From: Candidatus Yonathbacteria bacterium
GTDB lineage: Bacteria > Patescibacteriota > Minisyncoccia > Phycocordibacterales > UBA1550
Length of the DNA: 38,516 bases
Reading direction: 5' to 3'
Assembly: GCA_016215205.1 (NCBI GenBank)
Contig: JACRKU010000005.1
Coordinates: 1 to 38,516 of the forward strand
In this document: piece after piece, positions 1 to 38,516 of the stretch
Numbering within the stretch: the stretch's first letter is position 1
Layout of the letters: the number at the start of each line of letters is the position of its first letter
Position numbers and translations under genes: made by a program
The notes under the pieces: model-generated
Database searches by the model: none
The model's input: the letters and a program-made list of their open reading frames with translations, nothing else
Told to the model about the DNA's origin: nothing

Positions 1-140
1 TCTTCGTTCATATTCCTTGTTTTTAGAATATGAGTATACGTGGAAATGAATCCTTGGGTATTCTGGAACTTGTTGAAAATCCTCATTTTTGCCAGTTTTT
101 AGGCCAGAGAGAATTCTCATATGTATGTGAACTTATTCAA
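1..140. repeat. Left copy of a 140-bp terminal inverted repeat (pairs with 38376-38515)
   Basis: Bases 1-140 equal the reverse complement of 38376-38515 by direct reading; identity stops at 141/38375. Confidence 0.95.
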
Positions 141-151
141 CCAGAAAAACC

Positions 152-212
152 GCGCATCCCATTTTGTCGCATTTGCTTGATACAGAAAGCAAATGCGACA
201 AATGGGGATGCG
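152..212. terminator. Long near-perfect hairpin, probable bidirectional terminator
   Basis: gcgcatcccattttgtcgcatttgctt / aaagcaaatgcgacaaatggggatgcgc: about 27-bp stem with 2 mismatches, short loop, just 3' of the nuclease gene. Confidence 0.7.
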
Positions 213-1097
213 CTATCTTTTCATCACATACATATCCTGACTAAAACCCCCCACTCCGACAAATTCTACGGCGGAGTCGCCATTCAAAATAAATTCATAC
301 GGGCGGCAATTTATACACCCCCCCTCTTTGGTCACCACATCATACGCGCCTGCGGGGCAGATGAAAGTTTTTTCTGGGCCATCGCGTTTTGCAGTATCGC
401 GAGCGTCTTTGACCTTCATCGCGACAGCGAGCACATCTCGGCGCGCGGTGTCCGCGTTGGGTAATTCTTTTTCTATCATTTTGTCGCTTTCCAAATACCA
501 ATAACTCGCTTTGGTCACTTTGCGATTTTGAAGCGCGCTCACGAGGAGAATATAAATAGGGAGCTGGAGCGAGCCGTCTTTTTCTTCGTTCTTTCCGGTT
601 TTGAAATCCACGATGTGTAGCGAATTTGTTTCCGGCAAATATTCTATCCAGTCCACAAGTCCGTTTAAAATGATGTTGTGCTCTTCGCTCAAATAAAAAT
701 TGCATGGCATTTTGTCTTGCGGAAGCTTGATGCATTTGTTCACGAGGAAACGCGGGTCACTCATTACCTTTTCGAGCATTACCGTACCGCGCGCTTTGAA
801 CCCCATCTCCTCTTCATCATTTAAAAAGCCTCCCTTCTTTCCGGAAACTTTTTTCCACTCCGCTTCATAGAGCGCGAGTAGGTCTCTGTTCATACGCGAC
901 TCTGCGGGGAAATCCGCAAGCCCTTCGAGCACCTCGTGCACCGCGATACCAAGCGACATGTGCGGCGTGACGATAGAAACTTTATGCCCCGTCTTTGGGT
1001 CCTTGTACATATTGTGCAAGTAGTACGAGCGCGGGCACTTGATAAAGTCCCCAATCGACGAATGCGACACCCATACTGCGGTATATTTATCTGGCAT
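213..1097 (-). CDS. PD-(D/E)XK nuclease superfamily protein (RecB-like/Cas4-like)
   Basis: 294-aa ORF; SHSSIGDFIKCPRSYYL start, GLVDWIEYL...LHIVDFKTGK core, LQLPIYILL, C-terminal Cys residues (FICPAG...GGCINCRPYE). Confidence 0.8.
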   Translation of the reverse strand: MPDKYTAVWVSHSSIGDFIKCPRSYYLHNMYKDPKTGHKVSIVTPHMSLGIAVHEVLEGLADFPAESRMNRDLLALYEAEWKKVSGKKGGFLNDEEEMGFKARGTVMLEKVMSDPRFLVNKCIKLPQDKMPCNFYLSEEHNIILNGLVDWIEYLPETNSLHIVDFKTGKNEEKDGSLQLPIYILLVSALQNRKVTKASYWYLESDKMIEKELPNADTARRDVLAVAMKVKDARDTAKRDGPEKTFICPAGAYDVVTKEGGCINCRPYEFILNGDSAVEFVGVGGFSQDMYVMKR

Positions 1098-1105
1098 GAT
1101 TATTT

Positions 1106-1363
1106 TTACTTATAAATACCGTGATCACCAATGGTATGAAAATGCACCGTTTTTTCATCCACAAGATCAAAAATTATTCGGTGTCGGTTGTCAATTGAAA
1201 AAGCCCAGAACCCCGCAAACTTCCCCTTGAGTTTGTGGGTTGCAAGAATTGGGTCTTTCCAATCTTTGCGAAACACTCGCTCTCTCTTTTCAGCAACCAA
1301 CTTCACCTCTTGTGAAAGTTTTTTATACTGTCGCGCAAAGTTTGGTGAATAGTAAATTTCCAT
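1106..1363 (-). CDS. RelE/YafQ-type mRNA interferase toxin
   Basis: 85 aa; YYSPNFARQYKKL...HKLKGKFAGFWAFSIDNRHRIIFDLVDEKTVHFHTIGDHGIYK is typical of the RelE/ParE fold. Confidence 0.85.
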   Translation of the reverse strand: MEIYYSPNFARQYKKLSQEVKLVAEKRERVFRKDWKDPILATHKLKGKFAGFWAFSIDNRHRIIFDLVDEKTVHFHTIGDHGIYK

Positions 1364-1366
1364 GAC

Positions 1367-1582
1367 TTAGCGCAAATCTTTCAAGGAATGGAGTTTCTTT
1401 CCTTTGCTAGACTTAAACTCAAAACGGCTTTGCCCTAAGTCACGCAAAAGCATATTTTCTTTGCGTTCTCGTATGACTGCTCGGAAAAATTCACTTACCG
1501 AAGCGTATCCGCCGGTTTTTACTTCATTCTCCACTTCTTTTTTCACACTTGCGGGAACTGAAATGTTGATGATTGTTCTCAT
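1367..1582 (-). CDS. Ribbon-helix-helix antitoxin
   Basis: 71 aa; TIINISVPASVKKEVENEVKTGGYASVSEFFRAVIRE; ends 3 nt before the toxin start. Confidence 0.8.
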   Translation of the reverse strand: MRTIINISVPASVKKEVENEVKTGGYASVSEFFRAVIRERKENMLLRDLGQSRFEFKSSKGKKLHSLKDLR

Positions 1583-1588
1583 AATTTA

Positions 1589-1621
1589 ACTGTAACAAAG
1601 TGTATTACAGAAGTCAATACA
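1589..1621 (-). promoter_or_regulatory. Promoter and operator-like palindrome of the TA module
   Basis: On - strand TTGACT-N17-TACAGT; overlapping inverted repeat TGTATT-N9-AATACA (1601-1621). Confidence 0.5.
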
Positions 1622-1637
1622 TAACATAATATGGCGC

Positions 1638-3290
1638 CTATCTCCCTTTTCCGCGCGCAATGGCGGCCTTGATAAAAGCGTTAAAAATTGGGTGTGGGTC
1701 GAGAGGTCGCGCTTCAAACTCGGGATGAAACTGTGTACCCAAAAAGAACGGGTGCACGCTCGTAGGTAGCTCGGCGATTTCCATAAGCCTGCCATCTGGT
1801 GACATGCCAGAAAACACAAGACCTTTCTCCTCGAGTGCTCCAACATACTCTGGGTTCACTTCAAATCGGTGGCGATGACGCTCCACAACTGAATCTTTTC
1901 CATACGCCCTTTGCGCAATGGTCCCCTTTTTAAGCACTGCTTCATACGCGCCAAGGCGCATACTCCCCCCAAGGTTTCCCTTCTCCATATTTTCTTTTTG
2001 CCCCTCCATAATATCCACGATGAGGTGCTTTGACTTCGAATCAATCTCGCGCGAGGTTGCGTCTTTGAAACCAAGAACATTCCTCGCATACTCAATTACG
2101 GCAAGTTGCATGCCGTAGCAAATGCCAAAATACGGAATCTTGTGTTCGCGCGCAAAACGAATAACATTGAGCTTGCCCTCTACGCCGCGCGAGCCGAAAC
2201 CGCCGGGCACGAGAATACCATCAAAACCAATGAGCTCCGCGAGCGGTGCATCCTTACCTTCAAACGTCGTAGCGCTGAGCCACACGAGCTTTGCTTTTTT
2301 CCCTTGGTGGATTGCCGAATACTTGAGCGCTTCAATAACGGAGAGATACGAATCCGCAAGGACATAATCGCCCGTATCAAAATATTTTCCCACTATCGCA
2401 ATACGAACTTCGTCTTTTACATTGCCAGCCTTGCGCGCAAACGCTTTCCATTCTTTCCATTCCGCGCTTTCCCCTCGTGACTTTAGCTTCAGACGTTTTA
2501 AGATTTTTTCTCCGAGTTTGTCCTTTTCGAAATTGCCCGGAACATCGTAAATACTATCAACATCGGGTGCGGAAATGACGCTCTCTGGAATGACATTGCA
2601 AAAAAGCGCGAGTTTTTCTTTGCGCTTTGCGTCTAGTGCCACATCACTACGCGCGATAATAAAATCTGGCTGAATCCCCGTGCTATTTAGGGCTCGCACC
2701 GCGTGCTGTGTCGGCTTTGTTTTCATTTCTCCGACTTTTGACGGCGTGGGAAGGTAGCTCACAATGGCAAAAAGCACATCATCTGGATTTTTTATTTTGA
2801 GCATTCTCGCCGTCTCGAGAAAAAGAATGTTCTCGTACTCGCCAACGGTACCGCCGACCTCGATGACTACAATCTCGGCGTTCGCCTTGTCCACCGCGTT
2901 GTTGATGCGATCAATGACCTCGTACGGAATATGCGGCACCACCTGTACGCACTTGCCTTTATACGCGAGCGCGCGTTCTTTTTGAATAACAGACAAATAC
3001 ACGCGTCCTGTCGTCATATAGTTGTCACGAGTAAGCGAGGTGTCGAGAAAGCGCTCGTAGTTGCCCATATCCTGATCTGTTTCGTCGCCGTCTTTGAGCA
3101 CAAACACTTCGCCGTGCTCGGTTGGGTTCATCGTGCCAGCGTCCACATTCACATACGGGTCAATCTTCATCGCTGTCACACGGTAACCGTGCGACTGCAA
3201 GATTTTTCCGATAGAAGAAGTCGTGATACCCTTGCCGACTCCGGAAATCACGCCGCCCACCACAAAAATATACTTGCGAATCTTCTTCAT
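1638..3290 (-). CDS. pyrG: CTP synthase
   Basis: 550 aa; KYIFVVGGVISGVGKGITTSSIGKIL start; C-terminal glutaminase motifs GICYGMQL and GTQFHPEF. Confidence 0.98.
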   Translation of the reverse strand: MKKIRKYIFVVGGVISGVGKGITTSSIGKILQSHGYRVTAMKIDPYVNVDAGTMNPTEHGEVFVLKDGDETDQDMGNYERFLDTSLTRDNYMTTGRVYLSVIQKERALAYKGKCVQVVPHIPYEVIDRINNAVDKANAEIVVIEVGGTVGEYENILFLETARMLKIKNPDDVLFAIVSYLPTPSKVGEMKTKPTQHAVRALNSTGIQPDFIIARSDVALDAKRKEKLALFCNVIPESVISAPDVDSIYDVPGNFEKDKLGEKILKRLKLKSRGESAEWKEWKAFARKAGNVKDEVRIAIVGKYFDTGDYVLADSYLSVIEALKYSAIHQGKKAKLVWLSATTFEGKDAPLAELIGFDGILVPGGFGSRGVEGKLNVIRFAREHKIPYFGICYGMQLAVIEYARNVLGFKDATSREIDSKSKHLIVDIMEGQKENMEKGNLGGSMRLGAYEAVLKKGTIAQRAYGKDSVVERHRHRFEVNPEYVGALEEKGLVFSGMSPDGRLMEIAELPTSVHPFFLGTQFHPEFEARPLDPHPIFNAFIKAAIARGKGR

Positions 3291-3291
3291 G

Positions 3292-4224
3292 TTACTTTGA
3301 AGTCAAGTACTTACGTACCGCTAAATAGCTCGATACTGCCCCAAGTGCGATGCCCGACGAAACAATAATTAGGAAAATCTGTACAAAATTTGCGACGAAG
3401 TAGTGCAATAAATCGACTCCGCCATAAAAAACTTGAGTGGTATTTTTAAGCCAGTAGGTAATCGGGTAAAAAAGAATGAGAGTTAGGAACGACGCCACGA
3501 GGCCGTAAAGAATCCCCTCAACCACAAATGGTCCGCGAATATATTCTTTGCTACCGCCAACGAGACGCATTACTCCAATCTCGTCGCGCGCGATAAAAAT
3601 GGCGAGACGGATTGTGTTGAAAGTAATTAAAATGGAAATGCCGACCATTACCGCGGTGATGATACCGCCGAGTTTTTTGACTCCGACGATAAGTTTTGAA
3701 AGACGCTCAATGGCGGCTTTATTGTCGTTGTAGTTTACCTTGCTTACGATGGAGATAGCGCTTCCGGCTGAAAGCTCGGACTTGTTTAAAAGAAAGTTTG
3801 AGATGCCTTCGTACTGTGAAGGCTCGCGCGCTTTCACGGTGAGGGTAGCTGGGAGCGGATTGTCCCCTATTTCATCGAGAGCTTGAGTGATACGATGGTC
3901 GTTTTCGTGGCGAGAGCGAAACTCATCAAGTGCCCGTTCGCGCGAGATGTACTCAACTGTTTTTACTTCGGGCAAAGTCTCAAGCTGTTTTTTCAAGTCC
4001 ATAATTGCGGATTCAGTGGCTTTTGCGTCTACATAAATATTGATGTCAATTTTATCTTGAAGGTCTTTGAGCGCCGTGCCGAGAAACGCCGTAATGATAA
4101 GTGTTGAAGCAATCATAAAGAGCGCAACGATCATCACAAAAACGGCAGAAAGCGAAACGCTGCCGTTTCGCCAAAAACTGACGAATCCTGCTTTTATAAT
4201 TCTTTTAATGGTTGTCCAGAGCAT
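3292..4224 (-). CDS. ftsX: Cell division protein FtsX (permease-like)
   Basis: FtsX architecture, downstream of ftsE; start chosen at MLWTTIKRIIKAG (ORF opens at 4251). Confidence 0.93.
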   Translation of the reverse strand: MLWTTIKRIIKAGFVSFWRNGSVSLSAVFVMIVALFMIASTLIITAFLGTALKDLQDKIDINIYVDAKATESAIMDLKKQLETLPEVKTVEYISRERALDEFRSRHENDHRITQALDEIGDNPLPATLTVKAREPSQYEGISNFLLNKSELSAGSAISIVSKVNYNDNKAAIERLSKLIVGVKKLGGIITAVMVGISILITFNTIRLAIFIARDEIGVMRLVGGSKEYIRGPFVVEGILYGLVASFLTLILFYPITYWLKNTTQVFYGGVDLLHYFVANFVQIFLIIVSSGIALGAVSSYLAVRKYLTSK

Positions 4225-4274
4225 GATGTTATTTGTATTGTAGCATACCACCTACGCGTTCTGCCAATTTTCAC

Positions 4275-4398
4275 AAAACTTCAAAATTTAGATGAAGCTC
4301 AAGGCAAAACCGCGCGTTTCGCCTGAGGTGTACGAACATGTACTCCGAGGAAGAAACGCGTGGTTTTAACGCAGAGATTCGCTAAATTTGGAAGTTTT
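4275..4398. repeat. Compound hairpin element in the ftsE-ftsX intergenic region
   Basis: Three nested helices: 4275-4291/4382-4398, 4306-4320/4353-4367 (15 bp with one G-U), and an inner ggtgtac/gtactcc. Confidence 0.6.
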
Positions 4399-5077
4399 AC
4401 AACGCGTATTTGCCTGTAGAGTCATCACGAATAATCTTCCCATGATCCATCGTAATAACACGCTTGCCGAGCGCCTCCACAACCCCTTTGTTATGTGTGG
4501 TCAAAATAACCGTCGTCCCCATATCATTGATTTTCTTCAAAATTTGGACGATTTCGTAGGTGTTAATCGGGTCAAGGTTTCCCGTTGGTTCGTCGGCGAT
4601 AATGAGGTCCGGGTGGTTCACAATAGCGCGCGCGATGGCAACACGCTGGAGCTCACCGCCACTAAGCTGCCGCGGGAAATTCCACATTTTTTGAGAAAGA
4701 TCGACGAGTTCGAGCACATGCGGCACGTCGGAAGCGATTTCTTCTTCTGTTTTTCCGGCGACCTCCATGGCAAACGCCACATTTTCGTATGCAGTCTTGT
4801 TTGGAAGAAGACGGAAGTCTTGAAAAATAATACCGATGCGGCGGCGAAGCTCCGGCATGTCATGCGCTTTCACTTTTTGGATATCAACAGAGTCAAAAGA
4901 CACACTGCCATCCGTGGCAGAATCCTCCCCCAGGAGAAGTTTTACCAATGTGGTCTTTCCTGCACCTGAGTGTCCGACAATAGACACAAATTCTCCCTGC
5001 TTTACAGAAAGTGTTACACCATTCAAAGCTACAGTGCCGTCGGGATAGGATTTTGAAACATTGTCGAAGTAAATCAT
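4397..5077 (-). CDS. ftsE: Cell division ATP-binding protein FtsE
   Basis: 226 aa ABC ATPase; [10 protein letters not shown] Walker [15 protein letters not shown] signature, [13 protein letters not shown]. Confidence 0.96.
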
Positions 5078-5120
5078 TCTCCTACTTTAACAAATTTTTA
5101 TACATCTGGGAAATCTTTCA

Positions 5121-6005
5121 TCAAAGATTCTTTTCCGCTTCAATGAACGGCATTATTTCGCCATCTTCGAGTACGGCGTCCACATTACTCGTCTCGACAC
5201 CCGTGCGGTGATCCTTTACCATTTTGTACGGATGAATGACATACGAGCGAATCTGGTTCCCCCATTCTATCTCGGTCGTCTTCGAGATATACATTCCGCT
5301 CTCTGCGGCTTTTCTTTCTTCGTCCTGCTTCTTAAAAAGTTTGCCTTTCAAAATTTGCACCGCTTTTTTGCGGTTTTGTTCTTGTGAACGCTCGGTCTCC
5401 ACATGCACGGCAATCCCCGCGGGGATATGCACCACGCGCACGGCGGTCTCCCTCTTGTTCACGTTTTGACCGCCGGGACCGGATGAACGGCTAAACTCAA
5501 CCCTGATGTCGTCCGCGGGAATAACGATTTCATCATTTGCGCCATCTTTGAAATCCGGAATAATTTCCACCATTGAAAACGAAGTATGGCGAAGTTTTTT
5601 TGCATTGAATGGAGAAATGCGCACAAGGCGATGCACCCCGGACTCATTTTTGAGCATGCCGTACGCATTCTTGCCGTGAATCTCGACAGTGATGTTCCTA
5701 TAGCCGCCGTGGTCATTTTTATTTTCGTGGAGAAGCTTCGTTTCAAAATTCTGTTTTTCAAAAAACTTGAGGTACATAGTGAGAAGCATGCTCGAAAAAT
5801 CCTCAGCATCGTCGCCGCCCGCTCCGGAGAAAATGGTCATCACTGCATTACCGCGATCATACTTGCCCACACCGGCAATTTTTTCTTTGAGGTCGGCAAT
5901 TTCTTTTATGACCGCCTGCGCATGTATTTTGTCAGACCAAAAGTCGCCAGAGACCATCTCGGCTTCAAGCTCTGTGATTTTTGCGTGCATTTCTTCTTTT
6001 GTCAT
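5121..6005 (-). CDS. prfB: Peptide chain release factor 2 (short domain 1)
   Basis: RF2 SPF tripeptide context (VRISPFNAKKLRHTSFS), GGQ motif (SSGPGGQNVNKRETAVR); 294 aa, no frameshift site seen. Confidence 0.93.
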   Translation of the reverse strand: MTKEEMHAKITELEAEMVSGDFWSDKIHAQAVIKEIADLKEKIAGVGKYDRGNAVMTIFSGAGGDDAEDFSSMLLTMYLKFFEKQNFETKLLHENKNDHGGYRNITVEIHGKNAYGMLKNESGVHRLVRISPFNAKKLRHTSFSMVEIIPDFKDGANDEIVIPADDIRVEFSRSSGPGGQNVNKRETAVRVVHIPAGIAVHVETERSQEQNRKKAVQILKGKLFKKQDEERKAAESGMYISKTTEIEWGNQIRSYVIHPYKMVKDHRTGVETSNVDAVLEDGEIMPFIEAEKNL

Positions 6006-6018
6006 TTTGGTCAGTATA

Positions 6019-6048
6019 ACAAAAATACCGCGTCCGCGGTATTTTTGT
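6019..6048 (-). terminator. Terminator hairpin after tRNA-Thr(CGU)
   Basis: acaaaaataccgcg/ccgcggtatttttgt inverted repeat. Confidence 0.75.
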
Positions 6049-6054
6049 AAGTTG

Positions 6055-6127
6055 AGCCAACCCCGGGAATTGAACCCGGAACCTACGGTTTACGATACCG
6101 TTGCTCTACCAGTTGAGCTAGGTCGGC
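6055..6127 (-). tRNA. tRNA-Thr(CGU)
   Basis: Cloverleaf GCCGACCTAGCTCAACTGG...ATCGTAA...GGTTCCGGGTTCAATTCCCGGGGTTGGC; anticodon CGT. Confidence 0.95.
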
Positions 6128-6585
6128 TTGTATTTTCTTTGGTAGGGGACAAATAAACGTGCTTCTACTGCCCTTTTACTGCCTGCACGACTATTTCTTC
6201 CTTTTCCCTTATTTAGTGCTGCGTATGTTGATGAAAGTGCATCACAATTTGGGCAAACAAGTCTCAAATTACTTTCCTTGTTATTGCGCCAGTTGCCGTC
6301 AATATGATCAGCGACTAAGGGAACTTGCCCAGTCACAATGTTCACATTAGACCACGAACATAGAACGCACTTATTGCTGTACTTCTCACGCAGGTACCTT
6401 TTAACATGCGTTGAAACTGTACCAAGGCGAGACAATCCACTCTGCCTACCTTCCTTCCAGTTTATAATATACGATTCGTGCTGGTACGCAAGCTGGCAGA
6501 CATTACTGCAATATTTGTATCCTGCGCGAGCTGGCTCCTTCCCGCAGTTTAAACATCTACCATTTAATTTTTTTGCCTTAGGCAC
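6118..6585 (-). CDS. HNH endonuclease (homing-type), 3' end inside tRNA-Thr(CGU)
   Basis: 155 aa; CLNCGKEPARAGYKYCSNVC zinc-ribbon-like segment, LVADHIDGNWRNNKESNLRLVCPNCDALSSTY HNH motif; stop TAG is tRNA nt 8-10. Confidence 0.85.
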   Translation of the reverse strand: MPKAKKLNGRCLNCGKEPARAGYKYCSNVCQLAYQHESYIINWKEGRQSGLSRLGTVSTHVKRYLREKYSNKCVLCSWSNVNIVTGQVPLVADHIDGNWRNNKESNLRLVCPNCDALSSTYAALNKGKGRNSRAGSKRAVEARLFVPYQRKYKPT

Positions 6586-6653
6586 GTTTCAATTATATAT
6601 TGAATGCAGACCTAAATCAAATCTAAAAGTGGTCGTTCTTTAACCAACACTTG

Positions 6654-6726
6654 AGCCGATGTCCGGGATTGAACCGGAGACCTCGTCCTTACCAAGGACG
6701 CACTCTACCAACTGAGCTACATCGGC
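6654..6726 (-). tRNA. tRNA-Thr(GGU)
   Basis: GCCGATGTAGCTCAGTTGG...TTGGTAA...CTCCGGTTCAATCCCGGACATCGGC; anticodon GGT. Confidence 0.95.
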
Positions 6727-6744
6727 TTATCTACATTGCTTACC

Positions 6745-6767
6745 TACCAAGACAGCTACATCGGCTT
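6745..6767 (-). repeat. Partial duplicate of the tRNA-Thr(GGU) 5' end
   Basis: taccaagacagctacatcggctt vs tRNA 6706-6728 taccaactgagctacatcggctt (20/23). Confidence 0.8.
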
Positions 6768-6808
6768 TAACGATATCTCGACACGATACACTATTTAATA
6801 CATTCTTT

Positions 6809-6838
6809 CAATACAAGTGAAGCAGTTCACTTGTATTG
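6809..6838. terminator. Perfect hairpin
   Basis: caatacaagtgaa-gcag-ttcacttgtattg. Confidence 0.6.
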
Positions 6839-6884
6839 ACCGCGCAAAATTAAAAGCCCTTTTGGGCTTTAATTTTGCGCGGTC
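6838..6884 (-). terminator. Hairpin fused to the tRNA-Asp acceptor 3' strand
   Basis: gaccgcgcaaaattaaaagccc / gggctttaattttgcgcggtc; the right arm includes tRNA-Asp 3' acceptor nucleotides. Confidence 0.7.
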
Positions 6885-6952
6885 GATGGGATTTGAACCC
6901 ACGATCTCTTCCGTGACAGGGAAGCGCTTTGGACCAGCTAAGCTACGACCGC
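6878..6952 (-). tRNA. tRNA-Asp(GUC)
   Basis: GCGGTCGTAGCTTAGCTGG...TGTCACG...GTGGGTTCAAATCCCATCGACCGC; anticodon GTC. Confidence 0.95.
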
Positions 6953-7629
6953 ATATTATTTAATTTATCATATTTCTCAAACACAACCTTCTTCCTTTCA
7001 AGAAAAATGCTGTCCTCAATATGGCTCCCATGATTATACATAAAATCGTATAATTTCAAAGTATCACATGTTCCAAATTGCAGACGATAACAATTCTCCT
7101 TTATTATATAAATTGAACCACCTCCAAAATCGTGCGTAGCGAGCCTTTCGAGAATACTCTCCAAAAATACTTTTGAGCATGAAGTGAGCGCTGCCTGAAT
7201 TGCAAAATGTCGTATTTTTCGCTTTTTGTGGGTTATCCCAGACCATACATTCCCATCCCCATCAAAATACCCACGTATGAAGTCGGAAAAATATTTCTTT
7301 GGAACATTCGGCACTGCCATGCTTTTTGTTTTTCGTTCCGAGAATCCAAGTCTTCTTAGGTCCTCGCACATTTCAATACTTCCTATTTGCAGACGATAGA
7401 GAGTACTTTCATTCTCTCTCATAATACGTGTGCTTATCTTATGTTCTGATTGAATAGCATTTCGTATTTGTTTAAGAAGTTTTTTGTCGGTAATTTGAAT
7501 GCACCAAAATTGTCCGCCGCGCTTATTAACGGTAATGTATCCGTCAGCAGCAAAGAAGCCGAGAACGTATGCCATTTCTGGCGACCATTTTTTAAAGAAA
7601 CTTTTATTTACTTTTTTAAGTACGGGCAC
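6943..7629 (-). CDS. LAGLIDADG-family homing endonuclease, 3' end inside tRNA-Asp
   Basis: 228 aa with two motifs, MAYVLGFFAADGYI and FIRGYFDGDGNV; stop TAG is tRNA nt 8-10. Confidence 0.88.
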   Translation of the reverse strand: MPVLKKVNKSFFKKWSPEMAYVLGFFAADGYITVNKRGGQFWCIQITDKKLLKQIRNAIQSEHKISTRIMRENESTLYRLQIGSIEMCEDLRRLGFSERKTKSMAVPNVPKKYFSDFIRGYFDGDGNVWSGITHKKRKIRHFAIQAALTSCSKVFLESILERLATHDFGGGSIYIIKENCYRLQFGTCDTLKLYDFMYNHGSHIEDSIFLERKKVVFEKYDKLNNMRS

Positions 7630-7688
7630 AAAAACATTATATCACGTGACAGGAGATTATACTAACCAAAAACTCCACATTCTAATAG

Positions 7689-7760
7689 TGCCGATGAGTG
7701 GAATCGAACCACTGTCTAGGGCTTATGAGTCCCTCGTTCTGACCATTGAACTACACCGGC
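7689..7760 (-). tRNA. tRNA-Met(CAU), elongator-like
   Basis: GCCGGTGTAGTTCAATGG...CTCATAA...CAGTGGTTCGATTCCACTCATCGGC; anticodon CAT. Confidence 0.88.
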
Positions 7761-7807
7761 TTTTAAAGCCAAATTTTTTACTAACTTAGTTTAACTCAAT
7801 TACGATG

Positions 7808-7845
7808 ATTACAAAAATGCCGACAATTGCCGGCATTTTTGTAAT
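7808..7845 (-). terminator. Terminator hairpin after tRNA-fMet
   Basis: attacaaaaatgccg/cggcatttttgtaat. Confidence 0.75.
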
Positions 7846-7853
7846 TTATCGTG

Positions 7854-7924
7854 TTGCGGGGGCCCGAATCGAACGGGCGTCTTCAGGTTATGAGCCTGAT
7901 GAGATACCGCTTCTCTACCCCGCT
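7854..7924 (-). tRNA. Initiator tRNA-fMet(CAU)
   Basis: AGCGGGGTAGAG...CTCATAA...CGTTCGATTCGGGCCCCCGCA; unpaired A1/A72 at the end of the acceptor. Confidence 0.92.
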
Positions 7925-8023
7925 ATTCTATAGAGGCCAATTTTACCATCTCTATAGGATTTTGCAAGAGGTACGGGGCGGGCGAGAAGCGCTCATTCCA
8001 TCTTCCAAATTCTACATTCCACC

Positions 8024-8677
8024 CTAAAGATACCCAAGCTCTTTGAAAGCATTCCCGAATTTTGCGATAGTGTCTCGCGCGAGTTTTTTCGACATGTCCA
8101 TATCAATGGCTCCGCCGTGCGCAATCTGATTGCGCATTTTGTGCGCATCCCAAATATCGTCATAAGAAGCTATCTTCGTGCGACTCATTGTTTTTAATTT
8201 ATCGGCAAGCGTTTCTCCGGCGTATCCTTGGTCTTCGAGTATCTCGTCAAGAATGTTGTCAGCCTCAAGAATTGCGAGTTTCCACTCCGCCGGACTCTCG
8301 GAATTTACATGGTCCAACACAACCTGCCACTGCACGAATTTTTCTTTTGCGGCAATTTCCTCAAGGTGTATTGGTTCATATTTTTCGTGTTCTTTATGAT
8401 GAATTTCTCGTATTTTTAATGTCGCAAAAAAAGTGCCGGCGAGGAAGGCAACTCCCAAAACCGCGAGCGCGCTTTGAATAGAAAGAAAAAAGTTTTTAAT
8501 CGCAAGTATTGGCACTTTGCTCAAAAGGAGAGCTTTCAATGTTTCAGGTGCTTCACCTGAAGCCACTGTCTCAACATTGAGAGGAGTGATGTTGGTGGAT
8601 ACATAAATGATGAGCGCAATTCCAAGAACGATAGCGACATCGCGAATTATTGTGTCTGCTACAGGGTGGTCTTCCAT
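8024..8677 (-). CDS. Hypothetical membrane protein with cytoplasmic helical domain
   Basis: 217 aa with two hydrophobic segments (VAIVLGIALIIYV, SALAVLGVAFLAGTFFA); family not recognised. Confidence 0.75.
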   Translation of the reverse strand: MEDHPVADTIIRDVAIVLGIALIIYVSTNITPLNVETVASGEAPETLKALLLSKVPILAIKNFFLSIQSALAVLGVAFLAGTFFATLKIREIHHKEHEKYEPIHLEEIAAKEKFVQWQVVLDHVNSESPAEWKLAILEADNILDEILEDQGYAGETLADKLKTMSRTKIASYDDIWDAHKMRNQIAHGGAIDMDMSKKLARDTIAKFGNAFKELGYL

Positions 8678-8680
8678 ATA

Positions 8681-10114
8681 TTAAATACTAACGCCACCGC
8701 GCGCTTTTTCAAAATCCTTGCCCACCGCAAAGAGCGCGTCTTCTCCAAAGTGCGGCGCGATAAATTGAATGCCGAGCGGGAGTTTTGAACCATTCTCTTC
8801 TGCAAAGCCGGAGGGGATTGAAATAGCGGGAACACCGGCAATATTTACCGGCACGGTAAAAATATCAGCGAGATACATTTGTAGCGGGTCATTCGACTTT
8901 TCGCCAATCTTAAATGCCGGTGTTGGCGTGGTGGGTGTTGCAATAATATCCACGCCTTCAAATGCTTTCTCAATATCCCTTTTTAGAGTTTCACGTACGG
9001 CGCATGCGCGACCATAGTACGCATCGTAGTAGCCCGAAGAAAGCACATAAGTACCGAGAAGGATTCTGCGGCGCACCTCGCGCCCAAACCCCTCCCCGCG
9101 CGAACGCATGTAGTCATCAAGAAGATTTACGCCATCTGCATGATAACCGTAACGCACACCATCCAGTCGCGCGAGATTTGAGGACACTTCGGCGGGCATT
9201 AAAATATAGTAAACGGAAAGTCCGTGCGCAAAGGGCGGAAGAGAAATCTCGCGCACTTCATATCCCGATTTTTTCATTTGCTCAAGAGATTCTTCAAAAT
9301 TTTTCAAAACGCGCGGGTCCACCCCTCTTGCCCGCACAAACTCGGTGGGCACACCGATAACTCTGGGCTTTTTGAAATCTTTTTTTGAAAGATTATCTGG
9401 GTATGATGTACTGTCCATCGGATCATGCCCCTTTATGCAATCAAAAATAATTTCTGCATCCTCTACTGTTTTTGCAAAAGGGCCGGCCTGATCAAGTGAG
9501 CTTGCCATCGCAATAAGACCAGAACGCGACACACTGCCGTAAGTGGGTTTAAGTCCGACAACTCCACAAAAAGACGCAGGCTGGCGAATGGACCCGCCGG
9601 TATCGGTGCCAAGTGCCCCGAGAGCCGCCCCTGCCGCAAGCGCTGCCGCCGAGCCGCCTGACGAGCCGCCTGGCACACGCGTTTTATCGTGCGGATTTTT
9701 CGTCACCCCGAAGAAAGACGTTTCCGTTGAGCCACCCATTGCGAACTCGTCCATGTTCGTGCGACCGATAAATATCACTCCGGCTTCGCGGAGTTTTTTT
9801 GTAACAAAAGCATCGTAGGTAGCAACATAATTTTCGAGCATCTTTGATGACGCGCTCGCTGTTCTGCCTTTGATTAAAATGTTGTCTTTCATCGCAAGCG
9901 GAATCCCCGTCATCATTGTCGAACGACCTTCGTCAATCATTTTTTGCGCAACGAACGCCTGCGCGCGCATGTCTGGAAAAATTTCAAGGTATGCGTTGAG
10001 GTCGCGCGAATCCTTTGCAATTTCCAACACTGACTCCGCAAGCTCAAGCACGCTCACTTTTTTTGCAATGAGAAGTTCATGCGCCTCTCTGATGGTGAGA
10101 TTTTTGATGTCCAT
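8681..10114 (-). CDS. gatA: Asp-tRNA(Asn)/Glu-tRNA(Gln) amidotransferase subunit A
   Basis: 477 aa amidase signature GGSSGGSAAALAAGAALGALGTDTGGSIRQPASFCGVVGLKPTYG. Confidence 0.97.
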   Translation of the reverse strand: MDIKNLTIREAHELLIAKKVSVLELAESVLEIAKDSRDLNAYLEIFPDMRAQAFVAQKMIDEGRSTMMTGIPLAMKDNILIKGRTASASSKMLENYVATYDAFVTKKLREAGVIFIGRTNMDEFAMGGSTETSFFGVTKNPHDKTRVPGGSSGGSAAALAAGAALGALGTDTGGSIRQPASFCGVVGLKPTYGSVSRSGLIAMASSLDQAGPFAKTVEDAEIIFDCIKGHDPMDSTSYPDNLSKKDFKKPRVIGVPTEFVRARGVDPRVLKNFEESLEQMKKSGYEVREISLPPFAHGLSVYYILMPAEVSSNLARLDGVRYGYHADGVNLLDDYMRSRGEGFGREVRRRILLGTYVLSSGYYDAYYGRACAVRETLKRDIEKAFEGVDIIATPTTPTPAFKIGEKSNDPLQMYLADIFTVPVNIAGVPAISIPSGFAEENGSKLPLGIQFIAPHFGEDALFAVGKDFEKARGGVSI

Positions 10115-10115
10115 A

Positions 10116-10406
10116 TTAGAGAATCTTTTTTACAGACACACGATCGCCTTCGCGCGCCGGAGCCTGTTTCAAAATATCCTCGGTGAATATTCCAGACTCG
10201 TGTGGCTCGCTGTCTTCACGCATTACATTATATAGTTCCCCCTGTTCCCCGCGTTCTTTCCGTCCACCCTGTCCCGCTTCCTTTATCTCCGACACATACG
10301 CCAAAATCTCCTCCAAATCGTGCTGAAGTATTTTTTTCTCATCTTCTGAAACAGCAATGCGGGCAAGCCCCGCAAGGTGTTCGACATCCTTTAATCCAAT
10401 CGCCAT
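10116..10406 (-). CDS. gatC: Asp-tRNA(Asn)/Glu-tRNA(Gln) amidotransferase subunit C
   Basis: 96 aa; VEHLAGLARIAVSEDEKKILQHDLEEILAYVSEI; adjacent to gatA. Confidence 0.93.
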   Translation of the reverse strand: MAIGLKDVEHLAGLARIAVSEDEKKILQHDLEEILAYVSEIKEAGQGGRKERGEQGELYNVMREDSEPHESGIFTEDILKQAPAREGDRVSVKKIL

Positions 10407-10434
10407 ATCCGCGAGTATATCACAACTTCAGTCC

Positions 10435-12988
<2,554 letters not shown>

Positions 12989-13004
<16 letters not shown>

Positions 13005-13537
13005 TTAAAAAGATATTCAGTGACAGAGATATTTCCAATATCGCCGCCGGTCCTCCATGTTACCTTTGATGTAACCACGCGTTCATCTGTCCCAATGCTC
13101 GTTATGGTGACTATGCGCCCAAATGGTGTTGCGGTCAATACCGTACTTTGTTGATAAAATCCTTGCGCATCAAGATACACTGGCTGAACCGCGCATGTTA
13201 GACCACAAAAAGCAACTGACGTTGCGGAATTTGCATTAACAACATAATCCCCCGCGCCAAGTCCTGTGTCCCAAGCTGTCGCGGTAAGCATATTGCTGTC
13301 TCTCACTTGGCGGACCGCCTCTATCCCCTCCTCTGCGAGATTAATTGCCACCATCTCGTCTTTTGCATAGTAGAGTTTGTGGAGAGCGTCGCCGATGAGC
13401 GAAATAGGTCCAACAACTGCAACGAGCAATATTGAAATAGCAACAAGCGTCTCGACAAGAGTGAACCCGCCAGAATTTTTATGCGAAGAACTCAATCTGG
13501 CAGAATAATTATTTCTGAGAATATTTTTAGTTGTCAT
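12989..13537 (-). CDS. Type IV minor prepilin (PilV-like)
   Basis: SGGFTLVETLVAISILLVAVVGPIS prepilin signal. Confidence 0.8.
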
Positions 13538-14078
13538 ATGCGCGTTGTGTTATCAAAGTCTCTATTTTAAGAGTGGAGCTTGCCGTCCCGACGCCAAGAG
13601 AACCATCAATCGCAACGACAACTTTGGGCTGTTCTGTGTTTCCGGATGAAAAAAGAGCGCTTCCGGAAACAATAAATCTGAGTCCCGTGATGTTAACCTC
13701 GGGAGAAGTCACCTGAACTGACGGGTCAGACCCGATTGTGCGCCAAATAGCATTATTGACTAATGTATAATTCGTTCTAAGTGTGTCTTGCCCGGTGAAA
13801 AACAGGGTGTCACCACCGGACGAACAATCCCCAACACCAAGCGTATCGACGCTCCCGCAATAGTATGTTGACCCTGTTTTGATACGACGCGACATGTCTT
13901 CAAGCGCAATGTTGAGATTGTCGGTAGCAACACGTACGGCGCGCGACTTACGATCAGTATTCACAACAGAAAGAAACGCGCTCGTTGCGACAAATATTAT
14001 GATGGTAAAGAGACCGAGTGATACGGTCATTTCAATGAGAGTAAATCCGCGCGAGTTTTTTGAAAAAATATTATGCAT
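13527..14078 (-). CDS. Type IV minor prepilin (PilW-like)
   Basis: SRGFTLIEMTVSLGLFTIIIFVATSAF prepilin signal. Confidence 0.8.
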   Translation of the reverse strand: MHNIFSKNSRGFTLIEMTVSLGLFTIIIFVATSAFLSVVNTDRKSRAVRVATDNLNIALEDMSRRIKTGSTYYCGSVDTLGVGDCSSGGDTLFFTGQDTLRTNYTLVNNAIWRTIGSDPSVQVTSPEVNITGLRFIVSGSALFSSGNTEQPKVVVAIDGSLGVGTASSTLKIETLITQRAYDN

Positions 14079-14079
14079 A

Positions 14080-14682
14080 TTATTGAAGAGAGATTTGCCC
14101 CGCCTTCGTGATTTTCACGATTGTAATCTTTCCCGTATTCGCATCTTGCAATGCAACTGACAGCGTGCCATAAGAGGTAAGCTGACCCGCGCTGTTCGCG
14201 ATAAAAGCATCCGGGCTCGGGCGCTTAAACGTAACATTTGCAAGGCTTGGGGTACAGACCGACATGTCGCACGAAAGCCCTAGTATGGAAATTGAATTCT
14301 GCCATTGAATAGTCTCCACGAGAGAGTCGTCTGTCGCTGTATAAACTCGGTCACCATTGGCGTCCGCGAAAATAATGATGCTGTTCGCGCCCTGCGAGAA
14401 ATAAACTCCATAAGGACAGTCAAACTCCGAAAATCCGCCGCAGATTCCCGTTATGTTTTTTTTCACACCCACACCGTATACTTGCGCCTGACGAAGCGCT
14501 AGAACAATATCCTCGGAGGCGTTTGCAAAAAGCGCGTTTGTATTATAACTGCGATAATTAGAAAGAATAATTCCCGTCAAAAGTACAAAAATACCCAGAG
14601 TAACCAAGAGTTCAACAAGAGTAAACCCGCGCGAAGCTCGAGTGGAAAGTGGAAAGTGGAAAGTGGAAAGTGGCAGATTCAT
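14080..14682 (-). CDS. Type IV minor prepilin (FimT/GspH-like)
   Basis: SRGFTLVELLVTLGIFVLLTGIILSNY; ATG overlaps the pilD stop (ATGA). Confidence 0.8.
   Translation of the reverse strand: MNLPLSTFHFPLSTRASRGFTLVELLVTLGIFVLLTGIILSNYRSYNTNALFANASEDIVLALRQAQVYGVGVKKNITGICGGFSEFDCPYGVYFSQGANSIIIFADANGDRVYTATDDSLVETIQWQNSISILGLSCDMSVCTPSLANVTFKRPSPDAFIANSAGQLTSYGTLSVALQDANTGKITIVKITKAGQISLQ
14641..14673. repeat. Heptanucleotide tandem repeat (agtggaa, about 4.7 copies) in the prepilin leader
   Basis: agtggaaagtggaaagtggaaagtggaaagtgg read directly. Confidence 0.95.
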
Positions 14683-15485
14683 AGAAATGAAAGAAAATTG
14701 ACTGACCCATCAAAAAAATTTACTCTTGTAAAGTATACAATGAAAACCGCCAAAATAAGAAAGGGACCGAACGGTATTTCACTTTTCATAGAAAGTCCCT
14801 TCTTTGCGTGATAAAAAATTTTTTGCACGCCCATAACAAGGAGCGCGTACGCCGCGCCTATCCAAAACGCGAGCATTATCGCCGAACCTCCAAGTGTCGC
14901 GCCGAGAAACCACCCGATACCAAGAGCAAGCTTGCCATCACCGAGACCGAGCCAACGTCCGCGGGATATAAACCAAAGTGCCCAAAACGGAAAGAACAGC
15001 ATTGGTCCCGCAATAAGCGTCCAAACATAAGGAAAATAAAATGCGCGAGAAACATCGACTGCGAGGAAAAATTTGGCGAGTCCAAGAAGCGCAAAAAGTG
15101 TCACAAGTCCGTCGGGAATAATTTGGTGTCGCAAATCATAAACTGCGATGACAAGAAGCGTCGAAAAAGTAGCGAGAAGGAATGTTGTTTCAAGAATCGG
15201 TTTTCCAAGCAAAAAAACGGCAACAAACATGACACCAGAAAGCGTCTCTATGATAGGATACTGCCATGACAACCGCACTCCGCACGAGGTACATCGCCCG
15301 CGAGAAATGATAAAACTGAAAATTGGAATAAGCTCGCGCCATGATAGTGTTTTTCCGCACGAAAAACACTGAGAACGCCCAGTGAGGGACGATGTTCCGC
15401 TGTTGTAGCGGTAAATGACAACATTCAAAAAACTCCCGATTATCGTACCAAAAATGAAAACGATGATGAGCATTAAAAAATCCAT
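14679..15485 (-). CDS. pilD: Prepilin peptidase (A24)
   Basis: 268 aa; GSFLNVVIYR, CxxC pairs (CFSCGKTL, CTSCGVRL), GLGDGKLALGIGWFLG. Confidence 0.95.
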   Translation of the reverse strand: MDFLMLIIVFIFGTIIGSFLNVVIYRYNSGTSSLTGRSQCFSCGKTLSWRELIPIFSFIISRGRCTSCGVRLSWQYPIIETLSGVMFVAVFLLGKPILETTFLLATFSTLLVIAVYDLRHQIIPDGLVTLFALLGLAKFFLAVDVSRAFYFPYVWTLIAGPMLFFPFWALWFISRGRWLGLGDGKLALGIGWFLGATLGGSAIMLAFWIGAAYALLVMGVQKIFYHAKKGLSMKSEIPFGPFLILAVFIVYFTRVNFFDGSVNFLSFL

Positions 15486-15547
15486 ATGTTTATTTTACCC
15501 TAAAACATTTTGTACTCAAAATGTTCGGGTGACCCACTACTGTGGGT

Positions 15548-15598
15548 TTAACCACAAAACAAAAACCCGCCATATGGCGGGTTTTTGTTTTGTGGTTA
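15548..15598. terminator. Perfect 23-25-bp palindrome terminator after pilA
   Basis: ttaaccacaaaacaaaaacccgccatatggcgggtttttgttttgtggttaa. Confidence 0.85.
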
Positions 15599-15610
15599 AA
15601 AAATTAATCT

Positions 15611-16024
15611 CTAGCCGCAAATATAGTCGGAACCATCTGCGATTGACGAGGCCGCGGTTGTCGTTGCGGCTCCGGTGCTGTCCACACAATAGAAGCTGGT
15701 AGGCGTAGACTTCAGAGATGCTTGAAGCGCCCAAGCCGTATCTGAATCGGCGCAATTAACGGTTGCGCTTCCGGCATTCGTTGCGCCAGTAATAAACTGC
15801 GCGATGTTGTTCGTCCCTGATGAACATACTGTTGTGTATGTCATTGAATTGTTGTCGTAGAAAAGCTCTGCTTGTGCGCGTGCGTTGGTCACATTTGATT
15901 TGATTGCCGCGTCAGCACCCTTTGCGCGCGCGCTGTTGAGAGATGCCAGAACAACCGATGCGAGGATACCGATGATTGCGATAACAACCAAGAGTTCGAT
16001 AAGTGTAAAACCTTTTGATTTCAT
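15611..16024 (-). CDS. pilA: Major type IV pilin
   Basis: 137 aa; MKSKGFTLIELLVVIAIIGILASVVLASLNSARAKGADAAIKSN. Confidence 0.92.
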   Translation of the reverse strand: MKSKGFTLIELLVVIAIIGILASVVLASLNSARAKGADAAIKSNVTNARAQAELFYDNNSMTYTTVCSSGTNNIAQFITGATNAGSATVNCADSDTAWALQASLKSTPTSFYCVDSTGAATTTAASSIADGSDYICG

Positions 16025-16075
16025 AATTTTATAAAACGAATAACTTTAAACTAATAAATCTTTTTTATGAGAGAG

Positions 16076-16254
16076 TGGCATGGCCCGCCTGCCATCGCCC
16101 CAATGCGGTTAAACGGCAAACATAGATTATGGCGCGCCACACAATACCTTATCTCAATCGTAATAATGATTGGCTCTGGCATTGGCGGGCAGGCCATATC
16201 GCCGCCCTCACTCTCCGCCCATACATTCTACCACTTTTGCTGTTTTTAACGCAA
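16076..16254 (-). promoter_or_regulatory. Predicted pilA promoter (TTGCGT-N18-TAGAAT) and structured 5' leader
   Basis: -35/-10 at + 16249-16254/16224-16229; long-range complementarity between the two ends of the roughly 200-nt leader. Confidence 0.45.
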
Positions 16255-16373
16255 TATGATTGTATGGATAACCGAGCACCATCTAATCCTTTTATACGAG
16301 ATTGACAATCCACCCCTCCTCTGCTTAATTGTGGTCTTTCATTTAAAATTGCAGGATGGTGCTCAGCTACACG

Positions 16374-17570
16374 CTATATATTCCCAGCAATTTGGTAAAT
16401 AGGGATAAGCACCGATGCAAGCACTCCGCCCACGCCTATGCCGAGCGCCACAATCATCGCCGGCTCTATCATGGAAATCACCGTATTGATAGCATTCGTA
16501 ACTTCGCGCTGATAAAAAACCGAAAGTTTTTGCAGGATGTTTCCAAGTTCCCCTGTCTCCTCGCCAACTTTAATCATCTGAAGCATCACACTTGGGATCT
16601 CTTTGCGGCCCTCCAGTGTTTTTGAAAGTGGCGAGCCCGCCTTTACCTTTGTCACGGCATCCGTAAGGATGTTTTGGAAAATTTCATTGTCCACCACCTT
16701 TGCGGTAATTTCCAAAGAACGCACCATCGAGATGCCGTTGGAGAGCATCACGAACATATTGTCCGCTACGCGAGAAAGATAGAGCGTGCGATAAAGATTG
16801 CCGATAACAGGAAACCACAACTTTGTATGCGCGAGAAAACTCGTACCGCGAGTAAAACGCCACACGAAGAAAAATACTGTTGCAAGAACCATGGCAACAA
16901 ACATGCCATAATTTACGAGTAAAAAACTCGTCTTGATTACTATCGTCGTATAAAATGGCACATCCTGCCCGCTCTGTGTAATGATTTCGGATAATTTCGG
17001 AATAACGAGAGTGAACATGAGTATCATAACAACAACGAATGTGGAGATGACAAAAGCGGGATAAATGAGCGCGCCTCGCACTTTTGATATGAGCTCATAC
17101 GAGCGTTCAAGATAATCTGCAAGGGCGCCAAAGGTCTCGGCAAGCTTGCCTGACTCTTCCCCGCCGACAACCATATTGACGTAGAAATCTGAAAAAAGTC
17201 TTGGGTGTTTAAAAAGTGCGCCGGAAATTAGAACGCCGTTTTGAATATCATCGGATATTTCTGTGAACTTTTTTGCGATTACGGGATTCTCGGACTCTGA
17301 TGCTACAATACGGAATGTTTTAAGCGCGGGAACATGCGCATCGAGGAGCGTCGCGATTTGCCGTGAAATTATAGAAACTTCTTTTACGGAAACGCGATTA
17401 AATATATTGACATCAAATTCAAAAAAAGGTTTTTTATCCGCAGGCCGCACCAAGACCACCACGAGCCCGCTTCGCTGGAGCGTGTTAATCGCCGAATCCT
17501 GATTTTGAGCCTCAATGTTACCGGAGGTTTCCCTTCCGTCTTTTGTAACTGCCTTATATATAAAGAGCAT
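16374..17570 (-). CDS. pilC: Type IV pilus inner membrane protein PilC (GspF family)
   Basis: 398 aa; SRQIATLLDAHVPALKTFRIVA, VGGEESGKLAETFGALADYLE, VGEETGELGNILQKLS. Confidence 0.95.
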   Translation of the reverse strand: MLFIYKAVTKDGRETSGNIEAQNQDSAINTLQRSGLVVVLVRPADKKPFFEFDVNIFNRVSVKEVSIISRQIATLLDAHVPALKTFRIVASESENPVIAKKFTEISDDIQNGVLISGALFKHPRLFSDFYVNMVVGGEESGKLAETFGALADYLERSYELISKVRGALIYPAFVISTFVVVMILMFTLVIPKLSEIITQSGQDVPFYTTIVIKTSFLLVNYGMFVAMVLATVFFFVWRFTRGTSFLAHTKLWFPVIGNLYRTLYLSRVADNMFVMLSNGISMVRSLEITAKVVDNEIFQNILTDAVTKVKAGSPLSKTLEGRKEIPSVMLQMIKVGEETGELGNILQKLSVFYQREVTNAINTVISMIEPAMIVALGIGVGGVLASVLIPIYQIAGNI

Positions 17571-17581
17571 TGTAATATAAA

Positions 17582-18658
17582 TTATGCTTGAAGCATCCTC
17601 TCGAGACTTTTTGGATTAAACGAATACAGAAGCGCGTTTTCCGGAGTCACCTCGCCCTTAAGTACGAGTTCGGAAAGACTTCGGTTCATATCAATCATAC
17701 CATCTTTCATTCCTGTCTCGATAACAACATCGACCTCGTGGGTGCGACCCTCGCGAATAAGACTTGATACTGCGGTGTTGTTTATAAGAAGCTCGTACGC
17801 GGGAATAAGCCCGCCCGAAATGCGCGGGACAAGGCGCTGTGAAAAAATGCCGACTAAGCTTCCCGCAAGCTGAACACGAATCTGCGACTGCTGGTCTCCG
17901 GGAAACGAGTCGATGATGCGGTCAATCGTTTGCGAAGCGTTGTTTGTGTGGAGTGTCGAAAGAACGAGGTGTCCTGTTTCCGCGGCGGTCACCGCGGTAG
18001 AGATTGTTTCCGGATCGCGCATCTCCCCGATCATGATCACATCGACATCCTGGCGAAACACAGACTGAAGTCCGGACCTAAAGTCATTTGTATCAATACC
18101 GACCTCGCGCTGGTCAATAATCGCTTTTTGAGAACGGAACAGGTATTCTATGGGGTCCTCAATGGTAACGATGTGCTCCGCGCGGTCGCGGTTGATAACC
18201 TCGATCATTGACGCAAGCGTTGTTGACTTACCCTGCCCCACCGGTCCTACAACGAGAAAAAATCCTTGTTTCTTTCTGGTAAAAATCTCGAGTATCGGCG
18301 GCAAATTGAGCTCCTTGATGGTCTTGACCTGTGTGGGAATCGCGCGGAGGGCGACGCCAACCGCATTTTTCTGGTAAAATGCACTTCCGCGGAAACGACC
18401 TTTACCAAAAAATTCATAAGAGAAATCGAGTTCTCGATTCGCAAGAAATCGCTCTTTGAATGCAGGGGTAACAAGCACTGAAAGCATCCCCATCGTATCC
18501 TCGGGAGTGAGCACCGCGAGATTCATAAGAGGTGTTAAGTTACCAGAAACGCGAAAAGTTGGATAGTGTCCAGCCGACAAATGAATGTCCGATGCGCCAT
18601 CAGAAATAGCGCGCATTATTAAAACTTCAACTTCTTCTTTATAATTGCGACTGGACAT
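17582..18658 (-). CDS. pilT: Twitching motility ATPase PilT
   Basis: 358 aa; ASDIHLSAG, GPVGQGKSTTLASM, GEMRDPETISTAVTAAETGHLVLSTLHTNNA. Confidence 0.95.
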   Translation of the reverse strand: MSSRNYKEEVEVLIMRAISDGASDIHLSAGHYPTFRVSGNLTPLMNLAVLTPEDTMGMLSVLVTPAFKERFLANRELDFSYEFFGKGRFRGSAFYQKNAVGVALRAIPTQVKTIKELNLPPILEIFTRKKQGFFLVVGPVGQGKSTTLASMIEVINRDRAEHIVTIEDPIEYLFRSQKAIIDQREVGIDTNDFRSGLQSVFRQDVDVIMIGEMRDPETISTAVTAAETGHLVLSTLHTNNASQTIDRIIDSFPGDQQSQIRVQLAGSLVGIFSQRLVPRISGGLIPAYELLINNTAVSSLIREGRTHEVDVVIETGMKDGMIDMNRSLSELVLKGEVTPENALLYSFNPKSLERMLQA

Positions 18659-18678
18659 TGTTTAATTGTTTATTAGAA

Positions 18679-19092
18679 TTAATCTGCTTCCGCGAACGAT
18701 TCTCCGTCATCCAAAACGGTCATTACTTTCTCCATAACCTCGGATGGATTTGCGGACGCTTTTATCACATATCCATTCGCGCCGAGAGCGAGCTCCTTTT
18801 CGGCAAGAAAAGACTGTTCCAAATTTGAAAGCACGATAGCCTTTGCGTTTGGTGCAAGCTTCTCTTTCTTTATGAGCGCGAGGAGCTCAAAGCTGTCCAT
18901 CGCGGGTGGCACCACGTCAAGAAGCATGACATCGGGGATGATTCCTCCTTTCAATTTTCTGAGCGCGTCAACGCTTCCAAACGCTTGAGTCACTTCAAAC
19001 CCCTTCTCTTTAAATTTGAATGTGTACATATCAAGGAGAAATTTGTCATCATTGACGATGAAAATCTTTTTAGATATCTGACTTGATTCCAT
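18679..19092 (-). CDS. CheY-like response regulator receiver protein
   Basis: 137 aa; IFIVNDDKFLLDMY, PDVMLLDVVPPAMDSFELL, IVLSN, GYVIKA. Confidence 0.88.
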   Translation of the reverse strand: MESSQISKKIFIVNDDKFLLDMYTFKFKEKGFEVTQAFGSVDALRKLKGGIIPDVMLLDVVPPAMDSFELLALIKKEKLAPNAKAIVLSNLEQSFLAEKELALGANGYVIKASANPSEVMEKVMTVLDDGESFAEAD

Positions 19093-19170
19093 GACAATTC
19101 TATCATATCATCCGAGAGTTCACAAAGTCAAAAAGTTAGAAACGGACGCAAACACACATCCGCTTTCAAC

Positions 19171-20895
19171 TTACAATGTATTTATCTCTTGAAACGGCAC
19201 AATCTTATCCATACTTTTCAAGATTGCATCTTCTTTCATCGATATCATTCCTCTTTTGCGGGTAGCTTCCCACAAGCGAACCTCTGTCGGCTCAGCCAGA
19301 ATAATCTTTTCGATGTCCTTGTCCACGGAAAAGACTTCAAATACCGCGAGGCGTCCGCGAGTTCCCGATGGACATTCGGAGGTTGACATCGCTTCGTGAA
19401 GCGGTCTCGCAAGATTGAGTTTTTTCTTGAATTCTTGCGGAAAATCCTGAAATTGTTTTTCAATAATCATACTGATCGCTCCCTCATTGAGAACTTCTTT
19501 CGCCCCGCCGGGACAAATCTTTTTTACGAGGCGCTGTGCTACAGAAAGTACGAGCGTTGGCGCAATAAGATATGGATCGATACCCATATCCACAAGACGC
19601 GGAATGGCGCCAATGGCAGTGTTGGTGTGAAGCGTTGAAAGCACGAGGTGTCCCGTAAGCGCCGCCTGAATGGCAAGCTGTGCCGTCTCAGCATCGCGAA
19701 TCTCGCCAACCATAATAATATCCGGGTCCTGACGAAGCGTGGTGCGAAGCCCTGCCGCAAAAGTATACCCAATCTCCGGACGCACCTGAGACTGACTAAT
19801 TCCGCTCATATTATACTCAACAGGGTCTTCAAGCGAAACAATGTTTTTTGTTTCCTTGTCGAGCTCATTCAACATCGAATAAAGAGTGGTTGATTTACCG
19901 GACCCGGTGGGTCCCGTAATGAGAATGATTCCGTATGGACGCGCGAGGGCGCTTCGCACGAGCGCGAGGTGCTCCGGCCGAAAACCGATATCATCAATCT
20001 TCTGAACACCCTTTTGCGTATCCAAAATACGCATTACCACCTTTTCCCCATAATAAGCGGGAAAAGTAGAAACACGAAAATCGATTTTTCGGCCATCGAT
20101 ACGCGCCGAGAAACGCCCGTCTTGGGGTTTGCGCTTTTCGTCGAGCTTCAAAGACGCAAGGATTTTAATGCGCGCGACAACTGAATTATGCACATCAACT
20201 GGAAGCACAAGACTGGTAAAAAGCTCACCGTCAACGCGAAAACGCACGCGCACATTCTCGCCAGTATGTTCAATGTGCACGTCGGATGCGCCGCCTTCGA
20301 CGGCGTGACGCAGAATAACCGCTGTAATCTTTGCCACAGGAGCGTCTTCCACGACACGCGCTTCTTTCTTTGTGGCAACAGTGACCTTTCCGGCGCCCTC
20401 CTTAAGAAGGGCGTCCTTGTCGACATCGCTTATATCAACCTCGAGCTCCGAAAGCGCTTTTGTCACCTCTCCGGTAAGTCCGCGGTAACTCTCGAGAATC
20501 ACCTTCAAATCCTCATCCGATATGAGAAATATCTTGAATGGCATTCCGAGTTTCGTCGCGATAAATTGTAATGCGTCGCGCGCTTCAATATTTTCCGGGT
20601 CTGTAATTCCAATCTCAAGAACTTCGTTCACGACTCCTATCGGAGCAAAATGATAATGTGAAGCGGAATCTTCTGGGATATACTTTAAAATTTCAAAAGC
20701 GACACCTTTGCCTTTCAGATCGCGCGTGGGCAGATTGTAATAAAACCCGCGCCCCTTCAAAATATCTTCTTTTGTCACTCCCGCCTTTGCAAGCACTTCG
20801 TCAATTGACGCTCCTTCATTCAAATGCTTCAAAAGTGCCGGGATTAGCTCCTTTTTTATAATACCGTGAAGCGCGAATGTGTCGAGGATTGCCAT
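19171..20895 (-). CDS. pilB: Type IV pilus assembly ATPase PilB
   Basis: 574 aa; GPTGSGKSTTLYSML, RQDPDIIMVGEIRDAETAQLAIQAALTGHLVLSTLHTN. Confidence 0.96.
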   Translation of the reverse strand: MAILDTFALHGIIKKELIPALLKHLNEGASIDEVLAKAGVTKEDILKGRGFYYNLPTRDLKGKGVAFEILKYIPEDSASHYHFAPIGVVNEVLEIGITDPENIEARDALQFIATKLGMPFKIFLISDEDLKVILESYRGLTGEVTKALSELEVDISDVDKDALLKEGAGKVTVATKKEARVVEDAPVAKITAVILRHAVEGGASDVHIEHTGENVRVRFRVDGELFTSLVLPVDVHNSVVARIKILASLKLDEKRKPQDGRFSARIDGRKIDFRVSTFPAYYGEKVVMRILDTQKGVQKIDDIGFRPEHLALVRSALARPYGIILITGPTGSGKSTTLYSMLNELDKETKNIVSLEDPVEYNMSGISQSQVRPEIGYTFAAGLRTTLRQDPDIIMVGEIRDAETAQLAIQAALTGHLVLSTLHTNTAIGAIPRLVDMGIDPYLIAPTLVLSVAQRLVKKICPGGAKEVLNEGAISMIIEKQFQDFPQEFKKKLNLARPLHEAMSTSECPSGTRGRLAVFEVFSVDKDIEKIILAEPTEVRLWEATRKRGMISMKEDAILKSMDKIVPFQEINTL

Positions 20896-20904
20896 GGAAC
20901 ATTT

Positions 20905-21339
20905 TTAAGGGGTTTGTGACTGCACCCCGGAAACCGAAGCGGATTGCGCACCAGACTGAGAAGTTGCGCTCTTTGCGGCCGTTTCTTCAATGGCTCTCAT
21001 TTTTAATTTCCATGCAGTGGGAATGAATGGATTCGACCTCCCCACTGCCTCAATAGGTACCGCAACTGTGAAATCTTGAAGATTTTTAAATGCGGGCAAA
21101 TCAAAAATAATTTTGGAATCCGCCACCGCGCGCTCCAAGTCTCCAAGGTCTTTAACCGTGTAATCAATCTGGGTTCCAATAGACACCGTTTCTTCCGCAA
21201 TCTTGGCAATTGAAGCAACCGAACTCACGGTAGCAGTATCTTTCTTTACGAAAATAAAATATCCGACAATCAAAACTCCCACCGGAACTGCCACAGTCAA
21301 TATGTTTATCAAAAGCGATTTTATTTGTTCATTTTTCAT
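20905..21339 (-). CDS. Type IV pilus-associated single-TM protein (PilP-position)
   Basis: 144 aa, N-terminal TM; placed between pilO-like and pilB genes. Confidence 0.6.
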   Translation of the reverse strand: MKNEQIKSLLINILTVAVPVGVLIVGYFIFVKKDTATVSSVASIAKIAEETVSIGTQIDYTVKDLGDLERAVADSKIIFDLPAFKNLQDFTVAVPIEAVGRSNPFIPTAWKLKMRAIEETAAKSATSQSGAQSASVSGVQSQTP

Positions 21340-21343
21340 ATGA

Positions 21344-22018
21344 TTATTTAAGAGAATAGGTCTCTATCGCCACCGTATATTGATAAGTCGGCGGTGCCTT
21401 CGACTTAGAATCGGGCGGCAACATAACAAAAGAGATATCTGTCAGATTAATCAGCCCCAGGCTTTTTTCAAGGTCATTTAAAAAGAGTTGTGATGCCTCG
21501 TAAGAAGCGACAAATGTAAAATTTGCACTGGTGGATACAAATTTTTTACCTGAAACCGAAGCCTTGCCTTCAATTGTTGGATTCATGGTGTATGCCCCTT
21601 GCGCCTGATTTATTTTTGCGCCAAGAGATACTGTGTTTACGATCCCCTGTGTCACGCTGACACCAGATGGTGCAGTGTTTTTGAGCGTGCCGTTTGCGGG
21701 TCCTTCTACCTTGATGTCAGACAAAATAATTCTATTCTTTCTGCCGATATATTGGATATTGTTTGCAAAACGAACCGCATCAATTTTTTCGGGTAGAAAC
21801 ACCTCAAAACGGGACAGGCTGGAAGGCTCAATACCATCCATGTTTTTCTTGGTTTTATCGATTAATGCCTTAATCTCGCCGGATGTACTGAGAACCTTGG
21901 AAAGAGCTACTATATCGTCACGACGTTCTTGGCTCAAGTTGTATGCCGGCACGACATAGAAAAACGCAAAACCAGAAGAGATTATGAGGACAATAAATGA
22001 GATGATTGGTTTAGTCAT
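21344..22018 (-). CDS. PilO-like type IV pilus alignment protein
   Basis: 224 aa; N-terminal TM then coiled coil and ferredoxin-like region; synteny. Confidence 0.7.
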   Translation of the reverse strand: MTKPIISFIVLIISSGFAFFYVVPAYNLSQERRDDIVALSKVLSTSGEIKALIDKTKKNMDGIEPSSLSRFEVFLPEKIDAVRFANNIQYIGRKNRIILSDIKVEGPANGTLKNTAPSGVSVTQGIVNTVSLGAKINQAQGAYTMNPTIEGKASVSGKKFVSTSANFTFVASYEASQLFLNDLEKSLGLINLTDISFVMLPPDSKSKAPPTYQYTVAIETYSLK

Positions 22019-22027
22019 TATAGTATG

Positions 22028-22930
22028 TTACCAAAATTTAAACTTCGACCAGAGCGACATTAAAAAAGACTGCCACCCTTCCGCCTTCGCGGAGGTACTC
22101 GTGGTAAGTCCGCCCTGTGGAGCCGCGGTCAAGCCGCTCGCTTGACCACCAGTTTCAGTAGCCGGAAGGGACGTAGGTTCAAGAACAGATACCTGTAATT
22201 CTGTTGAAGTTGTTCCGGTGGTGGTGCCCATATCTGCCGCAGAAGATGCAGGTGCCGTGACAATGGGAGCCTTAGCGTTGGTGACAGTAGTAGTTGCGAC
22301 GACGGGTTCCTTCATTTCAAAAGCGGGAGTGATTAAAGCGCTTAAGTTATTTGTATACAATAAATAATCGGGCGCAAACGCCATTGCAAAAGTAAACGTT
22401 ACCGTACCAAATTTTGTAAGACTGACATCGCGCACGGAAAACCCGGAAAGTTCTTTGGTTTGACTTCGGAAAACATCTGCTTGGTACGCGAGCGCCGCAT
22501 AAGTCGGCGCTTCGCCCGAAAGCTCAAGCTGGGAGCCATCTGGGGTCTTCTTAAAAGAAAATCTATCATACAAAATGCTTTCAGTCGTATTTTTTGATAA
22601 GAACGCAAACACCGGAGACACGACAGTATGTGCGTTTAAAAGTTCACGCGCAATATCGGCGCGCGCGCGGAATACCTTCGCCTCTGAAACTTCCGAAGCA
22701 TCGCTGAATTCTTTTTGTACGGATTTTATTTCAGTTGTTTTTGTCGCTACCTCTTGATTCAAAATACCATTGTAATAAAAGAGTCCGGCGTACGCGCCGA
22801 TAATTGAAACAAAAGCAATTCCGGCAATAAATCCCATAACGCTTCGCGGACGGCGCCTTTCCAAAAAGGACTCCTCGCGGACGAGCGACCCTTTTGGAAT
22901 GAACGAAATTTTTGGGTTAGTGCCATCCAT
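22028..22930 (-). CDS. PilN-like type IV pilus alignment protein
   Basis: 300 aa; PKISFIPKGSL...TM (GFIAGIAFVSIIGAYAGLFYY); synteny with pilM. Confidence 0.7.
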   Translation of the reverse strand: MDGTNPKISFIPKGSLVREESFLERRRPRSVMGFIAGIAFVSIIGAYAGLFYYNGILNQEVATKTTEIKSVQKEFSDASEVSEAKVFRARADIARELLNAHTVVSPVFAFLSKNTTESILYDRFSFKKTPDGSQLELSGEAPTYAALAYQADVFRSQTKELSGFSVRDVSLTKFGTVTFTFAMAFAPDYLLYTNNLSALITPAFEMKEPVVATTTVTNAKAPIVTAPASSAADMGTTTGTTSTELQVSVLEPTSLPATETGGQASGLTAAPQGGLTTSTSAKAEGWQSFLMSLWSKFKFW

Positions 22931-22962
22931 AATTATTCTCTTTTATTATACTATGTTTATTA

Positions 22963-24099
22963 TCACTCTTCTAGTCCTTTTAGCGCAATGCCGATAGCCA
23001 CCGCAAAGTTTGGGCTCAACTCTTTCAATGTTGAAGACAAGAATGCCGGCGTATCAACGCGGGCAAACGGGTCGCCGACAAAAAAAGAAGCGTTTGGGAA
23101 ATTTTGTGCCACTATCTTCTCGATACCTTTTAATCGCGCGCCGCCGCCGACCAAAATTACTTTTGATATCTTTGTATTATATTTGCGTTCATAGTTTTCC
23201 GTGAATCGCGCCGCTTCATTCATGATATTCGCAATGATAAGCTCGGAAACTACGAGGACATCTCGCCCTTCCTCGTCGCCAATCATCCCAACGCGACATT
23301 TTATTTCCTCCGCTTGATCAAGGGAAAGCTGGCGAGAGCGCGAGAGCGCGAGCGTAATGTCCTGCCCGCCCGATGAGATAACGTGTGAACCGCGCACAAC
23401 GCCCTCATCCACGAGAGCAAGCTTTGTACTTCCCGCGCCAATGTCGATTACAAGAGTAGGCAAGAGGTCCCGCCCGACGACCGCGCGAAGAGTACTGAAT
23501 ATCTCAATCTCGAAATGCGATGCCTCTCCGGGAATCTGCGCATCACGCTTGATTGATTCATATTTTTTGATAATCTCATTGTGAATCGCGGCAATGATGA
23601 CTTCAGTCTTCCCGATTTGTTTTGCGGAGGAAACTGGAGCGGCAACAACAGCTCCGGCCTTTACTTCCGCTTTGCGTTTTGGCAGAACCCACCAGTCGAG
23701 CGAAACTTCGGTAATAGGTACGGGTATGTATCGTCGTGCTTCTATTGGAATCATTGATTCAAGTTCTTTCTTTTCCACATCGGGAAGCTCGGCAACAGTG
23801 AGCAAGCTCGCGCTAAATGGAATCGCCATAAGCGTGTGGTGAGCAACAATGCCCATTTCCTTCAAAAGGTCGCGGAGCGCTTCCGCAATCTTTTCCGGGG
23901 GGAGATTGGTTGCCTGCCCCGAGGATTTTCCGGCGCGAGGACCAAGGGCAATCTCGCCGTAGTTTCGCAAAACTGCTTTTTCTTCAACCTTTTCAATTGC
24001 GACAACCTTGATGGAAGATGAGCCAATATCAATACCGAGGATTACCCCCTTGTGTCCAGTCGAAAAAACTTTTTTAAATGATTCTAAAATTGAAACCAT
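22963..24099 (-). CDS. pilM: Type IV pilus assembly protein PilM (actin-like ATPase)
   Basis: GVILGIDIGSSSIKVVAIEK, TLVIDIGAGSTKLALVDEG, VILVGGGARLKGI; start taken at MVSILESFKKVF. Confidence 0.93.
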   Translation of the reverse strand: MVSILESFKKVFSTGHKGVILGIDIGSSSIKVVAIEKVEEKAVLRNYGEIALGPRAGKSSGQATNLPPEKIAEALRDLLKEMGIVAHHTLMAIPFSASLLTVAELPDVEKKELESMIPIEARRYIPVPITEVSLDWWVLPKRKAEVKAGAVVAAPVSSAKQIGKTEVIIAAIHNEIIKKYESIKRDAQIPGEASHFEIEIFSTLRAVVGRDLLPTLVIDIGAGSTKLALVDEGVVRGSHVISSGGQDITLALSRSRQLSLDQAEEIKCRVGMIGDEEGRDVLVVSELIIANIMNEAARFTENYERKYNTKISKVILVGGGARLKGIEKIVAQNFPNASFFVGDPFARVDTPAFLSSTLKELSPNFAVAIGIALKGLEE

Positions 24100-24102
24100 A
24101 AT

Positions 24103-24119
24103 ATATACTATTAGTATAT
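24103..24119. promoter_or_regulatory. 17-bp palindrome placing a TATACT box on both strands between pilM and comF
   Basis: atatacta-t-tagtatat. Confidence 0.4.
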
Positions 24120-24253
24120 CATGAAAAATGGAATCTTTGGCGCCGGTAAAAATAGAAGTTATCCACAAGCGAGTGAGTGAGATAAAAATAAGTTTAATAA
24201 TTTGTTTTTATCTCCGAGCGAGCGAAGTGGATATTGTACCTAGTTATATCCAC

Positions 24254-24925
24254 ATGCACCTACTGTTATCGATATTCACACGACTCATTGATGCCGTATT
24301 CCCTAGCGTATGCGGAGGATGTGGGAAAAGTGGCGGGCTTTTGTGCGCGGACTGCATTGCAAATGTTCCTAGCGCTTCGCCTGCAACACAATCATTCATT
24401 ACTGCAGTTTTCGATTATCAAAATCCGATAATACGCGGGGTAATTTGGAAATTTAAATACAAGAACGCGCGCGGAGTCGCAAAATATTTTGGTATGGCGC
24501 TCTACGATGAAATCATTGGCGAAATCGGCGATGACATTCGCATCTCAAAAAATGAAGTGTTCTTGCTCGTACCAATCCCGCTTCACGCAAAACGATTACG
24601 CGAGCGCGGGTACAACCAGAGCGAACTTCTCGCGCGAGAAATTATTAAATATGCAAAAGAACAAGGAAGCGAAAAAATGTTTAAGCTTGCGCCAGGCGCG
24701 CTCACCCGTACGCGTGCAACTAAACCACAGGCGAAATCTGAGAAACGCTCCACGCGTTTTGAAAATCTCCGCGGAGCGTTTTTTGCATTTCCTGAACTCG
24801 TGCGCGGCAAGCATATTATTCTCATCGACGATGTTACCACCACCGGTGCAACCCTGACCTCAGCGCGCAAAACACTTCTAAAAAACGGCACAAAAACCGT
24901 GCGCGCATACGCAGTGGCGCACTAG
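24254..24925 (+). CDS. comF: ComF family phosphoribosyltransferase
   Basis: VCGGCGKSGGLLCADC zinc finger, VPIPLHAKRLRERGYNQSELLARE, HIILIDDVTTTGATLTSARK; start uncertain (ORF opens at 24128). Confidence 0.92.
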   Translation: MHLLLSIFTRLIDAVFPSVCGGCGKSGGLLCADCIANVPSASPATQSFITAVFDYQNPIIRGVIWKFKYKNARGVAKYFGMALYDEIIGEIGDDIRISKNEVFLLVPIPLHAKRLRERGYNQSELLAREIIKYAKEQGSEKMFKLAPGALTRTRATKPQAKSEKRSTRFENLRGAFFAFPELVRGKHIILIDDVTTTGATLTSARKTLLKNGTKTVRAYAVAH

Positions 24926-24968
24926 AGAAAACGCGCCGAATATGATAAGGTGGTAAAGTTCAACAACT

Positions 24969-25055
24969 GGAGACGTGACCGAGAGGCCGAAGGTACCTCA
25001 CTGCTAACGAGGCAGGGGATAAAACCCCTCGAGGGTTCGAATCCCTCCGTCTCCG
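24969..25055 (+). tRNA. tRNA-Ser(GCU)
   Basis: GGAGACGTGACCGAGAGG...CTGCTAA...long variable arm...GAGGGTTCGAATCCCTCCGTCTCCG; anticodon GCT. Confidence 0.95.
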
Positions 25056-25234
25056 CAAAACAAGAAGCTCAACACGAATGTGTCGGGCGACTGTGTTTTG
25101 CGAGAGATGGAGGGATTCGAAAGCGAACGCGGGCACCCGCCTGGCACGGCGGGTCGCGAGAGCAGGGCCGAGAAATTTTTATGAGTGGCGACGAATAAAA
25201 ATGTTCTTGGCCAAAAATCCCTCCGTCTCCGCAA
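25056..25234 (+). ncRNA. Structured element downstream of tRNA-Ser: inverted tRNA-3' copy, two hairpins, direct tRNA-3' copy
   Basis: 25036-25062 vs 25094-25121 inverted; 25040-25058 = 25216-25234 direct (19/19); hairpins at 25135-25154 and 25165-25212; same plan as 37264-37452. Confidence 0.7.
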
Positions 25235-25235
25235 T

Positions 25236-25266
25236 CAAAAATCACGCCATTATAGCGTGATTTTTG
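25236..25266 (+). terminator. Terminator hairpin
   Basis: caaaaatcacgc-cattata-gcgtgatttttg. Confidence 0.75.
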
Positions 25267-25281
25267 CTATACTATAATTCT

Positions 25282-25857
25282 ATGCCTCAACACAACCTCA
25301 CCATCACCGACAAAATTCTGGCGAAAACACTCCTACATCTCATTCCGCACTGGATGACGCCAAACTTAATTTCGTGGCTTCGTTTTGCAAGTGTGCCATT
25401 CATCGGATATTTTCTGTGGAATGAAAGCTATGTGGTCGCGCTGCCACTCTTTTTCATTTCCGCATTTTCTGACGCTGTCGACGGTTCTCTTGCGCGCACG
25501 CGAAACCTCGTAACGGACTTTGGTAAAATGTTTGATCCGCTTGCCGACAAACTTCTCATCTCTGCGGCGGCAATCATAGTCATTCCACGATATCTCGATT
25601 GGAGTATCGTGCTTGCCATAGTCACCATAGAGCTCACCCTTGTCGCAAGCGCTTATGTGCAAAAAACATACTACGGAAAAACAATCCAAGCGGAGAACAC
25701 CGGCAAGCTCAAAATGATTTTGCAGTCGCTCGGCATCGGCGCATTGCTTGTTTATACGATATGGAACATCGCATTGGTTCTCATGCTGGCGCAGTATTTC
25801 TTTTACGCAGCAATTTTCTTTGCGCTTCTGTCTCTCGTAGTGTATCGTGCCATCTAA
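25282..25857 (+). CDS. pgsA: CDP-alcohol phosphatidyltransferase (PgsA-like)
   Basis: DAVDGSLARTRNLVTDFGKMFDPLADKLL motif; start at MPQHNLTITDK. Confidence 0.9.
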   Translation: MPQHNLTITDKILAKTLLHLIPHWMTPNLISWLRFASVPFIGYFLWNESYVVALPLFFISAFSDAVDGSLARTRNLVTDFGKMFDPLADKLLISAAAIIVIPRYLDWSIVLAIVTIELTLVASAYVQKTYYGKTIQAENTGKLKMILQSLGIGALLVYTIWNIALVLMLAQYFFYAAIFFALLSLVVYRAI

Positions 25858-25875
25858 TCAACCAATAAAATAAAA

Positions 25876-27881
25876 ATGAAACGAACACCTTACACACCAT
25901 CCGATTTCGCGTGGACAAAATGGTCCGCGACTGATATTAAGGCGCTTCCGGCAAAAATTATCGCCGAGAAAAAAGCGCGATTTCTTGCTATTAAAAAATA
26001 GTCTCCGCCAACCGCACATTTGAAAACACGGTATATGCGCTTGAGTCTTCCGACTACGGTATTTCCGAAACCGTCCTTAAAATAGATCTCCTGCAAAATG
26101 TTTCGCCCGAAAAGACCATTCGCGACACCGCAAAGCGCGCGATAGAAGCAATAGAAAAACAAATGATTCGCATTGAACGCGACCCGAAGATATGGCAGGC
26201 ACTCAAAGACTATAAAAACGGCGGGTGGAAAAAAGAAAAAGCGGATATCGCTCCGGAAGACAAGAAATTGTTCCGCGATATATTTCTCATTTATAAGCGG
26301 ATGGGTTTTGACCTCGCACCAAAAAAACAAAAGCGCGTAAAAGAAATAATGGAGCGCCTTTCAAAACTTTCAAACGAATTCCGCCACAACATCAATAATT
26401 ACGAAGACCATATTACGATTGCGGAAACAGAAACAGCGGGGCTCCCAGAGCGCTACACTGCGGGGCTCAAGTGCGACAAAAAAGGAAACTTCATCGTCAC
26501 TCTCGCCTACCCCGACTATGTTCCTTTTATGGAGCTCGCGCAAAACGAAACAAAGCGCAAAGAGCTCAACAATAAATATATGCAAAAAGGCGGAAAGAAA
26601 AATATGGTCGTGCTTGGCGAGATGCTTCTACTTCGCGCCGAACATGCGCGCCTTCTCGGATACAAGACACACGCCGACTACAAGACCGAACTGCGCATGG
26701 CAAAATCAGGAAAAACTGCGCTTGGCTTTGAAATGTCGCTTCTCAAAAAAGTCGAACGGGGCGGAAAACATGACCTTGATGAACTTCGCGACCTCAAGCG
26801 CACGGTCACACAAAATCCTGGCGCGGAACTATACTCCCACGACATAGCCTACTACGGCCACGAGCTCCAAAAAGAGCGATTCAAATTTGACAGTGAAGAA
26901 GTGCGCGCGTACTTCCCACTTGAGCGCGTACTCGATGGAACATTTAAAATTTACTCCACACTCTTTGGGGTGAAGTTTGAAAAGCTTAAGAATTTCCCGC
27001 TCTGGCATCCAGATGCCGCGCTTTATGTGGTCAAGAACCAAAAAGGAAAAATTATTTCCTATTTTGCGCTCGACCTCTACCCGCGCGAGGGTAAATACGG
27101 ACACGCGGCGGCATTTGGAATTATTGGCGGACGCCAAACTTCTCCTACCAGTTACGTTGCACCATTTGCCGCAATGGTAACCAACTTCACGAAACCTTCA
27201 GAGAAAAATCTTTCTCTTCTTTCGCACAGAGAAGTCGAGACGTTCTTTCACGAGTTTGGACATATTATGCATTGCATCCTCACTACCGCGCGCTACGGTT
27301 CGCAATCCGGCTACCACACGGCGTGGGACTTCGTAGAAGCGCCATCACAAATGCTTGAACACTGGGCTTGGGACAAAAAATCTTTGGTTATTTTGTCTGC
27401 GCACCACGAAACCGGCAAACCAATTCCGCCGGCTTTTTTGAAGAATCTCATCGCGAGCGAAAACCACCTCCTCCGCTACGCAACACTTCGCCAGCTCGTT
27501 CTCGGCATATTTGACCTCACGCTTCACTCCGGAGGACACTCGCTCGAACCCGCAAAGCTCTATCGCGACCTTATGAAAAAACATACCGGTATAAATGTGC
27601 CGAAAGATGCAATCTTCCCCGCGGGCTTCGGGCACCTCGACGGCTACGATGCCGGCTACTACGGCTACCTCTGGTCAAAAGTGTATGCGGCGGATATGTT
27701 TACGCGATTTGCAAAAGAAGGAATCCTCAATAAAAATACTGGCGCCGACTACAAGAAATGGATTCTCGAAAAGGGCGGGAGCATGGAGGAGATTGATTTG
27801 GTGAAAGGCTTTCTCGGAAGAACACCAAACAACAAAGCGTTTTTGAAGGAGATTGGCGAATTGGGGTTTTTAAAACCATAA
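25876..27881 (+). CDS. M3 family oligoendopeptidase, interrupted by a frameshift at A6 (25993-25998)
   Basis: Frame 1: MKRTPYTPSDFAWTKWSATDIKALPAKIIAEKKARFLAIKK*; continues in the next frame KIVSANRTFENTVYALESSDYG... into ORF 26163-27881, which carries TFFHEFGHIMHCIL. Confidence 0.85.
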
Positions 27882-27964
27882 TGTAGTTCGGTTTTGAAAA
27901 GCCCAAATTCGTACCGCGGACGCCCCACCAGGGCGCCAAGGAGGTGAAGTAAGTGCAAAAATAC

Positions 27965-28231
27965 CTAGGCGATAACTTTGTGCAAGACAGAGGTGATGAA
28001 TGTTTGATACGACAATCCCTCACGCGACGCACGAGCCTTCAGCTTCATTAAGTCTCGCTCCGAAATGCGCACGTTCACCGTTTTAGTCTTTGCAAGAGTG
28101 ACATTTGCAATCTCGGAATGACGGAGAATCTCTTTCTTTATCAATGGAACAGAGCTAAACTTGCCTGCCTCAATGCTGGCAAGAATTCGTTTCTCTTCTT
28201 TATCTAATGTTAATTTTTTGATTTTCTTCAT
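27965..28231 (-). CDS. BrnA/CopG-like antitoxin
   Basis: 88 aa; TVNVRISERDLMKLKARASREGLSYQTFITSVLHKVIA. Confidence 0.75.
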   Translation of the reverse strand: MKKIKKLTLDKEEKRILASIEAGKFSSVPLIKKEILRHSEIANVTLAKTKTVNVRISERDLMKLKARASREGLSYQTFITSVLHKVIA

Positions 28232-28502
28232 AATATTGTGGTTTTAAATACTTTTTAGTTGCCTTTCTGCTTGGAATAATAGTTTTAAGAAAAATTTTCT
28301 CTTTGTCTTCTACAAAAGGAACGTAGTAAACATACTTATCTATTTCAAGTACGTATACATGCTGATGTTCATAAGGAGTTTTATTTTCAATAATGTCCAA
28401 TATCTCACCCTGCTCTATGTAAGCTAAGCACATTTCAAACGAAACACCACGTTCTTGTATGAGTTTCAGATTTTTCTCCTCATCCCAGTCGTGATACTTC
28501 AT
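28200..28502 (-). CDS. BrnT-like toxin
   Basis: MKYHDWDEEKNLKLIQERGVSFEMCLAYIEQGEILDIIENKTPYEHQHVYVLEIDKYVYYVPFVED; overlaps the antitoxin start. Confidence 0.75.
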   Translation of the reverse strand: MKYHDWDEEKNLKLIQERGVSFEMCLAYIEQGEILDIIENKTPYEHQHVYVLEIDKYVYYVPFVEDKEKIFLKTIIPSRKATKKYLKPQYYEENQKINIR

Positions 28503-28545
28503 ATCTGTATGATATACAATGTATACCATATGTCCAGCGAGGCAG

Positions 28546-28665
28546 CCGACTACAAAAAATGGATTCTCGAAAAGGGCGGGAGCATGGAGGAACTTGAGCT
28601 CGTCAAAGGATTCCTCGGGCGCGCGCCTTCGAACAAAGCATTTTTGAAGGAAATAGGCGCGAAAT
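28546..28665 (+). pseudogene. Displaced second copy of the M3 oligoendopeptidase 3' end
   Basis: ADYKKWILEKGGSMEELELVKGFLGRAPSNKAFLKEIGAK vs GADYKKWILEKGGSMEEIDLVKGFLGRTPNNKAFLKEIGELGFLKP. Confidence 0.9.
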
Positions 28666-28690
28666 AGAAACATGGTAAAATTGAGAGACG

Positions 28691-30871
28691 ATGAATTCTC
28701 AAAAAAACTCGGTAATCGTCCTGCCACAAACCCTCCTTGCTGATATTTTTCGACTTACCGAGATACAGAAAAAGGGTCTTTCAAAACTTGGCATCATGAC
28801 CGCAAGCGACCTCATTCATTACTTCCCCACACGATACACGAGCACTGCGGAAATAAAACACATTGCTAACCTCATCAAAGGCGAGGAGGCGACGATTTAT
28901 GGGCGCGTGGTTTCGGCGAAGACGGCGAAGGGTTTCAAGTCAAAAATTCCCATGACCGAAGCATTTATCGAAGACTCGACTGGGCGCATAAAAGCCGTGT
29001 GGTTTCATCAAGCATACATTGCAAAGTGGCTTTCTCCCGACGCCATGGCGAAACTTTCGGGACGCATCGAGGAACGAAGCGGGACGCTCTACATTGCAAA
29101 CCCGGAGCTCGTGCGCACAAACGAACTTCCGCTCGATGTGAACGGCTCACTTTTTCATGCAGGACAAGAAACTGTTTTTTACCCGGTCTATTCAGAAACA
29201 AAAAGCATCACCTCGCGATGGCTCCATCATCATATTCAAAAAGTTTTTGTAATGGGCGTGCTTGACCACATCGTAGACCCGATTCCCGAGGACATACTTG
29301 CGCGATATCACCTCCCCACACTTCGCACCGCCATTGTGTGGATTCACGCTCCGCAAAAGGAAAACGACGCAAAAGCCGCACGCAAGCGCTTTGCGTTTGA
29401 AGAAGTTTTTATGATTCAACTTGCAAGACAACGAGAGAGCGCGCAGACAAAAGAGCATAGTGGTTTTCGCATTGAACCTGACCAAAAAGCGCTCGCACAA
29501 TTCACTGCGCGCTTTCCTTTCAAACCGACTGCTTCACAGACACGCGCGCTCGAAGATATTTTTTCTGATTTTAAAAAGGGGTTGCCTATGGCGCGCCTGC
29601 TTGAGGGCGATGTCGGGTCAGGAAAAACATTTGTCGCCGCGGTCGCCGCATACGCGGTCGCAACCACCGCGCCCTGTGACAACAAATTTGGGAATCTCCA
29701 AGTCGCCTATATGGCGCCGACGGAGATTCTCGCCGAACAACATTTCAAAAGTTTTATAGAATATTTCAAAGGTATGCCTATTGAAATCGGGCTTCTGACT
29801 GGCAGTGGCGCAAAAAAATTTCCATCAAAACTCAATCCAATAGGTCCGACCTCTGTATCGAAGGCCCAACTTTTGAAATGGGTGGAGGGAGGCAAACTCC
29901 CTATTCTAATAGGTACACATGCCCTCATTCAGAAAAATGTGCAATTCAAAAATCTCGGCCTCGCTATCGTTGATGAGCAACATCGTTTCGGCACATTGCA
30001 ACGAAGCAAGCTCGCAAAAAAAGATATTGTTCTTCCACATTTTCTTTCTATGACCGCGACTCCAATCCCGCGCACGCTCGCCCTCACTATCTATGGCAAC
30101 CTCGACATCACGCTTCTCGACGAAATGCCCGCGGGGCGACTGTCGATAAAAACAGAGATGGTGACCAAAGACAATCGCAAAAAAATGGAGGAACATCTTC
30201 GCAGTGAAATTAAAAACGGCCGCCAAGCATACATAATCTGCCCGCGTATAAATGAACCTGACAGAGATAAAGAACTCGCGCTTCAAGCAAAATCAGTAAC
30301 CGCGGAAGCTGAGCGCATTGCCGCACACATTTTCCCCGAGTTTGAAGTTGGTATACTCCATGGCAAAATGAAGCCTGATGAAAAAGAATGGACGATGTCA
30401 GAATTCAAAAAAGGCGCAATTCATATTCTTGTTGCGACATCCGTCATTGAGGTCGGAATGAATGTGCCAAACGCCACAATGATTGTCATTGAGGGAGCGG
30501 AACGTTTTGGGCTCGCCCAACTCCATCAACTCCGCGGACGCGTCATTCGGAGCAACCACCAAGCGTATTGCTACATCCTCACCGACAGCACGAGCGAAAC
30601 ATCACAAAAACGCTTGAAGGCGCTCGTCTCGGCAAAAAACGGATTTGAACTTGCCGAACTCGACCTCACGCTTCGCGGTGCGGGAGAACTCTCCGGCGGA
30701 ACACAGTGGGGTATCTCCGACCTCGGAATGGAGGCAATCAAGAATATAAAAATGGTGGAAGCGGCACGCACCGAGGCGGCACGACTCGTTGCGGAAGATT
30801 CAGAGCTCGCAGAACACCCGCTCCTTCGCGCTGTCATCAAGTCAAAACATAAAGATACCCATTGGGAGTAA
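28691..30871 (+). CDS. recG: ATP-dependent DNA helicase RecG
   Basis: 726 aa; LLEGDVGSGKTFVAAVAA, VDEQHRFGTLQR, FLSMTATPIPRTLALT, VIEVGMNVPNATMIVIEGAERFGLAQLHQLRGRV. Confidence 0.97.
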   Translation: MNSQKNSVIVLPQTLLADIFRLTEIQKKGLSKLGIMTASDLIHYFPTRYTSTAEIKHIANLIKGEEATIYGRVVSAKTAKGFKSKIPMTEAFIEDSTGRIKAVWFHQAYIAKWLSPDAMAKLSGRIEERSGTLYIANPELVRTNELPLDVNGSLFHAGQETVFYPVYSETKSITSRWLHHHIQKVFVMGVLDHIVDPIPEDILARYHLPTLRTAIVWIHAPQKENDAKAARKRFAFEEVFMIQLARQRESAQTKEHSGFRIEPDQKALAQFTARFPFKPTASQTRALEDIFSDFKKGLPMARLLEGDVGSGKTFVAAVAAYAVATTAPCDNKFGNLQVAYMAPTEILAEQHFKSFIEYFKGMPIEIGLLTGSGAKKFPSKLNPIGPTSVSKAQLLKWVEGGKLPILIGTHALIQKNVQFKNLGLAIVDEQHRFGTLQRSKLAKKDIVLPHFLSMTATPIPRTLALTIYGNLDITLLDEMPAGRLSIKTEMVTKDNRKKMEEHLRSEIKNGRQAYIICPRINEPDRDKELALQAKSVTAEAERIAAHIFPEFEVGILHGKMKPDEKEWTMSEFKKGAIHILVATSVIEVGMNVPNATMIVIEGAERFGLAQLHQLRGRVIRSNHQAYCYILTDSTSETSQKRLKALVSAKNGFELAELDLTLRGAGELSGGTQWGISDLGMEAIKNIKMVEAARTEAARLVAEDSELAEHPLLRAVIKSKHKDTHWE

Positions 30872-30912
30872 CCCAGCACTTGCTCACGGTAGCGAGTAAA
30901 TGCTGGGTTACT
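30867..30912. terminator. Hairpin overlapping the recG stop codon
   Basis: agtaacccagca...tgctgggttact with inner complementarity. Confidence 0.7.
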
Positions 30913-30948
30913 AGACCGCGGAGATATATGGTATTTTTAAATTCTTTG

Positions 30949-31022
30949 TCCGTCCACCAGGACTCGAACCTGGGACCGCAGAGATATAAGCTCTGTGCTC
31001 TAACCAACTGAGCTATGGACGG
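30949..31022 (-). tRNA. tRNA-Ile(UAU)
   Basis: CCGTCCATAGCTCAGTTGGTTAGAGC-ACAGAG-CTTATAT-CTCTG...CCAGGTTCGAGTCCTGGTGGACGG; anticodon TAT. Confidence 0.9.
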
Positions 31023-31090
31023 ACAAAAAATTCAAAATATATCAATTAGCCCCAATAGTATACCAAAAATAGAAAAACTGAAACTCACCT

Positions 31091-32056
31091 ATGCCATGCT
31101 ATAATGTCTGCGTGAAAACTGAAACATCACGCAAAATAACCATCCTGTTGGCATTAGTCGCTCTCATTTTCGCGTGTGGCATCGGATATTTAGGATACCA
31201 AAACTACCAGCTCACACAGACAAAACTTTCCCTTGAAACAGAGCTTACAAATACCAAACAAGATTTTGCATCAACAACCCAAAAGCTTGCTAGTGATATC
31301 GAGGCGTTCAGAGAGCTTCTCATCGCAACACAGAGCGACAAGGTAAGCGCCGAACAAGACATCCGTAAACAAAAGGAAGTACTCGATGCCATATCAAGCA
31401 CTCTCGGCACGTACGAGAAACTTGCTAACACGGACCGCGAGCTTTTGGCGAAATACTCGAGGGTCTATTTTCTGAATGAAAATTACACCCCAAAGTATTC
31501 CATTACTATTCCCGCTCCGTACACCTATGAACCGGAAAAAGAAAAGATGATTATGGCGGAAGTGTGGCCGTTCCTCCAAAAATTACTGGATGACGCAAAA
31601 ACGGCAAACATTGATTTGAAAATTATTTCGGCATATCGCTCGTTTGACACGCAAGGCAAACTCAAATCTGCGTACACGGTTACTTATGGCATCGGTTCAA
31701 ATAAATTTTCTGCAGATCAGGGATATTCGGAACATCAGCTCGGCACCACGATAGACTTCACAACATCAAAACTCGCGGCAAGTTTTTACACTTTTGAAAA
31801 AACCGCGAGCTATTCATGGCTTATGGAAAATGCTTATAAATACGGATTTATACTTTCGTATCCAAAAAAGAACGGTTATTATATTTTTGAACCGTGGCAC
31901 TGGAGGTTTGTGGGCAAAAGTCTGGCGCTCCGACTCCACGATGGAAATAAAAACTTCTATGATATCCCACAACGGGAAATCAACGAGTACCTCATCTCCA
32001 TTTTTGAAACAGAACCTAAAGTACAAATCGCACCGCTATCATCGTCCACACGATAA
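31091..32056 (+). CDS. Membrane-anchored D-alanyl-D-alanine carboxypeptidase (VanY, M15B)
   Basis: N-terminal TM and coiled coil; ISAYRSFDTQGKL, DQGYSEHQLGTTIDF, WLMENAYKYGFILSYP, EPWHWRFVG. Confidence 0.92.
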   Translation: MPCYNVCVKTETSRKITILLALVALIFACGIGYLGYQNYQLTQTKLSLETELTNTKQDFASTTQKLASDIEAFRELLIATQSDKVSAEQDIRKQKEVLDAISSTLGTYEKLANTDRELLAKYSRVYFLNENYTPKYSITIPAPYTYEPEKEKMIMAEVWPFLQKLLDDAKTANIDLKIISAYRSFDTQGKLKSAYTVTYGIGSNKFSADQGYSEHQLGTTIDFTTSKLAASFYTFEKTASYSWLMENAYKYGFILSYPKKNGYYIFEPWHWRFVGKSLALRLHDGNKNFYDIPQREINEYLISIFETEPKVQIAPLSSSTR

Positions 32057-32294
32057 TCGCCGAAAATGTGCACCAAAAACACCACGCGCGGATGATGCGC
32101 CACTGCACATATAAAAAGTAACATGACATAACGGCGCCGCTAAAAAGAATCAGGTACTCGCCCATTGTTACCGCAGAGGAGGTGTCTCCGGAAAAAATCA
32201 TCCACTCAACAACGGCAAGCGTGGCGTAAAAAATGATGCCGAGAACCTCGTTGGAAACGCCGCACGTTTTACTGTATGAACTTTCCCATACGGC
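32016..32294 (-). pseudogene. Truncated vitamin K epoxide reductase (VKOR) family fragment
   Basis: SAVWESSYSKTCGVSNEVLGIIFYATLA...SCYFLYVQWRIIRAWCFWCTFSAIIVWTMI; keeps the WCxWC pair, lacks TM1 and the first Cys pair; joins the kinase 3' end. Confidence 0.6.
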
Positions 32295-32295
32295 G

Positions 32296-34338
32296 CTACC
32301 GAACCGGTATCGAGACAAAAAATGTCGTACCCTCGCCCTCTTCAGAATTGAACCAGATTTTGCCACCGAGAAGTTTAACATACTCTTTCGCCACAAAAAG
32401 TCCGAGACCAGAGCCGGCAATTTTTGTCCCATGATTACTTCCGCGGAAAAACTTGGTGAATATAATTGGCTGGTCTTCGGTGGAAATCCCCCGTCCATGG
32501 TCTCCTATTTCAAAAATGATATTTCCGTCTTGAAGCGAGGTCTGTACATTAACGATTGTTCCCTCGTGTCCATAGAGAATTGCATTATCCATAATCTCAT
32601 ACAACACGCCCTTTAGTAATTTGGGGTCAGTATTAACTTCCAAAGAAACAGGCGTCATCTCGACCGAGAGCGTCACCTTGCGAAGTTTAGCTTTCGGGTG
32701 GAGTTTCTCTTTCAAATCTCCCAGTGCATCATTTATTTTTACGGATACTATATGCGGCACTACCACCCCTCTGTCTATTTCAGAAACAGTAATGAGGTGC
32801 TCTTCGAGATCCTTCACGCTTAGAATCGCGTCGTGAGCAAACTCGAGGTTTTCATTACGCTTCTTCACATTATGCGTCTTTTGCGCCGTTTCAATATTCC
32901 AAAGAGCCTCGGTAACCGGAGTGCGGAGCTGATGCGTCGCATACGAAAAATCAGAGTGCATTCGATCAGAAGCAAGTCCTTTTGAAATATCGCGAAATAC
33001 GATAATTGCCCCCTCGCTCTGCCCGCGCCCATTCACAACAGACGCGGCACTGTCGGCAATCGCTATCTCGCTTCCGTCTTTTCTTACGAGTAAAAGCCCC
33101 TTCTTAACCGATTGTACATTCCCTGAAACAATCGCTTCTTCAATAAACGAAAAATGTTCTTCTCGTTCAGGCTCTTTCAAAAATTTGATAATTGAGCGAA
33201 ATGGTTTTCCAAGCGCTTCTTCATTGCTCCACCCGGAGATAACACCCGCCATCCTATTCCAGAGCGTAATGTTCCAGTTGCGATCAATCGCAACAACACC
33301 GTCGCCAATACTGTCGAGAAATAGCCGCTCGCGATCCCTCTGACCCTGCATCATCGCTTTGTTTTTCAAAATACGATAGGAAGAAAAACCGACAATAACA
33401 ATAATGAGCGCTAAAATAAGAGCAATTTTAACAACTTCTTGATTTCGTCCAGCAAAAGCAATGTCTTTCGGCTGTACAACCATAACACCATACCCGTATT
33501 TTTCCACAGAGGCATATGCGGCCAAGTCCTCCTCATTATCTACAGTATCAAAAAACACATCAACCCCGTGTTCTCCGTTGAGAAGTTTCTTCACTACCGC
33601 AACCGAGGAAAAATCAATCAATTCATCACCACCATTCATTTTCAGATGTCCCACAAGTTGCCCCTTTTTATCCACTACAATAATATATCCATGAGAACCG
33701 ACATTGAGCTCATTGCTCCAATTGACGACCTCGTCAGCTTTTATAGCGAGAAGAAGGAACCCGAGAACATTTTGGTTTGACGACCGTATTGGAATCGCCA
33801 CCGTGACTACATTGTATCTGGGTTCTGGAACACGGAGGAACGCAGCTGAAACATATGGCTTCCATTCTTTGCTCACTCCTTGATAGTAGTCGCGGTAGGC
33901 GAAACTTTTTCCAATTGTTTCAGGCGCCGATGGAATCCTCGCCTTCATCACCCCTTCTTTATCAAAAAGGTTAATCGCATCGATATAAGGAAGATATTGT
34001 TGTATCCCATCTATATTTTCAATCGATTTGCTCCAATTTCCCTTTTCTATATTTTGATAAACCATGGGACGCGAGGCGAGCGACATACCAACATCAACAA
34101 TCCCGTCAAACTTTTCCTTAATAAGGAGCGCGCCCAAAGAAACTATCGCCTCTCTGCGTTCGAACGCGATAGATGTTTGGTGTTTAAATTCTCGAACACT
34201 CAGATACACCCCTGCGATAACTAACGGGGAAATAATCATCGCGAGAATTACCGGCAACGAAAATCTCTTCATTTCATTAACTTTTTCCTTTATTGCCCCC
34301 CCCACGACAATTGAGGTGCCACCTCGTTCGTTATTCAT
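32296..34338 (-). CDS. Sensor histidine kinase (Cache-like sensor, PAS, HisKA/HATPase)
   Basis: 680 aa; ATHQLRTPVTEALW, DNAILYG, FEIGDHGRGIS, FRGSNHGTKIAGSGLGLFVAKEYVKLLGGKIWFNSEEGEGTTFFVSIP. Confidence 0.93.
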   Translation of the reverse strand: MNNERGGTSIVVGGAIKEKVNEMKRFSLPVILAMIISPLVIAGVYLSVREFKHQTSIAFERREAIVSLGALLIKEKFDGIVDVGMSLASRPMVYQNIEKGNWSKSIENIDGIQQYLPYIDAINLFDKEGVMKARIPSAPETIGKSFAYRDYYQGVSKEWKPYVSAAFLRVPEPRYNVVTVAIPIRSSNQNVLGFLLLAIKADEVVNWSNELNVGSHGYIIVVDKKGQLVGHLKMNGGDELIDFSSVAVVKKLLNGEHGVDVFFDTVDNEEDLAAYASVEKYGYGVMVVQPKDIAFAGRNQEVVKIALILALIIVIVGFSSYRILKNKAMMQGQRDRERLFLDSIGDGVVAIDRNWNITLWNRMAGVISGWSNEEALGKPFRSIIKFLKEPEREEHFSFIEEAIVSGNVQSVKKGLLLVRKDGSEIAIADSAASVVNGRGQSEGAIIVFRDISKGLASDRMHSDFSYATHQLRTPVTEALWNIETAQKTHNVKKRNENLEFAHDAILSVKDLEEHLITVSEIDRGVVVPHIVSVKINDALGDLKEKLHPKAKLRKVTLSVEMTPVSLEVNTDPKLLKGVLYEIMDNAILYGHEGTIVNVQTSLQDGNIIFEIGDHGRGISTEDQPIIFTKFFRGSNHGTKIAGSGLGLFVAKEYVKLLGGKIWFNSEEGEGTTFFVSIPVR

Positions 34339-34367
34339 ATATTTATATAGTACATTTTTTGTGCCAC

Positions 34368-36317
34368 TTATGCCACAGGTTCCTTTTTCTTTTTCGGCAA
34401 AATACCGCTTGCAACGAGAATCTTTTCAAACTCTTCGCGCTCGATAGATTCCTTTTCAACGAGCTCGTTCGCAATGGCATCAAGCGCTTTGCGGTGCGTC
34501 TTGCACGCCTCGCGAGCCCGCGCAAAAGCGTCATTCATAATCTTAGAAACTTCGGCGTCAATTTTTGCCGATACATCCTCCGAGTAGTCGCGACTATCCA
34601 CCCCGCGTCCGCCAAAAAGCGCGCGCCCCCCGGACCCTTCGAGGGCCACGGGTCCGAGCTTTTCTGACATTCCGTATTTGGTCACCATATCACGCGCAAG
34701 GGCAGTCGCTACCTGCAGGTCATTTGATGGTCCTGTCGTAATATCTCCGAAAACCATTTCCTCGGCAACATATCCCCCGAGCGACATCGCAATCTCATCC
34801 AAAAATTCCTTGCGTGATTGCAGGCGTGTTTCTTCAAGGGGAAGCTTTAGCGTGTAGCCCCCCGCATTTCCGCGCGCGATGATTGAAATTTTATGCACAG
34901 GGTCGGCGTGCGGCAGAACCGACGCCACAAGCGCGTGTCCAGCTTCATGATATGCGGTAATTTTCTTTTCTTCTTTCGAAAGGATGTGGCTCTTCCTTTC
35001 GGGGCCGAGCATTACTTTTTCAATAGAGCGTATGAGGTCGTACTGCGCGACAGTCTTTCGGTCCTCGCGCGCGGCTAAAATCGCGCCTTCATTCATAAGC
35101 GAAGACAAGTCCGCTCCGGAAAATCCCGGCGTGCGCTCGGCGACAACTTTCAAGTTCACATCCTCCCCAAGAGGTTTCTTTCGCGCGTGAATATTCAAAA
35201 TTTCCTCGCGTCCTTCGCGGTCGGGAAGCTCAAGGGTTACGCGTCTGTCAAAACGACCCGGACGAAGGAGTGCTGGGTCGAGCACGTCGGGCCTGTTGGT
35301 GGCAGCCATCACGATTACTTTTTCTGATGGCTCAAAACCGTCCATCTCCACGAGGATTTGGTTGAGTGTCTGCTCGCGCTCATCATTGCCACCGCCCACA
35401 CCGCCCCCGCGCACGCGTCCTACTGCGTCAATCTCGTCCACAAAAATAATTGCTGGGGCAGACTTCTTTGCCATTTTGAAAAGGTCGCGCACGCGCGATG
35501 CGCCCACGCCGACAAACATTTCAACAAACTCCGAACCCGAGAGATGAAAAAACGGCACCGCCGCCTCCCCCGCAACCGCGCGGGCAAGCAAAGTTTTTCC
35601 GGTACCCGGCGCGCCCATTAAAAGCACGCCTTTCGGAATACGCGCGCCGATGTCCAAAAACTTTTTCGGATTACGGAGGAAGTCCACAATTTCGACGAGC
35701 TCCTCTTTTGCCTCCTTTGCGCCCGCTACATCCTTAAATGTTACTTTTTGGCTAGCGTCATTCGGATCAATGATGCGAGCTTTTGACTGACCAAAAGAAA
35801 ACGCCTGCATCCCAGCCCCTTTCACTTGTCGCGAGAGCATCCAAAACACAAAACCGATAAGTAGAATTGGTAGAAGAAACGGCAATAAATTAAGCGCATA
35901 GTAACCAAAGCCACTTTCGCTTTTTACTTCCACCTCAACCCTTGCAAGTTTTTCGGCTGTGACGCCATAGTTCACAAGCGTCTGCGAAAGCGACGATTCT
36001 ATTTCTTTTTTGGATTTCTTTTTCGTGCCATCGGTGTACTCGGCATTGATCATTCCGCCTTCAACAACAATCTTTTTCACCGCACCGCCCGAAATATCTT
36101 GCGCGATTTTTGAAACAGACACTTCCTCAACTTTATTCTTGTTTCCAACAACGGCTGAATAGAGCGTTGAAATAATAAGAAATACGAGGACCGCGGTAAG
36201 AAGATTGGAAAAAAATTGCCCTCCGGTCGGCATAGATGGAAGCCCGGGAATTTTCCCTTTATTTCCGCCTTTCCTCTCTTTTACTTTTGTTCCTTTCTTG
36301 TTCTTCAAAATTTCCAT
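34368..36317 (-). CDS. ftsH: ATP-dependent zinc metalloprotease FtsH
   Basis: [44 protein letters not shown]; start at [11 protein letters not shown]. Confidence 0.97.
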
Positions 36318-36365
36318 AATAGCAATAGTATACACAAATCATCGTCCGACTGCTAGAATGACAAA

Positions 36366-36812
36366 ATGGCGTTGATTCAGAACAAAAAGGTACACTGGAA
36401 CTACGAGATTATCTCGCGGTTTGAGGCGGGTATAGAGCTTATGGGTACCGAGGTCAAAGCGGTTCGCGATGGGCGCGGCTCGCTTGAGGGCGCGCATGTG
36501 ACTGTTCGCGGAGGCGAGGCGTATTTAGTTGGCGCAACCATTCAACCTTACCAAGCCGGCAATACTCCAAAAGATTACGATGCCGCCAGGAACCGCAGGC
36601 TCCTTTTGACAAAAACCGAGCTCGCGGAGCTTGCGACGCAAGAGTCTAAAAGGGGCTTGACAATAGTGCCTGTTGCGGTGTATAATAAAAGTCACAAACT
36701 CAAGGTTGAAATCGCGGTCGTGCGCGGTAAAAAAACGCACGATAAACGCGAAACGATTAAAAAACGTGAGGCCGAGAGAGATGTGATGCGTGACATAAAA
36801 GGCGTAAGGTAG
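36366..36812 (+). CDS. smpB: SsrA-binding protein SmpB
   Basis: 148 aa; NYEIISRFEAGIELMGTEVKAVRDGRGSLEGAHVTV, KLTKTELAELAT-like region, KKTHDKRETIKKREAERD. Confidence 0.96.
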   Translation: MALIQNKKVHWNYEIISRFEAGIELMGTEVKAVRDGRGSLEGAHVTVRGGEAYLVGATIQPYQAGNTPKDYDAARNRRLLLTKTELAELATQESKRGLTIVPVAVYNKSHKLKVEIAVVRGKKTHDKRETIKKREAERDVMRDIKGVR

Positions 36813-36847
36813 CACTTTTACAATTCAGAATAAATGCATTTTAATAC

Positions 36848-37263
36848 GGGGATGATCGGCCTAGACAGGCGGTCAACTCTGGTCAGTGCTATGCCGAGAA
36901 TGTTCAAGACCTCGTTAAATCTTGAATACACAAGTATGTGCAAAAAACACACTTGCAAAAGCTAAGGCTATCGTATCACCATACTTTGGTGCTAACGCCT
37001 TCGCTCCTGCTTACGCTCTCGTAGCCTAAACAGCATTCACATTCAGTACGCCCTCTAGGGAATCGTGGGTGATATAAAAAGAGGGCTCATCATTTGGAAT
37101 GACTCTACCAAATGAAAAAACAAAGAGTATCGGTTGTGTATGATTTGGAATACTTTATACATACACTCCTTAAATTAAGCCTAGCTTAAAAATAAGTATT
37201 CTACGCATAGTAGACTCTAGCCAGAACATCGTCTGCACGGGGGTTCGATTCCCCCCATCTCCA
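36848..37263 (+). ncRNA. ssrA: tmRNA
   Basis: 5' GGGGATGATCGGCCTAGACAGGCGG, 3' GGGTTCGATTCCCCCCATCTCCA; tag ORF ends ...PAYALVA-TAA at 37027-37029; next to smpB. Confidence 0.96.
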
Positions 37264-37452
37264 CAAGTCGCACCGCCCAAAGACGCATGTCTTTGGGCGG
37301 TTTGCGATTGTGTGAGATGTGGGGAATCGAAAAGCGCAGGCGGGCACACTGTGTACTCACAGGGTCGCCGAGCTGGGGTCGCGAACACTTTGTATTTTGT
37401 GAGTAATCGAAACAAAATACTTAGTGATTCGTGACCGATGAACCCCATCTCC
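37264..37452 (+). ncRNA. Structured element downstream of tmRNA, same plan as the tRNA-Ser element
   Basis: Inverted copy of the tmRNA 3' end at 37303-37331; hairpins 37337-37369 and 37378-37436; partial direct copy ccccatctcc at 37443-37452. Confidence 0.68.
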
Positions 37453-37489
37453 CTTGCGTGAAAAGTAGGTGCGGGAGTATACTATCCCC

Positions 37490-38209
37490 ATGTCTAAACC
37501 TCACCGCATCCTTCTCAAGCTCTCAGGCGAACAATTTGCCGGCAAAAATGTTTTCGGTATTGATACCGATTTTCTTCTTGGTCTCGCAAAAGAGCTTCAC
37601 GAAGTTGTCACGGAGACAAAAGCGCAAATCGTCATCGTCGTCGGAGGCGGCAACTTTCTTCGCGGAGCAACCCTTTCAAAAAAAGAATCGACCATTGAGC
37701 GCGCTACAGCAGACTACATGGGAATGCTTGCAACAGTGATGAACGGCATGGCGCTCGTCGACATCCTCGAGCATTTTGGACAGCCCGCGCGCCTGCAAAC
37801 ACGCCTCCGCATTGAATCGGTCGCGGAGCCGTTCATTCGTCGCCGCGCAATACGCCACCTTGAAAAAGGGCGTATAGTAGTGATTGGCGGAGGGACAGGT
37901 AATCCGTTTGTAACGACCGACACTGCGGCAGTATCTACAGCGCTTGAACTCGGATGTGACATTGTTCTTAAAGCGACAAAAGTGGATGGCGTGTATTCAA
38001 AGGACCCAGACAAGCACATTGACGCGGTAAAAATTGACCGTATGTCGTACCTTGATGTCATTAAGGATAAGGATATTTCCGTGATGGACAATGCGGCAAT
38101 CTCTCTCGCGATGGACAACAATCTTCCTATTCGTATATTCGACCTTCTTACAAACGGCAACATCAAGCGAATCGCGAATGGCTTTGAGGTAGGCACATTG
38201 GTGCATTAG
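37490..38209 (+). CDS. pyrH: UMP kinase
   Basis: HRILLKLSGEQFAGKNVFGID, IVVGGGNFLRGA, VIGGGTGNPFVTTDTAAVSTALELGCDIVLKATKVDGVYSKDP; start at MSKPHRILLK. Confidence 0.97.
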   Translation: MSKPHRILLKLSGEQFAGKNVFGIDTDFLLGLAKELHEVVTETKAQIVIVVGGGNFLRGATLSKKESTIERATADYMGMLATVMNGMALVDILEHFGQPARLQTRLRIESVAEPFIRRRAIRHLEKGRIVVIGGGTGNPFVTTDTAAVSTALELGCDIVLKATKVDGVYSKDPDKHIDAVKIDRMSYLDVIKDKDISVMDNAAISLAMDNNLPIRIFDLLTNGNIKRIANGFEVGTLVH

Positions 38210-38218
38210 AAACAAAAA

Positions 38219-38281
38219 ACAAAAAGAAATAAAAAGTCCAGGACTTTGTAAAACAAAGTCCAGGACTTTTTATTTCTTTTT
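38219..38281. terminator. Long perfect hairpin after pyrH
   Basis: aaaaagaaataaaaagtccaggactttg-taaaa-caaagtccaggactttttatttcttttt. Confidence 0.85.
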
Positions 38282-38375
38282 GACATACAATCAATTGTGT
38301 CACTTGGAGGCATCACTTGGAGGCCTTGCCTCCAAGTGAAGGCCGCCAAAGTAACTTTTTTGTTTTTGTTATTTA

Positions 38376-38515
38376 TTGAATAAGTTCACATACATATGAG
38401 AATTCTCTCTGGCCTAAAAACTGGCAAAAATGAGGATTTTCAACAAGTTCCAGAATACCCAAGGATTCATTTCCACGTATACTCATATTCTAAAAACAAG
38501 GAATATGAACGAAGA
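38376..38515. repeat. Right copy of the 140-bp terminal inverted repeat; starts an outward ORF MRILSGLKTGKNEDFQQVPEYPRIHFHVYSYSKNKEYERR... running off the window
   Basis: Reverse complement of 1-140; ATG at 38395 open to the window end. Confidence 0.95.
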
Positions 38516-38516
38516 A

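Follow-up and report, generated by a model that had tools for sequence, protein, structure and literature searches.

The stretch of DNA analysed here (the window: all 38,516 nt of contig JACRKU010000005.1, Candidatus Yonathbacteria) carries a tRNA-Ser(GCU) gene on the forward strand at 24969–25056, recognised by ARAGORN and by Rfam (RF00005), in which T54, T55 and C56 fall at 25036, 25037 and 25038. Downstream on the same strand, a linker with a weak predicted hairpin (25057–25099) leads to an inverted arm (25100–25121) that is the reverse complement of the tRNA segment between T54 and the acceptor end. The flanks of the linker, AAAACA (25057–25062) and TGTTTT (25094–25099), pair with each other, and the palindrome thus continues into the tRNA. 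Two forward-strand hairpins follow, both drawn from covariation across 109 elements and from alignment to a covariance model. P2 (25123–25163) is composed of GC, a tandem GA/GA, a CGCG stem, a GGC bulge and an ACCCGCC/GGCGGGT stem, while P3 (25166–25212) reads GGCCGAGAA-ATTTTTAT-GAGTGGCGACGA-ATAAAAAT-G-TTCTTGGCC and holds a single-base bulge and a G-U pair that most family members keep. The element closes with a direct repeat of the tRNA sequence from C56 onward (25214–25234, forward strand; exact at 25216–25234, with the first two bases changed). Immediately 3' of this copy lies a forward-strand inverted repeat, the hairpin CAAAAATCACGCCATTATAGCGTGATTTTTG (25236–25266), which is possibly the original terminator of the tRNA-Ser(GCU) gene; no clear terminator was seen between the tRNA and the element at this locus.

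A previous sequence-only reading of this DNA had described an inverted and a direct copy of the tRNA 3' end enclosing two hairpins, and that description is borne out. The tRNA segment 25036–25053 has an 18-nt inverted copy at 25104–25121 that is 94% complementary and can be extended outward to 25094 if extra bases are allowed, and AATCCCTCCGTCTCCGCAA is present twice and exactly, at 25040–25058 and 25216–25234. An exact 19-nt repeat inside 400 nt has a chance of about 400^2/2/4^19, or roughly 3e-7, and is not expected by chance. Both hairpins are present, and the 184-nt element folds well beyond its shuffled counterparts (-88 kcal/mol vs a shuffle mean of -54; z = -7.9).

A second host gene in the window, the tmRNA gene (36848–37264, forward strand; ARAGORN), is also followed by an element. 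This copy, at 37311–37455 on the forward strand (R2, 77.1 bits, E = 5.6e-20 in the window), consists of an inverted arm of the tmRNA 3' end, P2, P3 ending in GTGAC and a diverged direct copy, and is more diverged than the element at tRNA-Ser(GCU). Elsewhere in the same genome, the core of the tRNA-Ser(GCU) element is found behind tRNA-Tyr and tRNA-Val with arms matching those tRNAs, and related elements occur at further tRNAs (Leu, Glu), again with arms matching each tRNA. The 5S rRNA gene of this genome is flanked by elements at both ends (L147; G000:C23, about 1078–1167 on the reverse strand and 1410–1545 on the forward strand), which point in opposite directions and are surrounded by partial 5S copies; here the host is neither tRNA nor tmRNA.

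The sequence-only reading had suggested searching CPR genomes with a covariance model. Of 61 related genomes, 52 contained the element by a model built from the tRNA-Ser(GCU) locus, a DNA search having recovered it in 17 of the same 61. A second model built from 109 elements detected it in at least 48 of 389 genomes sampled across the phylum, a lower bound since few candidates were scored per genome. An exact core pattern matched 15 stretches in GTDB genomes, the named ones all being Patescibacteria (Parcubacteria, Yonath-, Nomura-, Taylor- and Adlerbacteria) and the others MAGs labelled only as 'bacterium'. The specificity of the models is gauged from two controls, a 20-kb stretch of E. coli with five tRNA genes, in which no element was found, and 223 kb of viral contigs, in which there was one. 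A viral origin was considered and rejected: in IMG/VR a core pattern found one true element, on a contig piece resembling host DNA, and a second pattern found no match. Rfam searches of the tRNA-Ser(GCU) and other loci returned only tRNA, tmRNA and rRNA above the cut-off and weak, chance-level matches over the element, with no family matching it and no group I or group II intron, and we found no description of the elements in the open-access literature. The family they form is real and widespread, and it is apparently undescribed.

In three whole genomes, 60 of 70 model matches followed a tRNA or tmRNA gene of the same strand by no more than 700 nt, usually at a distance of 40–57 nt. Among the aligned elements, which represent 40 host identities, 127 of 138 were preceded at no more than 450 nt by a same-strand tRNA or tmRNA; these loci were selected by model match, so the whole-genome figure is the fairer one. 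Occupation is patchy, with 7 of 40, 20 of 40 and 23 of 41 host genes carrying an element in the three genomes, and many tRNA genes in a carrier genome have none. Members outside the class are identical in plan. Orthologous tRNA-Ser(GCU) genes within one genus carry an element in most species, with differing core types, and this recurrence at the same tRNA would also be compatible with elements that have stayed for a long time and serve the host. Where the tRNA-Ser(GCU) gene has no element (L215 and L218, in G001 and G008), it encodes CCA, while most element-bearing copies lack CCA; G005 combines an element with CCA, and CCA is often encoded by members in other classes, so any such association may be local.

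Throughout the family the order of parts is the same: the tRNA to its 3' end, a linker hairpin (in many members followed by a further hairpin), the inverted arm, P2, P3 ending in GTGAC, and tRNA sequence again from C56, giving a cassette of roughly 130–200 nt. The boundaries are sharp. The last base of the inverted arm is precisely the complement of T54 in 86 of 92 cases, and GTGAC precedes a direct copy starting at C56 in 82 of 125, a precision that, together with a control against other tRNAs, rules out plain chance. Exact identity of the direct copy mostly stops at the tRNA 3' end, which it approximately reaches in only 38 of 125 copies, while in some loci identity continues to 24–48 nt (L302 is a true tandem copy). 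Since a second copy of the 3' part, from C56 and usually as far as the end of the tRNA, lies downstream, the tRNA gene remains complete. A second element type, common outside the genus (for example L288, L300 and L301), has an extra hairpin with a AACTGCTT- or AATAGTTT-like loop directly before or within the inverted arm.

This arrangement could be read as an intron-like insertion in the T-loop, whose transcript would join T55 to the distal C56 copy with removal of the element as RNA. The minimum-energy fold of tRNA plus element agrees with that idea, in that the distal copy pairs with the 5' acceptor strand of the tRNA, and the inverted arm with the proximal 3' half. Against it, the distal copy has decayed in most loci beside a complete proximal tRNA and no intron family in Rfam matches, and we consider splicing of this kind extremely improbable.

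The inverted arm follows the sequence of its host. Where host tRNAs differ in the T-arm, the inverted arm carries the base of its own host in 27 of 28 cases at position 57, 63 of 70 at position 59, 4 of 4 at position 60, 21 of 24 at position 62 and 36 of 43 at position 63. The arms of first units form Watson-Crick pairs with their own tRNA at 86.5% of positions, compared with 74% for the direct copy and 67% for other tRNAs. In two cases (L351 and L355) unusual T-loops are copied in the arm even at positions 54–55, which are absent from the direct copy. The better pairing with the own tRNA and the copied positions 54–55 indicate that the arm is matched to the tRNA and not merely to the direct copy. 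At one locus (L219, the tRNA-Ser(GCU) of G003) the direct copy bears the T-stem sequence of the G005 tRNA (L217) and differs there from the tRNA beside it, as if it preserved an earlier version of that tRNA, the inverted arm having followed part of the change. The sequence-only reading had offered as one possibility a minimal mobile unit able to restore the end of the tRNA, and had held that a lack of similar elements next to tRNAs in related genomes, or arms that do not track the host, would speak against its proposal. The outcome favours the mobile unit: such elements exist with arms that track the host, they are dispersed and occur in tandem, and this possibility is now well supported.

The P2 and P3 stems show compensatory changes and strong covariation. 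Across 109 elements, 87.6% of cells are paired vs 60.2% after shuffling, and the covariation score is 0.589 vs 0.183 for shuffled alignments and 0.08–0.13 when the pairing is slid. Statistics of this strength would ordinarily suggest a structured trailer RNA, a putative transcript made with the tRNA or alone that might, for instance, control the maturation or supply of that tRNA, its arms co-evolving by pairing. Further observations are consistent with such an RNA: 92 of 107 sequences retain the G-U pair in P3, tandem GA motifs are likewise conserved, the strand of the element is always that of the tRNA, and at the tRNA-Ser(GCU) locus the two are not clearly separated by a terminator. In many other loci, however, a terminator-like hairpin read off the sequences does stand between tRNA and element, many tRNA genes do without an element, and Rfam offers no match.

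The types of mispair also weigh against an RNA. RNA stems tolerate G-U and avoid A-C, and the tRNA stems of the same loci accordingly show a G-U:A-C ratio of 60:6, whereas the element stems show 22:16 (Fisher p = 1e-4), a count taken without P1 and without the distal part and landmark positions of P3. The corresponding ratios are 21:5 for the distal part of P3 alone and 39:27 for the inner part of P1, so P2 and the mid-section of P3 differ most clearly from tRNA stems; pairs between inverted arm and tRNA likewise lack a G-U excess (33:25). These ratios are to be read with the facts that the stem positions were chosen by the analyst after seeing the counts, that the alignment was fitted to the covariance model and that the sequences are related; selection for strong pairing could be an alternative cause of low G-U. 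The near-equal rarity of G-U and A-C nevertheless points to DNA hairpins and away from an RNA switch, and sequence comparison thus indicates that the hairpins may matter, or be maintained, as DNA. We rate a trailer RNA as rather unlikely. The two RNA functions put forward by the sequence-only reading, a two-state switch and a tRNA 3'-processing element, fare poorly on the same grounds, namely the missing G-U excess, direct copies that have decayed in many loci while the tRNA itself is intact, and the many tRNA genes without an element.

A process acting on DNA that could produce such palindromes has been described. Template switching between the arms of a palindrome reportedly homogenises the arms and creates and keeps hairpins (PMC8604942, PMC8794818), which would explain why the inverted arm follows the host tRNA.

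Several observations bear on how the elements arrived at their hosts. Cores are 98–99% identical behind three Leu tRNAs in one genome (G041) and 97% identical behind tRNA-Arg and tmRNA in another (G219), and tandem units are observed. Near-identical cores at different hosts, together with tandem copies, imply that cores have spread. In G041, the element at Leu(GAG) carries an inverted arm that belongs to Leu(TAG), although its tRNA end and direct copy are those of Leu(GAG), an arrangement that reflects either a recent jump or gene conversion. The close copies in G041 and G219 could themselves stem from gene conversion between existing elements and not from transposition, and no excision product, circle or before/after insertion pair was seen.

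The occupied sites recall those of tDNA genomic islands (tyrosine-integrase targets; Islander), in which a whole tRNA gene is accompanied by a displaced fragment running from the T-loop to the 3' end (PMC4383910). In both cases tRNA or tmRNA genes are occupied, with the whole gene upstream and a 3' fragment from the T-loop downstream, and the boundaries fit. The elements might therefore be island remnants, left-over attachment sites, now without cargo, of integrases with crossover in the T-loop, the direct copy being the displaced tRNA fragment. The cassette nevertheless differs in its length of only 130–200 nt, in lacking cargo and integrase, and in having an inverted copy of the target, a conserved two-hairpin core and near-identical cores at many tRNAs. 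The inverted arm and the core are foreign to the island picture, the distribution of tyrosine recombinases does not follow that of the family, and a foreign arm beside an own tRNA end, as at Leu(GAG) in G041, is not an outcome of conservative exchange. An origin as island remnants is, in our judgement, quite improbable.

Other short repeats offer partial parallels. Like MITEs, the cassette is gene-less and dispersed and has target sequence repeated on its far side; in contrast to MITEs, no terminal inverted repeats of their own were seen in the aligned members, the inverted repeat belonging to the host, and the repeated target is fixed, spanning C56 to the tRNA 3' end. This repeat may be a duplication or a displaced fragment. 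REP/REPIN sequences with their RAYT (Y1) transposases are also short hairpin DNA repeats, and RAYT-like Y1 proteins are common in carriers, but the RAYT genes of carriers have other, private palindromes; REPs are not known to insert at tRNA genes or to carry a copied host sequence. Integron cassettes with a folded attC resemble the family in forming tandem units and in placing site-like sequence, direct and inverted, around a folded hairpin region. attC sites carry 7-nt boxes, whereas the arms here read as a tRNA T-arm (GGATTCGAA / CGAATCC) and not as RYYYAAC/GTTRRRY; they are host-specific tRNA sequence, and no integron integrase was identified (a PF00589 search found no tyrosine recombinase in the window's own genome).

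None of the members read contains cargo or an integrase, for which the cassette is too short, and candidates for a mobilising enzyme were sought elsewhere in the genomes. Tyrosine recombinases number about one per genome in carriers and non-carriers, and reverse transcriptases show no link with the element in their distribution; both were rejected as necessary partners. Y1 transposases are commoner in carriers (40 of 52 vs 2 of 9; p = 0.003, uncorrected for ancestry), with 12 of the 52 carriers, including the element-rich G015, having no Y1 match at threshold. Among 25 Y1 loci, a clear element was near only one RAYT gene, and there beside tRNA genes. RAYT-like Y1 genes (L259, L261, L264, L266–L271 and other Y1 loci) have long, near-perfect palindromes of their own with a one-base loop, which in some cases lie within the reading frame. 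Since RAYT loci have other palindromes and some element-rich genomes have no Y1, the Y1/RAYT proteins are only a lead, and none of these enzymes is strictly tied to the family.

On balance, we consider it probable that the family consists of non-autonomous DNA cassettes built from hairpins, which insert into tRNA genes at T55/C56 without damaging the tRNA and whose inverted arms continue to match the host. Such a cassette would enter between T55 and C56, perhaps in the form of a folded single strand or a small circle, and would be moved in trans by a putative enzyme encoded elsewhere. Its inverted arm may serve as a pairing guide for the target, may be kept matched to the tRNA by template switching within the shared palindrome, or both. 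A more specific version, which we advance tentatively and think rather unlikely, is guide-directed homing: the arm would be a re-writable address across T55/C56, re-copied from each host by fold-back synthesis, and would direct a putative trans-acting enzyme that inserts the folded cassette without breaking the tRNA.

In certain genomes of a very large bacterial group, whose genomes are otherwise very small, the family of repeats occupies as many as about half of all tRNA genes. It represents a natural experiment in which a short element keeps its address matched to dozens of targets, and it illustrates that strong covariation, normally taken as proof of RNA structure, may arise from DNA palindromes. 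If an enzyme that reads the arm were found, it would represent a new way of addressing DNA insertion.

Follow-up and report, generated by a model that had tools for sequence, protein, structure and literature searches.

A family of structured, protein-less elements, probably DNA insertions, behind tmRNA and tRNA genes of Patescibacteria

Introduction

The systems closest to the element analysed here, as they stand in general knowledge, are integrative elements, the integron and CTX-phi systems, MITEs and REPs, each of which departs from it in at least one defining feature. Integrative elements and satellites that occupy tRNA and tmRNA 3' ends have in common with it the site, a direct copy of the 3' end on the far side, an intact target gene and tandem stacking. 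In contrast to them, the present element is only about 180-250 bp long with no integrase or cargo found, adds an inverted copy of the target and a folded conserved core, and uses many different tRNAs and even the ends of protein genes. Of the two hallmarks of integrative elements, insertion at a tRNA 3' end with a direct copy of that end is present, whereas an integrase is not carried: the units contain no integrase gene and the integrase families are untied to copy number, although one may act in trans.

Integron attC cassettes and the folded attP of CTX-phi, which uses the host Xer, share with the element imperfect hairpins, a structure conserved more than its sequence, tandem arrays and a plausible single-strand substrate. 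Here, however, tyrosine recombinases are not expanded (about one per genome), there is no cassette gene, and the closing stem is copied from the target rather than being a fixed recombination site. No attC boxes (RYYYAAC / GTTRRRY) were seen by eye in this stem, P1, which is gene-specific in our alignment A3. MITEs are likewise short, non-coding, multi-copy and associated with target duplication, which was also found here, but the present element lacks terminal inverted repeats of its own, its inverted arm being target sequence that follows the local gene, and no parent transposon was recognised. REP/REPIN elements with their RAYT transposases are also dispersed hairpins in genomes that often bear RAYT genes, but the palindromes beside the RAYT genes here are of another kind, and the element persists without RAYT. 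Patescibacteria have tiny genomes, in which tRNA genes are mostly single-copy.

Results and Discussion

Two copies in one window

The window, that is, the whole analysed stretch of 38,516 nucleotides from a Candidatus Yonathbacteria genome (G000; other genomes, contigs and loci are likewise denoted by G, C and L numbers), contains one copy behind the tmRNA gene and a second behind tRNA-Ser(GCU) (Table 1). The units have a common order. First comes a spacer that holds a terminator-like hairpin, then a', in which the gene 3' end is copied in inverted orientation; the conserved core, roughly 60-130 nt long and containing helices P2-P4, follows, and a(2), a direct copy of the same gene end, comes last, while the target copy a(1) remains inside the gene. 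The tmRNA and tRNA-Ser copies belong to one family of what are probably protein-less DNA insertions, and positions 37273-37452 are one unit of this family at gene 3' ends.

Table 1. Features of the two elements in the window and of their target genes
Feature	Position	Strand	Evidence
tmRNA (ssrA), gene preceding the element	36848..37264	+	ARAGORN; Rfam RF00023, 107.5 bits
a(1), tmRNA 3' end (T-loop to discriminator) and trailer	37244..37272	+	inverted repeat I1, direct repeat D1
Spacer with perfect 13-bp terminator-like hairpin, ACCGCCCAAAGAC / GTCTTTGGGCGGT	37272..37301	+	repeat finder I2
a', inverted copy of the tmRNA 3' end	37303..37331	+	repeat finder; alignment score
Core, P2, internal loop and P3	37333..37374	+	RNA fold; covariation
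Core, P4, GGTCGCGAACACTT .. ACTTAGTGATTCGTGACC, near-invariant G-T wobble	37377..37436	+	covariation; fold
a(2), partial direct copy of the tmRNA 3' end; 3' strand of P1	37437..37452	+	direct repeat D1
tRNA-Ser(GCU), second target in the window	24969..25056	+	ARAGORN; Rfam
tRNA-Ser element, spacer	25057..25103	+	sequence
tRNA-Ser element, a', 94% complementary to 25036-25053	25104..25121	+	repeat finder
tRNA-Ser element, core, class B, GGGCCGAGAA..TGTTCTTGGCC	25122..25215	+	R1 match, fold
tRNA-Ser element, a(2), perfect 19-nt direct copy of 25040-25058	25216..25234	+	repeat finder

ARAGORN and Rfam both start the tmRNA at 36848 and end it at 37264 or 37266. The preliminary description, made from the sequence alone, had listed behind it an inverted 3'-end copy, a separate perfect hairpin, two further hairpins and a shorter direct copy, and all of these pieces were found where it had placed them. 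The inverted arm is real: its alignment score is 32, and the best of 100 shuffles reached 18, although its match had been overstated as 25/29; the repeat finder pairs 23 of the 29 nt without gaps (79%). The last part of a' is the 5' strand of helix P1. The hairpin between the gene and the inverted arm indeed has a perfect stem of 13 bp, and we infer that it acts as a terminator. Both hairpins of the core, which folds over about 105 nt, were also recovered. The first (37339-37369) is P3, with GGCG 37339-37342 / CGCC 37366-37369, a bulged GGC at 37343-37345 and a terminal hairpin (AC..GT); it is preceded by P2 (AGC 37333-37335 / GCT 37372-37374) and an internal loop GCA/GA. The second is P4 (GGTCG..GTGACC). 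The direct copy is exact over CCCCATCTCC (ccccatctcc, 37443-37452), within a direct repeat of 17 nt and 82% identity (37246-37262 / 37436-37452, repeat finder).

The folding energy of positions 37240-37460 is -123.1 kcal/mol, far better than that of shuffled sequences (-69.5 +/- 4.8; z = -11.1), and the stretch 37314-37452 alone has z = -7.3. The tmRNA element is retained in a congener, G002. Neither result named in advance as refuting the observation, a downstream sequence unconserved in close relatives or helices no better than those of shuffled controls, was thus obtained. The recurrence of the whole plan at tRNA-Ser, also proposed earlier, was borne out by its arms and its direct repeat (Table 1); this element has a folding z of -7.4 (25104-25234), and the covariance model R1 matches it at 25109-25224 with 82.5 bits.

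In the genome bin there are two distinct tmRNA genes, whose tag peptides differ (G000:C22:36848-37264 and G000:C26:842-1245). The second lies on the 3-kb contig C26 and lacks the element; its origin may be an integrated element or a related organism.

Distribution and conserved structure

A search of the same genome with the tmRNA copy gave further matches, the clear ones behind tRNA genes. When the downstream regions of all its tRNAs were read, the plan was seen behind Tyr, Cys, Leu(UAA), Val(GAC), Glu(UUC) and Val(UAC), and divergent relatives of it behind Met, His and Glu(CUC); the majority of the 39 tRNAs have no element. Matches to the tRNA-Glu copy were found by blastn in 41 of 61 related genomes. 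The covariance model R1 gave 16 matches in the genome of the window and was matched in 55 of the 61 related genomes of the order, with up to 34 matches per genome, and in 19 of 193 genomes sampled across the phylum. Among the matches listed, a strict core pattern occurs in Yonathbacteria, Kaiserbacteria, Nomurabacteria, Taylorbacteria, Zambryskibacteria and other Parcubacteria. A scan of the window against Rfam (4227 families) gave the tmRNA and tRNAs as the only matches at gathering thresholds, and a permissive scan of the element gave chance hairpin (miRNA) matches and the tmRNA itself, with no credible family. No published description was found in a literature search, with subscription journals mostly outside its reach. 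The element family is widespread in Paceibacteria (Patescibacteria) and apparently so far undescribed. With reserve, we regard it as a new category; it could also be seen as a variant of the protein-less mobile repeat.

On folding energy alone, the single elements of the window form a three-way junction, which is closed by P1, formed by a' and a(2). P2 is followed by a GNA/GA internal loop and then by P3, often with a bulged GGC; in P4, GGTCG..GTGACC, a G-T wobble is nearly invariant. Alignment A3 (32 sequences) has changes on both sides of 24 of 35 pairs, with 164 cells changed on both sides against 58 in shuffles and a covariation score of 0.353 against 0.151 in shuffles, a value reached by none of 500. 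One P2 pair occurs as G-C, C-G and A-T in near-equal thirds. When the partner is slid by a single column, the proportion of paired cells drops from 85% to 44% or less, and shifts of 1-3 columns destroy the signal. Covariation in P1 carries no weight for selection because both strands copy the same gene end; that in P2-P4 does carry such weight.

The covariation and the folding z-scores, together with the presence of the element in independent genomes from many studies, refute chance palindromes or an assembly artefact as its origin, a reading that we consider practically dead. What speaks for it are runs of N inside units in some relatives, where assemblers evidently struggle.

Selection on the structure would also be expected if the element were a vertically kept part of tRNA transcription units, a module that functions as RNA or DNA in 3' processing, in termination or as a decoy. 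In P4, G-T pairs outnumber A-C mismatches, which favours the tRNA-sense strand as the folded strand, and this too would suit such a module. In P2-P3 the excess is not clear, and both strands of the element fold as DNA; whether RNA or single-stranded DNA is the folded form is therefore undecided. A point against the module is that a terminator-like hairpin usually precedes the core, and another is that most tRNAs of the genome do without the element. The results give no support to an effect of the downstream arm on processing by RNase P or RNase Z.

A second hairpin repeat, TAAGCGACATAGAGTGAG..CGAGCCGAGGAGCTTA, was observed inside P4 of some units and also elsewhere (L041 at about 3255-3400; L119; L251), with two tandem copies behind tRNA-Val(UAC). 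The same arm plan also encloses other cores, for example GGGGTCGGGGAAAC.. behind His and Met and GGCCCCACATTTT.. behind Leu (L004, L042, L050, L085, L103, L129). Differing core classes with a common arm plan suggest a larger superfamily beyond model R1.

Position and arms

A tRNA or tmRNA gene lies on the same strand within 400 nt upstream of 138 of 162 matches, at a median distance of 55 nt, in a pooled set that is partly biased as it includes loci fetched through tRNAs. Among the loci fetched because of the element, 99 of 122 are behind tRNA or tmRNA, and many of the others were seen by eye to follow tmRNA or tRNA 3' ends uncalled by ARAGORN. In a follow-up set of 20 matches from seven genomes, picked from the list of the model, all 20 are directly behind a tRNA or tmRNA. 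The nearly constant sense orientation directly behind these genes is again a feature that a vertically kept module would explain.

The arms match the local gene. The inverted arm scores on average 25.3 against its own tRNA and 13.3 against other tRNAs, and the direct arm 24.9 and 10.9, respectively. In most cases the inverted arm begins at T-loop position 54, and the base past this start extends the complement in only 5 of 124 cases. It copies the full acceptor and T-arm in 44 copies and the T-arm part only in 51; in 29 copies a hairpin, whose loop is commonly CTGC, separates the two parts. The T-arm copy was not found in 14 of 138 cases, and the arms are partly decayed.

Three more matches in the genome of the window are behind rplL (L7/L12), topA and 5S rRNA; such targets are rarer. 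Behind rplL, the stop-codon region of the gene is present both inverted and repeated; behind topA about 75 bp of the gene end are repeated and the inverted arm is only short; behind 5S rRNA the 5S end is repeated. The arms are copies of whatever gene end was hit. The preliminary description had taken tmRNA and tRNA-Ser for unrelated loci that share only a tRNA-like 3' end; they do share it, but the range of targets was thereby understated. These three copies, which carry the ends of their own genes, also stand against a vertically kept module of tRNA units, and a tRNA-mimic RNA was dropped as the main explanation. Arms that copy any gene end hit disfavour both a tRNA-mimic function and a tRNA-specific integrase.

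At locus L184 (G208:C12), with two matches, the tRNA-Gln 3' end occurs as a(2) with no intact tRNA-Gln called upstream, and remnants of a tRNA 3' half can be seen before one of the two tRNA-Gln-type units. At element-free tRNAs of the genome of the window, the terminator palindrome frequently extends into the acceptor 3' strand in inverted copy, as at tRNA-Phe (C14), Arg-GCG and Ser-UGA (C12) and Asp (C22:6877-6952). The terminators of this genome look as if fold-back copying were common.

Possible gain, loss and exchange of cores

Where orthologous sites within the genus are empty in one genome and filled in another, the difference is exactly one unit, which lies between direct repeats of the gene's 3' end, so that the sequence after a(2) in the filled genome directly follows a(1) in the empty one. 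Such sets of empty/filled genomes were found for tRNA-Cys (G010/G013, G009), tRNA-Tyr (G003/G000), tRNA-Arg(UCU) (G003/G013), tRNA-Trp (G000/G003 and G013) and, by eye, tRNA-Val(UAC) (G010/G005). At Leu(UAA) the genome of the window has one unit more than G003, the extra unit being proximal to the tRNA. Exact tandem double units are present at Val(UAC) in G012 and Arg(UCG) in L176 (loci L121 and L176). The preliminary description had held that recurrence of the plan argues for function or mobility. This is upheld by its presence behind dozens of tRNA and tmRNA genes in many genomes, and the filled and empty orthologous sites favour mobility.

Filled and empty pairs alone give no direction, since slippage between the direct repeats could precisely remove units. 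A module kept vertically would lose and double its units by such slippage and exchange its cores by gene conversion, and some orthologous pairs, such as Cys in G013 and G009, do have a common core. Against this, close relatives differ at the same tRNA, and orthologous tRNAs of congeners carry quite different core classes (Ser, Tyr, Leu). For 70 of 95 cores of the genus, the nearest relative comes from another genome and also follows another tRNA. Core identity for the same tRNA in different genomes is 0.813 against a background of 0.802, by a measure generous to gaps; relatedness has no signal by genome (p = 0.235) and a weak one by tRNA (p = 0.004). Gain of units is favoured by the different core classes at orthologous tRNAs and by core similarity that is nearly independent of tRNA and genome while the arms match the local gene. 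We consider the vertical module unlikely, and retain insertion as the preferred reading.

Candidate mobilising enzymes

No integrase gene lies inside the units, an exact core pattern was not found in 2.9 million viral contigs, and blastn of the core against phage and plasmid records gave no match at the sensitivity used, which speaks against a helper on phages or plasmids. Tyrosine recombinases (PF00589) number about one per genome among the 61 genomes, also in element-free ones, and are untied to copy number; the single enzyme is presumably Xer. Reverse transcriptase (PF00078), as for a retroelement, was rejected as mobiliser: it is missing from four of the five element-richest genomes, G001 (34 copies), G015 (33), G041 (31) and G054 (25). 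Cas1 (PF01867), the integrase of casposon- or CRISPR-type integration, was also rejected, being present in only 2 of 61 genomes.

In several genomes of the genus, large serine recombinase genes abut the 3' ends of tRNA or tmRNA genes (L052, L046, L395, L397, L398). One of these genomes is that of the window, where such a gene (L052, G000:C26, 1229-2800) lies against the 3' end of the second tmRNA (842-1245). These ends are thus also targets of serine-integrase elements, and the enzymes are candidates in trans. The units might accordingly be miniature, internally deleted derivatives of integrative elements, moved in trans by an integrase for tRNA 3' ends such as a large serine recombinase, and the direct copy of the tRNA 3' end resembles an att duplication. 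We find this origin improbable. Serine recombinases (PF00239) do not track copy number and were not detected in the element-rich G031 (22 copies), G055 (20), G053 (17) and G030 (12), while tyrosine recombinases keep to about one copy with or without elements; moreover, the arms follow any gene end with no fixed att sequence, and att recombination makes no inverted copy.

Mobilisation by Y1 (RAYT) transposases, as of REP/REPIN elements, has in its favour the hairpin structure and the presence of Y1/RAYT genes (PF01797) in 43 of 61 genomes, mostly element-bearing ones. Yet these genes do not track copy number, and they are absent from the element-rich G015 (33 copies), G053 (17), G046 (14) and G025 (12). 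The examined RAYT loci, 20 in number, have other short palindromes flanking the gene, and only one holds a match to the element, partial and about 5 kb from the gene. As RAYT-type transposition also makes no duplicated target, we rate this mechanism very improbable. The palindromes flanking Y1/RAYT genes are of the type CTTGGAGGC..GCCTCCAAG (L219, L230, L237), and a similar one is found in the window at 38301-38340, behind the last gene before the window end.

Proposed explanation and significance

The explanation that we prefer, and consider probable, is that the units are structured insertion elements that encode no protein and have arms copied from the target. The core would be the moving part, and the arms would be made from the target during insertion; the main reason for supposing so is that the rplL, topA and 5S rRNA copies carry those gene ends. 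Arms made in this way would leave the gene end intact in front, with its duplex in effect capped by the folded core. Against the explanation stand the partial decay of the arms and the result that none of the five enzyme families searched for tracks copy number. We speculate that the folded core is processed in single-stranded form, that a recombination or repair activity supplied in trans joins it to the gene 3' end, that fold-back copying of the gene end would then yield a', and that the duplicated target would become a(2). Single-strand joining with fold-back copying appears the likeliest route, for which the data offer weak support.

To our knowledge, the combination of an inverted and a direct target copy matches no known insertion reaction, and the responsible enzyme, or RNA, may thus be new. 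We tentatively raise the possibility of a new mobile class: a folded core of about 60-130 nt, with no protein and no sequence-specific ends, that inserts at transcript or gene 3' ends, copies its target end both inverted and directly so that the core caps the target duplex, leaves the host gene unbroken and spreads in Patescibacteria by a process that is possibly single-strand- or RNA-based. Up to 34 copies of the element lie behind mostly single-copy tRNA genes, none of which is broken. Should the units prove to have a function, they would represent a component of tRNA gene expression that has gone unrecognised in a large bacterial branch. Under either reading, the family provides a covariance model and a marker for Patescibacteria that genome annotators have apparently overlooked.
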